From an uncultured Bacilli bacterium (GTDB lineage Bacteria > Bacillota_I > Bacilli_A > RFN20 > CAG-826), in contig CALVYH010000001.1 in the NCBI GenBank assembly GCA_944372115.1, positions 124,001-188,000 on the forward strand: a stretch of DNA of 64,000 bases. The letters are read 5' to 3'. Below are positions 1-64,000 of this stretch, one piece after another. The position numbers and the translations under genes were made by a program. Each line of letters starts with the position of its first letter. The first letter of the stretch is position 1. The notes beneath the pieces were generated by a model that searched no databases, was not told the origin of the DNA, and saw nothing but the letters and a program-made list of their open reading frames with translations.

Positions 1-317
1 ATTGCTATATCATGCCTTTAGATATTTCTTATCAAGATAAAGCTTTAGAAATCGCTACATCTTTAAGACTTAATGGTTATAAGAGCGATGTTAATTTAGA
101 AGGAAAAGGATTAAAAGGAATGCTTAAAAAAGCAATAAAGTTATCTTCTAAATACGCTTTAATTTTAGGTGAAGATGAAATTAAAAATAATTCAATCGTT
201 GTTAAAGATTTAAGTAAAGAAACTCAAGAGAGCATTGAATTAGATAAATTAATTGATTATTTAGATGAAAAAGAAAATGAAAATCATTCATGTTCTTGCC
301 ATCATCATGAGGAATAA
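1..317 (+). CDS. hisS: Histidine-tRNA ligase, C-terminal part (partial)
   Basis: This is the 3' end of a gene entering from the left edge; the open frame continues upstream of the first ATG at 12. The about 100 visible residues match the class II anticodon-binding domain of HisRS, with the segment SLRLNGYKSDV followed by GMLKKAIKLSSKYALILGEDE, then a short acidic tail. HisRS charges tRNA-His in the cytoplasm. It lies 5 bases before aspS, the usual hisS-aspS pairing of Firmicutes. Odd point: the protein ends in NHSCSCHHHEE, a Cys/His-rich tail that the HisRS family does not normally have. Confidence 0.85.
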   Translation, partial: CYIMPLDISYQDKALEIATSLRLNGYKSDVNLEGKGLKGMLKKAIKLSSKYALILGEDEIKNNSIVVKDLSKETQESIELDKLIDYLDEKENENHSCSCHHHEE

Positions 318-322
318 ATTTT

Positions 323-2074
323 ATGGAAAAAGAGGTTAAAAGAACTAATTATTGTGGAGAATTATCTTTAAATGATTTAAATAAAACTGTCTCTGTTGTC
401 GGGTGGGTTTCTAAAAAAAGAAATCTTGGAAGCTTAATGTTTGTTGATTTAAGAGATAGAAGCGGAATCATTCAAGTTTTAATTAAAACCGATTCTATTA
501 ATGTACCTGATATTCGTAATGAATATATTTTAAATATTACAGGTGTTGTTAATAAAAAAGATGTTCCAAACCCAAATTTAAAAACTGGTGAAATTGAAAT
601 TGAAGCAAGTGAAGTTGTTTTAATTAACACAGCAAAACAACCTCCATTTATTATTGCTGAAAAAACTGATGCTTTAGAAGATATTCGTTTAAAATATCGT
701 TATTTAGATTTAAGAAGACCTAATTTATTAAAGAATTTTATTACAAGAGCAAAAATTGTAAAAATTGCTCATGAATATTTAGATCAAAATGGTTTTATCG
801 AAGTTGAGACTCCTTATCTTGCTCCATCTACCCCAGAAGGTGCTAGAGATTATCTTGTTCCTAGTAGAATTCATAAAGGCCAATTTTATGCTCTTCCTCA
901 ATCACCACAACTTTATAAACAAATGCTAATGGTAGCTGGATTTGAAAGATATTATCAAGTTGCACGTTGTTTTAGAGATGAAGATTTAAGAGCTGATCGT
1001 CAACCTGATTTTACACAAATCGATATTGAAACTTCATTCTTAACTCAAGATCAATTCCTTACTTTGATGGAAGGATTCGTTCAAAAAGTATTTAAAGAAG
1101 TAATTAATGTCGATATTAAATTGCCTTTAAGAAGAATGTCTTATGATGAAGCAACAAATGTTTATGGAAGTGATAAACCAGATACTCGTTTTGATTTAAA
1201 ATTAACTGATGTTAAAGATTTATTTTTAAATTCTGAATTTGAAACTTTTAAAAACGCTAAATATATTAAAAGTATAAAAGTTGAAAATTTCGCTAAAGAA
1301 TGTTCTAGAAAAAAACAAGATACATATAATCTTTTAGCAAAAAAATTCAAACTTAATAACTTTTTTGTTATAAAATATGAAAACAATGAATTAGTTGGTT
1401 CTATTGTTAAATTCTTTGATGAAAAAACAAAAGCTGGTTTAATTGAAAGACTTAACTTAAAAGAAAATGATGTTATTTTCATCGCTCAAGGTAATGTTTT
1501 AAGAAATGTTAACTTCGGTCTTGGCGCTTTAAGAAGTGATTTAGCTGAAGAATTACATTTAATCAAACCACATACATTTGATGTATTATGGGTTGTTGAT
1601 TTCCCACTTTTTGAAAAGAGTGAAGAAACTGGAGAAATCACTCCATGTCATCACCCATTTACTAGACCAGTTGATGAAGATTTAGATAAATTAGAAACTG
1701 AACCATATAATGTTTATTCTTATACTTATGATATTGTTATGAATGGTTATGAAGCTGGTGGTGGCGGATTAAGAATTTATGATCAAGATACTCAAGATAG
1801 AATTTTTAAAATTTTAGGATTTAGCGAAGAAGACATTCAAAGAAAATTTGGATGGTTTGTCGAATCACTTAAATATGGAACACCTCCACATGGAGGAATG
1901 GCTTTCGGTCTTGAAAGATTAACTATGGTTTTATGCGAAACTAATAATATTAGAGACGTTATTGCTTTCCCTAAAAATTTAAGTGCTGTCTGCCCTGTTA
2001 CAAATGCTCCAGTAAGTGTTGATGATGATCAACTCACTGAGCTTGGTATAAAAATTGTGAAGGAGGAAGATTAG
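323..2074 (+). CDS. aspS: Aspartate-tRNA ligase
   Basis: Class II aminoacyl-tRNA synthetase of 583 residues, the usual length of the bacterial type with a GAD insertion. The N-terminal OB-fold anticodon domain contains GWVSKKRNLGSLMFVDLRDRSG; motif 2 is seen in FRDEDLRADRQPDFTQID; motif 3 is GMAFGLERLTMVL near the C terminus. It attaches aspartate to tRNA-Asp, and possibly also to tRNA-Asn if the organism uses the transamidation route; the sequence here does not decide this. GAGGA overlapping the hisS stop serves as the ribosome binding site, so the two genes are cotranscribed. tkt follows 2 bases after the stop. Confidence 0.96.
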   Translation: MEKEVKRTNYCGELSLNDLNKTVSVVGWVSKKRNLGSLMFVDLRDRSGIIQVLIKTDSINVPDIRNEYILNITGVVNKKDVPNPNLKTGEIEIEASEVVLINTAKQPPFIIAEKTDALEDIRLKYRYLDLRRPNLLKNFITRAKIVKIAHEYLDQNGFIEVETPYLAPSTPEGARDYLVPSRIHKGQFYALPQSPQLYKQMLMVAGFERYYQVARCFRDEDLRADRQPDFTQIDIETSFLTQDQFLTLMEGFVQKVFKEVINVDIKLPLRRMSYDEATNVYGSDKPDTRFDLKLTDVKDLFLNSEFETFKNAKYIKSIKVENFAKECSRKKQDTYNLLAKKFKLNNFFVIKYENNELVGSIVKFFDEKTKAGLIERLNLKENDVIFIAQGNVLRNVNFGLGALRSDLAEELHLIKPHTFDVLWVVDFPLFEKSEETGEITPCHHPFTRPVDEDLDKLETEPYNVYSYTYDIVMNGYEAGGGGLRIYDQDTQDRIFKILGFSEEDIQRKFGWFVESLKYGTPPHGGMAFGLERLTMVLCETNNIRDVIAFPKNLSAVCPVTNAPVSVDDDQLTELGIKIVKEED

Positions 2075-2076
2075 TT

Positions 2077-4071
2077 ATGCAAAGTTCACAATCTAGAAAA
2101 ACTCAAAAATTATGTGTCGCAGCTTTAAGAGCAACAGCTATCGACGGAATAAATCTTGCCAATAGCGGTCACCCAGGAGCTTCGCTTTCTCTTGCTCCAA
2201 TTATGTATGTTTTATATCGTGACTTCGTTGTTGCAAATCCATTCAAACCAAATTGGATAAACCGCGATAGAGTTGTTTTAAGTTGTGGACATGCATCAAT
2301 GCTTCTTTATACTATCCTTCATTTATGTGGATATAATATTTCTATTGATGATCTAAAGAAATTTAGAAAATTTGGTTCAATTACTCCTGGACATCCAGAA
2401 GTAGGAGTTACAGAAGGAATTGATGCCTCTAGCGGACCTTTAGGCCAAGGAATTGCTGAAGCAGTTGGCATTGCTCTTGCCGAAAGAATACTTTCTGCTC
2501 TATATTCAAAACATTTATTTAATCATTATACTTATTGTATTTGTGGGGATGGTTGTTTAGAAGAAGGCATTTCTCAAGAAGCAATTTCATTTGCTGGCTT
2601 AAATAAGTTAAATAAACTTATTCTTTTATATGATGCAAATGATGTTACACTTGATGGTCCTTTAGCTCAATCAGATGTTAACGATGTTAAAAAAAGATTT
2701 GAAAGTGCTAGATGGAATGTTATCTATGTAAAAGATGGTAATGATTTAACTCAGATTCGTAATGCTTTAACAAAAGCTAAAAAAGAAGAAGAAAGACCTA
2801 CTTTAATTGTTTTTAAAACTATTATTGGATATGGTTCGAAAAATCAAGGAACTTGTAAAGTTCATGGCGCTCCTTTAGGTGAAGAAGATGGTAAAAATGC
2901 TAAATTAAGTTATGGTTATACTAATGAACCATTTGATATCCCTCAAGAGGTTTATAATGATTTTAAAGAAACTTTTATTGCTAGAGCAAACGAAAAATAT
3001 GAAAAATATAATAACTATTATCAACAACAAAAAGCAATTAATGGCAATAAAATCGAAGTTTTAGAAAAAGTATTCAATAACAATATTGATGATATTATTG
3101 ATAATTTAAAATTTGATGTTTCTACTTTAAAAACTGATGCAACTAGAAATACTAGTGGTATTTTATTAAATTATTTCCATGAAAATTTACCTTTCCTCGT
3201 TGGAGGAAGTGCTGATGTTGCAAGTAGCGTTAAAACTCATTTAAATAATGGAATTACTTTTACTCCATTAACACCAAATGGAACAAATATAAATTGGGGT
3301 ATTCGTGAATTTTTAATGTGTGCAGCATCTAATGGAATTTTATTACATGGTGGATTAAGAAGCTATGTCGGTTCATTCTTTGTATTTAGTGATTATGCTA
3401 AGAGTGCGATTAGAATGTCTTCATTAATGAAAGTTCCTCAAATTTATCTTTTATCTCATGATTCAATTGCTGTAGGAGAAGATGGTCCAACTCATCAACC
3501 TATTGAACATTTTGCAATGCTTAGATCAATTCCTAATTTCAATTTAATTAGACCATGCGATGCAAAAGAAACTTATGGTGCTTATAGAGTAGCTTTAAAA
3601 AGTAAAACAACACCAACAGCAATCGTTTTATCTCGTCAAAACTTACCATTGCTTGAAAATTCTAAATATGATGATGATTTTGAAAAAGGTGCTTATATTA
3701 TTGATAAAGCTATTAAAGAAGTACCAGATGGAACAATTATTGCAACCGGAAGTGAAGTTTCTTTAGCAATTGAAACTAAGAAAAAATTGCTAAATGAAGG
3801 ATTTGATTTTGATGTTGTTTCAATGCCTTCTTATAATAGTTTTGATCTTCAAGATGATAAATATAAAGCAAGCGTTTTAAGATCAACAAGAGAAAAAACA
3901 TTCTCGGTTGAAATGGCTTCAACATTTGGATGGTATAAATATAGTGCTCATCCATATGGAATTAACACTTTTGGAGCTAGCGGAAGTGCTCATGAACTTA
4001 TTTCTCATTTTAAATTTGAAGAACCTTATTTAACAAAATTTATCCTTGATTTTATGAAGGAGAATAACTAA
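2077..4071 (+). CDS. tkt: Transketolase
   Basis: Thiamine-diphosphate enzyme of 664 residues that moves two-carbon units between sugar phosphates in the non-oxidative pentose phosphate pathway. Visible marks are the N-terminal SGHPGASLSLAP, the TPP-binding GDGCLEEGISQEAISFAGL with the later ND, and the pyrimidine-domain segment HDSIAVGEDGPTHQPIEH. GGAGGA 9 bases upstream supports this ATG. It lies in the hisS-aspS-tkt run and connects with deoB, deoC and cdd elsewhere in the window, which feed deoxyribose phosphate and pentoses into the same pathway. Confidence 0.95.
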   Translation: MQSSQSRKTQKLCVAALRATAIDGINLANSGHPGASLSLAPIMYVLYRDFVVANPFKPNWINRDRVVLSCGHASMLLYTILHLCGYNISIDDLKKFRKFGSITPGHPEVGVTEGIDASSGPLGQGIAEAVGIALAERILSALYSKHLFNHYTYCICGDGCLEEGISQEAISFAGLNKLNKLILLYDANDVTLDGPLAQSDVNDVKKRFESARWNVIYVKDGNDLTQIRNALTKAKKEEERPTLIVFKTIIGYGSKNQGTCKVHGAPLGEEDGKNAKLSYGYTNEPFDIPQEVYNDFKETFIARANEKYEKYNNYYQQQKAINGNKIEVLEKVFNNNIDDIIDNLKFDVSTLKTDATRNTSGILLNYFHENLPFLVGGSADVASSVKTHLNNGITFTPLTPNGTNINWGIREFLMCAASNGILLHGGLRSYVGSFFVFSDYAKSAIRMSSLMKVPQIYLLSHDSIAVGEDGPTHQPIEHFAMLRSIPNFNLIRPCDAKETYGAYRVALKSKTTPTAIVLSRQNLPLLENSKYDDDFEKGAYIIDKAIKEVPDGTIIATGSEVSLAIETKKKLLNEGFDFDVVSMPSYNSFDLQDDKYKASVLRSTREKTFSVEMASTFGWYKYSAHPYGINTFGASGSAHELISHFKFEEPYLTKFILDFMKENN

Positions 4072-4072
4072 T

Positions 4073-4405
4073 ATGGCAAATTATATTTATTTAAATAAAT
4101 TTAACAAAAATGGCAAATTAGCCATGAGCAAAAAGGTTTTTGTAACAATCGGTAGAGAATCTTTAAAAGATGTCGTCGGTGTTATAAAAAAAGATGAGAA
4201 ATTAGAAAAATCTAAACCAAGCGTTGTCGCAATTATTAGAGGAAATAAAATTTCTTATAAGTTTAATCTTCTTGTTGAAAAAGATGTTAGTAAAGAAATA
4301 ATTGAAGAAGAAGTAACAAAAAATTTAAATGTTAACTTATTAAATCAATGCGAAGCTATTCCTTTTGATATTTCTTTTTCCTTTAGTGATGCTAAAAATA
4401 AATAA
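4073..4405 (+). CDS. Asp23/Gls24 family protein
   Basis: Small 110-residue protein resembling the Asp23/Gls24 (YloU/YqhY) family, mainly by its position directly before nusB, where Firmicutes usually carry such a gene, and by its length and the alternating beta-rich segments around VFVTIGRESLKDVVGVIKKD. Family members are cell-envelope-stress or lipid-related proteins of uncertain molecular function. GAAGGAG lies upstream of the ATG. The N-terminal part is more divergent than in B. subtilis YqhY, so the family call is moderate. Confidence 0.55.
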   Translation: MANYIYLNKFNKNGKLAMSKKVFVTIGRESLKDVVGVIKKDEKLEKSKPSVVAIIRGNKISYKFNLLVEKDVSKEIIEEEVTKNLNVNLLNQCEAIPFDISFSFSDAKNK

Positions 4406-4412
4406 AAATATT

Positions 4413-4829
4413 ATGGAAGAAATTAGTAGAAATAAAACACAAGAAATCGCAATGCAAATCCTCTCTTCGTTTTTAATTTGTCAAGATGAAGGAGTTGTCA
4501 TTAATATCGAACAAACATTCGAGGATTTTTTAGGAATGAGTTATGAAGAAACTCCAACATTTTTAAAAGAAATTATTATTAAAGCTTTAAAAAATGAAAA
4601 AGAAACAATTACATTAATTTCTAAATATTTAAAGAATTGGAAATTTTCTCGACTTAATACTTGCATCAAAGCTATTTTAATTTTAGCAGTCACAAATTTT
4701 AAATATATTGAAGGAATGAATAAAAATATCGCCATAAATATCGCTGTTGAATTAGCAAAAAAATATGGAGAAAAAGAAGATTATAAATTTGTTAATGCTA
4801 TTTTAGATAATTGTTTAAAAAATGAATAA
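4413..4829 (+). CDS. nusB: Transcription antitermination protein NusB
   Basis: All-helical 138-residue protein that with NusE (S10) binds boxA RNA and keeps RNA polymerase elongating through rRNA operons. The N-terminal segment NKTQEIAMQILSSFL and the C-terminal NIAINIAVELAKKYGEKEDYKFVNAILD are typical of NusB. An in-frame ATG lies upstream at 4365, but translation from there would run through the Asp23-like gene in another frame, and the N-terminal NusB motif begins right after the ATG at 4413. No clear Shine-Dalgarno sequence precedes it. The end overlaps xseA by 8 bases, as in the common nusB-xseA-xseB order. Confidence 0.9.
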   Translation: MEEISRNKTQEIAMQILSSFLICQDEGVVINIEQTFEDFLGMSYEETPTFLKEIIIKALKNEKETITLISKYLKNWKFSRLNTCIKAILILAVTNFKYIEGMNKNIAINIAVELAKKYGEKEDYKFVNAILDNCLKNE

Positions 4830-6057
4830 TTTTGAAGAAGAATTAAATAATAATATTAAAAATCATACTTTTAGTGTAATAGAGATTAATAGTTTAGTTA
4901 AAGAAATATTTGATAGTTCTCCAATTTTTAAATCGCTCAAAGTAAAGGGTGAAATTTCTAATTGGAAGGGCAAAAATATTACAGGACATATCTATTTTTC
5001 TCTTAAAGATAATTCAAGCACTATTAAATGTGTCATGTTTAAATATGACACTTTTTCTTTAAAAGAAGATTTTAAAGATGGAGATGAAGTTATTTTAACT
5101 TGCTCTTTATCTGTTTATTCTCCTGGTGGATATTATCAATTAATAGTTAAAAATATTACTAGAGAAGGTGAAGGAGACATTTTATTAAGAAAACAAAAAT
5201 TAATTGAAAAGCTATCAAAAGAAGGTCTTTTTGATGAATCTAGAAAGAAAAAAATACCTCTTTTTCCATATAAAATAGGTATTATTGTTGGAAAAAATAG
5301 TGCTGCAAGTAAAGATTTAGAGACAAATATTATTAGAAGGTGGCCATTAATTGAGATTAATTTTTACTATAGTTTAGTCCAAGGTAAAGAAGCTCCTTTA
5401 GATTTAATTAAAAATATCATTAAAGCTGATAATGATTCTAACAATGTTTTAATTATTGCAAGAGGTGGAGGAAGTATTGAAGATTTATCTGCTTTTGATG
5501 ATGAAACATTAATTCGAACTATATCTAAAATAAAAACTCCTTTGATAAGCGCTGTTGGCCATGAAATAAATCGATCAATCACAGATTTTATCGCTGATAA
5601 ATATGCTTCAACTCCAACAGGCGCAGCAGAAATTGTAGTTCCTAATAAAGACGATGTTTTACTTGATTTAAAACAAAATAAAGATTATATAAATACAATA
5701 ATGAATAATTATTTATCGATTTATATTCATAAATTAACTATTTTAAAAACAAATAAATCATTAACAAGTTTAGATAAAATATATGATTCATATTATGAAA
5801 AAATAAATAATTATTCGATAAAAATTAATAATTTATTTACTAATTACATTTTAAATTTAAATAATAAAATAAATAAATTTAAACTTCTTGCTGATTCTTC
5901 CAATCCTTATAATATTTTAAATAAAGGGTATTGTATTATAAAGAATGAAAATAATGAAATTATTTATAATTCTAATCTATTAAAAAAAGAAGGAAATAAT
6001 AAAATAATTTTTAAAGACAAAGAGGTTAATGTAACAATCATTAAAAAGGAGAAATAG
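4822..6057 (+). CDS. xseA: Exodeoxyribonuclease VII large subunit
   Basis: 411 residues. An N-terminal OB-fold, with VKGEISNWKGKNITGHIYFSLKD, is followed by the catalytic core containing FPYKIGIIVGKNSAASKD, LIIARGGGSIEDLSAFDDE and SAVGHEINRSITDFIADKYASTPTGAAE, then a coiled-coil C terminus rich in Asn and Lys. With XseB it degrades single-stranded DNA to short oligonucleotides in repair. The start overlaps the end of nusB by 8 bases and xseB follows 3 bases later, so the subunits are translationally linked. Confidence 0.95.
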   Translation: MNNFEEELNNNIKNHTFSVIEINSLVKEIFDSSPIFKSLKVKGEISNWKGKNITGHIYFSLKDNSSTIKCVMFKYDTFSLKEDFKDGDEVILTCSLSVYSPGGYYQLIVKNITREGEGDILLRKQKLIEKLSKEGLFDESRKKKIPLFPYKIGIIVGKNSAASKDLETNIIRRWPLIEINFYYSLVQGKEAPLDLIKNIIKADNDSNNVLIIARGGGSIEDLSAFDDETLIRTISKIKTPLISAVGHEINRSITDFIADKYASTPTGAAEIVVPNKDDVLLDLKQNKDYINTIMNNYLSIYIHKLTILKTNKSLTSLDKIYDSYYEKINNYSIKINNLFTNYILNLNNKINKFKLLADSSNPYNILNKGYCIIKNENNEIIYNSNLLKKEGNNKIIFKDKEVNVTIIKKEK

Positions 6058-6060
6058 TTT

Positions 6061-6249
6061 ATGAAAGAAAAAGAACTAACTTTTGAAGAAAAATTAAAAC
6101 GTCTAGAAGAGATTGTAAATAAAATGAATGAAGGAAATGCACCTTTAAATGAAATGATTTCTTTATATGAAGAAGCTCAAAAATTAATTAAAGAAGAAAC
6201 AGAAACTTTAGATAATGCTAAAGCAAAAATAAATGAATATAGTAAATAA
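6061..6249 (+). CDS. xseB: Exodeoxyribonuclease VII small subunit
   Basis: 62-residue helical protein with the family signature LTFEEKLKRLEEIVNKMNEGNAPL and LYEEAQKLI. It binds the coiled-coil region of XseA to form the holoenzyme. AAGGAG 6 bases upstream fits this ATG. It is the last gene of the nusB-xseA-xseB block; the following dinB may have its own promoter. Confidence 0.92.
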   Translation: MKEKELTFEEKLKRLEEIVNKMNEGNAPLNEMISLYEEAQKLIKEETETLDNAKAKINEYSK

Positions 6250-6261
6250 TTAGTAATTTAT

Positions 6262-6267
6262 TAGTAT
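6262..6267 (+). promoter_or_regulatory. Candidate -10 box of dinB
   Basis: TAGTAT ends 6 bases before the dinB ATG. There is no Shine-Dalgarno sequence and no good -35 hexamer, so if used it would give an essentially leaderless transcript. Confidence 0.35.
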
Positions 6268-6273
6268 ATTTCT

Positions 6274-7479
6274 ATGAGTAAAATTATACTTCATATTGAT
6301 TTAAATACTTTCTTTGTTAGGTGTGAAGAAATCAAAAATCCTTCCTTAATAGGTAAACCAGTTGCTATTGGAAACGAAGGAAGAGCTGGTATAGTTTCAA
6401 CTTGCTCATATGAAGCTAGAAAATATGGTGTTAGCTCAGGAATGCCAATGTTTCAAGCTAAAGCTTTATGTAAAGATTTAATAATTTTACCTCCTGATTC
6501 GAATTTTATCGAACTTTTAAGCAAAGAATTTATTTCTCACATAAGAAAATATAGTGAAATTATCGAGCAAATTTCATGTGATGAATGCTATGTTGATATA
6601 ACTGAATCTTTTAAAAAATATGGTAGAAATAATATTTATTGGTATTTAAAAGATATTCAAAATTCTTTATACAAAAAGACCAAATTAAAATGTTCAATAG
6701 GTGTTGGGCCTACTAAATTTTTAGCAAAAATGGGTTCTGATTATAAAAAACCAATGGGAATTACAATAATTAGAAAAAAAGACGTAAAAAAAATATTATT
6801 TCCTTTAGACGTTAATTCATTTTATGGAATAGGAAAGAAAACCGCTCCAAAATTATATAAACTAGGTATAAAAACAATAGGCGACTTATATTATAAAATC
6901 AAATTAAATATTCCAGAAGTTAATGATACTTTAATGGAATCAAAAAAATATATTATTGATTGTTTAGAAGGAAGATCTTCAGATGTAGTTCATGTTTTTT
7001 CAGATGAACAAAAATCAATTGGAACTACAAGAACTTTATTGAGTGATTCGAATTCTAGAGACGAAATTCGTGATTTTTATTTAAAAGAAGTAGATCGAAT
7101 TATAAAAGACATGAAAAATGAAGGAAAATTAACAAAAACGATTCAACTTACTTTAAAAGAAGCATCAAAAACTGGCGATTTCAAAACTACTACATATTCA
7201 AAAGCAATCGGTGATTATACTGATAACGAAACAAAAATTAAAGAAGCTGCTAATAAATTATTTGAAAGTTCATATAAAAATCAAACGATAAGATTAATAG
7301 GCTTTAGTGTAAAAAACTTAATAAATAGAAATGAAGCCGTTACACAAATGACTTTTGATGATTACATGATTCATGAAAAAGAGAGTGAAACTTTTCTTTT
7401 AATTAATGAATTAAATAGAAAATTTAATAAAGACGTATTAAAAAGAGTATCAGATTTAAAAAAAGAAAATGGAAATTAA
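6274..7479 (+). CDS. dinB: DNA polymerase IV (Y family)
   Basis: 401-residue translesion polymerase. The palm carries IDLNTFFVRCEE (first catalytic Asp) and SCDECYVDIT (catalytic Asp-Glu pair); VSTCSYEARKYGV and the thumb helix-hairpin-helix YGIGKKTAPKLYKLGI are typical of DinB. The little-finger domain follows. It is error-prone and bypasses lesions at stalled forks. The gene overlaps xerD by 11 bases. The C terminus is short and no clear clamp-binding peptide is obvious. Confidence 0.94.
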   Translation: MSKIILHIDLNTFFVRCEEIKNPSLIGKPVAIGNEGRAGIVSTCSYEARKYGVSSGMPMFQAKALCKDLIILPPDSNFIELLSKEFISHIRKYSEIIEQISCDECYVDITESFKKYGRNNIYWYLKDIQNSLYKKTKLKCSIGVGPTKFLAKMGSDYKKPMGITIIRKKDVKKILFPLDVNSFYGIGKKTAPKLYKLGIKTIGDLYYKIKLNIPEVNDTLMESKKYIIDCLEGRSSDVVHVFSDEQKSIGTTRTLLSDSNSRDEIRDFYLKEVDRIIKDMKNEGKLTKTIQLTLKEASKTGDFKTTTYSKAIGDYTDNETKIKEAANKLFESSYKNQTIRLIGFSVKNLINRNEAVTQMTFDDYMIHEKESETFLLINELNRKFNKDVLKRVSDLKKENGN

Positions 7480-8353
7480 TCAAGCTTTTCAAAAATATTT
7501 AAATTTTTTATTAATAGAAAAAAATTTACTTCCTCAAACAATAGAAAATTATAAGGAAGATTTTTTGCTTTTTAAAAAATATTTTCCTTATATTTTAGAT
7601 ACATCAGATTTAAGTAAGGATGACATAAATGATTTTAACTATAATTTGTCGATTAATAACTTAAAAACCTCATCAATAAAAAGAAGATTATCAACAATTA
7701 AAAATTTTTATATTTTTTTAGAAACTGAAGGAATTGCTGATAATATTATTGGAAAAATTTATACACCAAAAAGTGAAAAATATTTACCTGAATATTTAAC
7801 GATTGAAGAGGTTGATGCATTAATTAATTCATTTGATATTTCTAAAGATGATGAATTAAGAGATAAAGCAATCATTGAAACAATGTATTCCTCTGGATTA
7901 CGTGTTTCTGAACTTATTAATTTAAAAATTAAAGATATAAATACTCAAGAAAAAATAATAAAAGTACTTGGAAAAGGATATAAACAAAGAGAAGTACCAA
8001 TAAGAAATGAAGCTCTTTATTTTATTGATTTATATTTAAAAAATGTGCGTAAAAAAATTATTTCTAATGATAAAACTACCCTTTTTGTGAATAAAAAAGG
8101 CCATAAATTAACAAGGCAATATATTTTTGAAATGATAAGAAAACATGCGAAAATAATTAATTTAAATAAAACTATTTCTCCTCATACGTTAAGACATTCT
8201 TTTGCTACCCATTTATTATCTAAAGGAGCCGATTTAAAAACTGTAAAAGAGATGTTAGGACATGAAAATATAGAAACAACCCAAATTTATACTCATGTTG
8301 CAGAAGAAAAAATTATGAGTGCTTACGATAAATTTCGGAACAAAAACGATTAA
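7469..8353 (+). CDS. xerD: Tyrosine recombinase, XerD-like
   Basis: 294-residue site-specific recombinase with an N-terminal SAM-like core-binding domain and a catalytic domain with all residues in place: Arg145 in SSGLRVSEL, Lys in GKGYKQREV, His239 and Arg242 in HTLRHSFATHLL, His265 and nucleophile Tyr274 in LGHENIETTQIYTHV. Xer recombinases resolve chromosome dimers at dif during division. The gene sits directly before deoB, as xerD (ripX) sits before drm in Bacillus, which favours XerD over XerC. A dif-like site lies 3.9 kb downstream. Start overlaps dinB by 11 bases. Confidence 0.88.
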   Translation: MEINQAFQKYLNFLLIEKNLLPQTIENYKEDFLLFKKYFPYILDTSDLSKDDINDFNYNLSINNLKTSSIKRRLSTIKNFYIFLETEGIADNIIGKIYTPKSEKYLPEYLTIEEVDALINSFDISKDDELRDKAIIETMYSSGLRVSELINLKIKDINTQEKIIKVLGKGYKQREVPIRNEALYFIDLYLKNVRKKIISNDKTTLFVNKKGHKLTRQYIFEMIRKHAKIINLNKTISPHTLRHSFATHLLSKGADLKTVKEMLGHENIETTQIYTHVAEEKIMSAYDKFRNKND

Positions 8354-8370
8354 AAAAACATGCAAATTAA

Positions 8371-8399
8371 TACATTTATATATTGATTATTGCTATAAT
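8371..8399 (+). promoter_or_regulatory. Candidate promoter of deoB
   Basis: TACATT, 17-base spacer, TATAAT. The -10 box is perfect and the -35 box weak. The ATG is 30 bases past the -10 with AAGG in between, so this unit has a normal short leader. Confidence 0.55.
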
Positions 8400-8429
8400 A
8401 GTTAAGGTAATTTTATTAAGGTAACGTTT

Positions 8430-9647
8430 ATGAAAAAATTTAAAAGAATTATTTGTATTGTACTTGATAGTTTAGGAATCGGAAATGCTAAAGACGCTAT
8501 AAATTTCCATCAAAATAAAGAAGTAAATGATTTGGGATCAAATACTTTTAAACACATTAGCGAAAGTTTTGAAAACGGACTTAATATTCCTACCTTAAAT
8601 TCATTTGGAATTGCTGATTTAGATGAAATTAAAGGTTGCAAAAAAGTATCTCATCCTAATTCTTATTCACTTAGATTAAACGAAGCTAGCAATGGGAAAG
8701 ATACGATGACTGGCCATTGGGAAATGATGGGTATTTTAACAAAAAAACCATTCCAAACTTTTACAGAAACTGGTTTTCCACAAGATTTAATTGATGAACT
8801 TGAAAAAGAAACTGGTTATAAATTTATTGGTAATTATGCAGCTAGTGGAACTGAGATTTTAAAAGATTTAGGCGAAGAATCTATCAAAGAAAATTCTTTA
8901 ATAATCTATACATCTAGTGATAGTGTTCTTCAAATTTGTGCAAGCGAAGAGACTGTTGGATTAAAAGAACTTTATAGAGTTTGTGAAATTGCTCGTAAGC
9001 TATGCATGAAAGATGAATGGTTTGTTGGAAGAATTATCGCTAGACCATTTATTGGAAAAACAAAAGATACATTTAAAAGAACATCCAATAGACATGATTA
9101 TGCTGTTTCTCCAAGTGGAATTACAGTAATGGATATTTTAAAAGATAATGGATATCAAGTTAATTGCGTTGGAAAAATCAATGATATATTTAATGGCGCA
9201 GGTGTAACTTCAACAGTACATATTTCATCAAATATCGATGGCATGAATAAAACAATGGATATTATTAAATCTAAAGAATTTAATGAAGGTTTCTGTTTTG
9301 TAAATTTAGTTGAATTTGATAGTGAATATGGACATAGGAGAAACCCTGTTGGATATGGGAAAGCTATTGAGACTTTTGATGAACAATTAAAAGAATTAAT
9401 TAATTATTTAAATGATGAAGATTTATTAATGATTACAGCTGATCATGGGAACGATCCAACATGGAAAGGTACAGATCATACTAGAGAAATGGTCCCATTA
9501 TTATGTTTTTCAAAATCGTATACTAACGGGAAAACGTTAGATGATAGAGATTCATTTGCTGATATTGGCGATACAATTTTAACAAATTTCAATCTAAAAA
9601 AAGATGATACAATGATTGGTAAAACAATAGAAGAATTACTTAAATAA
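8430..9647 (+). CDS. deoB: Phosphopentomutase
   Basis: 405-residue enzyme of the alkaline-phosphatase superfamily that interconverts (deoxy)ribose 1-phosphate and 5-phosphate in nucleoside salvage. Metal-binding and catalytic elements seen: VLDSLGIGNAKDA at the N terminus, GKDTMTGHWEMMG with the phosphorylated Thr, and near the C terminus TADHGNDPTWKGTDHTREMVPLL. It follows xerD as in Bacillus. Its product deoxyribose 5-phosphate is the substrate of DeoC, encoded at 37793. The lipoprotein gene starts 19 bases after the stop, so deoB probably leads a three-gene operon. Confidence 0.95.
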   Translation: MKKFKRIICIVLDSLGIGNAKDAINFHQNKEVNDLGSNTFKHISESFENGLNIPTLNSFGIADLDEIKGCKKVSHPNSYSLRLNEASNGKDTMTGHWEMMGILTKKPFQTFTETGFPQDLIDELEKETGYKFIGNYAASGTEILKDLGEESIKENSLIIYTSSDSVLQICASEETVGLKELYRVCEIARKLCMKDEWFVGRIIARPFIGKTKDTFKRTSNRHDYAVSPSGITVMDILKDNGYQVNCVGKINDIFNGAGVTSTVHISSNIDGMNKTMDIIKSKEFNEGFCFVNLVEFDSEYGHRRNPVGYGKAIETFDEQLKELINYLNDEDLLMITADHGNDPTWKGTDHTREMVPLLCFSKSYTNGKTLDDRDSFADIGDTILTNFNLKKDDTMIGKTIEELLK

Positions 9648-9666
9648 AATGAAAGAAGGGTAAAAA

Positions 9667-10653
9667 ATGAAAAAAAGTGTTTTGATTTTAAGCGCGTTTT
9701 TAATTTCAACTTTAACAAGTTGCCACGCTTCTACTAATATTTATAATGAAAAATTTGATTATAAATTATTAATGCCTGTCGGTGCTCCAGCATTACCATT
9801 ATATATGGAAATATTAATGGAAGATAATGTTGAAACTACATCAACACCAACAACAATTCCACCTGAATTTTCTAATGAAAATTATGATTTTTTAGTTTTT
9901 GATTCTACTCAAGTAGCAAACATTTTAAAACAACAAGAAAACCCATTATATGAATTTAAACTTATGCTCACAGGTGGTAATTTTCATGTTTTAGGTTTTA
10001 ATAAAGAAGTTGGATCAACTCCGAACGAAGGAGAAAATATTTATTCTTTCCAAAAAACTGGTACAGCTAATAAAATGTTTGTTAATATTTATGGAAATAT
10101 TATTCCTGAAGAAAATTACTTTGATGCAGTTGGAAATTTACAAACTGAATTATTAAAATTAGATTCTAATTTTTCTATAGAAGGAGAAACAATCGATTGG
10201 GCTGTAATTAGTGAACCTCAATTAACTAATTTAATGTCTAAATGGTCTCAAAACGGAATAGATACTTCTAAAATTTTAGATATAAATTTGCAAAAAGCAT
10301 TTAAAGAAGCTAATGGCGATACTTATACATATGATTATGTACCTCAAGCAGCTTTATTTGTTAGAAAAGAATATGAAAAAGAAAATGAAGAAGTAGTTGA
10401 AAAAATCGTTGAAAGAATTAATAACGCTGTTAATGATGTTATTAATAATCCTGAAAATGTTGCGACAACAATCGATGAAAAATTTTCTGATCAAAATGAA
10501 CAAACAAGTACTTTTGGTTTTAATTCTACTTTAATAAAAAATGTTCAAAAAGATGGTAGAAATGGATTTGGTGTTGTTCCTACTTCAATTAATGAAATGA
10601 TGGATGAAACTGTAATTAACCAATTTTTATCTATCGTTAATCAAAATAAATAG
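9667..10653 (+). CDS. ABC transporter substrate-binding lipoprotein
   Basis: 328 residues with a lipoprotein signal: KKS, a hydrophobic stretch, and the lipobox ending TLTSC with Cys19 as lipid anchor. The mature part begins with KLLMPVGAPALPLYMEIL and resembles periplasmic-binding-fold proteins of the NMT1/sulfonate/nitrate group, mainly because its partner is a SsuC/TauC-type permease. The substrate cannot be told; a pyrimidine precursor, sulfonate or other small anion are all possible. AGAAGGG precedes the ATG. It lies between deoB and the permease, and no ATPase gene is nearby. Confidence 0.75.
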   Translation: MKKSVLILSAFLISTLTSCHASTNIYNEKFDYKLLMPVGAPALPLYMEILMEDNVETTSTPTTIPPEFSNENYDFLVFDSTQVANILKQQENPLYEFKLMLTGGNFHVLGFNKEVGSTPNEGENIYSFQKTGTANKMFVNIYGNIIPEENYFDAVGNLQTELLKLDSNFSIEGETIDWAVISEPQLTNLMSKWSQNGIDTSKILDINLQKAFKEANGDTYTYDYVPQAALFVRKEYEKENEEVVEKIVERINNAVNDVINNPENVATTIDEKFSDQNEQTSTFGFNSTLIKNVQKDGRNGFGVVPTSINEMMDETVINQFLSIVNQNK

Positions 10654-10659
10654 TAAAAT
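10654..10659 (+). promoter_or_regulatory. Candidate -10 box before the permease gene
   Basis: TAAAAT right after the lipoprotein stop, 6 bases before the permease ATG, which has no Shine-Dalgarno sequence. This could be an internal leaderless promoter or chance in AT-rich DNA. Confidence 0.2.
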
Positions 10660-10665
10660 ATACAA

Positions 10666-11418
10666 ATGAAAGAAAAAAATAAGAATAGTTGGAATATCGC
10701 TTTTGAATGGTTGGGTATCTTAACTATTCTTTTAATTTGGTTAATTTCTTCATCTTTATTAAATAAGATTTATTTGCCTACAATCGATGATACTTTTAAA
10801 GCTTTAATAAATCTTTTAACTTTAAAAAGTACGTACGAAGCTTTCGGATTAACTTTTATAAGAACAATAATTGCAATTATTGTTTCAATTTTTTTAGGTA
10901 TAATTTTCGGTCTTTTATCTGGATTATTTATTAAATCTAGAAAATTTTTAACTCCTTTTTTAAATTTAATGAGATTTATACCTATCCCATGTTTTATTTT
11001 TATTATTTCTTCAATATTTTCACCTAATATTTTTTCAATAATAATATCTTATATTGTAATTTTTCCACTTATTTATGAAGCTATTGTTGGAGGAGTTTTA
11101 AATATTGATGAAAATATTAAAAATAGCCTTAGAATAGAAGGATTTTATAGAGCGAATTCAATTTTTAAAGTAATATTACCTTTAACTTTTCCTTATTTAA
11201 ATGTTGCTATAATAAATTCGATTGGAATGGGTATAAAAATATCAGTAATGAGTGAAATTATAGTAGGAAGAAGTAGTATTTGGGGAATTGGTAGATTAAT
11301 TTATGTAGCAAATCAAAATGCAGATTATCCAATGATGTTTGCTATTGTTTTTATAATTGTAATTATCTTTATAATAATTGATGCTATATTATCGATTTTA
11401 AGAAAAAAAATTTCTTAA
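10666..11418 (+). CDS. ABC transporter permease, SsuC/TauC type
   Basis: 250-residue membrane protein with about six transmembrane helices. The binding-protein-dependent transport domain shows the cytoplasmic EAA loop as EAIVGGVLNIDENIKNSLRIEGFYRANSIFKVILP split over residues 145 to 180, the site where the ATPase would dock. It pairs with the lipoprotein directly upstream. The expected ATP-binding subunit is absent on both sides: a terminator follows and the next gene is unrelated. An ATPase encoded elsewhere or shared with another importer must be assumed if the system works. Confidence 0.85.
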   Translation: MKEKNKNSWNIAFEWLGILTILLIWLISSSLLNKIYLPTIDDTFKALINLLTLKSTYEAFGLTFIRTIIAIIVSIFLGIIFGLLSGLFIKSRKFLTPFLNLMRFIPIPCFIFIISSIFSPNIFSIIISYIVIFPLIYEAIVGGVLNIDENIKNSLRIEGFYRANSIFKVILPLTFPYLNVAIINSIGMGIKISVMSEIIVGRSSIWGIGRLIYVANQNADYPMMFAIVFIIVIIFIIIDAILSILRKKIS

Positions 11419-11443
11419 AAAAATAGAAGAAGTAGAAAATATG

Positions 11444-11480
11444 AAAAAAAGTCGAGAAAATTCGGCTTTTTTTCTTTTTT
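11444..11480 (+). terminator. Intrinsic terminator of the deoB-transporter operon
   Basis: The arms AAAAAAAGTCGA and TCGGCTTTTTTT pair around a 5-base loop (one G-U pair) and run into a long T tract. It lies 26 bases after the permease stop. Confidence 0.85.
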
Positions 11481-11543
11481 TATTAAGTTGTTCTATTAAT
11501 TTTTTTAAAAAAATAAAAATTTTTAGCATAAATTTTCATTTTC

Positions 11544-11558
11544 TAGCATTCTTGTATA
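11544..11558 (+). repeat. Repeated 15-bp element, copy A
   Basis: TAGCATTCTTGTATA, identical to copies at 50634 and on the - strand at 59866. It points toward the gene at 11604, 45 bases away, and is followed by GTGAAAGGG. Flanking TTTC and GAAA can pair weakly around it. Function unknown; see findings. Confidence 0.7.
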
Positions 11559-11603
11559 GTGAAAGGGTTTAGGTATGATTATTAATTTTAAGGAGGAATT
11601 ATC

Positions 11604-12134
11604 ATGGATTTTATTAACGCTTATCATTTATCAAGATGGACTTTATATGCTAAAAACGGAAATAAAAATATCGAAGAAACATTAAATAATGAATATAAAT
11701 CTCCATTACCTACAGTAAATTATCCGATTTTTAAAGGACAAATATTTCAATATGTTTCAAAATTTGATAAAAATAATAATCCTATTTTTAAATTGGCTTT
11801 ATCTTTAGAAGATAGTTTAAGTATAGATAATACAGTTTTTATTTGTCCTTTAGAAACATTTAATAAATTAAATAATAAAATAGATAAGAAAAAATTTATT
11901 GAAATAGGCTTATTACCATTAATTAGTAAAAATAATATTTTTTATGCTCGTTTAGAAGGAGCAAAGATGATTAATAAAAAGTTAATTAATCTGAAAGATA
12001 ATAAAGTTTTATCAAGAGGTTATGGACAATTAAGTATTGATCAAGTCGAAAGAATACAATTATATTACTTAAGATTAACTAATAATAAATTCGAAATGTT
12101 TCAGAAATATAAGAAAAATAACTATGTTTGTTAG
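11604..12134 (+). CDS. Hypothetical protein next to dif
   Basis: 176 residues, not recognised. AAGGAGGAA 7 bases before the ATG is the strongest ribosome binding site on the left arm, which supports a real gene. The protein is soluble-looking, rich in Asn, Lys and Leu, with no signal peptide, no membrane segment and one Cys near position 78 plus a C-terminal Cys. The segment SRGYGQLSIDQVERIQLYYL looks helical. It is isolated between a terminator and the dif-like site, and the 15-bp element shared with comEA lies upstream, which suggests shared control. No function is proposed. Confidence 0.7.
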   Translation: MDFINAYHLSRWTLYAKNGNKNIEETLNNEYKSPLPTVNYPIFKGQIFQYVSKFDKNNNPIFKLALSLEDSLSIDNTVFICPLETFNKLNNKIDKKKFIEIGLLPLISKNNIFYARLEGAKMINKKLINLKDNKVLSRGYGQLSIDQVERIQLYYLRLTNNKFEMFQKYKKNNYVC

Positions 12135-12234
12135 TAGTTTTTTAGTAGATATAGTGTTTATTTTTTGTGGAAAACTATAAATAGAATATTTTTAATAAAT
12201 CTATAATTAGGTTGATTGTTTATTATAAAAATAT

Positions 12235-12256
12235 CGATAGTTATCGTATTTTTTCT
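12235..12256 (+). terminator. Weak terminator candidate
   Basis: CGAT and ATCG pair around a 4-base loop, followed by TATTTTTT. The stem is short. It lies 100 bases after the unknown gene and just before the dif-like site. Confidence 0.3.
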
Positions 12257-12263
12257 CTTTTTT

Positions 12264-12291
12264 ATTTTACATAATATGTATTATACGAAGT
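12264..12291 (-). other. dif: dif-like chromosome dimer resolution site
   Basis: Read on the - strand the 28 bp consist of the arm ACTTCGTATAA, a 6-bp spacer TACATA and the arm TTATGTAAAAT. Compared with the B. subtilis dif site as I recall it, 24 of 28 positions agree. Coding strand flips exactly here: all genes to the left are +, nearly all to the right are -, as expected where the two replichores meet. An xerD gene lies 3.9 kb away. XerC/XerD would recombine here under FtsK control. Confidence 0.82.
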
Positions 12292-12322
12292 TAATTTTAT
12301 ATAAAAAAATTTGTACAAAAAA

Positions 12323-12928
12323 CTAATTTAAATAATATAAATACATATATTCACTTAAATAATTAGAATTACCTTTCTTATTTTTTAAAAATATTTTTGT
12401 TTCTTTTACCACTTCAATAAAACCTGTTTCGAAATTTTCCTTCATCATTTTAATCATATAGGATGAATCATAATTTCTAAGCGGATCTATTTTGTCTGCT
12501 GCAAATAAGATTTTTGAAATTATATTCATATTTGCATTACCAGTTGTATGAAATTTTATTGCTTCTAATATATCATTATCATCGATACCTAAATCGTTTT
12601 TAACCAAGTAAGCACCTACAAATGAATGATATGCATATTGTGGAAGATTTAAATATTCTTTAAAATTTTCTTTCATTATTTTGAATTCACTCTTTTCATC
12701 TTCGTATTTTCCAACATCATGTAATAATCCACAAATATAATATTTTAAAGGATTATCAAGTTTATTGCTTAAAGCAATCTCATACATTAAATTAGCAACA
12801 CTTAAAGAGTGTAAATAACGATTTTCTTTAAGTTTTTTACATAAATAACAATTTAAAAAAGGGTCAATATCAACTATTTTCCCTTTTTTTAATGCAAAAC
12901 GATATTTTTTAAAGCAAACTACTTCCAT
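12323..12928 (-). CDS. yqeK: HD-domain hydrolase, YqeK family (Ap4A hydrolase)
   Basis: 201 residues. The HD phosphohydrolase core is seen in RYLHSLSVANLMYEIA, GLLHDVGKYEDE, YAYHSFVGAYLV and the late Asp in ILFAADKIDPLR, giving the metal ligands of the YqeK family, which splits diadenosine tetraphosphate symmetrically into two ADP. The N terminus of about 30 residues precedes the domain. It ends the yqeG-yqeH-yhbY-yqeK run; nadD, which usually stands before yqeK, and rsfS, which usually follows, are both missing here. It begins 5 bases after yhbY. Confidence 0.85.
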   Translation of the reverse strand: MEVVCFKKYRFALKKGKIVDIDPFLNCYLCKKLKENRYLHSLSVANLMYEIALSNKLDNPLKYYICGLLHDVGKYEDEKSEFKIMKENFKEYLNLPQYAYHSFVGAYLVKNDLGIDDNDILEAIKFHTTGNANMNIISKILFAADKIDPLRNYDSSYMIKMMKENFETGFIEVVKETKIFLKNKKGNSNYLSEYMYLYYLN

Positions 12929-12933
12929 TTTAT

Positions 12934-13242
12934 CTATTTTAAAAGCGTAATATGATCTTTAGCTTCTTTATTTGGCCTATATAAAAGCAATGTATTGCCG
13001 ATATTATCAACAACTTCTGCTTTCAAAGATGAAACTAAGTCTAAAATTAATTCATTTTTAGAATCAATATCAGAAAATGAAGATTTTAAAAAGGAAATCT
13101 TGATCAATTCATATTTTATAAGGTAATTATCGATGTTTTTTAAAACATTACTGCTTAATGTTCCTTTTCCAATATTAAATTTTAAAATATTTCTTTCTAA
13201 AGCAATCTTTTTTAAATAAGTTTTATTTTTATTATTTAACAT
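12934..13242 (-). CDS. yhbY: YhbY/CRM-domain RNA-binding protein
   Basis: 102 residues forming one CRM domain, the fold of YhbY (YqeI), which associates with pre-50S ribosomal particles. It shows the starting KTYLKKIALERNILKFNIGKG with the conserved GKG turn (family GLxGLT region is divergent) and the ending VDNIGNTLLLYRP. An upstream in-frame codon would start inside yqeH at 13290, but the family begins at ML followed by KQRKYL-like residues, which fits the ATG at 13242. That ATG overlaps the yqeH end by 11 bases. Confidence 0.82.
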   Translation of the reverse strand: MLNNKNKTYLKKIALERNILKFNIGKGTLSSNVLKNIDNYLIKYELIKISFLKSSFSDIDSKNELILDLVSSLKAEVVDNIGNTLLLYRPNKEAKDHITLLK

Positions 13243-14362
13243 TTTTAAATTTTGCACGTGTTGTGTAAACGTACACTCCTTTTGGTACAAAAACTCTAAA
13301 TTTTTGATTGTTTCCTTTAAATTGAACCCAACCTAAACCCAATACACCAATATCTCTTTCACCGGTTTCAGTAATTTCAAAATCATAAACATCGAAATTA
13401 TTTAAATTTCTAAATTTAAATGAAGTATTTGTTTGATCACCATTTTTTAAAATAGAATCAAAGAATTTTAAAGCATCACCTCTTTTAGCTTTAATGGTTA
13501 TTTTTGGAGAAGCATAACAATGAACTGTCGTTTTTTCTTCGGTTAATTGTTGGATAAATGCTAACCCACCAATTGCTAAAGAAACTTTATCGTTTATATT
13601 GAATTTTCGATCTTCAATAGCTTTTTTAGGAACAATATAGTTAACAATTGGCTTTTCTAAAACACCCAATAAAGAATTATTAATAGGGAATCCTGGGACT
13701 TCATAAATATATGTTTTATCAGTAATTGGAATTTGGAATCCTCTTAAAGACGTATTTGGGAAAGTATATGTAACAATATATTTATTTGTTTTATTTTCAA
13801 AATTCTTTAAAATTTCACTAATTAAAGCAGATTTGCCACTCGTTGAAGAGCCAACAAAATAAACATCCCTACCTTCGCAATTAGCTCTAATAAGTTTTCT
13901 TAATTCATCAATATGATAATCGCTATTTATTGAAGTTAAAATTGTTTCTTTAACTTTTAAAGAAGAAACCCTTAAACGATGATTTACATATGAAATTAAT
14001 TGTTCATCTTCACTATCTTTTGGCATTAAATCACGTTTATTTGCAACAACAATAACATCTAAATCACTTAATAAACTTGTAGCTTCTGAAGGAAAACCAC
14101 CTTCAAAAGAAAAAAGATCAATAACATAAACAACTAAGGCATTCTTTTCTTTAATTGTTTTTAAAATACTCTTAAATTCATCATTTAAAACAATAATATT
14201 ATCTTCAGTTTTTTCTTCATTAAAACATTTATCACAAAGCAAAACACCATCAGGATATTTTTTTAAAATCAAAGACGTAATATATCCTTCTTTTTCTGGA
14301 CTTTCTGTTTGTAAAATTGCACCACAATGTGAGCATCTTTTAACCTTCTTTAGAATTGACAT
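13232..14362 (-). CDS. yqeH: Circularly permuted ribosome-assembly GTPase YqeH
   Basis: 376 residues. The N-terminal zinc motif has CSHC and CDKC pairs; the GTPase motifs come in permuted order, with NKRDLMPK (G4) near residue 110 and the P-loop GSSTSGKSALI (G1) near residue 170. G3 reads YEVPGFP, with Glu where many homologues have Asp. YqeH is needed for 30S subunit assembly. GGAGGG lies 8 bases before the ATG. The gene overlaps yqeG upstream by 23 bases and yhbY downstream by 11. Confidence 0.93.
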   Translation of the reverse strand: MSILKKVKRCSHCGAILQTESPEKEGYITSLILKKYPDGVLLCDKCFNEEKTEDNIIVLNDEFKSILKTIKEKNALVVYVIDLFSFEGGFPSEATSLLSDLDVIVVANKRDLMPKDSEDEQLISYVNHRLRVSSLKVKETILTSINSDYHIDELRKLIRANCEGRDVYFVGSSTSGKSALISEILKNFENKTNKYIVTYTFPNTSLRGFQIPITDKTYIYEVPGFPINNSLLGVLEKPIVNYIVPKKAIEDRKFNINDKVSLAIGGLAFIQQLTEEKTTVHCYASPKITIKAKRGDALKFFDSILKNGDQTNTSFKFRNLNNFDVYDFEITETGERDIGVLGLGWVQFKGNNQKFRVFVPKGVYVYTTRAKFKNVK

Positions 14363-14879
14363 AAATATCCCTCCAATCTTTGCAGAATATTGAATTTTTA
14401 AGCCTTTTTTTATAAATTAACTCGATTTTCTTATTAATTTTAGTAAAAAAACCGTTTTTATGGTCAATTTCATCAACATATAATGTCCTCATCCCTAAAC
14501 GATTTCCACATTTTATGTCAGTTAATAATTGATCACCGATAAAAAGGGAATTTGATATATCTATATTCATTTTTTTAATGAATTTTTTTGTTTTTGTTGT
14601 AAAAGGTTTAAATGATCTATAGATAAAATCCACCTTTAATATTTTAGCATATTTCGATACTCTTTTTTTATTATTATTACTACAAATTATTAAATTAATA
14701 TTATTTTTATTTAATTCTTTTACAAAGTCTATAACTTTTTGTGAAGGTGTTTTTTGAGTATATAAATCTAAAGTATTATCTAAATCACAAAAAATAAAAT
14801 TAACATTAATTTTTTTATAAAAATTGACGTCAATTTCAAATAGATTTTTTGCTTTAAAATTTGGAATAATCGATTTCAT
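14340..14879 (-). CDS. yqeG: HAD-family phosphatase YqeG
   Basis: 179 residues of the HAD superfamily IIIA. Motif I is FCDLDNTLDLY, motif II is LIICSNN, and motif III/IV is FIGDQLLTDIKCGNRLGMRT. The YqeG subfamily is a putative phosphatidylglycerophosphate phosphatase. It heads the yqeG-yqeH-yhbY-yqeK operon, the usual Firmicutes order. No Shine-Dalgarno sequence precedes the ATG; instead a perfect -10 box ends 7 bases upstream, so the mRNA may be leaderless. Confidence 0.88.
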   Translation of the reverse strand: MKSIIPNFKAKNLFEIDVNFYKKINVNFIFCDLDNTLDLYTQKTPSQKVIDFVKELNKNNINLIICSNNNKKRVSKYAKILKVDFIYRSFKPFTTKTKKFIKKMNIDISNSLFIGDQLLTDIKCGNRLGMRTLYVDEIDHKNGFFTKINKKIELIYKKRLKNSIFCKDWRDIYVNSKEG

Positions 14880-14886
14880 CTTTAAA

Positions 14887-14892
14887 ATTATA
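14887..14892 (-). promoter_or_regulatory. -10 box of the yqeG operon
   Basis: TATAAT on the - strand, 7 bases from the yqeG ATG. Transcription would start at or next to the A of the start codon. Confidence 0.6.
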
Positions 14893-15009
14893 AATGAGAA
14901 ATTGATAAAAATAAAGAAAAATTATAACTATTTTTTTACTATAAAAATACTAATTTTATACTAAATATCTAAAAATATAAAAAATTAAATTTTTTAATGA
15001 AAATATGAT

Positions 15010-15015
15010 TATAAT
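15010..15015 (+). promoter_or_regulatory. -10 box of the small membrane protein gene
   Basis: TATAAT exactly 7 bases before the ATG at 15023, without a Shine-Dalgarno sequence. Leaderless architecture. Confidence 0.55.
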
Positions 15016-15022
15016 ATTAAGC

Positions 15023-15247
15023 ATGAACGAAAATAAAAATTTAAAAATGAAAAATACAATAGCTAAAATTTTACAAATTGTTGGCTTATTTATAATGATT
15101 TTATCACAAATTTTAGCAATTCCTTTTTTAATAGCAACTATATGTTTAACTTATAAAAGAGAAGACGTTGATATGAATTATACTTTTTTTGAAACACTTC
15201 TTCTATCAATAATTTGTTTCATTTACATAATAATTAATTTTATTTAA
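15023..15247 (+). CDS. Small two-helix membrane protein
   Basis: 74 residues, not recognised. A short basic N terminus is followed by two hydrophobic segments, TIAKILQIVGLFIMILSQI with its continuation, and FFETLLLSIICFIYIIINF at the C terminus. An in-frame ATG at 15005 exists, but it overlaps the -10 box; the ATG at 15023 lies 7 bases behind TATAAT. The gene is one of few on the + strand of the right arm and its stop overlaps the parC end by 4 bases, tail to tail. No function is proposed. Confidence 0.5.
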   Translation: MNENKNLKMKNTIAKILQIVGLFIMILSQILAIPFLIATICLTYKREDVDMNYTFFETLLLSIICFIYIIINFI

Positions 15248-17817
15248 TCTCCCATATCATCAAAAATCGAAATTTGTTCATATTTTTCTTCATCCTCAAT
15301 ATTATTAGCGGATTGATTTTCATTGCTTTCAACAACATCTACTTTGAAAGATGAGTCTATTTTAGGAGTATCGAATTTAAAAAGATCTTTAATTTTGCGA
15401 TCATTTGGTATTTCATCAATATTTTTCTTACAATATTTATCAATTGGAGTTAAATGAAAATCGTTTAATTTAAAATTAAATAATACGTCATTATCATAAA
15501 TTCCATATAAATTTAACTCTTCATCCTTATTTTCAATCTTTTTATAATAAATTAATTTATGAGGATCGCTTTTAAATGATTTAAACACCATCTGAGTTGC
15601 ACCTAATCTTTTTGTTAAGGTCAAATTAGAAGTATCATAAAGTCGATACATGCCACCATCAGTCAAAAACATTATTTTCTCTTTTACATCTTTTTTTAAA
15701 GCTATTAAAGCTCTTAATTGTGAATTTCTAAGCGTTGAAATAGCTTTAATTCCGCTAGTTTTTAATCCAGTGGCAGTAATTTCTTGCTCGTTAAAGAAAG
15801 TAGCATTACCACTTTCAGTTAGAATCAAACAATCGCTATTATTAGTTAAAACCTCAACATCTGCAATTTCATCGTTTTTTAATAATTTCATGCATTGAAT
15901 AGGCTTAGAATATCTTTGAGCATAAAATTCACTTAATTTTGTCTTTTTAATTTGACCATTCCTACTAATTAAAGCAATCGAACAATCAATATTAAAATCA
16001 CTGACAATAATCGTTTTAATAATATATTCGCTTAAAGGTAAATTTATCATGTAATTGATGTGTTTTCCTTCATCTTTCCATTTATTTTCAAATATTTCAT
16101 GAGCAGGAATAAATAAATAATTACCCAAATTCGTAAAAGCCAAAATATAATCTAAAGACGAAATTAATTTAGCTAAAACAATAGAATCGCCATCTTTTAT
16201 ACCAGGAAGTTGTCCTTCGCAAGCTTTATAGGATTTAATAGAAGATCTTTTAATATATCCATCTTTAGTAACAACAACATAAAAATCTTCTTTTGCAATT
16301 AAATCACGTTTATTGATATTAATATTTTCAACTTTATCAGAAATTTCACTTCTTCTTTCCGAATTATAATTTTCAATAATGTTTTTTAAATCATCACTAA
16401 TATATTTCGTTAATTTTTCTTTTGAAGATAATAAAGAAGCGATTGTAGAAATTGTTTTTTCTAAATCTTTCTTCTCGTCTAAATATACTTGTACATCAGT
16501 ATGTGATAATTTATAAAGACGAATATTTAAAATAGCTTCAGCTTGATCTTCATTGAAACTATATTTTTCAATAAGTTTATTTTTTGCATCATCTTTATTA
16601 ACGCTATTTCTAATCAAAGCAATGATTTCATCTATAATCGAAATAGCTTTAATTAATCCATAAACAATATTCAATCTCTTTCTAGCTTTTGCTAAATCAA
16701 AAGAAAGAGCTTTTTTATTAACTGTTATTAAATGTTCGATATAAATATCTAAATAATCGATTAATGATAATGTTTTAGGATGATTATTACAGATCGCAAC
16801 AATATTTGCATTATAAGTAATTCTAAGATTGGTTTTCTTATAAAGATATTGAACAACTATTTTTGGATCGATATCTTTTTTTAATTCAATAACGATATTA
16901 ATATCATCTCCACTAGATAAGTCTTTTACATCGGTAATACCATTAACTTCTCTATCACGACGTATTTCATCAATAGAATGAACTAATTCTTGCTTTTCAA
17001 TTCCATAAGGAATTTCGCTAATAATGATTTGAGTTGAATCCGATAAAGTTTTAATCTCTAATTTAGACCCGATTTCAAATTTTCCTCTACCAGTTTCATA
17101 CATTTGACGAACACCACCATTATCATAAATTATTCCGCCAGTAGGAAAATCTGGTCCTTTTAAATGAACTAATAAATCATCTAATGTGCATTCAGGATTA
17201 TTAAGTCTTTCAATAACAGCATTACAAATTTCACCTAAATTATGTGGAGGAATTTCGGTTGCTAAACCTACAGCAATGCCTTTGCTTCCGTTTATAAATA
17301 AATTTGGAACATAACTAGGCAAAACAGTTGGCTCCAACTCTTCATCACTAAAATTAAGTGTAAAATCAACTGTATCTTTCTCAATATTTTTAACTAAAAG
17401 CATCGAATATTTCGATAATCTTGCTTCAGTATAACGATATGCAGCAGCTGGGTCTCCGTCAATCGAACCATTATTTCCTTGGAAATCAACTAAAATTTGG
17501 CTCATCTTCCAAGTTTGGGACATTCTTGTTAAAGCATCATAAATAGATGAATCACCATGAGGGTGAAATCTACCCATAACATCTCCGACAATTTTTGCAC
17601 ATTTTCTTGTAGGCTTGTCAAAAGTATTATTATTCGTAAACATCGAATAAATAATTCTTCTTTGAACCGGTTTTAAGCCATCTCTTGCATCTGGAATTGC
17701 TCTATCTTGAATGACATATTTTGCATAAATAGCAAAACGATCACTCATCAAATCATCGAGAGCTTGAGATACTATATTTTCAATAATTTGTGGAGTTTCT
17801 TTCTTTTTTGTAGCCAT
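15244..17817 (-). CDS. parC: DNA topoisomerase IV subunit A
   Basis: 857 residues. The breakage-reunion domain shows ALDDLMSDRFAIYAKYVIQDRAIPDARDGLKPVQRRI, then RKCAKIVGDVMGRFHPHGD and the catalytic Tyr in AAAYRYTEARLSKYSM. The C-terminal beta-pinwheel lacks an obvious GyrA box, and the partner and neighbour plsY match the parE-parC locus of Firmicutes, so ParC rather than GyrA. The tetramer ParC2ParE2 decatenates replicated chromosomes. The ATG overlaps the parE stop by one base (TAATG). The acidic C-terminal tail is family-variable. Confidence 0.9.
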   Translation of the reverse strand: MATKKKETPQIIENIVSQALDDLMSDRFAIYAKYVIQDRAIPDARDGLKPVQRRIIYSMFTNNNTFDKPTRKCAKIVGDVMGRFHPHGDSSIYDALTRMSQTWKMSQILVDFQGNNGSIDGDPAAAYRYTEARLSKYSMLLVKNIEKDTVDFTLNFSDEELEPTVLPSYVPNLFINGSKGIAVGLATEIPPHNLGEICNAVIERLNNPECTLDDLLVHLKGPDFPTGGIIYDNGGVRQMYETGRGKFEIGSKLEIKTLSDSTQIIISEIPYGIEKQELVHSIDEIRRDREVNGITDVKDLSSGDDINIVIELKKDIDPKIVVQYLYKKTNLRITYNANIVAICNNHPKTLSLIDYLDIYIEHLITVNKKALSFDLAKARKRLNIVYGLIKAISIIDEIIALIRNSVNKDDAKNKLIEKYSFNEDQAEAILNIRLYKLSHTDVQVYLDEKKDLEKTISTIASLLSSKEKLTKYISDDLKNIIENYNSERRSEISDKVENININKRDLIAKEDFYVVVTKDGYIKRSSIKSYKACEGQLPGIKDGDSIVLAKLISSLDYILAFTNLGNYLFIPAHEIFENKWKDEGKHINYMINLPLSEYIIKTIIVSDFNIDCSIALISRNGQIKKTKLSEFYAQRYSKPIQCMKLLKNDEIADVEVLTNNSDCLILTESGNATFFNEQEITATGLKTSGIKAISTLRNSQLRALIALKKDVKEKIMFLTDGGMYRLYDTSNLTLTKRLGATQMVFKSFKSDPHKLIYYKKIENKDEELNLYGIYDNDVLFNFKLNDFHLTPIDKYCKKNIDEIPNDRKIKDLFKFDTPKIDSSFKVDVVESNENQSANNIEDEEKYEQISIFDDMGD

Positions 17818-19754
17818 TATTTAAGTTCCTTTATAAAATTATCGTTTTCATTAAAATCAACGTATTCTTCGAGCCATTTTCTTCTTTTTTCAGCATCATC
17901 ACCCATTAAAACAGTAATTTTCTTTTCGCAAATGACTGGATCATGAATTGAAACTTTCATTAACAAACGATGTTCTTTATCCATAGTTGTATATTTAAGT
18001 TGTTTATCACTCATTTCACCTAAACCTTTAAATCTCGAAACCGAGTAACCTTTTCCTATTTCTTGTTTTGCTTTATCTAAATCAGTTTCATCATAACAAT
18101 ATTTTTCAATTGTTTTTCCTTTTTCACTCTTAAATACTCTATAAAGAGGTGGGACAGCAACAAAAACATGACCCTCTGTAATTAAAGGTTTCATATAATT
18201 ATAAAAGAATGTTAATAGTAATGTTTGAATATGAGCACCATCAGTATCAGCATCGGTCATAATTATAATCTTGTCATATTTAATATCATCAATATCAAAA
18301 TCATTGCCGATACCTGCACCAATTGTATTAACAATTGTCGCAAATTCTTGGTTTTCCATAATCTTAGAAACAGCTAATCCGTCAGTATTTTTTGGTTTAC
18401 CCCTTAAAGGTAATATTGCTTGATATCTTGGATCTCTGCCTTTTTTTGCGGTTCCTCCAGCCGAATCACCTTCAACAATAAAAAGTTCATTTTGTTTATA
18501 ATCTTTTGATTGAGCAGGAGTTAATTTATCACTCAAAATAATTTGTTCTTTACTGCTTTTTTTCTTATTTCTAGCTTCTTCTTTCGCTTTTCTTGCGGCT
18601 AAACGAGCAGTTTGTGAATCAATACATTTTTTAACTAAATTAATTGCAAATTCTTTATTTTCATTTAAATAATAGGTGAAATTTTGATAAATAAAATTAT
18701 TAACAACAGTTTGAGCTTGAGGAGTTCCTAATTTAGTCTTTGTTTGCCCTTCAAATTGAAGAATTGACTCAGGAATTCTTAAAGAAATTATTGCTGTTAA
18801 TCCTTCTCTAATATCGCTTCCTTCAAGTTTTTGTTTGCTTTTAGCTAAACCATTAGTTTCTATATAATCATTAACAGCACGTGTAATTCCAAGTTTAAAA
18901 CCTATTTCATGACTTCCGCCATCAATAGTTCTAATATTATTTACATAACTTTTAATATTTTCACCATAATCATCATAAAAATACTCAAAAGCAACTTCGA
19001 CTTGTATTTCATCGATTTTATCTTCAAAATAAAGAGCTGATCCTAAAGGCTTTTTATCAGCCTCAATTTCATGAATATAATCCTTAATACCATTTTGATA
19101 ATAAAATTCAACCTTTTTATTATCTCTTTCATCAATTAAATAAAAATGTACATTTTTAAGTAAAAAGGCTGATTCTTGAAGATAATTATAAATTCTTTCA
19201 AAACTAAATTCGGTAGTTTTAAAAATCGATTTATCAGGTTTAAAGGTCGTTGATGTTCCATGACGATTTGTTTTTCCGATAATAGTTAATGGTTTTTTTA
19301 ATTTTCCGCCATTTTCAAAAGAAATTTCATAAATATTACCATCTCTTTGAACAACAACATCCATATACGAACACAAAGCATTAGTAACACTACTTCCAAC
19401 GCCATGAAGTCCACCACTAGTTTTATATGAATTTTCATTAAATTTTCCACCACTATGAAGAGTTGTTAAAATAAGTTGTATTGCAGGAATACCAGTTTTT
19501 TTATGAATATCACAAGGAATTCCTCTACCTTCGTCTGAAATAGTGATTGTACCATCTTTATGAATAATTAAATAAATCTTATTTCCATATCCATTAATAG
19601 CTTCATCAACAGAATTATTTAAAATTTCCCATACTAAATGATGAAGACCATAAGTATCGGTACTTCCTATATACATGCCTGGCCTTTTTCTTACAGCTTC
19701 AAGGCCTTCTAAAACTTCTATGCTACTAGCGTTATATTCTTTATTATTTTCCAT
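17817..19754 (-). CDS. parE: DNA topoisomerase IV subunit B
   Basis: 645 residues. GHKL ATPase elements are seen in NSVDEAINGYGNKI, ISDEGRGIPCDIH and SGGLHGVGSSVTNAL; the TOPRIM domain has FIVEGDSAGGTAKKG and MTDADTDGAHIQ; the C terminus has RFKGLGEM. It hydrolyses ATP to drive strand passage with ParC. AAAGGA 8 bases before the ATG is the ribosome binding site. parC follows with a one-base overlap. plsY is divergent upstream, the classical Firmicutes arrangement, which supports ParE over GyrB. Confidence 0.9.
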   Translation of the reverse strand: MENNKEYNASSIEVLEGLEAVRKRPGMYIGSTDTYGLHHLVWEILNNSVDEAINGYGNKIYLIIHKDGTITISDEGRGIPCDIHKKTGIPAIQLILTTLHSGGKFNENSYKTSGGLHGVGSSVTNALCSYMDVVVQRDGNIYEISFENGGKLKKPLTIIGKTNRHGTSTTFKPDKSIFKTTEFSFERIYNYLQESAFLLKNVHFYLIDERDNKKVEFYYQNGIKDYIHEIEADKKPLGSALYFEDKIDEIQVEVAFEYFYDDYGENIKSYVNNIRTIDGGSHEIGFKLGITRAVNDYIETNGLAKSKQKLEGSDIREGLTAIISLRIPESILQFEGQTKTKLGTPQAQTVVNNFIYQNFTYYLNENKEFAINLVKKCIDSQTARLAARKAKEEARNKKKSSKEQIILSDKLTPAQSKDYKQNELFIVEGDSAGGTAKKGRDPRYQAILPLRGKPKNTDGLAVSKIMENQEFATIVNTIGAGIGNDFDIDDIKYDKIIIMTDADTDGAHIQTLLLTFFYNYMKPLITEGHVFVAVPPLYRVFKSEKGKTIEKYCYDETDLDKAKQEIGKGYSVSRFKGLGEMSDKQLKYTTMDKEHRLLMKVSIHDPVICEKKITVLMGDDAEKRRKWLEEYVDFNENDNFIKELK

Positions 19755-19768
19755 AAAATTTCCTTTAA

Positions 19769-19774
19769 ATTATA
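19769..19774 (-). promoter_or_regulatory. -10 box of parE-parC
   Basis: TATAAT on the - strand 14 bases before the parE ATG. The -35 region is poor. The short leader just accommodates AAAGGA. Confidence 0.5.
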
Positions 19775-19906
19775 TCAAAAATCGAAGTTTTTTTCACTAA
19801 ATTTTTATTTTATTTATCAAGCAATTAAGATAGAAAAAAATTCGAGAATTATCGTATTTTTTTAAATTTATTATAAATGAAGATAGAAATAAAGTTAGTT
19901 TTCTAT

Positions 19907-19912
19907 TAGAAT
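19907..19912 (+). promoter_or_regulatory. -10 box of plsY
   Basis: TAGAAT exactly 7 bases before the ATG at 19920. No Shine-Dalgarno sequence; leaderless architecture. Confidence 0.5.
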
Positions 19913-19919
19913 AATGTTT

Positions 19920-20702
19920 ATGATTATTTTGTATCGTATTTTAATTATTATTACATGTTGTATAGTTGGCTATTTATTTGGTTCAATCCCTAATAGTGTA
20001 ATTATTGGAAAAATATATCACAAAGACCCACGTGAATATGGCTCTAAAAATCCTGGAGGAACGAATGTTGGAAGAGTTATTTCACATTTCGCCGGTGCTT
20101 TAACTATATTCTTAGATGCTTTAAAAGTTGTTATTCCAATGACTATAATTTGGTATTTAACAAAATATTATGAACCTTTTATAAACTTAATGAATGGTAA
20201 TAATTTAGTATATAACTGGTATGGTTTTGGTAATTCATTAACTGATTTATGTTACTATTTGGTCCCTTTATTTTGTTTTATTGGCCATTCTTATAGTTGT
20301 TTTATTAAATTTAAGGGCGGAAAAATCGTTTCTACAGTTGTTGGATTAATGTTTGCAACTACTTATCTTGCTATTCCAATTTTTATAGTTATTTTCTTTA
20401 TATCATTAAAAACTAGTAAATATGTTTCACTTTCTTCAATGATAATGTCTTCTTCTTTTATGATTTTTACTTGGATAGTGTATTTAATTTATTTATTAGC
20501 AGGATATAATCATCAAATTAGTAATTACTTAATGTATTTTTCAATAAGTGGTCCAATATCAATTTTTTACCCAATCATTGCAACTTTAGGAAATATTTTA
20601 TTAATATATAAACACCGCGAAAATATAAAAAGATTAATAAATAAAACTGAGTCCAAAGTTAAATGGATTGATAATATTGGAAAAAATAAAAACTCTGATT
20701 AA
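19920..20702 (+). CDS. plsY: Glycerol-3-phosphate acyltransferase PlsY
   Basis: Integral membrane enzyme of about 260 residues that transfers the acyl group from acyl phosphate to glycerol 3-phosphate, the first step of phospholipid synthesis. Conserved PlsY motifs: LFGSIPNSVIIGKIYHKDPRE and GSKNPGGTNVGRV, FIGHSYSCFIKFKGGK with the active His, and the final LIYKHRENIKRL. It is longer than the about 200-residue standard, with extra sequence between helices. An ATG at 19914 is possible, but 19920 fits the promoter spacing. It is divergent from parE, as in Bacillus. Confidence 0.92.
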   Translation: MIILYRILIIITCCIVGYLFGSIPNSVIIGKIYHKDPREYGSKNPGGTNVGRVISHFAGALTIFLDALKVVIPMTIIWYLTKYYEPFINLMNGNNLVYNWYGFGNSLTDLCYYLVPLFCFIGHSYSCFIKFKGGKIVSTVVGLMFATTYLAIPIFIVIFFISLKTSKYVSLSSMIMSSSFMIFTWIVYLIYLLAGYNHQISNYLMYFSISGPISIFYPIIATLGNILLIYKHRENIKRLINKTESKVKWIDNIGKNKNSD

Positions 20703-20718
20703 ATTCGGAGTTTTTTTA
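20689..20718 (+). terminator. Terminator of plsY
   Basis: AAACTCTGA and TTCGGAGTT pair (one G-T pair) across the plsY stop region and continue into seven T. Confidence 0.85.
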
Positions 20719-20725
20719 TATTTTA

Positions 20726-20762
20726 AAAAATGAGAAAGAGTTAACTTTTCTTTCTCATTTTT
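20726..20762 (-). terminator. Terminator of the yneF operon
   Basis: A perfect 12-bp inverted repeat, AAAATGAGAAAG and CTTTCTCATTTT, with an 11-base loop and a T tract on the - strand side, 27 bases after the yneF stop. It can also act on the + strand behind plsY. Confidence 0.8.
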
Positions 20763-20788
20763 ATTAAATAACTAAGTTATAAAATAAT

Positions 20789-21010
20789 TTATTTTTGATT
20801 TTTCATGCTGTTCATAACAGCTTTAATTTGAGCTTCGCTTGGTTTTCTACCCATTTGCATAAACATAGCACGGATCATTTTTTCGTTAATTGGTGGGTTT
20901 TTTTCCATTTGTTTTTTAATAAAAGCTCTTGTAGCAAAAAAGCCAGCAACTAATCCAACAATTAAAGCTAAAATTAAATAAAGTACAAATTGCCAAACTT
21001 CAATTGTCAT
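20789..21010 (-). CDS. yneF: UPF0154 (YneF) membrane protein
   Basis: 73 residues with one N-terminal transmembrane helix (FVLYLILALIVGLVAGFFA) followed by the conserved cytoplasmic segment NPPINEKMIRAMFMQMGRKPS and EAQIKAVM, the signature of UPF0154. The function is unknown. It is the last gene of an operon with the metallo-hydrolase and efp, 18 bases after efp, with AAAGGGAAA before the ATG. Confidence 0.9.
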   Translation of the reverse strand: MTIEVWQFVLYLILALIVGLVAGFFATRAFIKKQMEKNPPINEKMIRAMFMQMGRKPSEAQIKAVMNSMKNQK

Positions 21011-21028
21011 ATCTTTTCCCTTTATAAA

Positions 21029-21586
21029 CTAAGCACGTCCATCGTAATCACCAGTATCGGTTCTTACTAAAACTTCTTCATCTTGTGAAATAAATAATGG
21101 GACTTTAACTACTAATCCAGTTTCAAGTGTTGCTTCTTTTAAAGCTTTATTTACTGAATCACCTTTTACAGCTGGTTCAGTATGAACGATTTTTAAAGCA
21201 ACTTTTGAAGGAAGATTAATACCTAAAATTTCATCATTATATGTAACGAGTTCAACTTCAAGATTTTCTTTTAAGAATTTCATTTCCCATTGTAATCTTG
21301 ATTTTGCAATTTCGACTTGTTCATATGTATTTTGATCCATAAATACTAAAAAATCTCCACTATCATATAAATAAGCCATCTTTTTCTTATCTAATCTAAT
21401 AGGTTCGACTTGGTAACCACTATTAGCAGACATTTCAGTAATTGCTCCAGTTCTTAAGTTTTTAACTTTAACTTTAGCAACCATTTTTCTCATCGCTGTT
21501 TTATTTAATAAAATATCTAAAACAAGATAAATATTGCCACCATCTTCAAAATAATTTCCTGGTCTTAATTCAGTAACATTAATCAT
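21029..21586 (-). CDS. efp: Translation elongation factor P
   Basis: 185 residues in three beta-barrel domains: KOW-like domain I with VTELRPGNYFEDGGNIYLVLD and KVKNLRTGA, then two OB domains ending VRTDTGDYDGRA. EF-P relieves stalling at polyproline. An in-frame TTG at 21592 is possible, but GGAG lies 7 bases before the ATG at 21586. Odd point: the domain I tip, normally PGKG with a modifiable Lys or Arg, reads NKTAMRKMVAK, so the contact residue cannot be assigned with certainty. The start overlaps the preceding hydrolase gene by 8 bases. Confidence 0.93.
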   Translation of the reverse strand: MINVTELRPGNYFEDGGNIYLVLDILLNKTAMRKMVAKVKVKNLRTGAITEMSANSGYQVEPIRLDKKKMAYLYDSGDFLVFMDQNTYEQVEIAKSRLQWEMKFLKENLEVELVTYNDEILGINLPSKVALKIVHTEPAVKGDSVNKALKEATLETGLVVKVPLFISQDEEVLVRTDTGDYDGRA

Positions 21587-22232
21587 TTTCAATCTCCTTC
21601 AAATAAATATTTGTCTCTAACTCCTTTTTTAAGGTTGTTATTTCTCCATGCCCTGGATAAACAGTTAAATTTGGATCTAATTTAGTAAGTTTTTTTAAAC
21701 TATCTTTTATAGAACGGTTTGAACTTGTAGGCAAATCACTTCGACCAATACTGCCTTTAAAAAGTGTATCCCCACTAAATAAAGCATTTTCACTTTTTAA
21801 TAAATAACAAACGCTTCCATTTGTATGAAATGGGGTTTCAATCACTTTTATATAATATTTATTTATGAAATTAATTTCATCTTCATCATCTAATAAATAA
21901 ATATTATTTAAATCAATATTCAAGTCTTCTCCATTCATTTTCGAACAATTTAATCGAGCATTATGCAATTTTTCTTCTTCGTCTTTATCAATAAATACAG
22001 TGCAATTGTAATGTTTTAGAAATTTATCTAAACCTCTAAAATGATCAAAATGTCCATGTGTTAATAAAACGCCTAAACAACTTGTATGATTTTCTTTTAC
22101 ATAATTTAGAATACGATCACTTGTCGAACCAATATCAACTAAGATAAATGGACCTCCTTTTTCTCCAATAACATAACTATTCGAGCAAAATTCGTCATCA
22201 TATTCGCTATCAAATCTAAAAATTTTAACCAT
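21579..22232 (-). CDS. Metallo-beta-lactamase-fold hydrolase, glyoxalase II-like
   Basis: 217 residues. The metal motif is LLTHGHFDHFRGLD (HxHxDH), with further ligands in TPFHTNGSVCYLL, FSGDTLFKGSIGRSDLPTS and YPGHGEITTL. This is the YqgX-like group of small MBL hydrolases often annotated as hydroxyacylglutathione hydrolase; the true substrate is unknown and glutathione use is doubtful in such an organism. It starts 16 bases after rpmG and overlaps efp, so rpmG, this gene, efp and yneF form one operon. Confidence 0.85.
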   Translation of the reverse strand: MVKIFRFDSEYDDEFCSNSYVIGEKGGPFILVDIGSTSDRILNYVKENHTSCLGVLLTHGHFDHFRGLDKFLKHYNCTVFIDKDEEEKLHNARLNCSKMNGEDLNIDLNNIYLLDDEDEINFINKYYIKVIETPFHTNGSVCYLLKSENALFSGDTLFKGSIGRSDLPTSSNRSIKDSLKKLTKLDPNLTVYPGHGEITTLKKELETNIYLKEIEND

Positions 22233-22248
22233 ATTTTAGATAAAATTA

Positions 22249-22398
22249 CTATTTCTTTTCTTTGAAAACAGTAACTTTACGGCAATGTGGACAATATTTA
22301 TTTTTTTCAATTCTATCTGGATTGTTTTTCTTATTTTTGCTTGTAATATATTGTTCTTCACCACAGACTGTACATTTTAAAATAATGTTATCGCGCAT
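22249..22398 (-). CDS. rpmG: 50S ribosomal protein L33, zinc-type
   Basis: 49 residues, a standard L33: it starts [19 protein letters not shown] and ends [16 protein letters not shown]. Both zinc-binding pairs, CTVC and CPHC, are present, so this is the C+ form and not the zinc-independent paralogue. GAGGTGA lies 9 bases before the ATG. It heads the operon with the metallo-hydrolase, efp and yneF, and is divergent from ispG. Confidence 0.93.
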
Positions 22399-22480
22399 AA
22401 AAAAATCACCTCACTTTTTAAAGTCAAAATATAATAACACAAAAGTTGTCTTTTTTCTACAATATTTACTCTTTTTTAAG

Positions 22481-22486
22481 TATAAT
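22481..22486 (+). promoter_or_regulatory. -10 box of ispG
   Basis: TATAAT exactly 7 bases before the ispG ATG, no Shine-Dalgarno sequence. Leaderless architecture. Confidence 0.6.
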
Positions 22487-22493
22487 CGTAGAT

Positions 22494-23552
22494 ATGAAAT
22501 TAAGAGAGAAAACAAAACCTGTAAAAATCGGTAATCTAAGTCTTGGCGGAAACAATACTGTTTTAATTCAATCAATGTGTGATGTGAAAACTTCAAATAT
22601 TGATGAAGTAATAAAAGAGATAAATGCATGTGCAAAAGCAGGCGCTGCATTAATGCGAGTTTCGATTTTAGATAAGGAAGACGCTATCGCCATTAAAAAA
22701 ATTAAAGAAAAAACATCAATACCTTTAGTTGGAGATATTCATTTTAGCGATGAATTAGCTCTTTTAGCCATCGAAAATGGAATTGATAAAATACGTATTA
22801 ATCCAATAAATACACCAAAAAATAAATTAATTTCAATAATAGAAAAAGCAAAAAAACATAATGTTGCGATTAGAATTGGTTTAAATGAAGGTTCAACAAC
22901 TCCCGAAGGGAAAAATATTACTTCAATAAAAGGTCTTGTTGATTTAGCTTTAAAAAGCGTTTCTTTTTTTGAAAGTTATAAATTTTATAACATTGTAATA
23001 AGCGTTAAATCTTCTTCTCCATTAAAAACAATTAAAATATATGAAAAATTAGCTAAAAAAACTAAATATCCACTTCATATAGGTGTTACTGAGAGCGGAT
23101 TTGATGATATTGGAATTATTCGTTCAACAATAGGACTTTCAAAATTATTAATGGACGGAATTGGAAATACAATTCGTGTTTCCTTAACAAAAGACCCACT
23201 TTTAGAAGTTATTACGGCTAAAAGAATACTTCACGATTTAAACCTTTATCCAAATTATCCAACAATCATCTCTTGCCCAACGTGTGGAAGATGCGAAGTT
23301 GATAACCTAAAAGAAATTGCCCAAAATATAACAAAATACCTTGAAAACAATAATATAAATATAAAAATTGCTATAATGGGTTGCATAGTAAATGGAATTG
23401 GAGAAAGTAAAAACGCCGATATAGGAATAGCCGGCGCTAATAAAAAATTTATTATTTTTAAGAATAAAAAAATTATAAAAACAGTCGAAGAAAATTATTT
23501 ATATGATGAATTAATTAAAGAAATAAATAAATTATCTATTTTGAACAAATAA
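22494..23552 (+). CDS. ispG: 4-hydroxy-3-methylbut-2-enyl-diphosphate synthase
   Basis: 352 residues of the MEP isoprenoid pathway enzyme IspG (GcpE). The TIM barrel has VLIQSMCDVKTSN, LVGDIHFSDELA, KIRINPINT and HIGVTESG; the 4Fe-4S domain has ISCPTCGRCEVDN and IMGCIVNGIGE. An upstream ATG at 22446 is in frame, but it would include the promoter region, and the family starts at the second Met. The end overlaps nfo tail to tail by 17 bases, leaving no room for a separate terminator. ispH, the next enzyme, is 2.3 kb downstream. Confidence 0.93.
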   Translation: MKLREKTKPVKIGNLSLGGNNTVLIQSMCDVKTSNIDEVIKEINACAKAGAALMRVSILDKEDAIAIKKIKEKTSIPLVGDIHFSDELALLAIENGIDKIRINPINTPKNKLISIIEKAKKHNVAIRIGLNEGSTTPEGKNITSIKGLVDLALKSVSFFESYKFYNIVISVKSSSPLKTIKIYEKLAKKTKYPLHIGVTESGFDDIGIIRSTIGLSKLLMDGIGNTIRVSLTKDPLLEVITAKRILHDLNLYPNYPTIISCPTCGRCEVDNLKEIAQNITKYLENNNINIKIAIMGCIVNGIGESKNADIGIAGANKKFIIFKNKKIIKTVEENYLYDELIKEINKLSILNK

Positions 23553-24429
23553 TTTCTTTTAAAGAAGGATTAAATTCCTTCTTTTTTATCATTTCAATTT
23601 CTTCTTTATATGGTGGATTATTTTCAACATAAGGCGTTTCTAAAATTTTAGGTACATTTTTTAAACGTGAATCATAAACATATTTAATAAGTGAATCAAA
23701 TCCTATTTCGCCAAAGCCAATATTTTCATGGCGATCTTTATGAGCTCCTAAAGGATTTTTAGAATCATTTAAATGAATTACTTTTAATTTATCCAGGCCA
23801 ATTATAAAATCAAATTTATTTAAAACAGCATCTATATCATCAACAATATAGCCAGCATCATTTATATGACAAGTATCTAAACAAACTGCAATTTTATCGT
23901 TATATTTAACTCCATCGATAATTTTTTTAATTTGTTCAAAACTTGTTCCTAATTCAGTCCCTTTTCCTGCCATAGTTTCTAGACAAATTATTACATCAAT
24001 ATCTTTTACTTCTTCTAAAACTTCATTTAAACCACGAATTATATTATTAAGCCCAACTTCTTCACCTGCATGAACATGTAAACCTGGATGTAAAACAAGA
24101 TAGCGACATTTAAAATCAGCGCAACGTAAAATCTCTGATTTTAAAAAATCTTTTGAAAATTTAAATTTTTCTTCATCTGGATTGCCTAAATTTATCATAT
24201 ATGGAGCGTGACAAACAAATTTATCAAGTTCCATATTATTTTCTTTAGCTAATTTTAGCCCTTCTTCAATCTTGCATTTTTCTGTAGGAGTTCTTTTATT
24301 ATTTTGAGGTGCTCCAGTATAAAACATTAAAACATTTTCACCATAAGAAAGAGCTTCTTTTACACTCCCTAAAAAATAATCAGGTCCAGACATGCTTACA
24401 TGTGAACCAAGTAAAATTTTATCTTCCAT
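23536..24429 (-). CDS. nfo: Endonuclease IV
   Basis: 297 residues, TIM-barrel AP endonuclease with zinc ligands in HAPYMINL, LHPGLHVHAGE, ICLETMAGKG, CLDTCHINDAGY and HLNDSKNPLGAHKDRHENIGFG (motif split here by position). It cuts at abasic sites in base excision repair. A GTG at 24444 is in frame, but AAGG lies 8 bases before the ATG at 24429, and the family sequence begins there. The start overlaps the helicase gene end by 11 bases; the stop overlaps ispG. Confidence 0.93.
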   Translation of the reverse strand: MEDKILLGSHVSMSGPDYFLGSVKEALSYGENVLMFYTGAPQNNKRTPTEKCKIEEGLKLAKENNMELDKFVCHAPYMINLGNPDEEKFKFSKDFLKSEILRCADFKCRYLVLHPGLHVHAGEEVGLNNIIRGLNEVLEEVKDIDVIICLETMAGKGTELGTSFEQIKKIIDGVKYNDKIAVCLDTCHINDAGYIVDDIDAVLNKFDFIIGLDKLKVIHLNDSKNPLGAHKDRHENIGFGEIGFDSLIKYVYDSRLKNVPKILETPYVENNPPYKEEIEMIKKKEFNPSLKEIICSK

Positions 24430-25768
24430 TTTTTCTACCTTCACTTCTAAATTTTTTATCTAATTCTTTTCTAATTTCTTTTTTTATCATTTTTCTTTTA
24501 TATTTTCTTTTTACTTTTTCTGCTTCAACACGTACCTTTTTCTTATAATTAGGTTTAACATTCTTAGTTTTAATGCGCGCGGTCGCTTTATTAATTTCTT
24601 TTTCTAATTCCGTATTAACGTATATTTTTTTCTTACCAGTTTCAGGTTTTTGGTCGATAGCTAGTTCTTTATTAGTAATTTTTAAGTATTTAGGTTCGAT
24701 ACCTAAATTAATTAATTGATTAATTTTATCAACGGAATCGTGATTATAGAAAACATAAGAATTGCCTTCTTTTCCATTTCTAGCAGTTCTTCCAGCACGA
24801 TGAAAATAATATTCAATATTATTAGGTATATTCACACTTAAAACATCACTAACATCATTAACATCAATTCCTCTAGCAGCAAGATCAGAGCAAACTAAAA
24901 TTTGAAAATCGTTATTATTAGCTCTTCTTAACATCGCTTTTCTTTCTCTTAAACTAAGTTCCCCAGAAATCGTTCCAACCTTGTATTTGTTTTTCTTCAA
25001 AAATAAATAAATATCATTAACTTCTTTTTTTGTATTAGCAAAAATAAATAAAAGATAAGGATTAACATTTTTTAAAAAAATATCGATAGATTCTAGCAAA
25101 TCAATATGTTTTGTATTTATAAAATAATGTGTTATTTTGTTTTTTAAAGAATTGGTGTTATCCTCAATAATCAAATCGTTTGGTAAATTTTTCTTTAAAA
25201 AATCACGAACAGATTGAGAAATCGTTGCGCTTAAAACAACTACTTGTGGTTGGTTTAATTTATTAAAAACTTTTTCGATATCACTAAAAAATCCAGTTTC
25301 AGCAAGCATATCAGCTTCATCGAGAACTAAAGTTTTACAATTTTCTAAATTAATCGATTTATCTTCTAAAATATAAGAAAGTCTTGTAGGCGTAGCAATA
25401 ATAATTTGAGAATTTGTTTTTAATTGTTGCTCGCCTTTTTTTAAACCAACTCCATTAATAATTAATTTTATTGCTAAAGATGGGAAATAATCTTTAAATT
25501 CCTTAAAAAAATCATAAGTTTGAATCGCAAGTTCATTTGTAGGAACAATAATTAATGCTTCAATTCCTTTTTCAAAAGTTAAATTATTTAAAATAGGAAT
25601 CAAAAAAGAGTGAGTTTTTCCACTTCCTGTTTCGCTTTTAACAATTACATTTTCTCTTTTTAAAATTTTTGGAATAGCAATATCTTGAATATTTGTTGCA
25701 TCTTCATAACCTAAAGCATGAAGAGCTTTAATAATTTCAGGTTTTAAATTAAAAGATTCGAATTTCAT
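24419..25768 (-). CDS. DEAD-box RNA helicase, CshB-like
   Basis: 449 residues with all helicase motifs: Q motif FESFNLKPEIIKALHALGY, motif I KSETGSGKTHSF, Ia VPTNELAIQ, II LDEADML, III LSATIS, and VI YFHRAGRTARNG. The C terminus is a very basic tail of Lys and Arg, as in CshB-type cold-shock helicases that act on rRNA or mRNA. A TTG at 25774 is in frame, but the ATG at 25768 lies exactly 7 bases after a TAGAAT box. nfo overlaps its end by 11 bases. Confidence 0.9.
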   Translation of the reverse strand: MKFESFNLKPEIIKALHALGYEDATNIQDIAIPKILKRENVIVKSETGSGKTHSFLIPILNNLTFEKGIEALIIVPTNELAIQTYDFFKEFKDYFPSLAIKLIINGVGLKKGEQQLKTNSQIIIATPTRLSYILEDKSINLENCKTLVLDEADMLAETGFFSDIEKVFNKLNQPQVVVLSATISQSVRDFLKKNLPNDLIIEDNTNSLKNKITHYFINTKHIDLLESIDIFLKNVNPYLLFIFANTKKEVNDIYLFLKKNKYKVGTISGELSLRERKAMLRRANNNDFQILVCSDLAARGIDVNDVSDVLSVNIPNNIEYYFHRAGRTARNGKEGNSYVFYNHDSVDKINQLINLGIEPKYLKITNKELAIDQKPETGKKKIYVNTELEKEINKATARIKTKNVKPNYKKKVRVEAEKVKRKYKRKMIKKEIRKELDKKFRSEGRKNGR

Positions 25769-25775
25769 AAGCAAT

Positions 25776-25781
25776 ATTCTA
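25776..25781 (-). promoter_or_regulatory. -10 box of the DEAD-box helicase gene
   Basis: TAGAAT on the - strand, exactly 7 bases before the ATG at 25768, no Shine-Dalgarno sequence. Confidence 0.5.
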
Positions 25782-25813
25782 TCTTATTGCTAATAAATCT
25801 TCATCAAAAATGA

Positions 25814-25819
25814 TAAAAT
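25814..25819 (+). promoter_or_regulatory. -10 box of ispH
   Basis: TAAAAT, 6 bases before the ispH ATG and preceded by TGA; no Shine-Dalgarno sequence. Confidence 0.45.
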
Positions 25820-25825
25820 TTCAGC

Positions 25826-26710
25826 ATGAAAACTGAAATTTTAAAACCAATTGGATTTTGTAATGGCGTTGAAAGATCTATTTCTATTGCTTTAGATGCC
25901 AAAGAAAATTTTAAAAATAAAAAAATCGTTATTTTAGGCGAATTAATACACAATAAAGAAACAAATGATTTATTGAAAGAAAATCAAATCGATATATTAA
26001 ACATAATACCAAATAAAAACGATATTTTATGTGCTATTTCAAATTACGATATTAAAGATACAATTTTTATTTTTTCAGCACATGGACACGATGAAAAAAT
26101 AGATGAATGTTTTAAGCAAAATAAAATTCATTATATCGATGCAACTTGTCCAATAATTGCAAAAATTAATTCAAGTTTATCAAATAAGCATTTTGAAAAT
26201 TATAATATTTATTATTACGGCAAGAAAAATCACATTGAATGTATTTCTTCATTGACTTACATAAAAAATTATCGAAAATTATTTATAATAGATAAAAATG
26301 ATGATTTATCAAAATTTAGTTTTGAAAATCACGATTCAATAGTAATTAATCAATCCACATTGTCATTATTACCATTAAAAGAAATTATTTTTAAATTACC
26401 ATTTAAAGATAAATTTTTGTTCGTAGATAATTTTTGTCCTTCGTTAAAATTAAGGTTCGAACAAATTTATAAAAATATCGATAATTATGACGTATTTTTA
26501 ATAATTGGTGATAAAAATAGTTCAAACGCAAATGAGCTTTATAATTTTGTAAAAAAATTAAATAAAAAATCTTATTTAATATCTACTATTGAAGAATTAA
26601 AAATGCTTGAATTCGATAAAAATATAAAAAAAGTTGCCGTTTTATCAGCAACTTCAACAAGCAAAGAAAAAGTAAATAATTTTATAGAAATATTAAATAA
26701 GAATTGGTAA
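25826..26710 (+). CDS. ispH: 4-hydroxy-3-methylbut-2-enyl diphosphate reductase
   Basis: 294 residues, the last enzyme of the MEP pathway. The three iron-sulfur cysteines are seen in GFCNGVERSI, DATCPIIAKI and DNFCPSLK; substrate residues are in LIHNKET, SAHGHDE, KNHIECI, NQSTLS and GDKNSSNANEL. The sequence is divergent and shorter than the E. coli type, but every known key position has a counterpart. The end overlaps the Nif3-like gene by 18 bases tail to tail. Together with ispG it shows isoprenoids are made by the MEP route. Confidence 0.88.
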   Translation: MKTEILKPIGFCNGVERSISIALDAKENFKNKKIVILGELIHNKETNDLLKENQIDILNIIPNKNDILCAISNYDIKDTIFIFSAHGHDEKIDECFKQNKIHYIDATCPIIAKINSSLSNKHFENYNIYYYGKKNHIECISSLTYIKNYRKLFIIDKNDDLSKFSFENHDSIVINQSTLSLLPLKEIIFKLPFKDKFLFVDNFCPSLKLRFEQIYKNIDNYDVFLIIGDKNSSNANELYNFVKKLNKKSYLISTIEELKMLEFDKNIKKVAVLSATSTSKEKVNNFIEILNKNW

Positions 26711-27472
26711 TTCTTCATGATTGATAATAATAATATTTAAATTTTTATCTATATTTAAAAGAACCTTTTTCATTTGTTTCATATATATTCTTTCAATTTC
26801 ATGAGGTAAATTTAAATAATTATATTCATTTAAAACGACACCCCTTCTACCATGATGAGGTATATCACCACTTATAAAAATATCATAATTTTCTTTTTTA
26901 GCATCTAAATAATAATGCCAACCACCACCGCCAATTATAGCAACGCTTTTTATATTCTTTTTTCCAAAATTTAAAAGTTCTCCATAACTAACATTTAATT
27001 TTTCTTTAGCGTATTTAGAAAAGGCAATAATATCCATTTCTTTCTCTAATTCACCACCTCTAGCCATAGGGATCGAATCTAATTTTTTAATATTTTTTAA
27101 ATTTAATTCTCTAGCTAAGGCATCATTCATTCCATCATCTCCTTCATCAAAATTTGTATGATAAGAATAAATAGGGACGTTATATTTATCTAAATCTAAA
27201 ACAAGTTTACCTTTTACTTCATCACTTTTTAACACTTTTTTAAAAGTCCCATAAATAAATGGATGATGAGTAATAATTAAATCGATATCATTAAAATCAA
27301 TTATCTTTTTAGCTTCATTAAAAGCAATTCTATCAAAATCTAAGCAAAGCAAAATTGTATTTGTTTCATTTTTTAATTTTCCATATTGCAAGCCAACAAA
27401 ATCATGATATTTTTTCGCTATACTTTTTGGAAAATTTTTAGATAATTTTTTTAATAATATTTTTGTATTCAT
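26693..27472 (-). CDS. Nif3-like dinuclear metal-centre protein (YqfO)
   Basis: 259 residues, Nif3/YqfO family. Metal-binding motifs are LIITHHPFIYGT, SYHTNFDEGDDGMNDALA, GDIPHHGRRGV and NLPHEIERIY. It lacks the central PII-like insertion of longer YqfO proteins. The family is often listed as GTP cyclohydrolase 1 type 2, but its role is not settled. The ATG overlaps the trmK stop by 4 bases, as expected for the dnaG-rpoD-trmK-yqfO order of Firmicutes. Confidence 0.9.
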   Translation of the reverse strand: MNTKILLKKLSKNFPKSIAKKYHDFVGLQYGKLKNETNTILLCLDFDRIAFNEAKKIIDFNDIDLIITHHPFIYGTFKKVLKSDEVKGKLVLDLDKYNVPIYSYHTNFDEGDDGMNDALARELNLKNIKKLDSIPMARGGELEKEMDIIAFSKYAKEKLNVSYGELLNFGKKNIKSVAIIGGGGWHYYLDAKKENYDIFISGDIPHHGRRGVVLNEYNYLNLPHEIERIYMKQMKKVLLNIDKNLNIIIINHEELPILI

Positions 27473-28122
27473 GAAATTACCTCGTCATTCATTCTTTTTT
27501 CTTCAATTAAAGAAATGTATTTATTCGAATTTTTATCACCTATTTTAGACATTATTTCATCAATTTTTTTATTTCTTTCAAAATATTTTTCTTTAAAAAC
27601 AATATTTTTTTCTTTTAATAAGATTGGCCCATAATGAATTTCTTTTTCACTATATTTTTTATTTCCTTTTTTAAAAGAAATAATTTCATAATAAATACCA
27701 TTTTCTTTTAAAATTATTTCATCATCAATATAAAAATTTAAATTAATGAAAAATTCTCTGCATAAATCAATATTCGTGTGTGAATCAATGACGATTTGAT
27801 CAATATATTTTAATTTATCCAAATGTCTTGATATAATTTCAACAATATTTTTATATCCCATTCCAGCAAGAACAATGCAAGAATATTCATCGTTTAAATC
27901 ATCTATTCCATCAGATAAACTCACATCAATATTTAAAGATGATACATTGTCTTTTAAATGTTTAAAAGGCCCAACTTTATTTTCAACACCTTTTAATTTA
28001 ATTGATGTATTTTTATTTCTTAAAAGTATCAAAAGATAGCCGTGATCGCTTCCAATATCAAACACACCTTTATTATTCAAATCGATAATATTAGCAATTT
28101 CTTCAATTCTCTTCGCTATCAT
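27469..28122 (-). CDS. trmK: tRNA (adenine-22-N1)-methyltransferase TrmK
   Basis: 217 residues, Rossmann methyltransferase of the TrmK/YqfN family that makes m1A22 in tRNA. Motif I is [25 protein letters not shown] and [15 protein letters not shown] follow. The C-terminal coiled-coil part is present. An ATG at 28137 is in frame, but the family begins with a segment like [13 protein letters not shown], so the ATG at 28122 is preferred. The start overlaps the sigma gene; the gene ends in TGA. Confidence 0.88.
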
Positions 28123-29281
28123 AAATCTTTTTCTCATTTAAACTTTTTTTTAATTTAAAAAGTGCTTTAGTTTCAATTTGGCGAACTCTTTCTCTAGAAA
28201 TATTATATTTTTTACCAATCTCAGCTAAGGTATGTTCCTCTCCATCATCTAATCCATAACGAAGTTTTATAACTTCTTTTTCACGATCATCGAGAGTACA
28301 TAAAGCATCTTTCAATAAAAGATTTAAATCGTTTTTTGAAGTAAAATCTTTCGGGGAATCATCATTTTTATCTTCAATAAAATCACCCAATTCGGAATCT
28401 TGATTATCACCAACATTACTTTCTAAAGAAATTGTATCTTTTCCTAAAAGTAAAGCAGCATCGATTTTTTCTCTTGGAATAGTTTTATTTAATTTTAAAT
28501 ATATTTCTTCAGCTGATGGTTCGTAACCTTTTTCTTGTAAAAATTCATTTTTTGCCCACGAAATTTTATTTAAAACATCAATTACATGAGTTGGAATTCT
28601 AATATTTCTTGCTTGATCAGCAATCGCTTTTGTTATGGCTTGTCTTATCCACCAAGTTGCATAAGTTGAAAATTTATGACCCATTCTATAATCGAACTTT
28701 TCAACAGCACGAATTAAACCTAAATTTCCTTCTTGAATTAAATCTTGAAGTGGAACTCCTCTATTTATATATTTTTTTGCAATAGAAACGACTAAACGGG
28801 TATTTGCTTCGACTAACTCTTTTTTTGCATTTTCATCCCCATCTTTTATTCTTTTTCCGATTTCTATTTCTTCTTTTGATGTCAATAATCTTTTGTTTCC
28901 AATATTTTTAAAATATTGTTGAATATCATCATTTGTTTTTTCTTTAGAAGAAAAAGTTTGAACATCACTCGAATCATCTTCAAGATTTAAATTATCTTCG
29001 TTATCATCAAAAACATCTTCGATATCTTTAACTGGAACATCTTCATGATTTATAATCTTAAAATCGTTTTTAGTTAAAATATCTTTAATTTTTTTAATAG
29101 TTGATTCTTTTAATGAAAAATCATCCAAACAATCATAAAAATCATCTTTATCAATAATTTTTTCATCTTTATCATCAGAAATTAAATCGTTCAAAGAAGA
29201 TAAAATTGAAGATATAGTATTAGAATCCAAACTATCTTTAACTAATATATTTTCTATTAAAGTATCAATTTGTTTTTCCAT
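28103..29281 (-). CDS. Second RpoD-like sigma-70 factor
   Basis: 392 residues with the full set of sigma-70 parts: a region 1.1-like helical N terminus, an acidic linker, region 1.2 ([17 protein letters not shown]), region 2 ([29 protein letters not shown]), region 3, and 4.2 ([25 protein letters not shown]). It lies 19 bases after rpoD and is clearly a paralogue, with changes such as THVIDVLNK in place of VHMVETINK after region 2.4. It may be a second group 1 or a group 2 sigma. It ends with TGA, overlapped by trmK. Confidence 0.9.
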
Positions 29282-29300
29282 AATAAATAACCTTTTTATA

Positions 29301-30569
29301 TTAATTTACAGAAAAATCATCTAATTTCTTTTGCTTTGTAGGGTGCTTTAATTTTTTAATGGCTTTTGCTTCAATTTGACGAATTCTTTCTCTGGTAACG
29401 CCAAATTCTTTACCAACTTCTTCTAATGTTCTTGGTTTATTATCATCAAGTCCATAACGTAATTTTAATACTCTTTCTTCTCTTTCTGTTAAATTGCTCA
29501 TTACATCGTATAAAGCTTCTCTTAACATAGTTTTAGAAGTAAATTCTGTTGGAGAAAGACTTTCTTTATCTTCGACAAAATCACCTAAATGTGAATCATC
29601 TTCTTCACCAATTGGAGATTCTAAAGAAACAGGTTCAAGAGCAATTCTTTGAATTTCACGAATTCTATCAGGAGTCATCGCGCCATCCATTTTTGAAGAA
29701 ATTTCTTCAGGAGTAGGTTCTCTTCCTAATTCTTGAGTAAGTTGTCTTTGTACTCTTGTAATTTTATTAATGGTTTCAACCATATGGACAGGGATTCTTA
29801 TTGTTCTTGCTTGATCTGCAATAGCTCTTGTAATTGCCTGACGAATCCACCAAGTTGCATAAGTAGAAAATTTAAAACCTTTAGTATAATCGAATTTATC
29901 AACGGCTTTCATTAAGCCCATATTACCTTCTTCAATTAAATCTAAAAGAGGCATTCCTCTACCTAAATAATGTTTTGCAATTGAAACAACTAAACGTAAA
30001 TTAGCATTAATTAATTCGTTTTTAGCTTTTTGATCGCCTTTTAAAATACGAACTGCTAATTCTTTTTCATCTTCAGCTTTTAATAATTTAACACGGCCAA
30101 TTTCTTTTAAATATAATTTAACACTATCATTAACTTTAACGTCATTTAAAACAAATGAATCAAGATTGTCGACATCAATATTTAATCCATCAACATCTTC
30201 ACCTTCAATATCTTCATCGAAATCATCTAAATCATCCATGTTTTCCATATCTTTCATGGAATCTTCATCAAATTCAATATCCTCGCTACTTCCTTCGCTT
30301 ACTAATGAATAACCATTACTTGCGAAAAATTTAAATATTTTGTCAATATCATCATCAGAAAGGTCGAATCTACGAGTTGATTCAATAAAGAAATCTTGAT
30401 CTATTTCTTTTGTATCTGCGTTTTCTTTTAAAAATCTTTTTAAAATTTGGTTAAGCGTTTCCATTCCTTCTTCTTCGGAATCTTCATCAACATCATCCTT
30501 ATTTTTTAAGATTTTTTCAACTTCTTTAGTAAGTTGCTCTTTATCTAATTTTTTTGCTGTCTTTGCCAT
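29301..30569 (-). CDS. rpoD: Primary RNA polymerase sigma factor
   Basis: 422 residues. Region 1.1, a very acidic linker (residues 85 to 135), region 1.2 ([18 protein letters not shown]), region 2 ([33 protein letters not shown]), region 3 ([20 protein letters not shown]) and region 4.2 ([30 protein letters not shown]). The sequence is the more canonical of the two tandem sigmas and it follows dnaG as in other Firmicutes, so this is the housekeeping factor. AGGGGG lies before the ATG, which overlaps dnaG by 29 bases. Confidence 0.94.
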
Positions 30570-32466
30570 AAGTCCCCCTTTCAGAAGCAGTTCTTTCTGC
30601 TACTTTATTTTTAGAATTTGATAATAGCGAGAGCAAATATTCATCGCTATCACCATTTTTATTTTTAAGTAATTCTTGATTACTTTTTTTAATATTTATT
30701 AAATTTCTTTCGAATTTAATATTATCTATTAATTCTTCAATAATACCTTTGCTATAAGAATCATAGTTTTTTAAAGTAAATATTTTTTCAATTTCAATTT
30801 TAAGATTATCTTTTTTATCTATCGAAGATGATTCAACGATATTTTCTAATTTTTCTTTATTAAATTTAAAATCATTCTTTTCTTTAATATAATTACTCAC
30901 GAGTTCATAAATTTCGCTAAAAACCGGTGTATAGAAAGAATTAATTTTTTCCTTAAATATTGAAAATGCTTCTTCATTTTTAAACATATAGCTTAGAAGT
31001 AAACGTTCAGATTTAACAATTTTCGATTCACGAATCTTTTTTCTTTTTTTTGATAATTCTAAATTCTCGATGTTTTCATCATATTCGCTAGATATATCTT
31101 CTTCTTGAACAATATCATCATCAGATAGTGGTTTTACTTCTAATTTTGCTTTATCAATCATGTCTTTTATAACGTTATAAGAGACATTTGTTACTTTTTC
31201 TAATTCTTTAATATAAGAATCAACTAAAATTGAATCAGTATTATTTTTTAATAAAGGAATAAAGAAATTTATCATTTTTTCTTTATTTTCTAAAATAGAT
31301 AAGTCTAAATTCTTTTTAAAATAATTAACCAACCAATTCAGTTTATCTGTGATATTAGATAAAAAAGAAACTAATTTATCACTTCCTAAATGATCTATAA
31401 TTTCATCACTATCTTTATAGATAAAATCAACATCATTACTTACTACTTTATATGGAATAGAATAGCTTTCTAATAAAGAAAATGCTTTATATATTGCGTT
31501 TTGTCCTGGTTTATCCAAATCTAGACATAATCTAACTTCACACTTTAAATCTTTAAGCATTTTTAAATGATCTTTAGTCAATGAAGTTCCCATTAAACCA
31601 ACAGCACTTTTAATATTTGCTCTATAACAAGCAATTACATCCATAAAACCTTCTAACAAATAGACATAACCAACTTTCGCACTTTCATTTAATGCTTCAT
31701 AATAGTTATATAAAATTTTAGATTTATTAAAGACAATTGTACTAGAGGTATTTACGTATTTAGCATCAGATTTTTTATCTCCAAAAATTCTACAACTAAA
31801 GCCACAAACATCGTCATTGCTGTTTTTTATGAAAAACGCAATTCGTCCATAATTTTTGTCCTTAATAATGTTATTTTTTAAATCGATAATGCCGGTTTCA
31901 TCGATTTCTTTTAAAGAATAGTTCTTTTCTTTCGTTAAAAACTCAATTACTTTTGAACCATCTTTTAAAGCGTATCCAATACCAAAATGTCGAATTACAT
32001 CATCATTTAAACCTCTATTATGGAGATAATTTAAAGCATCTTTCCCTTCTTCACTTTGAAAAAGTGATAAAGAATAAAAAATTGATATGTCTTTTAAAAT
32101 TTGGAGAGTTTTTTCAACCCTTGGATTTTTCTTAACTTCTTTATAATTCTCTAAAGCTGGCTCAACAATGTTAGCAATTTCGCAAACTTTTTTTGCGGCT
32201 TCAATCCAAGAACATCTTTCTTTTTCTTTGACAAATGCAATTGCATTTCCGCTTTTATTACATGAAAAACATTTAAAAACTTGTTTTTCTGGAGAAACAG
32301 AAAAATTTCCTAATTGTTTATCATCGTGAAATGGGCAAAGTGCAACATAATTGCGACCTTTTTTCTCTAAATTTAGATAATGTCCAATGATATCAACAAT
32401 ATCAACTTTACTTAAAATTGAATCGAATAAATCGTTATTTTGGTTGTTTTTATTTAAGTTTTCCAA
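30541..32466 (-). CDS. dnaG: DNA primase
   Basis: 641 residues. The N-terminal zinc ribbon has [19 protein letters not shown] and [10 protein letters not shown]; the TOPRIM core has [16 protein letters not shown] and [12 protein letters not shown]; a C-terminal helicase-interaction region follows. It makes RNA primers at the fork. The start codon is TTG, with AAAGGA 8 bases upstream; no ATG precedes the zinc motif. It overlaps the glycyl-tRNA synthetase end by 17 bases and rpoD by 29, so the macromolecular-synthesis genes are tightly coupled. Confidence 0.93.
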
Positions 32467-33817
32467 TTAAATAATCCTTTAAATCATTAATATCAACTAA
32501 ATCTTGAGACATGGAATCTCTATCCCTAACAGTAACTTTATTAGTTTCTGGAGTATTGAAATCATAAGTAATGCAGAATGGAGTACCAATTTCATCATTT
32601 CTTCTATATCTTTTTCCAATACTGCCAGTTTCATCAAAAGATACATTAAAATCTTCTCTTAAAGCATGGAAAACTTCCTTTGCTTTATCACTTAATTGTT
32701 TACTTAATGGTAAAACTGCTGCAGTAATTGGAGCAATTTTTTTATTTAAATGCATAACTTTTCTAGTTTCACCATTTTCAAGCTTTTCTTCATCATAAGC
32801 ATCGCAAACAACCATTAAAAATAATCTATCAAGACCTAAAGAAGGTTCAATACAATATGGAATATATTTTGAATTTGTATCAGAATCAAAATATTCTAAG
32901 CTTTCTTTTGAAAATTCTTGATGTCTTTTTAAGTCATAATCTGTTCTATCAGCAATTCCCCATACTTCGCCCCATCCAAATGGGAATAAATATTCAATAT
33001 CAGTTGTTGCTCTTGAATAAAAAGCTAATTCTTCAGGTTCATGATCTCTATATCTAAGATGTTCTGCACTAATTCCTAAACTTTCGACAAAATTAATACA
33101 ATATTTTTTCCAATATTCAAACCATTTTAAATCAGTACCTGGTTGACAAAAAAATTCAAGTTCCATTTGCTCAAATTCTCTAGTTCTAAATGTAAAATTT
33201 CCAGGGGTAATTTCATTTCTAAATGCTTTACCAGTATTAGCGATACCAAAAGGTAATTTTTTTCTAGTAACTCTTTGAACATTTTTAAAATTTACAAAAA
33301 CACCTTGAGCTGTTTCTGGACGTAAATAAACTTCAGCACTACTATCTTCAGTTACGCCCATATGAGTTTTAAACATTAAATTAAACTTTTTAATATCAGT
33401 AAAATCGTGTTGACCGCATGAAGGACATTTAACATCATTAGACTTTATAAAGTCATTTAAATCATCATAAGTCATTCCATCAACATCCACATCTTTAAAT
33501 TGGTCACTGATTAGTTGATCAGCTCTATATCTAGAATGACATTTTTTACATTCGATTTGTGGGTCGTTAAAAGTTTGGACATGTCCTGTAGCCACCCATA
33601 CATTAGGATTCATTAAAATAGCAGAATCTATTCCAACATTTAAATCAGAATCTTGAACAAATTTTTTCCACCATAAATCTTTTAAATTCTTTTTTAATTG
33701 ACTGCCTAAAGGGCCATAATCCCATGTATTTGCAAGACCGCCATAAATTTGACTTCCTTGGAATACATACCCAGTAGTTTGTAAATGTGTAACAATATTT
33801 TCAAAACTTTTTTCCAT
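32450..33817 (-). CDS. glyQS: Glycine-tRNA ligase, alpha2 type
   Basis: 455-residue class II synthetase of the single-chain homodimeric type. Seen are GLANTWDYGPLGSQL, a zinc-like pair CKKCH and CPSCG, VYLRPETAQGVFVNF, FRNEITPGNFTFRTREFEQ and the motif 3 region IEPSLGLDRLF. It charges tRNA-Gly. GGAG lies before the ATG and a good sigma-A promoter just upstream, so the operon glyQS-dnaG-rpoD-sigma-trmK-yqfO starts here. No T-box is visible in the short leader. Confidence 0.95.
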   Translation of the reverse strand: MEKSFENIVTHLQTTGYVFQGSQIYGGLANTWDYGPLGSQLKKNLKDLWWKKFVQDSDLNVGIDSAILMNPNVWVATGHVQTFNDPQIECKKCHSRYRADQLISDQFKDVDVDGMTYDDLNDFIKSNDVKCPSCGQHDFTDIKKFNLMFKTHMGVTEDSSAEVYLRPETAQGVFVNFKNVQRVTRKKLPFGIANTGKAFRNEITPGNFTFRTREFEQMELEFFCQPGTDLKWFEYWKKYCINFVESLGISAEHLRYRDHEPEELAFYSRATTDIEYLFPFGWGEVWGIADRTDYDLKRHQEFSKESLEYFDSDTNSKYIPYCIEPSLGLDRLFLMVVCDAYDEEKLENGETRKVMHLNKKIAPITAAVLPLSKQLSDKAKEVFHALREDFNVSFDETGSIGKRYRRNDEIGTPFCITYDFNTPETNKVTVRDRDSMSQDLVDINDLKDYLIGKLK

Positions 33818-33840
33818 ATTTTTTCTCCAAAAATCAAAGA

Positions 33841-33869
33841 ATTTTACTCATAAAAAAATACAACGTCAA
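33841..33869 (-). promoter_or_regulatory. Promoter of the glyQS-dnaG-rpoD operon
   Basis: On the - strand TTGACG, 17-base spacer, TAAAAT, followed by a leader of about 17 bases and GGAG. A near-consensus sigma-A promoter. Confidence 0.75.
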
Positions 33870-33903
33870 TGTATTATAAGAGTACAAAATATAAAAGAAA
33901 AAA

Positions 33904-34497
33904 CTATTTAAAATTGTAGTAAGAATTTAGATAAACACCTAAAAAATCATGTAATATTTTCGAAAAAAATCTGAATAACGCTAAAAAAGTTTTTTTATCA
34001 ATTTTTTGTATTAAATCAATATTTGTTAAGTCGATTTCTCCTTTCTTATAAAAATTTGTATAAGTTGGATCAAGACCTAGTAAAATTAAAAGATTGTAAA
34101 AGAAATAAAGAGTAATTAAATTATTATCAATTGACAAATTATCAAGGTTAATCAAAGTAAAGTTTAAATATTCGAATAGCTTAAAAATATTAATTGTCTG
34201 ATAATCGATTTTACTTAATATTTCACTTAAAAAATCTAAAACTAATAATCTGTCAAATGATTCATAAACATTGGTTAATATTTTTTTTGGATAAAAACTT
34301 TTGATTTTAAAATATTTTGTAGGGCCTTTATATAGAACAAATTCACCCATAGAAAAAATATTTAAAGAATTATTTTCATTTCTTTTATTTCTTGTAATAG
34401 ATGCTGAATATAAAGCATCTTTTGTTAAAATTGAAACAATAAATTCTTTATCTTTATATTCATTTATTGAAGTAATAATACCATTAATGGTTTCCAT
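33904..34497 (-). CDS. recO: DNA repair protein RecO
   Basis: 197 residues, shorter than the usual about 240. The N-terminal OB-fold is seen in INGIITSINEYKDKEFIVSILTKDALYSAS and the helical remainder includes LLILLGLDPTY. The cysteine zinc finger of many RecO proteins is missing, as in some reduced genomes. RecO loads RecA on SSB-coated DNA. The call rests on fold pattern plus position directly after era, as in Firmicutes. It starts 6 bases after era with no clear ribosome binding site. Confidence 0.75.
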   Translation of the reverse strand: METINGIITSINEYKDKEFIVSILTKDALYSASITRNKRNENNSLNIFSMGEFVLYKGPTKYFKIKSFYPKKILTNVYESFDRLLVLDFLSEILSKIDYQTINIFKLFEYLNFTLINLDNLSIDNNLITLYFFYNLLILLGLDPTYTNFYKKGEIDLTNIDLIQKIDKKTFLALFRFFSKILHDFLGVYLNSYYNFK

Positions 34498-34503
34498 TTA
34501 AAT

Positions 34504-35373
34504 TTATTTGTATCCGAGTTTTGCTAAAAAACTACTAGAATTCTTCCAATTTTCTACTACTTGAACCAAAAGTTCTAAATTGATATTATACCCAAGTAGT
34601 TTTTCAATATCTTTTCTAGATTCAATACCAATTTTTTTAATCATAGAACCTCTCTTCCCAATAATAATTCCTTTTTGAGATTCTTTTTCAACAATAATTT
34701 TCGCAAATATATTTTTACCTGTAGTAAAGGAAATTTCATCACAAATAACCGCAATTGAATGAGGAACTTCTTCTTTTAACAATTTTAAAGTTTTTTCTCT
34801 AATTATTTCTTGTACCATAAAAGTAAAATCACGATTAGTAATGGTATTTATATCATAATATTGAGGCCCTTCTGGCAAATATGATTTAATTCGCGAAATT
34901 AAAAAATCGATATTAAAATTTTCTAATGAAGAAATTTCAATCATTTCAGAATTTGGGAAAAATTCTTTGTATTTCTCTTTTAATTCATTAATTAATAAAA
35001 CATTTGTTAAATCAATTTTGCTAAAAACAATAATAACCGGTGTTGTAAAGCGAACATTTTTACTTATAAAAAGATCAGAATCGGAAAATCTTTTAGAAGC
35101 ATCAACCATTAATAAAACTAAATCATTATTTTTGGCATTATAATAAGCGATTTTGTCCATTTCTTTTTCAAGTTCAGTTTTAGGTTTGTGAATTCCAGGA
35201 GTATCAACAAAAATAATCTGTGAATCTTCATCGTTATAAATTCCTTGGATTGCATCTCTTGTTGTTTGACTTTTAGGACTAATAATTGAGATCTTCTTTC
35301 CAATAATTGTATTAATTAATGTTGATTTTCCTACATTTGGGCGCCCCAAAATTGTAACGAATCCGCTTTTCAT
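34504..35373 (-). CDS. era: GTPase Era
   Basis: 289 residues. GTPase motifs: G1 GRPNVGKSTLI, G3 DTPGIHKP, G4 FSKIDL; C-terminal KH domain with GIIIGKRGSMIKKIG. Era binds the 3' end of 16S rRNA and helps mature the 30S subunit. It follows cdd by 2 bases in the usual ybeY-cdd-era-recO order. Confidence 0.95.
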   Translation of the reverse strand: MKSGFVTILGRPNVGKSTLINTIIGKKISIISPKSQTTRDAIQGIYNDEDSQIIFVDTPGIHKPKTELEKEMDKIAYYNAKNNDLVLLMVDASKRFSDSDLFISKNVRFTTPVIIVFSKIDLTNVLLINELKEKYKEFFPNSEMIEISSLENFNIDFLISRIKSYLPEGPQYYDINTITNRDFTFMVQEIIREKTLKLLKEEVPHSIAVICDEISFTTGKNIFAKIIVEKESQKGIIIGKRGSMIKKIGIESRKDIEKLLGYNINLELLVQVVENWKNSSSFLAKLGYK

Positions 35374-35375
35374 TT

Positions 35376-35774
35376 TTATAATTCACTCCCATCAAAAAAA
35401 TAAGGCAATAAACCAGTGGATTTATATTCAACAATATCACCTTTTACATTTGCTAAATAAATTGGAACGTCTTTATTAATATATTCAGCAATTATTTGAC
35501 GGCAAGCACCACAAGGAGAAACTGGGCCACTTGTATCAGCTACAACAGCAAATGCAACAATATCATCCTTTCTAACTCCACGAGCATAAGCGCCAAAAAT
35601 ACAATTTCTTTCAGCACATAAAGTTAATCCATAAGAAGCGGATTCCATATTTGCACCAATATAAACTTTTCCATCTTTTGTTAAAATAGCGGCACCTACT
35701 TTAAAATTAGAATATGGCACAAATGCATTTTCTCTCGCTTTTATCGCCTCGTTTACTAATTCTTTTTTGTCCAT
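35376..35774 (-). CDS. cdd: Cytidine deaminase
   Basis: 132 residues, zinc-dependent. Catalytic motifs LCAERNCIF (HAE/CAE-type with Glu) and PCGACRQII give the three-cysteine zinc site of the tetrameric form. It deaminates cytidine and deoxycytidine, in line with deoB, deoC and the salvage theme. GGAGAAG lies before the ATG; the start overlaps the ybeY end by 19 bases. Confidence 0.95.
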   Translation of the reverse strand: MDKKELVNEAIKARENAFVPYSNFKVGAAILTKDGKVYIGANMESASYGLTLCAERNCIFGAYARGVRKDDIVAFAVVADTSGPVSPCGACRQIIAEYINKDVPIYLANVKGDIVEYKSTGLLPYFFDGSEL

Positions 35775-36220
35775 AGATCTTCTCCTTCTAAAATTTGATC
35801 TTGTAATTTAAACATAACTTCCTCATCTTCCTTTTTCATGTGATCATAACCTAAAAGATGCAAAAGTCCATGTACAAAGAGAAAGCATATCTCTCTTTCG
35901 ATTGAATTGTTATAGTTTTTTCTATTTTCATCGGCAACTTGATAGCAAATATACATTTCTCCTATATCTAATGGAATATTTCCTTTAATAATTTCATTCT
36001 TATCATCTAAAAATGCAAATGAAATTACATCTGTTGGTCTATCAATATTTCGATATTCTTTATTTATTTTATGAATTGTATCAACATCAACAAAAGTTAC
36101 AGAACAAACAATATTGTCGTTTAAAGATAAAATTTTAAAAGTTTTTTTGACTAATCTAGTAAAAATAGGCTCATAATTAATCAAATCAATATCTAAAGTG
36201 TTATTAATATAAAGTTCCAT
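35756..36220 (-). CDS. ybeY: Endoribonuclease YbeY
   Basis: 154 residues. The zinc motif is HGLLHLLGYDHMKKEDEEVM; IHKINKEYRNIDRPTDVISFAF is also conserved. YbeY takes part in 16S rRNA 3' processing and ribosome quality control. A TTG at 36226 is in frame, but the ATG at 36220 fits the family. The gene has no Shine-Dalgarno sequence and a TATAAT box 9 bases upstream, so its leader is almost nil. It leads the ybeY-cdd-era-recO operon. Confidence 0.92.
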   Translation of the reverse strand: MELYINNTLDIDLINYEPIFTRLVKKTFKILSLNDNIVCSVTFVDVDTIHKINKEYRNIDRPTDVISFAFLDDKNEIIKGNIPLDIGEMYICYQVADENRKNYNNSIEREICFLFVHGLLHLLGYDHMKKEDEEVMFKLQDQILEGEDLWTKKN

Positions 36221-36229
36221 AGCCAAAAT

Positions 36230-36235
36230 ATTATA
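36230..36235 (-). promoter_or_regulatory. -10 box of ybeY-cdd-era-recO
   Basis: TATAAT on the - strand, 9 bases before the ATG at 36220; a shifted TAATAT would be 7 bases away. Confidence 0.5.
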
Positions 36236-36254
36236 TCAAAAATCTAAGATATTC

Positions 36255-37445
36255 TTAATAAGATTTCGAATAATAATAATAAGTTGACTTTAGATAATTT
36301 AATTCTTCATAATTTTTATTAAAATCTAACACTTTATCAAAATTTGTCGAAATATAATATAAAGCAAAAACATGAAATAAAAGATAATTTAATGAAATTT
36401 CTTTTTCAAAAGAACATAAAAATAAGCAAGCTATGATAATTATTAAAATTAAAATGTATTTCTTTAAATTATTTAATGTTAAAAATTTATAAACTTCTTC
36501 ATTTAGAATTTTAAAATTTTCCATCGCTGTTTCTTCATTTTCGCTCAAAAATAAATTTGATTCGCAATTTTCAATATAATTTTTCTTATAGTCTAAATAA
36601 GATGAACTAACAATTTTAAATAATAGTTGAATGAATAAAACTATAAATGCTATTATCAAACTTAAATAACTATTAATTCCTAAAATAACTAATGAAAAAA
36701 TCAATAAGAGAATAGAAGAAATTAATTCTAATGGCGAAGTAAATATTAAAGTTTTTAACTTTGTTATTTTTACATATTTTTCCTTTAAATTTCCTTCGCC
36801 ACGATAAATACCTTTAAATAAATTTGTATCGATTTTTTTCATAAAATTTATTAATAAATAATTGAAAATCAATAAAGCGAAAATAAAAGAAATGAATAAA
36901 ATTAATGGGACTAAAAAATCTACCGTACTATTTATAAAATAAAGCCCACACAAAAATAAGGAATATGTAAAAATTTGTAATAAAATCATTAAAATTTCCT
37001 TAAAAAGTGGAATTATTCTTTCTTTTTTTAATGTGAATTTACTTCCATTTACCTTTATAGCTTCTAAAACTTCGCCATTCCGAATTTCAAAAAAATCAGA
37101 ATATTTTAAATAAACTTTTCCTATTTTAGGATCTAAAATAATGACTCCTCTTTTTTTAATGCTCTTTAAATAAACAAGATGGAGCAAATTTCTCTTTTTT
37201 ATGACAATTAAAGCTTTTTTATGTTTTAATTCTTTTATGTCGTTTTTGCTATTTAAACGATACGCACTTAAAATAACACCTTCATTTTTTGCAATTTTTA
37301 TTACATCTTTTAAAGATAAAGCCTCATCTATACTCGCTTGAGGGTAAAAAAGAAAATCTTTTCTTTTATAAACATTAGCCAATAAAATCTTTAATGAAGT
37401 AATTGCACAGTCTTTTTCACCAATTTGTCTAATAAAATAACTCAT
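36255..37445 (-). CDS. C39 peptidase-membrane protein without ATPase domain
   Basis: 396 residues. The N-terminal C39 peptidase domain is intact: Gln7 and Cys13 in RQIGEKDCAITSLKI, His89 in LLHLVYL and Asp105 in ILDPKIG. About 240 residues with five or six membrane helices follow, as in the permease part of bacteriocin and competence-peptide exporters (ComA/LagD type), but the protein stops there and no nucleotide-binding domain is attached or adjacent. C39 enzymes cut leader peptides after Gly-Gly-like sites. GAAGGAG precedes the ATG, within a small hairpin carrying part of the element found before comEA. Cargo is unknown. Confidence 0.75.
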   Translation of the reverse strand: MSYFIRQIGEKDCAITSLKILLANVYKRKDFLFYPQASIDEALSLKDVIKIAKNEGVILSAYRLNSKNDIKELKHKKALIVIKKRNLLHLVYLKSIKKRGVIILDPKIGKVYLKYSDFFEIRNGEVLEAIKVNGSKFTLKKERIIPLFKEILMILLQIFTYSLFLCGLYFINSTVDFLVPLILFISFIFALLIFNYLLINFMKKIDTNLFKGIYRGEGNLKEKYVKITKLKTLIFTSPLELISSILLLIFSLVILGINSYLSLIIAFIVLFIQLLFKIVSSSYLDYKKNYIENCESNLFLSENEETAMENFKILNEEVYKFLTLNNLKKYILILIIIIACLFLCSFEKEISLNYLLFHVFALYYISTNFDKVLDFNKNYEELNYLKSTYYYYSKSY

Positions 37446-37463
37446 AATAAATTTCTCCTTCTA

Positions 37464-37473
37464 TATACAAGAA
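37464..37473 (-). repeat. Partial copy D of the 15-bp element
   Basis: TTCTTGTATA on the - strand, the last ten bases of the repeated element, 18 bases before the C39 gene. CCTTCT and AGAAGG pair around TGTATAT, so the ribosome binding site lies in the 3' arm. Confidence 0.5.
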
Positions 37474-37507
37474 GGTAAAATTTAAAAAAAATATTCACTT
37501 TTTTTAA

Positions 37508-37533
37508 TAAAAAAATCCTCGATTTAATGAGGA
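37508..37533 (-). terminator. Terminator of rpsU
   Basis: TCCTC and GAGGA pair with an 8-base loop and run into seven T on the - strand, 7 bases after the rpsU stop. Confidence 0.75.
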
Positions 37534-37539
37534 CTCTTT

Positions 37540-37713
37540 TTATCTATATTTTTTTCTAGCATTTTCGCTCTTTAATTTTCTTTTTAATGATTTTTTTAAA
37601 AAGCATTCTCTTCTACGACATTCTTGGATGGTTCCAGCTTTATTAACTTGTCTTTTGAATCTTCTTAAAGCTTCATCTAAAGTTTCACCTTCTCTAACTA
37701 CGACTTTTGACAT
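37540..37713 (-). CDS. rpsU: 30S ribosomal protein S21
   Basis: 57 residues, a complete S21: it begins [20 protein letters not shown], has the conserved [13 protein letters not shown], and ends in a basic tail [11 protein letters not shown]21 binds near the anti-Shine-Dalgarno region of 16S rRNA. A very strong AAAGGAGGTGA precedes the ATG. It has its own promoter and terminator and so is a single-gene unit between deoC and the C39 gene. Confidence 0.95.
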
Positions 37714-37743
37714 TTACCTTCACCTCCTTTGACATGCTTAATT

Positions 37744-37772
37744 AATATACTAAAAAAATACACCAAAATCAA
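37744..37772 (-). promoter_or_regulatory. Promoter of rpsU
   Basis: On the - strand TTGATT, 17-base spacer, TATATT, then a leader of about 25 bases with AAAGGAGGTGA. Confidence 0.65.
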
Positions 37773-37792
37773 TAAAAACAGAAATTCAACAA

Positions 37793-38434
37793 TTATTTTT
37801 TCATTAAAGCGACACCGTTACTAGTTCCAATACGTGTTGCTCCTGCTTCAACGAATTTAATCATATCTTCATAAGTTTTAACTCCGCCAGCAGCTTTTAC
37901 ACCCATTTCAGCACCGACAGTTTTTCTCATTAAAGCGACATCTTCTAACTTAGCACCCCATTTTGAGAAACCTGTTGAAGTTTTGACAAATTCAGCGCCT
38001 GATTCTTTAACTAATTTTGAGGCTCTAATAATTTCTTCTTCATTTAATAAACAACATTCGATAATAACTTTTAAAACATTATGAGGAATTGCATTACGAA
38101 CCATTTTTAATTCATTCAAGACATATTCATCTTTATGATCTTTTAACGCACCAATATTTATAACAACATCAATTTCATCAGCGCCATGTTCAACAGCGTC
38201 TTTGCTTTCAAAAGCCTTGACTTCAGGTCTAGATGCTCCTAAAGGGAAACCAGTAACCACGCAAACTTTAACGTCACTTCCTTCTAATTCTCTTTTTGCT
38301 ACTTCGATAAAACAAGGATTAACGCAAACAGACATAAAATTGTATTCTTTTGCTTCTTTACAAAGTTTAACAATTTCTTCTTCAGTAGCATCAGCTTTTA
38401 ATAACGTATGATCGATTAATTTATTATATTCCAT
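37793..38434 (-). CDS. deoC: Deoxyribose-phosphate aldolase
   Basis: 213-residue TIM-barrel class I aldolase that cleaves deoxyribose 5-phosphate to glyceraldehyde 3-phosphate and acetaldehyde. Seen are LIDHTLLKADAT, CVVTGFPLGA, EIDVVINIGALK, the Schiff-base Lys in GAEFVKTSTGFS and VKAAGGVKTYEDM. AGGAG lies 7 bases before the ATG. It acts directly after DeoB (8430), but the two genes are in different operons. It stands alone between rpmF and rpsU. Confidence 0.96.
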   Translation of the reverse strand: MEYNKLIDHTLLKADATEEEIVKLCKEAKEYNFMSVCVNPCFIEVAKRELEGSDVKVCVVTGFPLGASRPEVKAFESKDAVEHGADEIDVVINIGALKDHKDEYVLNELKMVRNAIPHNVLKVIIECCLLNEEEIIRASKLVKESGAEFVKTSTGFSKWGAKLEDVALMRKTVGAEMGVKAAGGVKTYEDMIKFVEAGATRIGTSNGVALMKK

Positions 38435-38459
38435 AATTTTCTCCTAAAATTACTCAATT

Positions 38460-38465
38460 ATTTTA
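38460..38465 (-). promoter_or_regulatory. -10 box of deoC
   Basis: TAAAAT on the - strand, preceded by TTGA and followed by AATTGAG, the same sequence as at greA. The -35 region is weak. Confidence 0.45.
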
Positions 38466-38489
38466 TCAAAAAATAATTATTATTTATAT

Positions 38490-38512
38490 AAAAAAAGACT
38501 CAATTTTGAGCC
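38490..38512 (-). terminator. Terminator of rpmF
   Basis: GGCTCAA and TTGAGTC pair (one G-T pair) directly after the rpmF stop codon, followed by seven T on the - strand. Confidence 0.85.
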
Positions 38513-38698
38513 TTATTTTGAACCTTTTACTTTGATAATTTGTTTACCATCATAATAACCACAGTTTTTGCAAACTGTATGTGGTTTACAAATAGCACCA
38601 CAATGTGCGCAAACACTAACACCATTAACACTTAATTTAAAATGAGATCTTCTCATTCTTTTTGCGGTTTTACTAGTTCTTCTTGCAGGTACTGCCAT
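38513..38698 (-). CDS. rpmF: 50S ribosomal protein L32, zinc-type
   Basis: 61 residues starting [19 protein letters not shown], with the zinc ribbon CAHC and CKNC. An in-frame ATG at 38722 precedes it, but GGAGG lies between that codon and the ATG at 38698 and the family starts with MAVP. It follows the mtaB run by 82 bases, with a terminator of its own. Confidence 0.95.
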
Positions 38699-38780
38699 AA
38701 ATAATATTCCTCCGAAATGCAAAAAATATTATAAATAAAATTTATAAAAAATCAACTCATTTTCTTTGACAGTGTAAAAA

Positions 38781-40061
38781 TTACTTTTTGTAGATAAATT
38801 CAAGGATTTTTCCATTTATATTCTCATTTGAATTTACACTTATTTCTAAAAAATTTGATGAATGACCTTTATAAATATTATTATGACCAGTCTCAAATAA
38901 AAATTCCATTTTTTTGCCTATAAATCTTTTTTCATATTCTTTTTCTAATATTGTAGATAAATCAATTAATCGATTCACACGTTCTTTTTTAATATTTCCA
39001 TCAACTTGCTCTTTCATTTTTTCAGCTAGCGTTCCTTTCCTAGCCGAAAAAGGGAAAACATGTATTTTTGAAAAATTTATTTCTTTTGCATTTTCATATG
39101 TTTCTAAAAAATCGTTTTCATTTTCTCCAGGAAAACCAACAATGATATCAGTAGAAATAGCGATATCTGGCCTAATATCTCTAATTTTTTTAATTTTTTC
39201 TTTAAATTCATGAAGGTTATACTTTCTGTTCATTTTTTCAACGATTTTTTTGCTTCCGCTTTGTAAAGGAATATGTAGATGATTAGCAATATTATCGTAT
39301 TTCTTTAATAAATATAAGAATTTATCATCAATATTACTCTCTTCAATACTAGAGATTCTTAAACGATATAAATCTTTATTGTTTTCTAAAATATATTCTA
39401 AAAGATCGCTAAAATTAAAATCATCATATAAATCAAAACCATAGGAAGACATATCTATTCCAGTTAAAACTACTTCTTTAAAACCATTAGCAATAAGACG
39501 AGAAATTTCTTTAGAAATATCTTCTTTTTTTCTGCTTCTAGATCTTCCTCTAACATAAGGAATTAAACAATAAGAGCAAAAATTATTACATCCATCTTGA
39601 ATTTTTACGTAAGCTCTTGTGTTAAATAAAAAATGATCTAATTTTAATTCTTCATATTCCCATTGTTTGCTATTTTTAAGTATTAGTGGTTTTTTAGTTG
39701 ATTTATAGTTATTAATAAGTTCTATTATTTTGTTCCTGTTTTGCGTTCCTATTACAATATCAGCTCCTAAAGTAGATGAAATATAATAAGAATCAAAAGA
39801 AGCATAACACCCCATAACAATTAAAATTGAATTTGGATATTTATTTTTATAATGGCGAATCATTTTCTTATCTTTGATTACCGATGTATGAGTTACTGCA
39901 CATGTATTAACAATAATTATTGTTGGTTCACAATCTTTTTTTTCATCAAAAAGTCTATAACCATTTTTTTCTAGTTGATTGGCTATACATTCGACCTCAT
40001 AACTATTGACTTTGCATCCTAAAAATTCTATCAAAAACGTTAAATTTTCTTCCATTTGCAT
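38781..40061 (-). CDS. mtaB: tRNA t6A37 methylthiotransferase MtaB
   Basis: 426 residues, radical-SAM methylthiotransferase of the MiaB/MtaB group. The N-terminal UPF0004 domain has FLGCKVNSYEVE, IIVNTCAVTH and VMGCYAS (three Cys for one cluster); the radical SAM motif is DGCNNFCSYCLIPYVRGRSRSR; a TRAM domain ends it. LGCKVNSYE and the gene order next to rsmE (yqeU-yqeV in Bacillus) favour MtaB, which converts t6A to ms2t6A. The start at 40061 or the next Met at 40055 are both possible; it overlaps the preceding gene by 22 bases. Confidence 0.9.
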   Translation of the reverse strand: MQMEENLTFLIEFLGCKVNSYEVECIANQLEKNGYRLFDEKKDCEPTIIIVNTCAVTHTSVIKDKKMIRHYKNKYPNSILIVMGCYASFDSYYISSTLGADIVIGTQNRNKIIELINNYKSTKKPLILKNSKQWEYEELKLDHFLFNTRAYVKIQDGCNNFCSYCLIPYVRGRSRSRKKEDISKEISRLIANGFKEVVLTGIDMSSYGFDLYDDFNFSDLLEYILENNKDLYRLRISSIEESNIDDKFLYLLKKYDNIANHLHIPLQSGSKKIVEKMNRKYNLHEFKEKIKKIRDIRPDIAISTDIIVGFPGENENDFLETYENAKEINFSKIHVFPFSARKGTLAEKMKEQVDGNIKKERVNRLIDLSTILEKEYEKRFIGKKMEFLFETGHNNIYKGHSSNFLEISVNSNENINGKILEFIYKK

Positions 40062-40798
40062 AATCTTCTATAAACATAATAACTTATTAGGTTATTTTCA
40101 TACATTGAATATAAAAAACCTGTTAAATTATTATCATAATACTCCTTAATAACTAATTTAATTCGATCTATAATTCTATCCTCGGAAGGATTTTTTAAAT
40201 GTTTATCAAATAAACAAATATAATTATCTAAATAACCTTGCTTATTAATAATAAATATTGTTCTTAAATCATAATGATAAAAAGCTACTGAAGTTTCATC
40301 TTCCATTACTCTTACAAATTTAGTGAAAAGTGAATCGAATAAGTCTATTTGATAAGTTTCAAAAGGATTCACAACAAAAGGCGTATATTTTTTCCTTAAA
40401 TCTAAATATGGTTCATTCATCATTTCATCATAATTTTTAGAATAAACTAAATTTGTAGAACGATTAAAAAATGGAATGAAAATTTTTTGATCTTCTACCT
40501 TTAAATATGGTAAATCTAAACACCTTTCTTTTATGTTTTCAATAATTTCTTCGTTTGTATTAAAGTTTTTATTTAAAAACTCTTCTTCGATTATTTGCTC
40601 AATCGTATTTTTATTAATTATTCCTTTGATGATAATATTAGCTTTAATAACATCAAACAAATCTTCATTATCGGCATAGACTAAAAAAGAAGGTTCATTT
40701 TCTAAAACTCTTTTATAGGTCCTAAAAAATATAAATTCTTCACTATTATTAAAAAAATTTTTATTTCTTTGCAAGTATAAATAATCGTATAGTTTCAT
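40040..40798 (-). CDS. Hypothetical protein between rsmE and mtaB
   Basis: 252 residues, not recognised. No signal peptide or clear membrane helix; the sequence is rich in Phe, Tyr, Asn and acidic residues. It begins MKLYDYLYLQRNKNFF and contains a helical N-terminal half and a likely beta part around YHYDLRTIFIINKQGY. It is fixed in an operon by tight spacing: 4 bases after rsmE and overlapping mtaB by 22 bases. Association with RNA modification is only positional. Confidence 0.75.
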   Translation of the reverse strand: MKLYDYLYLQRNKNFFNNSEEFIFFRTYKRVLENEPSFLVYADNEDLFDVIKANIIIKGIINKNTIEQIIEEEFLNKNFNTNEEIIENIKERCLDLPYLKVEDQKIFIPFFNRSTNLVYSKNYDEMMNEPYLDLRKKYTPFVVNPFETYQIDLFDSLFTKFVRVMEDETSVAFYHYDLRTIFIINKQGYLDNYICLFDKHLKNPSEDRIIDRIKLVIKEYYDNNLTGFLYSMYENNLISYYVYRRLCKWKKI

Positions 40799-40802
40799 AT
40801 TT

Positions 40803-41513
40803 TTAATTCATAAAATAACTTAATAAAGAAACAAGAGAAAAACAGGCAGTTTCACTTCTTAAAATTCTTTTACCTAACGAAGTTAAAATAAAATCATTTT
40901 CTTTTGCATATTCAACTTCTTCTTTGCTAAATCCACCTTCTGGACCAATTAAAATGTTAACACATTTACCTTTAATTTTATCTAAATATGATAAAATTTT
41001 AATTTCATCGTTCTTAGATTCATTTTCAAAAGCAATAAAAGATAAATCTGCCTTAAACTTATCGATATCTTTATAATCAATAACTTCATCAAGTTTCATT
41101 AATTTATCTCTTTTTGATTGTTCACTTGCTTCTTTAATTATTTTAGAAAATCTTTCCAATTTTTTTTCTTTATTTTTATTATCGATTTTAGCAATTGAAC
41201 GAGAAGAATTAATTAGAACAACTTCATTTACTCCTAATTCAACCGATTTTTGTATAACTAAATCAAGTTTTTCGCCTTTTGGAATACAATATAACAAACG
41301 AATATAACCATTAATTTCGTTATTTTCATCAATCTTTTTAACGATTTCATATAAAAATGGTGTTATTGAAGTAATTTTTACTAAAAATACCCCTTCATTA
41401 TTAACAATTTCAAAATTATCGAAAAGTTTCATTCTCATAACTTTTAAAATATGAAAAATATCATCATTTGTTAATAAATAATTATTTTCTTTTTTTAAAA
41501 AATAGCGCTGCAT
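40803..41513 (-). CDS. rsmE: 16S rRNA m3U1498 methyltransferase
   Basis: 236 residues, SPOUT-class enzyme. The N-terminal PUA-like domain begins MQRYFLK; the knotted C-terminal domain has LIGPEGGFSKEEVEYA and LGKRILRSETACFSLVSLL, the RsmE signature for SAM binding. It methylates U1498 of 16S rRNA. The ATG overlaps the preceding stop (TAATG). Bacillus has rsmE (yqeU) after dnaJ-prmA; prmA is absent here. Confidence 0.94.
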   Translation of the reverse strand: MQRYFLKKENNYLLTNDDIFHILKVMRMKLFDNFEIVNNEGVFLVKITSITPFLYEIVKKIDENNEINGYIRLLYCIPKGEKLDLVIQKSVELGVNEVVLINSSRSIAKIDNKNKEKKLERFSKIIKEASEQSKRDKLMKLDEVIDYKDIDKFKADLSFIAFENESKNDEIKILSYLDKIKGKCVNILIGPEGGFSKEEVEYAKENDFILTSLGKRILRSETACFSLVSLLSYFMN

Positions 41514-41953
41514 TATTTTAAATAAACTCCATTTTTGTCTTTAATATGTTTTCTTTTTAAAAGTTTGAAAAGACCATAAAATAAATAAAGCATATATAAA
41601 ACACCTAAAGGAGCAAAAATTGAAACAATTATTAAGTCATTATTAATTAAAAAGATAGTTAAAAAAGAGACAAGCCAAATAGCAAAATTAATTAATAGAC
41701 GCATTAAAGCCAACGTTTTAAATCCTAAATAAAATAAATCAATACTAAAAACACCCAAAAATATTGAAAAAAGTGAATAATTACGATAACTTTTTTCATC
41801 AAATACCAATTTTTCTTCTCTTATTTTATCAATTGCTTGAGTTGTATCTGAAGAATCAGTAAAATCTTCAATTGGATTTTTTATTCCACAATAAGGACAA
41901 AATTCTTTATTAAATTTTGTTAATTTTTGGCCACAATTTTTACATTTCAACAT
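41513..41953 (-). CDS. Zinc-ribbon and TM2-like membrane protein
   Basis: 146 residues. The N-terminal zinc ribbon has CKNCG and CPYCG (residues 3 to 24). A charged linker follows, then two or three hydrophobic helices; the segment FSIFLGVFSIDLFYLGFKTLALMR resembles the TM2 domain, where a Gly-rich helix is followed by a short turn and DLFYLG. The function is unknown; such proteins are common in Firmicutes. It lies 1 base after the ADP-ribosylglycohydrolase gene and overlaps rsmE. Confidence 0.7.
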   Translation of the reverse strand: MLKCKNCGQKLTKFNKEFCPYCGIKNPIEDFTDSSDTTQAIDKIREEKLVFDEKSYRNYSLFSIFLGVFSIDLFYLGFKTLALMRLLINFAIWLVSFLTIFLINNDLIIVSIFAPLGVLYMLYLFYGLFKLLKRKHIKDKNGVYLK

Positions 41954-41954
41954 T

Positions 41955-42764
41955 TTATTCTCTACTTTCTTTATTACTTAAAAATTTATTAAATTCATCA
42001 ATAAGGTTAAATATTGTTTTATCCTTTTTTATTAACTTATTAAAAAGGTTGTCAATTAACTCTTTATCTATTTTATAATAAAATTCCCCTATAGATAAAG
42101 TTATTCCTAAAATTGTATCAGTATCTCCATTAAAAGTAATTATATTTTCAATCATTTCTTTTAAATTTTTATTACCAAAAAAGAAATATAAACAATTTAA
42201 CAATGTATCAAAAGCAAAAACACTATCTTTTCTTAAAATAATTTTTGAAATATCTACGCCATAATTTGTAAATAAATAATGACTTATATAATTTTTATCA
42301 TATTTATTTTTTAATAAATACATCACTTCAATATAAATTAATGATGAGCTAATTGCTTCTTCACTATTATGAGTTGTGGAAACATTTTTTATAACTTCAT
42401 TTTTCATCATATTTAAATCTTCATAAAAGTAAGCTATAGGTGATATTCTCATCAAAGAACCATTACCTTTAGAAAAATATCCATCTTTTTTGCTAGATTT
42501 AGCCCAAGACTCAAACATTAAACCATATCTAGAATTTGGATAAAGTTTATACCGCTTTTTCAAATACAAATAATAATCATTTTTTAAAGACGAATGTAGC
42601 AAATAATCTATTGTTGCTAAAGTGAGAATAGAATCATCGCTAAAAGAGTTTAAATCACCTTTAAAAAGAGGATAAATGTCGCTTTTTCTTAAACACGACT
42701 TATCTTCATATAATGAGCCAAGAGCATCGCCTAAAAATATGCCAATACATTTATAATTTTCCAT
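41955..42764 (-). CDS. ADP-ribosylglycohydrolase family protein
   Basis: 269 residues. Family motifs: GIFLGDALGSLYE, the metal ligands in FSDDSILTLATIDYLL, GNGSLMRISPIAYFY, STTHNSEEAI and the second metal site FNGDTDTILGITLSIGEFYY. All Asp residues expected for the two-magnesium centre are present. Such enzymes remove ADP-ribose from proteins, nucleic acids or small molecules; the target is unknown. It starts within the T tract of the dnaJ terminator, so expression probably relies on readthrough. The gene is not usual at this place. Confidence 0.88.
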   Translation of the reverse strand: MENYKCIGIFLGDALGSLYEDKSCLRKSDIYPLFKGDLNSFSDDSILTLATIDYLLHSSLKNDYYLYLKKRYKLYPNSRYGLMFESWAKSSKKDGYFSKGNGSLMRISPIAYFYEDLNMMKNEVIKNVSTTHNSEEAISSSLIYIEVMYLLKNKYDKNYISHYLFTNYGVDISKIILRKDSVFAFDTLLNCLYFFFGNKNLKEMIENIITFNGDTDTILGITLSIGEFYYKIDKELIDNLFNKLIKKDKTIFNLIDEFNKFLSNKESRE

Positions 42765-42765
42765 A

Positions 42766-42805
42766 AAAAATAAAAACTAGTTTTAACTTTTAACATTAAA
42801 ACTAG
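42766..42805 (-). terminator. Terminator after dnaJ
   Basis: A perfect 10-bp stem, CTAGTTTTAA and TTAAAACTAG, with a 9-base loop and TTTTTATTTTTT on the - strand, 22 bases after dnaJ and running to the next start codon. Confidence 0.85.
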
Positions 42806-42826
42806 CTTTATTATAAATTTATTTAA

Positions 42827-43975
42827 CTATTTTTTGAAATTTTTCATGAATTTATCAAAGAATGAATCGCCTTTAGAAGTTGCATTTTTATATTCTTCTA
42901 AAGCTTTCTTTTGATCTTTATTGAGATATGTTGGAATTTTTACTTCAACATGGACATATTCATCACCGTATCCATTTCCTCTTAATTCCTTAATACCTTT
43001 ATCTTTAAGTCTGAATACACTATCAGGTTGAGTTCCACTAGGTATTTTTAAATCAACTTCGCCATAAACAGTTGGAATAGTAATTGTTGTACCAAGTGCT
43101 GCATCAATAAAATCAAGCGGAATTGTAATATGAACATTATTTCCATCTCTTTTGAAGTAATTATGTTCGGTTACAATAACTTCAATGTATAAATCTCCAT
43201 TATCTCCACCATTTACGCCTCTTCCACCTTTTCCAGCGACTCTAATTTGTTGGCCAGATTGAATACCGGCAGGAATATTAATTTCAATATCCTTTTTAAC
43301 ACGGCTATAGCCTTTTCCTCCGCATGTAGGACATTTAGTTTTAATCAATTTGCCTGAGCCGCCACAATAAGGGCAAACACTTTCAGATTGCATAGTGCCA
43401 AAAAAAGTTTGAGTTTGTCTAATTACTCGACCCCTACCATTACAGTGAGGACATTTATCAAATTCACTTCCATTTTTTGCACCAGTTCCATTACAATCTT
43501 TACATTTTTCATCATAACTTACAGGAATAGTGACTTTTTTTCCATTAACCGCATCCATAAAATTAATACGAATACGCATCAATGTATCTTCACCTCTAAT
43601 TGGACCAGCTGAACTTCTTCTTGAAGAAGATCCTCCAAATCCACCAAACATTCTTGATAAAATATCGTTTAAATCGTCAAAATCGCCACCGCCAAAATTA
43701 AATCCTTCAAAGCCACTACCAGCGAATGGATTTTGACCACCACTAGCTTGGTCGAAAGCCGCTTGACCAAATTGATCGTATGTTTTTCTTTTCGATTCAT
43801 CGCTTAAAACAGAATAAGCTTCAGTAGCTTCCTTGAATTTTTCAGCATTACCAGTTTCTTTATTATCTGGATGATATTTTTTTGCTAATTTACGATATGC
43901 ACTTTTAATTTCATCTTGAGATGCAGTTTTATTAACACCTAAAACTTCATAATAATCTCTTTTGCTAGCAGCCAT
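42827..43975 (-). CDS. dnaJ: Chaperone protein DnaJ
   Basis: 382 residues: J domain with KYHPDN (HPD), a Gly/Phe-rich linker (residues 75 to 125), four CxxCxGxG zinc repeats ([32 protein letters not shown]) and the C-terminal substrate domain. It stimulates DnaK ATP hydrolysis and delivers clients. GGGAGGAGAG precedes the ATG. It follows dnaK by 59 bases, with a strong hairpin between, and ends the hrcA-grpE-dnaK-dnaJ operon. Confidence 0.97.
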
Positions 43976-44004
43976 ACATCTCTCCTCCCTTTTTTAAAGA
44001 TAAC

Positions 44005-44030
44005 TAAAGGGAAGATTTTACTTCCCTTTA
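44005..44030 (-). other. Hairpin between dnaK and dnaJ
   Basis: A perfect 10-bp inverted repeat, TAAAGGGAAG and CTTCCCTTTA, with a 6-base loop and no T tract. It lies 4 bases after the dnaK stop. It is probably an RNA-stability element or an attenuator lowering dnaJ relative to dnaK. Confidence 0.6.
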
Positions 44031-44034
44031 ATTA

Positions 44035-46629
<2,595 letters not shown>

Positions 46630-46646
<17 letters not shown>

Positions 46647-47685
46647 TTCCATTCCCTCCATCTATATCATCATCGCCTTCAATATCATCACCTAAATGTT
46701 TTATAAGTTCATTAATGGTATATTCAAGAGCAGATAATACATTTTCATAGTCCATACGTTTTGGACCGATTATTGCAATTTTACCTAAAGAATTGCCGTT
46801 TGATTCAATATCTTTAGATATAATTGTTAAATCTTTTAAATCGCTATTTACATCAGAAGCATCAACAATATCGTTTTTCGAGAGTTTAATATAATCGTTT
46901 AATTGATCAGGATTTGAGAAAAGTTCAAATAACTTCTTTAACTCTTCCGCATCATCTTTAAATTCAGGTTGAGCAAGCATATTTTCTTTTCCATAAATTG
47001 TGCTTCTAGCTTTTGCAAAATCATAAAAAGTTTTAACTAATGAAGTGAATAAATAATTGTAATCATCAATATAATCTTTAAAAATTGGTTTTAAGGATTC
47101 TAATTTTTCAACTAATTCACTTACAAGAGTACCTTTTAATCTTTTGTCAAGCATTTCAAGACAATTTTTAACATCTTTCATTGAAACATTGTCTTTTAAA
47201 ATAAACGTTTTGCTTTCAACATATCCTTTATCGGTAACAAAAATTGCTGAACAACTATTGTTAGTCAACGGGATAAGTTGAATGCTCAATAAGCGCTCTT
47301 CTGAAGAACTAGGTCCCAATACGACACTCGTTAAGTTAGTCATCGAAGATAAAATTTCACAACTTTCTTTAATAACCTCTTCAACGGATTTAGATGAAGA
47401 AAAAATACTTTGAATCTCATTTTTAAACTTCTCGTCAACCTTATTTGATCTAAGATTATCAATATAATATTGATATCCTTTAGTTGATGGGACTCTACCA
47501 CTTGAAGTATGGGTCTTTTCTAATAAACCATCTTTTTCAAGTTCTGCCATTTCATTTCTGATAGTTGCACTTGAATAAGGAAGTTTATATTTTTTAATCA
47601 AATATTCAGAACCAACAGGTTCAGCATATTTAATAAAATCTTCAATAATAAGTTTAAGTATTTTTTGCTTTCTATTAAGGTCCAT
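46630..47685 (-). CDS. hrcA: Heat-inducible transcription repressor HrcA
   Basis: 351 residues. The N-terminal winged helix has LNRKQKILKLIIEDFIKYAEPVGSEYLIKK and SSATIRNEMAELEKDGLLEKTHTSSGRVPS; the dimerisation and GAF-like domain ends KIAIIGPKRMDYENVLSALEYT. HrcA represses the operon through CIRCE and depends on GroEL in other Firmicutes. A CIRCE-like site lies 8 bases before the ATG. The C terminus is an acidic Asp/Gly tail (IEGDDDIDGGNGNDG), which is unusual. Confidence 0.95.
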
Positions 47686-47692
47686 GTTCTTA

Positions 47693-47719
47693 CTAGCACT
47701 CTACTATTTCAAGCGCCAA
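47693..47719 (-). promoter_or_regulatory. CIRCE operator, degenerate
   Basis: On the - strand TTGGCGCTT, 9 bases, GAGTGCTAG, against the CIRCE consensus TTAGCACTC-N9-GAGTGCTAA. The right arm matches 8 of 9, the left 6 of 9. It lies between promoter and hrcA start, as expected for HrcA autoregulation. Confidence 0.8.
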
Positions 47720-47723
47720 TAAT

Positions 47724-47752
47724 ATAATAATTAAGACTATTAGCACTGTCAA
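47724..47752 (-). promoter_or_regulatory. Promoter of hrcA-grpE-dnaK-dnaJ
   Basis: On the - strand TTGACA, 17-base spacer, TATTAT. The -35 box overlaps CAGTGCTAA, which resembles a further CIRCE half-site. Confidence 0.8.
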
Positions 47753-47769
47753 GTAAAAACTGCTAAATT

Positions 47770-48870
47770 TTACATAAATTTCAATAAAATTCTATCTAAA
47801 ACAGCAATACCTTTATCGGTGCATGAAAAATATCCACTTTTAATCATAACTAGGTCCTCTTTTAATAGTTCGGAAACTATATCTTTATAGTCGATTAAAA
47901 AATTAGTTTTAAAAATTTTATTAAATTCCTTTATTTTAAAACCATCTTCTAATCGTAAATTTGTAATGAAAAAATATTCCTTCATTAAATCTTTAGTCAA
48001 AATTTCTTTTTCTATTATTCTTTTTCCTTTAATATATTCGTTAAAAGAAGGTGCAATTCTATAGCGGAAATTATCAACATATCCACTTGCACCAATACCG
48101 ATAGCTAAATATTGACCATTTTTCCAATAATTCAAATTATGTCTGGAATATTTCTTCTTTTTTGCAAAATTTGAAACTTCATATCTTTTAAATCCGTTTT
48201 TTCTTAAAAAATCAACGATATAATCATAAAAAATCCTTGAATCATCTTCGTTTTGTTCCTTATAACCTTGATTAAAAAAAATCGAATTTTTATCAACGAT
48301 TAATGAATAAATCGATAAATGATTTATATTTAATTTTGTAAATTTTTTTAAATCGTTTTCTAAATCGTTTAAAGTTTGTCCATTAAACCCATAAATTAGA
48401 TCAACATTAATATTTTTTATATATTTTTTAACTAGCTTTATTAATTTAAAATAATCGATTTGATAATCTCTTTTAATTTCTCTCAATATTTTTTCATTAA
48501 ATGATTGAATTCCAATTGAAATTCTATTAATTCCATATTTTTTTAATAATTTTAATTTTTCGATATTTATATCTTCGGGATTACATTCAATAGTGAATTC
48601 ACAGTTTATTTTTTTTAATTTAAAAAGAATTCTGAGAATAATTTCTAAATCTTTGCAATTTAAAATAGAGGGTGTTCCACCCCCTATATAAATGCTCTTA
48701 AATTTTTTATATCCATTTTTTATGTTATGTAAATCTTTTTTTAATTCTTTTAAATATTGATCTATAAATAAATCATTTTTAATTAATTTAACAAAATCAC
48801 AATAAGGACATATATTTGAGCAAAAAGGAATATGAATATATAAGCTATTTATTTTCTTTTTCCTTTTCAT
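47770..48870 (-). CDS. hemW: Radical SAM protein HemW
   Basis: 366 residues. Radical SAM motif HIPFCSNICPYCDF with the extra Phe/Cys pattern of HemW, then YIGGGTPSILN, RISIGIQSFNEKIL, VDLIYGFNGQT and LNYWKNGQYLAIGIGASGY. HemW is a haem chaperone rather than a true coproporphyrinogen oxidase. Longer in-frame starts exist up to 48915, but the family starts shortly before LYIHIPFC, so the ATG at 48870 is chosen. It overlaps the small membrane protein gene by 26 bases and precedes hrcA, as in Bacillus. Confidence 0.9.
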   Translation of the reverse strand: MKRKKKINSLYIHIPFCSNICPYCDFVKLIKNDLFIDQYLKELKKDLHNIKNGYKKFKSIYIGGGTPSILNCKDLEIILRILFKLKKINCEFTIECNPEDINIEKLKLLKKYGINRISIGIQSFNEKILREIKRDYQIDYFKLIKLVKKYIKNINVDLIYGFNGQTLNDLENDLKKFTKLNINHLSIYSLIVDKNSIFFNQGYKEQNEDDSRIFYDYIVDFLRKNGFKRYEVSNFAKKKKYSRHNLNYWKNGQYLAIGIGASGYVDNFRYRIAPSFNEYIKGKRIIEKEILTKDLMKEYFFITNLRLEDGFKIKEFNKIFKTNFLIDYKDIVSELLKEDLVMIKSGYFSCTDKGIAVLDRILLKFM

Positions 48871-49093
48871 TTTCGTATTTTTTAAATTCTTCTTTAGTCT
48901 TATCGTCATTAACATCTTCTAAATAACGATCCATTGTCTCAGAAGCAATTTGTTCCTCTGTTGGCTTTTCATCAACCTTATTTTTATTTAATATTTTATG
49001 AATAAGTAATGCAATTCCGCCAATTATAACAGCTAAAACAATTACAGCGACTAAAATAATCCAATTGTTTTCCGAAAGAAAATCTAATATCAT
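48845..49093 (-). CDS. Small single-helix membrane protein
   Basis: 82 residues with one N-terminal transmembrane helix (NWIILVAVIVLAVIIGGIALL) and a highly charged cytoplasmic tail rich in Glu, Asp and Lys. Not recognised. AGGAG lies 10 bases before the ATG. It sits between the Fic-like gene (34 bases upstream) and hemW (overlap), where Bacillus has hemW directly after lepA. No function is proposed. Confidence 0.7.
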   Translation of the reverse strand: MILDFLSENNWIILVAVIVLAVIIGGIALLIHKILNKNKVDEKPTEEQIASETMDRYLEDVNDDKTKEEFKKYENEKEKENK

Positions 49094-49127
49094 CTATTTT
49101 TCTCCTAAATTTATTTATAATAATACA

Positions 49128-50510
49128 CTATTTTTTCTTAACAGGTATATAAATAAATTTGTTCTTTAAAATTTCTTTTTTGTAATAGCCTAAATAAACT
49201 AACTTATCCATCGAACTTCTTGCAGTTTCATAAGCGCATCCTACTTCTTTTTTGTATTGGGAAATTGTATATGACATTCCAATAGTACAATGACGTGCAT
49301 AAAAATATGCTTGGCCATGGGATAAATTAGGATTCATTTCTAATAAATGTTCTTCTAAAGTCTTTGCTTCAGCTTCACTTAAGCCAGTTGGGAGTGTTTG
49401 AATTGCGATAGACTTATTCAAATTTAAAGCACTTTCTTCATGATTTAATTTATTAGAAGTATTTCTAACTTCAATTTTTTCATCTAAATCGCTCAAATCA
49501 GGCATAATAGATGTTACTTTAACATCTTCTTCAAACATTTCTTTACTTATTTCACTAGCCTTTGTATTACCTAATAATTTAAATGCTTTATCTAAAATGG
49601 CATCTGTTTTATTAATTAAATACATCAAAACATAAGTCAAATCTAAATTCTTTTGGGATTCTAAAATATGTTTCTCAAGTTCCTCTTTATTAGATAAAAG
49701 TTCCTCGAAATTTAAAGCTGAGGCCACTTCATCTAGCCCATTATTACTTAAAACATTTTTAAAAAGCAAAATAGCTAAATCTTCACTATATGTTTCCATT
49801 GGCTTTACATAATATGTAAAGTATAAAACAGAAGCAGCTTTTACAAACATTCCGAAAGTATTATTTTTAAGGAATAAATTTAAAGAATCTAATGCTTTAT
49901 CAATTGAAGAAACTGGAATTCCTAAATATAGTTTGTTGATTAAACTTTTTGATAAGATATTACTAATTTCGCTATTTCTAAAAGTCGAATTATCGATACC
50001 TTGAATGATATTTAGATAAGTTTTATAAGATTCTGAACTTACATCAACATTATAATTTTTACTCATGTATTCTAAAGCTAAATAATAATGATAAATTACC
50101 ATTAATTCTGGCGGAATCGCTTCAATATTTTTACTCAAAATTCTATTTAAAGATATCTCATCTAAAGTTAAATTATAATTTTTAGCAACAACCTCTAAAA
50201 TATCTTTATAAGATAATCTACGAAAAATTTCATCGCTTTTATTGATAATTAAACGAATGTATTGAGAATACAATCTCATCATTCTTCTTTCAATATTATT
50301 TATTTTTTCATTAATTCCAGGTGTTAAACATATTGAATAAAGGTCACCCGTAATATGTTTTAATTCAGTTGTTTTCATAAAATGAGAACGATAATCTAAA
50401 ATATTTTGCCGAATACTATCGACCATTGGAGTTCTCATATAATCAGCAACTTCTTTTTTTGTAGCATAAACATCATTGCTATATTTTATTGCTAATTCAT
50501 AATTTGCCAT
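49128..50510 (-). CDS. Degenerate Fic-like protein with winged-helix C terminus
   Basis: 460 residues, all-helical in appearance. Around residues 222 to 250, VKAASVLYFTYYVKPMETYSEDLAILLF is placed like the Fic core helix pair, but the catalytic HPFxDGNGR motif is lost (KPMETYSED instead), so AMP transfer is not expected. The last 60 residues (ISQYKKEVGCAYETARSSMDKLVYLGYYKKE) look like the winged helix that ends many Fic proteins. The Fic relation is an inference from pattern and may be wrong. GAGG lies 11 bases before the ATG. It is followed by the small membrane protein and hemW. Confidence 0.5.
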   Translation of the reverse strand: MANYELAIKYSNDVYATKKEVADYMRTPMVDSIRQNILDYRSHFMKTTELKHITGDLYSICLTPGINEKINNIERRMMRLYSQYIRLIINKSDEIFRRLSYKDILEVVAKNYNLTLDEISLNRILSKNIEAIPPELMVIYHYYLALEYMSKNYNVDVSSESYKTYLNIIQGIDNSTFRNSEISNILSKSLINKLYLGIPVSSIDKALDSLNLFLKNNTFGMFVKAASVLYFTYYVKPMETYSEDLAILLFKNVLSNNGLDEVASALNFEELLSNKEELEKHILESQKNLDLTYVLMYLINKTDAILDKAFKLLGNTKASEISKEMFEEDVKVTSIMPDLSDLDEKIEVRNTSNKLNHEESALNLNKSIAIQTLPTGLSEAEAKTLEEHLLEMNPNLSHGQAYFYARHCTIGMSYTISQYKKEVGCAYETARSSMDKLVYLGYYKKEILKNKFIYIPVKKK

Positions 50511-50605
50511 ACAAAAAACCTCTATTAATATTGTATATAAAATTACTAAAATAATAAAGATAAAATACTAGAAAACTACTAAAAAATAGATCGTGTTTAA
50601 ATTTC

Positions 50606-50631
50606 AAAAAAAGTGGATAAAAAATCCACTT
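50606..50631 (-). terminator. Terminator of lepA
   Basis: A perfect 8-bp stem, AAGTGGAT and ATCCACTT, with a 5-base loop and a T tract on the - strand, 80 bases after the lepA stop. Confidence 0.85.
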
Positions 50632-50633
50632 CG

Positions 50634-50648
50634 TAGCATTCTTGTATA
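50634..50648 (+). repeat. Repeated 15-bp element, copy B
   Basis: TAGCATTCTTGTATA on the + strand, 2 bases from the lepA terminator stem and inside the lepA 3' untranslated region in antisense. It is followed by CACAAGGGTTGGG, similar to copy A. No + strand ORF follows; an RNA is possible. Confidence 0.7.
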
Positions 50649-50711
50649 CACAAGGGTTGGGAAATTCTTTCTCCCTTAATATATTATATAGGTAGATATT
50701 TTATATACTGA

Positions 50712-52526
50712 TTAATCATTATCATCATCAACGCTTAGTATGGACATGAATGCTTCTTGTGGAAGCTCAACGCTACCGACCATTTTCATTCTTTTTTTGC
50801 CTTCTTTTTGTTTTTCTAAAAGTTTTCTTTTTCTAGAAATATCTCCGCCATAACATTTAGCTAAAACATCTTTTCTTACAGCTTTGATGTCGCATCTAGC
50901 AATAACTTTTCCATTTATAGCAGCTTGTACCGGAACTTCAAATTGCTGCCTAGGAATTACTTCCTTTAGTTTTGAAACTAATTTCAACCCCTTTTTATAA
51001 GCATCGGGTTTATAAACAATTGAAGATAAAGCATCAATTACATCGCCGTTTAATAAAATATCCATTTTTGCTAAATTTGATTGTTTATATTCGCTAATTT
51101 CATAATCTAATGAGGCATAACCTTTTGTATATGATTTTAATTTATCGAAAAAATTATAAATTATTTCATTTAAAGGTATTTCATAAACAATAACTCTTCT
51201 TGTTTGATCAAAATATTGTTGATCGATATAAATGCCTCGTTTATCTTGACAAAGTTGCATAATTGGACCGATGTATTCCTCAGGAGTCATAATTGAAGCT
51301 GTAACATAAGGTTCTTCAATATGATTAATAAGCGTTAAATCAGGCATTTTAGAAGGATTATCAAGCTCTATTAAACTTCCATCGGTCATAAAAATTTTAT
51401 AAATTACACTCGGTGCAGTTAAAATTAAATCTAAACCATATTCTCTTTCTAAACGTTCTTGAATAACATCCATATGTAACAAACCCAAAAAGCCACATCT
51501 AAAACCAAAGCCCAAAGCTTGAGATGTTTCAGGTTCAAAACGTAATGAAGAGTCGCTCAAACAAAGTTTTTCTAAAGCTTCTTTTAATTCTTCATATTTT
51601 CTTGAATCGGTTGGATAGATTCCACAATAAACCATAGGATTTATTTTTCTATATCCAGGTAAAGCTTCTTTAGCTTCGTTATTTACAATTGTAATTGTAT
51701 CACCAACATCGACATCTTTAATATCTTTAATTTGAGCACATAAATATCCGACTTCACCACAATATAAAGCTTTTTTTGAGACTTCTTTCGGAGTTCTAAT
51801 ACCTAACTCAGTAACTTTAAATGAAACTCCTGTTCTCATCAATTTTATTTCATCGCCCACATGGACGCAGCCATCTTTAATTCTAATTAAAACGACTACT
51901 CCTCTATATGAATCATAAAAACTATCAAAAATTAAAGCTTTTAATGGATTATTATTATCTCCACTAGGAGCCGGAACATCGCTAACAATACGTTCCAATA
52001 TTTCTCGAATATTTTCTCCTGTTTTAGCACTAACAGGTATCGCACTATCTCCATCAATTCCAATACGTTCAGAAATCTCTTCCCTACAAAAATCTATTCT
52101 TGCAGATGGGAGGTCAATCTTATTGATAACTGGGATGATAGTTAAATCATTATCGACAGCTAAATATAAATTTGCTAAAGTTTGTGCCTCGATTCCTTGA
52201 GTAGCATCGATAACTAAAACAGCTCCTTCACAAGCAGCCAATGATCGTGAAACTTCGTATGTAAAATCAACATGCCCAGGAGTATCTATTAAGTTAAAAA
52301 TATAAGAATTTCCATTTAAAGAATTATATCGAATAGTTACAGCATTAAGCTTAATTGTTATTCCTCTTTCTCTTTCTAAATCCATAGAATCAAGAATTTG
52401 GTCTTTCATCTCACGCTTTTCAATTGTTTCAGTCAATTCTAAAATACGATCGGCAAGTGTCGATTTGCCATGATCAATATGTGCGATAATCGAAAAATTT
52501 CTAATAAGTTCTTTTTTATATTCCAT
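50712..52526 (-). CDS. lepA: Elongation factor 4 (LepA)
   Basis: 604-residue ribosome-dependent GTPase. G1 [14 protein letters not shown]3 [12 protein letters not shown]4 NKIDLPSA; domain III to V and the LepA-specific C-terminal domain with [20 protein letters not shown] follow. It acts on stalled or maturing ribosomes. There is no Shine-Dalgarno sequence; a TATATT box lies 8 bases before the ATG. Order lepA-hemW-hrcA matches Bacillus apart from two inserted genes. Confidence 0.97.
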
Positions 52527-52534
52527 AGTTTATA

Positions 52535-52540
52535 AATATA
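52535..52540 (-). promoter_or_regulatory. Candidate -10 box of lepA
   Basis: TATATT on the - strand, 8 bases before the lepA ATG, without a Shine-Dalgarno sequence. Confidence 0.4.
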
Positions 52541-52555
52541 TCACAAAATACACTT

Positions 52556-54913
52556 TTATTTATAAAAATATTCAACTTCTTTCTCAATATCTTCAGAAGT
52601 CTTAATAAATTTTGAATTTTTCCAAACATCATGAAACAAAAATCTATAATTTTTATATGAATACCTTTTATCGATAAGAAGAGCAATACCTTTATCTTTT
52701 TCGCTTCTTATAACTCTACCAACCGATTGCATAATTTTATTTATTCCAGGATTTACAAAAGTAAATTCAAATCCATTTAAGCCATTGTTATTAAAATAAT
52801 CACTTAATTGAGTATTTTCATACGAAATTGATGGTAAACCAACACCAATAATAACTACACCAATCAACCTTGAATCGACCAAATCAATTCCTTCAGAAAA
52901 GCTCCCTCCATTAACACAAAAAGCAATTGTTGTTGTAACAGGATTTTCAATAAAGTTATTTAAAAATGAATCTTTTTCATCTTGTTTCATGTTCTTTTCT
53001 TGAAAAAAGATACAATATTTATTAAATAGGGCTGATTTTAAAACTAATTCTTTAAGTTTAGATAAATATTCAAAAGATGGCGAAAAAATTATGTAATTAC
53101 CAACTTTATTCTTAATAAATTGATAGATATCATATAGAACATTTCCCATAGTTAAATCACGGTCTTTATATTTAATTGAAATATCATTTTTAACTAGAAC
53201 TAACAAATTCTCATTCTCAAACGGAGATTCCCATGAAAAATGTTTATAAGTATCTTCACCCAATATTAATTTTTCATAATATTCAATCGGAGATAAAGTA
53301 GCACTAAAAAATATTGTAGAAATTTGTTTTTTAGAAATTTCTTTTATATATGGAGAAGCATCTAAACAATTTATAGATATTTTAATATCTGTGCCATTTT
53401 TATAAACATTTATTTTAAAATTATTTGGATTATAAAAATCTAATATAGTTAAAAATGAATTTAACATCAAAGATAAATCATCGCTTTCTATTGTTTTTGT
53501 TAAATAATCTTTCTTTTTAAACGATAAATAATTATTTTTAAATTTATTTATTAATGAAATCAAATTTTCATCAATACTTTCAATAGTAAAAATATCACAA
53601 TTTTCAAAATTTGACTCATATTTTTCAATATTTTCTTTAATCTCTAATAAATTATGATATATCTTTTTAGATTTTAATTTCTTTAATTCTTCCATTGATT
53701 TAGATATTTCTAAAGTTGAAATAGATGCAGAATACATATTTCTGGACCTATCGACTAAATTATGTGCTTCATCAACCAAAATAAAACTATCATTAGTATT
53801 ATTTTGTTCATCAAAAAAACGACGTAAGTAAACTGTTGGATCATATAAATAGTTATAATCGCAAATAATAAAATCGCATCTGGTTGATAAATCAAGAGAT
53901 AATTCAAACGGGCAAACTTTATATTCATTAGCTATCTCTAAAATGGTATTTTTATCAAAAATATCGTATTTTTTTAAACTATATATAATAATTTCATATA
54001 ATTTTGAATAATAATCTTTAGCAAAAGGACAATCATCTGGATTACATCTTTTATTAGGATTTTTATTAATACATATTTTTTCTCGAGATGTAATTTGAAT
54101 TGATTTTATATGGACACCTTTATTAAATATCAATCTTATAGCATTAATAATTGAATCAAAACCACTATTTTTAGCGCTTAAATAAAAAATTTTTTTGCAT
54201 TTATTATCGCGTAATCCTTTTAACGCCCCAAATAATAAAGAAATAGTTTTTCCTATTCCTGTACTAGCTTCAAAAAAATAAATTTCTTTATTTTTTAAAG
54301 CCTCATAAGTTAAATCTATCATTTCTTTTTGGCCACTTCTAAAAAATGGGAAAGGAAAATCCATATTTTTAAGTGAAACAATTTTTAATTCTTCAAATTC
54401 TTTTTGCGAATCCAAAAAAGAAGAATATTTTTCTAAATAACTAAAAACTTTTGTTAAAAGTCTTTTTTTAGTATATTTATAGTTATTAATAAGTATAGAA
54501 CCATCTTGTTGAGGAATGTAGGTCAATCTAATATTTATCTTAGAAATATCTTCATTTAAGCAATACATTAAAGCATAAACTTCTGCTTGGCCTAAATGCC
54601 ATTTTTTATTTTCTTTAAAAAAAACATTAAGAGAAATGTTTGTAGATTTTATTTCGTCAATAGTTATTTCATTATTTTCCCCAATAATAAGGCCATCACA
54701 TCTTCCACTTATTGAATACAAGTATTTTCCATATTCAAAATCATATTTTAAAAAATATTCAGGTATATATTTTTCACCTTGTAAAGATTGATATGACCTA
54801 TGAATTTTACTTCCTTCCTGCATCGTTGATATATTAAAAACGCGAGAATCAATATTCCCTGTTCTTAATATAAAATCTACTAAATCATGTACACTCAGTT
54901 CAATTTTGATCAT
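52556..54913 (-). CDS. PD-(D/E)XK nuclease-XPD/DinG helicase fusion
   Basis: 785 residues. The N-terminal 170 residues carry a PD-(D/E)XK nuclease core of Cas4/RecB type: Asp73 in GRCDGLII, Glu87-x-Lys89 in TIDEIKST and the QxxxY motif at Gln109-Tyr113. An XPD-like superfamily 2 helicase follows: Walker A ASTGIGKT (221-223), four Fe-S cysteines at about 281, 290, 295 and 334, DEAH at 381-384, and motif VI QSVGRVIRSEKDKG. It probably unwinds and cuts branched or damaged DNA. It abuts fmt with no spacer and has no ribosome binding site. Confidence 0.88.
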   Translation of the reverse strand: MIKIELSVHDLVDFILRTGNIDSRVFNISTMQEGSKIHRSYQSLQGEKYIPEYFLKYDFEYGKYLYSISGRCDGLIIGENNEITIDEIKSTNISLNVFFKENKKWHLGQAEVYALMYCLNEDISKINIRLTYIPQQDGSILINNYKYTKKRLLTKVFSYLEKYSSFLDSQKEFEELKIVSLKNMDFPFPFFRSGQKEMIDLTYEALKNKEIYFFEASTGIGKTISLLFGALKGLRDNKCKKIFYLSAKNSGFDSIINAIRLIFNKGVHIKSIQITSREKICINKNPNKRCNPDDCPFAKDYYSKLYEIIIYSLKKYDIFDKNTILEIANEYKVCPFELSLDLSTRCDFIICDYNYLYDPTVYLRRFFDEQNNTNDSFILVDEAHNLVDRSRNMYSASISTLEISKSMEELKKLKSKKIYHNLLEIKENIEKYESNFENCDIFTIESIDENLISLINKFKNNYLSFKKKDYLTKTIESDDLSLMLNSFLTILDFYNPNNFKINVYKNGTDIKISINCLDASPYIKEISKKQISTIFFSATLSPIEYYEKLILGEDTYKHFSWESPFENENLLVLVKNDISIKYKDRDLTMGNVLYDIYQFIKNKVGNYIIFSPSFEYLSKLKELVLKSALFNKYCIFFQEKNMKQDEKDSFLNNFIENPVTTTIAFCVNGGSFSEGIDLVDSRLIGVVIIGVGLPSISYENTQLSDYFNNNGLNGFEFTFVNPGINKIMQSVGRVIRSEKDKGIALLIDKRYSYKNYRFLFHDVWKNSKFIKTSEDIEKEVEYFYK

Positions 54914-55861
54914 TTATTTAATTAAATCGCCTACTTTAAAGTCTTTCGAATTTCCATTATAAAAATCATTATAATTCATAATTTTTTTGCCTTGTTTTTG
55001 AATCTGAATAATTTTTAATGCATTTTTTTCACATTTAATAGCAAAATTCTTTTTATCATATAAAATTACTTTACCATTTTCACTATTTGAATTATCTACA
55101 ATAACCTCACATTTTAAAATTTTATATTTTAAATTATTAAAAACAAAATGTGCCCCAGGAGTTAAAGATAAAGCTCTTACTTTATTAAAAATCGTTAAAG
55201 CATCTTCGTTAAAATTAACGACTTCATCTTCTTCTTTTATTTTCTTTGTAAAAGTAACAAGATTCTCATCTTGTTCAATTCCTTTTAATTCCCCATTTAA
55301 ATAACCATCTAAGTTTTTTTCAACACATTCAAATGTGGCAAGTTTTAATTTTTCAACTAAACTTGTAAAATTATCATCATTTGAAATAGAAACTTTTTCA
55401 ATAGCAAAAACTCGGCCGGCATCCATTTTATCAACCATTTCCATCAGGCTAATACCAGTTTCTTTATCACCATTTAATAAAGAATATTGAATTGGAGCTG
55501 CTCCTCTATATTTAGGTAAGATTGACCCATGTAAATTTAAACAGCCAAATTTTGGGACCATTAATAACTCATGAGAAACTATTTGCCCAAATGCTAAAGT
55601 TAAAATCAAATCTGGATTTAAATCCTTTATTTCTTCAACATGATCGCTTGCTTTTTTATATTGGAAAACAGGAATATTATATTTTAATGCCACTTTTTTA
55701 GTTGGAACTGGTTCAATTACCCCTTTTCTTCCTATTGGTTTATCTTCTTGAGCAACCAAACCAATAATGTTATATCTATTTTCTAATAATTTATCTAATA
55801 AATAAGCACTAATTTCAGGAGTTCCAAAAAATAAAATTCGAATATTTTTTCTATTTAACAT
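54914..55861 (-). CDS. fmt: Methionyl-tRNA formyltransferase
   Basis: 315 residues. The formyl-transfer domain has ILFFGTPEISAYLLDKLL, LTLAFGQIVSHELL and the catalytic NLHGSILPKYRGAAPIQY; a C-terminal OB domain follows. It formylates initiator Met-tRNA with 10-formyl-THF. AAAGGAG lies 7 bases before the ATG. The usual partner def is not in the neighbourhood; priA, often upstream, is also absent. Confidence 0.95.
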   Translation of the reverse strand: MLNRKNIRILFFGTPEISAYLLDKLLENRYNIIGLVAQEDKPIGRKGVIEPVPTKKVALKYNIPVFQYKKASDHVEEIKDLNPDLILTLAFGQIVSHELLMVPKFGCLNLHGSILPKYRGAAPIQYSLLNGDKETGISLMEMVDKMDAGRVFAIEKVSISNDDNFTSLVEKLKLATFECVEKNLDGYLNGELKGIEQDENLVTFTKKIKEEDEVVNFNEDALTIFNKVRALSLTPGAHFVFNNLKYKILKCEVIVDNSNSENGKVILYDKKNFAIKCEKNALKIIQIQKQGKKIMNYNDFYNGNSKDFKVGDLIK

Positions 55862-55892
55862 CTTTATCTCCTTTCTATATAAATCATCAATT

Positions 55893-55898
55893 ATTTTA
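55893..55898 (-). promoter_or_regulatory. -10 box of fmt
   Basis: TAAAAT on the - strand followed by AATTGAT, very similar to the greA and deoC promoters. Confidence 0.45.
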
Positions 55899-55932
55899 CC
55901 AATTTTTTCGATAAAAAAGTAAATATTTTGCG

Positions 55933-55961
55933 TTGATTTTATATAAAAGTTTTGGTATGAT
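55933..55961 (+). promoter_or_regulatory. Promoter of rpsT
   Basis: TTGATT, 17-base spacer, TATGAT; leader of about 22 bases with GAGG before the ATG. Confidence 0.7.
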
Positions 55962-55990
55962 TTTTAAGCAATATTAATTGAGGTATATTT

Positions 55991-56254
55991 ATGGCAAATA
56001 TCAAATCACAAATTAAAAGAAATAAAACAAACGAAAAAGCTAGATTAAGAAATATCTCTTACAAATCAAAATTAAGAACCGCAATGAAAGCTGTTAGAGT
56101 TGCTTGTGAAAGTAAAGACGTTGAAAAAGCTACTTTAGCTTTAAATAAAGCAGTTTCTATTATTGATAGAGCAGTTGTTAAAGGTATTGTCCATACAAAA
56201 ACTGCTGCTAGAGAAAAAAGTTCATTACAAAATCTAGTAAATTCAATTAAATAA
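55991..56254 (+). CDS. rpsT: 30S ribosomal protein S20
   Basis: 87 residues, highly basic helical protein. It begins MANIKSQIKRNKTNEKAR and ends with GIVHTKTAAREKSSLQNLVN, the S20 pattern; it binds 16S rRNA early in 30S assembly. It is transcribed alone on the + strand, against its neighbours, divergent from fmt and convergent with holA, the position rpsT has beside holA in other Firmicutes. Confidence 0.96.
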   Translation: MANIKSQIKRNKTNEKARLRNISYKSKLRTAMKAVRVACESKDVEKATLALNKAVSIIDRAVVKGIVHTKTAAREKSSLQNLVNSIK

Positions 56255-56280
56255 GTACCTAGAGGTGCTTATTTTTTTTA
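56251..56280 (+). terminator. Terminator of rpsT
   Basis: ATAAGTACC and GGTGCTTAT pair (one G-T pair) with a 4-base loop, overlapping the rpsT stop codon, then eight T. It lies 7 bases from the end of the convergent holA. Confidence 0.85.
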
Positions 56281-56286
56281 CCTTTT

Positions 56287-57249
56287 TTATAAAGAAGTTA
56301 AAAACATTTCAAATGCAAAAAATCTATCGATATTTCCAAGTTTTATATCTTTGTCTAATCTATATAAATCATTAAGTATTTTAGCAATTTTATCACTATT
56401 ATAATTTTTTAAACTTTTTAAAGAAATTTGTACTCTATATGGATTTGCGCTTAATAAAGAAGCGATTTCTTCATTGCTTCTTCCGTTATTTGATAAAAAC
56501 ATAATTTCATCATAAAAAATAAAATTTGTAGTTAAAAAAGAAATTAATGTAATAGGTTCAACATTTCTAGTCATTAAATCATTATAAATCTTAAATATTT
56601 TTTCAAAATTTCTAGCCAAAATAGCATTTGAAAGTTCGAAGACATTGTCAGAAATATTAATTGAACATATTTCTTCAACATCTTTTTTATCGATTATTTT
56701 ATTTTTTGAATAAAGCATTAACTTTTTTGCTTCATTAGAAAATAAGTATAAATCTGTCCCAACATTTTCAGATATAATTTTTAATGCATTTTCATCAACA
56801 TCATAACCATTCATTTCAAAGTATTTTTTTATATATGTTAAAAAATCAGCTTTTTTAATAATTGGAAATGAATAAATTTTACCAATTTTTTCAATCAATT
56901 TGACTACTTCACTTCTTTTTAACAAGCTATCTTTCTTAGTTATAAAAATCATTAATATATTTTCATCATTAGCATTTAAATTAGCTAAAAGTTTTTCTAA
57001 TTTATAAGAATCGACTTTTTTACGCTCTTTATCAATCGATAAAAAATCTGCATTATCAAGTATTATTGCTTTTTTTGAAAAAAATCCTAAACCAACTTCT
57101 TCTAAAGCTGAATTACATTCATCAATGCCAACTTCTAAATAATCACTTTTTAAAATATTAATCTCATCGTTATCAAAAAATGATTTAACGATTTTTTTAA
57201 CTCTTTGATTAATTAAAAATTCTTCAGATCCAAATAAAATATAATTCAT
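56287..57249 (-). CDS. holA: DNA polymerase III subunit delta
   Basis: 320 residues of the clamp-loader delta family: the N-terminal FGSEEFLINQRVKKIVKSFF, central AAA+-like lid region with KKADFLTYIKKYFEMNGYDVDENALKIISENVGTDL, and the C-terminal collar domain with LSANPYRVQISLKSLKNYN. It opens the beta clamp. It follows comEC by 21 bases, as in Bacillus (comEC-holA). No Shine-Dalgarno sequence; a TAAAAT box ends exactly 7 bases before the ATG, which suggests an internal leaderless promoter. Confidence 0.9.
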   Translation of the reverse strand: MNYILFGSEEFLINQRVKKIVKSFFDNDEINILKSDYLEVGIDECNSALEEVGLGFFSKKAIILDNADFLSIDKERKKVDSYKLEKLLANLNANDENILMIFITKKDSLLKRSEVVKLIEKIGKIYSFPIIKKADFLTYIKKYFEMNGYDVDENALKIISENVGTDLYLFSNEAKKLMLYSKNKIIDKKDVEEICSINISDNVFELSNAILARNFEKIFKIYNDLMTRNVEPITLISFLTTNFIFYDEIMFLSNNGRSNEEIASLLSANPYRVQISLKSLKNYNSDKIAKILNDLYRLDKDIKLGNIDRFFAFEMFLTSL

Positions 57250-57256
57250 ACATACA

Positions 57257-57262
57257 ATTTTA
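57257..57262 (-). promoter_or_regulatory. Candidate -10 box of holA
   Basis: TAAAAT on the - strand, exactly 7 bases before the holA ATG. Confidence 0.45.
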
Positions 57263-57270
57263 CTATAAAG

Positions 57271-59295
57271 TTAAATAAATTTATATGTGATTGTTCCTTC
57301 TAAATCCGTTCTTCTAATCTTTATATTACATATTTCTAAATTTTTTAAAACTTCCTTATTTGGATGTCCATAAAAGTTATTTTTACCTACAGAAATTATT
57401 GCCTCTTTAGGACTTATACTTTTTAAAAAATCTAATGAAGTCGCTGAAGATGAACCATGATGTGAAACCTTTAAATAATCAACTTTTAAATTTTTATAAT
57501 CTTCAATTATATTTTTCTCAATATCTTTTGAAGCATCCCCCATAAAAAGAAAATATTCATTATTTAAATCTAGATGCAAAACCAAAGAACGATTATTTTC
57601 ATCTGTCCAAGTTTCAATATAATTATTTAAATTTTCTATTTTTAAGTCGTATTTATTTTTAAATTCATTAAAATTATTGTAATCATAAATATCTTTTATA
57701 CTAAAATTTTCTTTTAACGATTCTAAAGCACCATAATGATCAAAATCATAATGAGTTAGAATTACCGCATCAATTGAATAAATACGATTTTTCTTAAAAA
57801 AAGGGATCAAATTATTAGTCGCTAAATCAGTATATGTTAAACCGCCAGTATCGATTAAATATGTTTTATTTCTATCTCTAATTAATGTGGAATCTCCTTG
57901 ACCAACATTAATAAAACTAACTTCATAGGTTAAACAATTCTCAATAGGTGTAATATATAAAGCCATTAAGAATAAAAAAATAAAACAAATTTGCTGATAT
58001 CTTTTTTTATAGTTAACTTCATAAAAATATAAAAACAAAGTTAAAAATAAAAAATAAATAATCATTATTATTTCATTAAACGATGGTAAAAATATATTAA
58101 TTTTTAAAGAATCTAGAGCATAAATTATTCGATACACAACATTTATTAACCATTCAATTATAACTGGAGGTAAAAATAAAAAAGTTAAAAGCGAAATGAC
58201 AAACATAACTTTACTAAAAGGCAACAATATCATCATAAAAATAATTGATAAAATATTAAAAGAATTATTGAATGATATATTAAAAGGTATAACAATTAAA
58301 GTTAACAATATTTGTGTTGCTATTTTTTTCTCTATAGTTTTTAGTTCGTAAAATTTCGATGAAGTTAAATAAAGATAAAAATAAATCAAAAAAGAAATAT
58401 AAAAACCCGCTTGATATATTATTCGACTGCTTAAAAATATAAAAATTGAACCTAATATCGATATAATTTCAAGTCTATTAAATTTTTTGTTTAAATAATT
58501 TTTATTAATAAAATTAAAAATATAAAAACTGATGATTTTTATTGTGGTGAATCGTGTTATATTTATAAATAAAAAAGGTAAAAAAATTAAAAAAGATAAA
58601 ATCGAAGCCTTTTTTTCATCAATTTTTAATTCAAAAATCTTCTTTAAACCATATAAAACAAAATTTAAATAAATACCAGTTTGAGAAAATAAAGTAATAA
58701 TTTGTAAATCTTTAATTAAAAAAGTTTCTTTTAAATCATAATTCAAACTAGAAAATAAAAATCCACTTAAAAAATTTTGATATAAAGGATCTTTAATCGT
58801 ATCTAAAAAATTCTTCTTTAAAAAATAAAAAGATAAAGGAAAGTTAAAAACTTCCTCTATCTTTTCATAATTAATTTGGTAATCAACACTTTTTGAAAAT
58901 AAATAAGATTTAAAATCAAAACCCGATTCTAAAAGAGTAAAATTTAACTCTTTTAATGATGGCGATGATATTTTAATAATATCAAAAGAATCTAATGTTG
59001 AATTTTTTTCTAAATCCAAATAAAACGATTTAAAACCATTAAATATAATCGCATAACTTTCTTTTCTTTCGATAACAACATAATAATTTAAATTTACATC
59101 TATTAAATATGATTTGATTAGTAAAAGAAGAATAAAAAGAGCAAAGCTTATAAAAGAAATAACACATAATTTTTTATTATTTTCTTTTATTAATAAAAAA
59201 ATATTTATAATTAAAAAAAACAAACCATAAATAAAAGATTGATTATAAATCAATGATGCTGACAATAAAGAAAGAAAAATGGTTAAAAAGATCAT
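57271..59295 (-). CDS. comEC: DNA uptake channel ComEC
   Basis: 674 residues. Two N-terminal helices, a DUF4131-like outer part, the competence membrane domain with about eight helices (residues 170 to 430), and a C-terminal metallo-beta-lactamase domain: VGQGDSTLIRDRNKTYLIDTGG, LTHYDFDHYGALE, LFMGDASKDIE and VSHHGSSSAT. ComEC carries single-stranded DNA across the membrane; the MBL domain may degrade the other strand. It starts 1 base after comEA, so both are translated together. Confidence 0.94.
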   Translation of the reverse strand: MIFLTIFLSLLSASLIYNQSFIYGLFFLIINIFLLIKENNKKLCVISFISFALFILLLLIKSYLIDVNLNYYVVIERKESYAIIFNGFKSFYLDLEKNSTLDSFDIIKISSPSLKELNFTLLESGFDFKSYLFSKSVDYQINYEKIEEVFNFPLSFYFLKKNFLDTIKDPLYQNFLSGFLFSSLNYDLKETFLIKDLQIITLFSQTGIYLNFVLYGLKKIFELKIDEKKASILSFLIFLPFLFINITRFTTIKIISFYIFNFINKNYLNKKFNRLEIISILGSIFIFLSSRIIYQAGFYISFLIYFYLYLTSSKFYELKTIEKKIATQILLTLIVIPFNISFNNSFNILSIIFMMILLPFSKVMFVISLLTFLFLPPVIIEWLINVVYRIIYALDSLKINIFLPSFNEIIMIIYFLFLTLFLYFYEVNYKKRYQQICFIFLFLMALYITPIENCLTYEVSFINVGQGDSTLIRDRNKTYLIDTGGLTYTDLATNNLIPFFKKNRIYSIDAVILTHYDFDHYGALESLKENFSIKDIYDYNNFNEFKNKYDLKIENLNNYIETWTDENNRSLVLHLDLNNEYFLFMGDASKDIEKNIIEDYKNLKVDYLKVSHHGSSSATSLDFLKSISPKEAIISVGKNNFYGHPNKEVLKNLEICNIKIRRTDLEGTITYKFI

Positions 59296-59296
59296 T

Positions 59297-59848
59297 TTAA
59301 TCCTTTAAAATTATTTCATTTTTCATTTTTGAAAATGTTGCATTACCTATACCAGAAACATTTTTTAATGCTTCAAGAGTATAAAAAGTACCATTTTCGT
59401 CTCGATAAGAGACAATTTTTTGGCTAATTGTTGCGCCAACACCAGTAATATCCATTAATTCAGCTTGAGATGCAGTGTTAATATTAGTCTTCTCGATAGG
59501 ATTATTTCCACAAACATCATCAACTTCAAATTTAGGTGGGATATAATAGGATTCATTTTCAATTAAAATAGCTTCAAAATAATAACATCTTTCATCTGCA
59601 TTTGTTGTAACTCCACCAGCAGCTTCGATTAAATCAGCCATTGATGCACCTTCATCTAAAACATAATTTCCAGCTCGTGTAATTTCTCCGCTTATTCCAA
59701 CAGAAATTTTATTTTCTTCTTCGATTCCATCATCAATTAAAGAAGAATCGTTATTTCCTCCATTATTTAAGTTTGGATCAATCGCTTTAAAAACTACAAG
59801 TCCAATAACTGTTACGACTAAAGCTCCTAAAATAACCTTTATTACCAT
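59297..59848 (-). CDS. comEA: DNA receptor ComEA
   Basis: 183 residues: a membrane anchor (ILGALVVTVIGLVVFK), an SLBB domain (SVGISGEITRAGNYVLDEGASM and LIEAAGGVT) and a C-terminal helix-hairpin-helix pair (NINTASQAELMDITGVGATISQKIV, LKNVSGIGNATFSKMK) that binds double-stranded DNA. A TTG at 59872 is in frame, but AAAGGAGG lies just before the ATG at 59848. That ribosome binding site is the 3' arm of a perfect 12-bp hairpin, so translation may be controlled. Confidence 0.94.
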   Translation of the reverse strand: MVIKVILGALVVTVIGLVVFKAIDPNLNNGGNNDSSLIDDGIEEENKISVGISGEITRAGNYVLDEGASMADLIEAAGGVTTNADERCYYFEAILIENESYYIPPKFEVDDVCGNNPIEKTNINTASQAELMDITGVGATISQKIVSYRDENGTFYTLEALKNVSGIGNATFSKMKNEIILKD

Positions 59849-59852
59849 ATAA

Positions 59853-59893
59853 AAAACCTCCTTTATATACAAGAATGCTACAAAGGAGGTTTT
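59853..59893 (-). terminator. Hairpin with T tract masking the comEA ribosome binding site
   Basis: On the - strand AAAACCTCCTTT and AAAGGAGGTTTT form a perfect 12-bp stem around a 17-base loop that contains the 15-bp element, followed by TTTTTT. It has the form of an intrinsic terminator for greA and also buries the comEA Shine-Dalgarno sequence. Confidence 0.85.
59866..59880 (-). repeat. Repeated 15-bp element, copy C
   Basis: TAGCATTCTTGTATA in the loop of the comEA leader hairpin, 17 bases before the start codon and followed by TAAAGGAGG. Confidence 0.7.
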
Positions 59894-59920
59894 ATATTCA
59901 TTTTTTTATTATTTTTAAAA

Positions 59921-60403
59921 TTATTTAATTTCAATAATTTCAATATCGTAAGGTCTTACAGCCTTGACTGTGACTTTATCACCGACTAAATGACCGATTA
60001 AAGCAGCGCCTAAAGCACAAACATTAGAAATTTTCTTATTATTTAAATCAGTAAGTGGATCAGATTCAATTGAAGAAACAATCTTTACTGTATCAACTTC
60101 TCCTGTTGATAAATCTTTATAAGTAACTGTATTTGAAACTTTTACTTCTTTAGCTTTTTTATTATCGGCAATAATTTTTGCATCAGCTAAAATAGCTTCA
60201 ATTTCTTTAATACGGCCTTCAATTTCAGCTTGTTTATTTCTAGCTGCATCATAATCTGCGTTTTCAGAAAGGTCGCCCATTGCTCTAGCATTTTGAAGTT
60301 GTTCAATAACTGCTGGACGTTCAACATCTAAAAGATGTCTATATTCTTTCTTTAAATTTTCTACACCTTCTTGTGTTAAAATCAAATCTTTTGAATTTAC
60401 CAT
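59921..60403 (-). CDS. greA: Transcription elongation factor GreA
   Basis: 160 residues: N-terminal coiled coil with GVENLKKEYRHLLDVERPAVIEQLQNARAMGDLSENADYDAARNKQ (by parts) carrying the acidic tip, and the C-terminal FKBP-like domain with CALGAALIGHLVGDKV. It rescues backtracked RNA polymerase by stimulating transcript cleavage. GAGGA precedes the ATG. It lies between the DUF1292 gene and comEA. Confidence 0.96.
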   Translation of the reverse strand: MVNSKDLILTQEGVENLKKEYRHLLDVERPAVIEQLQNARAMGDLSENADYDAARNKQAEIEGRIKEIEAILADAKIIADNKKAKEVKVSNTVTYKDLSTGEVDTVKIVSSIESDPLTDLNNKKISNVCALGAALIGHLVGDKVTVKAVRPYDIEIIEIK

Positions 60404-60430
60404 ATATTTTTCCTCGCTATTTGCTCAATT

Positions 60431-60436
60431 ATTTTA
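60431..60436 (-). promoter_or_regulatory. -10 box of greA
   Basis: TAAAAT on the - strand, preceded by TGA and followed by AATTGAG, identical over 15 bases to the deoC promoter. Confidence 0.45.
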
Positions 60437-60458
60437 TCATAATTTGCCATAAATACCA

Positions 60459-60728
60459 TTATTTAATGTCGTTAATTTTAGGATCTTCTTCATAAGCTCC
60501 TAAAACTTCGTCAGCTTCTTCAAGTTCTTCTTCATCAGTCACTTCAAAAAGTTCGCCCTCATCGTTATATTTCATAACGTAGACATCACTTGGTTTAGCT
60601 GGATCATATACGAATACATATTCTGCACCTCTTTCTTTATTTTCGTAAGTAAAAAGGATGTTATATAAGTATTCATTACCTTCATCATCAAAAATTTGAA
60701 TTTCGTTATCATTTAATATCTTTGCCAT
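60459..60728 (-). CDS. DUF1292 family protein (YrzB)
   Basis: 89 residues, acidic. It has the DUF1292 pattern NEIQIFDDEGNEYLYNILFTYEN and YVFVYDPAKPSDVYVMKY followed by an acidic stretch ending ADEVLGAYEED. The function is unknown. In Bacillus the order is alaS-yrzL-yrrK-yrzB; the small yrzL (UPF0297) is missing here. It overlaps ruvX by 20 bases. Confidence 0.9.
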   Translation of the reverse strand: MAKILNDNEIQIFDDEGNEYLYNILFTYENKERGAEYVFVYDPAKPSDVYVMKYNDEGELFEVTDEEELEEADEVLGAYEEDPKINDIK

Positions 60729-61143
60729 TTTGACTCCTTAAATAATCTTCTAATATGATATTTGCACTCATCATATCGATATTTTGTTTAATTTCATCTT
60801 TATTAGCACCAGAAGCAATTAATCTTTCTTTAGCTTCAAAAGTAGAATAAGATTCATCAAAATAAATGAATTCAATTGAATTATCTAATTTTAATACATC
60901 ATTTGCAAATCTTCGAACGGATTTACAACGTTCACCTTCTTCTCTATCAATTTGTAAAGGCAAGCCTATTACAATTTTATTTATTTCTAATTTTTTAGTA
61001 ACTTCGACTAAATGCTCTCTAGCTTTCTTATAATTTCCTTTTTCGAAAGTGAAATTTTCATAATTATGAATAATTCCTAAAGAATCACTATAAGCAATTC
61101 CTAGAGTTATCGTACCTAAATCTAAACCAATATATTTTTCCAT
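60709..61143 (-). CDS. ruvX: Putative Holliday junction resolvase / pre-16S rRNA nuclease
   Basis: 144 residues, RNase H-fold YqgF/RuvX family. It has GLDLGTITLGIAYSD with the first catalytic Asp, KIVIGLPLQIDREEG, FIYFDESYSTFEAKERL and the C-terminal MMSANIILEDYL. E. coli YqgF processes the 5' end of 16S rRNA; a resolvase role is also claimed. The ATG directly follows the alaS stop and the gene overlaps the DUF1292 gene. Confidence 0.93.
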   Translation of the reverse strand: MEKYIGLDLGTITLGIAYSDSLGIIHNYENFTFEKGNYKKAREHLVEVTKKLEINKIVIGLPLQIDREEGERCKSVRRFANDVLKLDNSIEFIYFDESYSTFEAKERLIASGANKDEIKQNIDMMSANIILEDYLRSQNGKDIK

Positions 61144-63741
61144 TTATTTTAAATCTTCTTCTTTAAAGTTTAATTTATCAACGTTTTCAATATTGCCTTG
61201 TGCGCGGTCAGGTTTTCCTCCGCCATTTCCACCACAAACAGCAGTAACTTTCTTTAAAACGTCTCCAGCTTTAACTCCGTTAGAAATTAATTCTTTACCA
61301 ATGCCAACAATTAAAGGATGTTTATTATTTTCATCACCTGAAATAACTACTAAATAATTACTAGTTTTTGACTTAATTGTATCTAATATATGAATTAATC
61401 CTTCTCTATTAACTCCATCAAAATATTTAACAACAAAAGATAGTTCATTTTCAGGTTTAATAGATGAAGAAATTAAGTTTGCTTTTGAATCAAAAATTTC
61501 TTTATTTAATTTCTTAATTAATTCCTTATCTTCGTTCATTTCATTACTAATTGCAGATAATCTAGAGGTGATTTCATTATTAGATTTAACACCTAATTGT
61601 CCCCTAATTTCACCTAATAATTCCTCTTTTTGTTTTAAATATTTATAAGCTTCCAATGAAGTTGTTGCTTCAATTCTTCTAACACCAGCTGAAATACTTT
61701 CTTCGCTTTTAATAACAAATAATCCAATTTCAGCTGTATTTTTTACGTGTGTTCCACCACAGAATTCTTTAGAAATATCGCCAAAGCAGACAACCCTAAC
61801 TAAATCGCCGTATTTTTCATCAAACTCAGCTAAAGCACCTGTTTTTTTAGCTTCCTCAATAGGTAATTCTAATGTTTTATTTTCAATCATCATTGAAATG
61901 TATTTATTAACTTCTTTTTCAACTTTATTTAAAGTTGCTTGATCGATTTTTTCAAAGTGCGAGAAATCGAAACGTAAATATTCTTCGTTAACAAAACTAC
62001 CTTTTTGTTTAACATCATTTCCAACATATTTAATTAATGCAGATTGTAAAAGGTGGGTTGCACTATGATTTCTCATTATAGCAGCTCTTCTTTCTTTATC
62101 TATTTTTAACGTAACAATATCGTTTAATGATAATTTACCAAATTTAACTTTAATATGATGTAAATGTTGTTTGTTTGGAGCCTTTATTACATTAGAAACG
62201 ATTGCGTTAAAATTATCATTTTCAATAACTCCAGTATCAGCAACTTGTCCTCCCATTTCAGCATAAAAATTAGTTTTTTCAAAGATAACATCTCCTTCAT
62301 CTTCAATAAAATTAACTTTCACACCATCTTTAAATAATCCAATAACCTTGCTACTTAAGTCATTGTAATCATATGTAAATGTTGAAGGAGTTGAAAAATC
62401 TAATAAATCTTTAGATTGTTTATTGAATGATTCAATATTTTTTCTAGAATTTCTAGCTAGTTCTTTTTGTTTATTTAAACATTCATGGAATTTTTCCATA
62501 TCGACACTAACACCACTATCTTGACAAATTTCAACAGTTAATTCGATTGGGAAACCATAAGTATCATAAAGTTTAAAAGCGTCTTCACCAGACAATTCTT
62601 TTTTATCTTCAATCATTACATTTAAAATATTTTCACCGCTATTCAAAGTTTTAATGAATTTTTCTTCTTCTGCTTTAATAATTTTCATTAAAAAATCTTT
62701 TTTATCAATTAAATAAGGATAAAAACCTTTCATTACTTCAATGACTGTAGGAACTAGTTTATATAAAAATGGTTTATGGAATCCAAGTTTTTGGCCATAT
62801 CTCATTGCTCTTCTTAAAAGTCTTCTTAAAACATAGCCTCTACCTTCGTTAGAGAAAAATTCACCATCAGCTAAAGCAAATGTGCATGCTCTAATATGAT
62901 CTGCGATAACTCTATATGGCATTAAATATTCACCTTCATAAGGTTTATTACATAATTTTTGAGTTTCTACAATATAAGGCATGAAAAGATCAGTTTCAAA
63001 ATTCGTTTCAGTTTCTTGTAAAACACAAGCAATTCTTTCTAATCCTGCGCCGGTATCAATGTTTTTATGAGGTAATTCTTTATAATCTTTTCTTTCAACT
63101 CCATTAACAGCGTTAAATTGAGAGAAAACAATACCCCAAATTTCAATGTAACGATCGTTTTCCATATCTTTTTTAAGTAAATCTATTCCGATATGTTCAG
63201 GGTCATATTTTTCACCACGGTCAAAAAATACTTCGGTATTTGGTCCACAAGGTCCTTCACCAATTTGCCAGAAATTTCCTTCTAATGGAATTAAATGATC
63301 TAGAGCTAAACCTTGTTTAATCCATAAATCTCTAGTTTCTAAATCATCTGGATGATATGTTACATATAATTTTTCTTTATCAAGACCAAAATATTTATCA
63401 TTAGTTAAAATATCAAATGCCCATTCTACAATTTCTTTCCTAAAATAATCACCAATAGAAAAATTTCCTAGCATTTCAAAAAAAGTATGATGTCTTGCTG
63501 TTCTTCCAACATTATCTATGTCATTTGTTCTAATACATTTTTGAACATTAGTAATTCTTTTACATTCTGGTATTTCGCTGCCGTCAAAATATTTTTTTAA
63601 TGCTGCAACACCAGCATTAATCCAAAGCAATGTTGGATCATTATGAGGAATTAAACTAGCACCTGGTTCAACCATGTGTCCTCTCTCTTTAAAGAAATTT
63701 AACCAAGTATCTCTTATTTGTTGTGAAGTTAATTTTTTCAT
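61144..63741 (-). CDS. alaS: Alanine-tRNA ligase
   Basis: 865 residues. N-terminal class II core with KERGHMVEPGASLIPHNDPTLLWINAG and VQKCIRTNDIDNVG; RRAMRYGQKLG; editing domain with RNHSATHLLQSAL and the zinc-binding FCGGTHVKNTAEIG; C-terminal DHHA1 domain with GGGKPDRAQG. It charges tRNA-Ala and clears Ser and Gly mischarges. AGGAG lies 10 bases before the ATG. The T-box leader upstream shows control by uncharged tRNA-Ala. ruvX follows without a gap. Confidence 0.97.
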   Translation of the reverse strand: MKKLTSQQIRDTWLNFFKERGHMVEPGASLIPHNDPTLLWINAGVAALKKYFDGSEIPECKRITNVQKCIRTNDIDNVGRTARHHTFFEMLGNFSIGDYFRKEIVEWAFDILTNDKYFGLDKEKLYVTYHPDDLETRDLWIKQGLALDHLIPLEGNFWQIGEGPCGPNTEVFFDRGEKYDPEHIGIDLLKKDMENDRYIEIWGIVFSQFNAVNGVERKDYKELPHKNIDTGAGLERIACVLQETETNFETDLFMPYIVETQKLCNKPYEGEYLMPYRVIADHIRACTFALADGEFFSNEGRGYVLRRLLRRAMRYGQKLGFHKPFLYKLVPTVIEVMKGFYPYLIDKKDFLMKIIKAEEEKFIKTLNSGENILNVMIEDKKELSGEDAFKLYDTYGFPIELTVEICQDSGVSVDMEKFHECLNKQKELARNSRKNIESFNKQSKDLLDFSTPSTFTYDYNDLSSKVIGLFKDGVKVNFIEDEGDVIFEKTNFYAEMGGQVADTGVIENDNFNAIVSNVIKAPNKQHLHHIKVKFGKLSLNDIVTLKIDKERRAAIMRNHSATHLLQSALIKYVGNDVKQKGSFVNEEYLRFDFSHFEKIDQATLNKVEKEVNKYISMMIENKTLELPIEEAKKTGALAEFDEKYGDLVRVVCFGDISKEFCGGTHVKNTAEIGLFVIKSEESISAGVRRIEATTSLEAYKYLKQKEELLGEIRGQLGVKSNNEITSRLSAISNEMNEDKELIKKLNKEIFDSKANLISSSIKPENELSFVVKYFDGVNREGLIHILDTIKSKTSNYLVVISGDENNKHPLIVGIGKELISNGVKAGDVLKKVTAVCGGNGGGKPDRAQGNIENVDKLNFKEEDLK

Positions 63742-63760
63742 ATTATATACTCCTAAAAAT

Positions 63761-63794
63761 AAAAAAATCCTAAATAATAAAAACTTATTTAGGA
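63761..63794 (-). terminator. Terminator of the alaS T-box
   Basis: On the - strand TCCTAAATAA and TTATTTAGGA form a perfect 10-bp stem with a 7-base loop, followed by seven T. Its 5' side lies just behind the T-box sequence, so it is exclusive with the antiterminator. Confidence 0.85.
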
Positions 63795-63976
63795 ACGAAT
63801 TTATCGCGGTACCATCCTATTTCAAAATTAAATTTTGCACTTAATTAGATAGTATTTTACGTTTACAAGACGAGGCTTTTAACCTTTTTAATGGGAAGTG
63901 GCTAAGATAGATTTTAATGAAGTTTTTCACCAAACAACTTCTCTCTAAAAATAAAAAATATCTTTCTTTTCCTCGA
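63761..63976 (-). promoter_or_regulatory. T-box leader of alaS, alanine specifier GCC
   Basis: On the - strand the T-box AGGATGGTACCGCG lies at 63818-63805. Stem I has the AGAGAG bulge (around 63948) and GGTGAAAA distal loop; AAGATA (63964-63959) pairs with TATCTT (63909-63904), and the specifier loop directly after it reads TAGCCAC with GCC at 63902-63900, an alanine codon followed by A. Uncharged tRNA-Ala should stabilise the antiterminator and allow alaS transcription. Confidence 0.9.
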
Positions 63977-63982
63977 TTAAAA

Positions 63983-63988
63983 ATTATA
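63983..63988 (-). promoter_or_regulatory. -10 box of the alaS leader
   Basis: TATAAT on the - strand, giving a transcript start near 63976, just before stem I. The -35 region would lie beyond the window edge. Confidence 0.55.
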
Positions 63989-64000
63989 GAAAAATCTATA

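Follow-up and report, generated by a model that had tools for sequence, protein, structure and literature searches.

Sequence and genomic context of a predicted XerCD-type dif site and its conserved linkage with xerD in an uncultured Bacilli lineage

INTRODUCTION

Systems that act on the chromosomal dif site employ either two recombinases or one. In classical two-recombinase systems, the recombinase genes are scattered in the genome, and the linkage of a recombinase gene to its site has been used to define single-recombinase modules (PMC2731167). Such physical linkage of the Xer gene and the site is known for the XerS/difSL and XerH/difH systems (PMC2731167, PMC5357621). The position of dif has also been compared with that of the GC-skew switch in a survey of 2,027 chromosomes, where the distance between the two averages 13 kb, and in Pseudomonas aeruginosa the skew switches at dif yet replication ends elsewhere (PMC6199493). 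In Escherichia coli, drug-induced cleavage by topoisomerase IV was reported at dif (Hojgaard et al. 1999, as cited in PMC7515245).

In this work, we analyzed a window of 64,000 nucleotides (C1:124001-188000, the whole stretch under study) from the genome of an uncultured Bacilli bacterium, whose assembly totals 1.25 Mb over 24 contigs at a completeness of about 96%. A first-pass annotation of the window had proposed a dif site at positions 12264-12291. On the evidence of sequence, position, and conservation, this site is almost certainly a canonical XerCD dif, well supported and of an ordinary, known kind. Since the recombinase genes of classical systems are described as scattered, the unusual part of the locus is the linkage between xerD and dif. 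We describe the site and its position on the chromosome, the recombinases and the translocase encoded in the genome, as well as the distribution of the linkage among related bacteria.

RESULTS

Sequence and uniqueness of the dif site

The letters of the window at 12264-12291 are ATTTTACATAATATGTATTATACGAAGT. They agree at 24 of 28 positions with the reverse complement of the Bacillus subtilis dif sequence, taken as printed in PMC3025954, which bears out the first-pass annotation of a 28-bp dif with the 11-6-11 layout; identity to the E. coli dif is 21/28. The site and its parts are the following.

12264..12291, minus strand: dif site; in standard orientation (minus strand), XerC arm ACTTCGTATAA, centre TACATA, XerD arm TTATGTAAAAT
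12281..12291, minus strand: half-site of XerC (CodV-type), 11 bp; 9/11 identical to the B. subtilis arm and near-invariant in 41 order loci
12275..12280, minus strand: central region of strand exchange, 6 bp; 5/6 identical to B. subtilis, columns 13-16 vary
12264..12274, minus strand: half-site of XerD (RipX-type), 11 bp; 10/11 identical to the B. subtilis arm, with ACATAA unchanged throughout the 41 order loci

A better match elsewhere in the genome would have spoken against the assignment, and over all 24 contigs no place matches B. subtilis dif better than the site at 12264-12291, the runner-up being at 22/28. No second match to the 24-base core with up to 3 mismatches was found in the 1.25 Mb assembly, so that at this threshold the site is present in a single copy in a genome about 96% complete. 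Shuffled window sequence gave no matches to the 28-mer. An AT-rich genome can produce dif-like words by chance, and in this one, with about 26% GC, as many as 371 places match B. subtilis dif at 18/28; given this composition and the steep rise of the counts below 22/28, identity alone is suggestive without being conclusive. The probability of a chance match becomes negligible, however, when it is considered that the 24/28 match is unique, that it falls at the switch of both skew and coding strand, and that it is conserved in the order with few matches to control patterns.

Conservation of the site in relatives

Retention of the site in relatives had been named as a further check, and a shorter core with at most 2 mismatches was found in 229 of the 273 order genomes searched, the reversed control pattern for this core having matches in about a dozen. 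The degenerate form of the site was present with 0 mismatches in 33 of 279 order genomes, with 0 matches for its control. An alignment of 41 order sequences shows near-invariant arms, with columns 13-16 as the most variable of the inner columns and with conservation falling to the background level beyond the 28 bp; because these sequences were selected by pattern, the conservation of the arms is partly built in, which does not apply to the drop at the edges.

Several observations were made on dif-like sites of other genomes. In a relative from the same genus (locus L138, G025:C3:89560-109550, about 4540-9996), a 5.4 kb insert separates dif from a second dif-like site. The insert encodes a Zot-like ATPase (PF05707) and a Rep_OBD protein (PF01719) together with small ORFs that are in part membrane-like, and it resembles a filamentous prophage that entered dif through Xer-mediated integration. 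Another relative carries the same dif core twice, as an inverted pair at a spacing of 150 bp (G069:C136:8708 and 8859), which could be an assembly artefact. Finally, two families of the class (f11 and f22) comprise many near-complete small genomes without any dif-like match; these are possibly Mollicutes that have lost Xer/dif.

Position of the site relative to GC skew and coding strand

As the first-pass annotation had anticipated, an extreme of the cumulative GC skew falls at the site: the maximum on contig C1 is at 136240, 24 bp from the start of the site at C1:136264. The skew minimum was found on contig C3 at 91207, just upstream of dnaA (91592), which places the switch at dif opposite the origin, with the two extremes on different, unordered contigs whose arm lengths are not comparable.

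The switch in coding strand described earlier holds, with some exceptions. To the left of the site, ORFs are on the plus strand except for two short overlapping ones; to the right, they are mostly on the minus strand, with exceptions at, for example, 19914, 22446, and 25826. Among the genes predicted on the entire contig C1 (236.6 kb), 85 are on the plus and 20 on the minus strand to the left, as compared with 9 and 74, respectively, to the right, and the optimal strand breakpoint of the contig is located between the two genes that flank dif.

The skew at third codon positions, taken in the coding direction, is -0.08 for leading genes and -0.26 for lagging genes, and this difference shows that the skew has a replication-strand component. 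Intergenic bases alone place the skew maximum at C1:144740, about 8.5 kb to the right of dif, at low resolution. Gene strand largely accounts for the skew maximum falling within 24 bp of dif: as the skew partly tracks the coding strand, the close coincidence amounts to the gene strand switching exactly at dif. In most relatives, the skew maximum is at most about 120 bp from dif when 1.5 kb is read on each side, and several relatives exceed this distance with 10 kb flanks. The point had been termed the replication terminus, and this term has to be narrowed: dif and the skew switch mark the segregation terminus, but not necessarily the place where the forks meet, which can differ from dif (PMC6199493).

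The position also bears on whether the site is an attachment site left behind by an Xer-using integrative element instead of a working dif. The same-genus relative mentioned above does carry a filamentous-phage-like element bounded by dif and a further dif-like site, and it is on this account that such an origin deserves consideration. In the genome studied here, however, there is one site only, no element adjoins it, and it is placed at the skew switch as a dif would be, so that we regard a remnant of an element as extremely unlikely and retain the assignment of the site as, almost certainly, the chromosomal dif.

Genes and structures flanking dif

The predicted dif site is located between two convergent groups of genes, for which the following features were assigned.

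6274..7479, plus strand: dinB, DNA polymerase IV, upstream of xerD
7469..8353, plus strand: xerD, tyrosine recombinase with dif as its predicted target; 314 bits with TIGR02225 (XerD), below its equivalog cut-off of 329.6, versus 291.6 for XerC
8430..9647, plus strand: deoB, phosphopentomutase, follows xerD and is retained together with it close to dif throughout the class; TIGR01696, 484 bits
12227..12262, plus strand: hairpin followed by a T run, likely the intrinsic terminator of the plus-strand operon just before dif; RNA fold -5.0 kcal/mol, z -2.6
12323..12928, minus strand: yqeK, the gene nearest dif in the right replichore, transcribed toward the site; TIGR00488, 106 bits
12934..13290, minus strand: yhbY-like ribosome assembly RNA-binding protein; TIGR00253, 55.8 bits, under the cut-off
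13232..14362, minus strand: yqeH-like ribosome biogenesis GTPase; TIGR03597, 234 bits, under the cut-off
15244..17817, minus strand: parC, topoisomerase IV subunit A; TIGR01061 (parC_Gpos), 846 bits
17817..19754, minus strand: parE, topoisomerase IV subunit B; gyrase B/Toprim domains, adjoins parC

Hairpins comparable to that at 12227..12262 were noted on visual inspection at the corresponding position in several relatives of the same genus, and the fold test revealed no significant RNA structure on the right side of dif. Two plus-strand genes between deoB and dif, at 9667-10653 and 11604-12134, have no Pfam match, and the latter is poorly conserved even inside the genus.

Recombinases and the FtsK translocase

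The xerD-like gene ends at 8353, which agrees with the distance of 3.9 kb to dif given in the first-pass annotation. A second Xer gene is located on contig C11, between trmFO and an rpsB-like ORF, and has XerC as its top model (309 bits, below the cut-off of 335). The R, K, HxxR, H, and Y motifs are present in both recombinases, as judged by eye. The genome thus encodes a pair of recombinases, XerD-like in the window and XerC-like on C11, both scoring below the strict NCBIfam equivalog cut-offs.

A recombinase gene adjoining the site is also what would be expected of a single-recombinase system of the XerS/difSL or XerH/difH type, and the linkage characteristic of these systems is present here. 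Such a system is nevertheless very unlikely in this genome: the site is a canonical 28-bp dif and not of the 31-bp difSL type, the genome has one Xer gene that scores as XerC-like and another that scores as XerD-like, and the XerS model, at 123 bits, is far below its cut-off of 267. The two-recombinase assignment is therefore kept in what follows.

FtsK is encoded on contig C1 and contains the alpha, motor, and gamma domains (PF01580, PF17854, PF09397), that is, it is a translocase with the gamma domain. A search for FtsK-orienting (KOPS-like) motifs returned A/G-rich words that are skewed to the leading strand, e.g., GAAGAAG, and track codon bias; words of the GAAGAAG type have no skew in lagging genes, and a KOPS-like motif is inseparable from codon bias in these data. 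The one motif with strong skew outside genes, AGTAGTGT, was rejected, since it is the repeat of a CRISPR array. This array is located outside the window (L018, C1:about 220650-222500), consists of about 30 units with 36-nt repeats, and adjoins csn2, cas2, cas1, and cas9 (genes to about 228430), corresponding to type II-A.

Conserved linkage of xerD and dif

The conserved gene order around the site is dinB-xerD-deoB-...-dif-yqeK-yhbY-yqeH-...-parC-parE. It was assessed in 40 order loci from four families, some of these loci being short; dinB, xerD, and deoB were found near dif in 40/40, yqeK in 39/40, yqeH in 37/40, parC in 36/40, and parE in 35/40. The parC and parE genes and xerD flank dif on different sides, parC and parE at a distance of about 3 to 7.5 kb, and at one locus (L176) xerD is found on the other side of the site. 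The 3.9 kb spacing of xerD in the window reflects this conserved dif-xerD-deoB linkage.

Beyond the order, xerD was near dif in 13 and deoB in 12 of the 20 loci read in other class families, with at most 6 for other window genes and 2 for parC or parE. For 30 further class genomes, the coordinates of dif were compared with those of matches to the XerD model, which placed xerD within 10 kb of dif in 15 genomes and at 10.8 kb in one more. Combined and counted from the listings, xerD is at most 10 kb from dif in 28 of 50 genomes of the class outside the order. The linkage was not seen in the sampled genomes of families f13, f18, f19, f24, f26, and f28, where some cases are obscured by contig breaks. 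As the genomes sampled for linkage are related and were partly picked for contig size, these counts are not independent trials; the sample of the phylum-level search consisted of genomes of the same class only. A published report of xerD-dif linkage was not found in the literature searched, which consisted chiefly of openly available papers.

DISCUSSION

By analogy with characterized systems, the predicted role of this dif is the separation of fused sister chromosomes before division. We infer the reaction and the order of its steps from the E. coli and B. subtilis systems. Toward the end of the cell cycle, DNA translocation by FtsK loaded at the septum would continue until the sister dif sites meet. 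XerD, activated by the gamma domain of FtsK, would then perform the first strand exchange, and XerC would complete the reaction, whereby the chromosome dimer would become two monomers.

The linkage of xerD and dif may be kept by selection, or it may be passively inherited in a block that seldom breaks up. Tentatively, dif and xerD, together with the topoisomerase IV genes within the order, might constitute a terminus module of a two-recombinase system that is held by selection and not by passive inheritance, a proposal that we consider somewhat improbable at present. That the position of the parC and parE genes could matter for topoisomerase IV cleavage at dif is a speculation.

The present analysis locates the segregation terminus of an uncultured lineage, and its added value is an order-wide set of dif sites, alongside the conserved xerD-dif linkage. 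In many relatives, the skew maximum of the fetched stretch is within about 120 bp of dif, in comparison with the survey mean of 13 kb (PMC6199493), a precision to which gene strand contributes. The conserved linkage is at odds with the scattered recombinase genes described for classical XerCD systems (PMC2731167) and could inform the origin of the linked single-recombinase modules.

Comparison with known systems puts the locus closest in kind to the dif of B. subtilis with its recombinases CodV/RipX (XerC/XerD), with which it shares the 28-bp length, the 11-6-11 layout, 24 of 28 positions, the use of two recombinases, an FtsK-family translocase, and the position at the terminus. The two differ in the location of the recombinase gene, since ripX in B. 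subtilis is far from dif, whereas xerD in this genome is 3.9 kb away. The XerS/difSL system of streptococci and lactococci and the XerH/difH system of epsilon-proteobacteria have in common with our locus a recombinase gene linked to the site near the terminus, but they combine one recombinase with an atypical site, in contrast to the two recombinases and the canonical 28-bp dif found here. The dif sites of other class members sampled have the same arms, with xerD no more than 10 kb away in 28 of 50 genomes, and differ from those of the order in that parC or parE is rarely near (2 of 20 loci).
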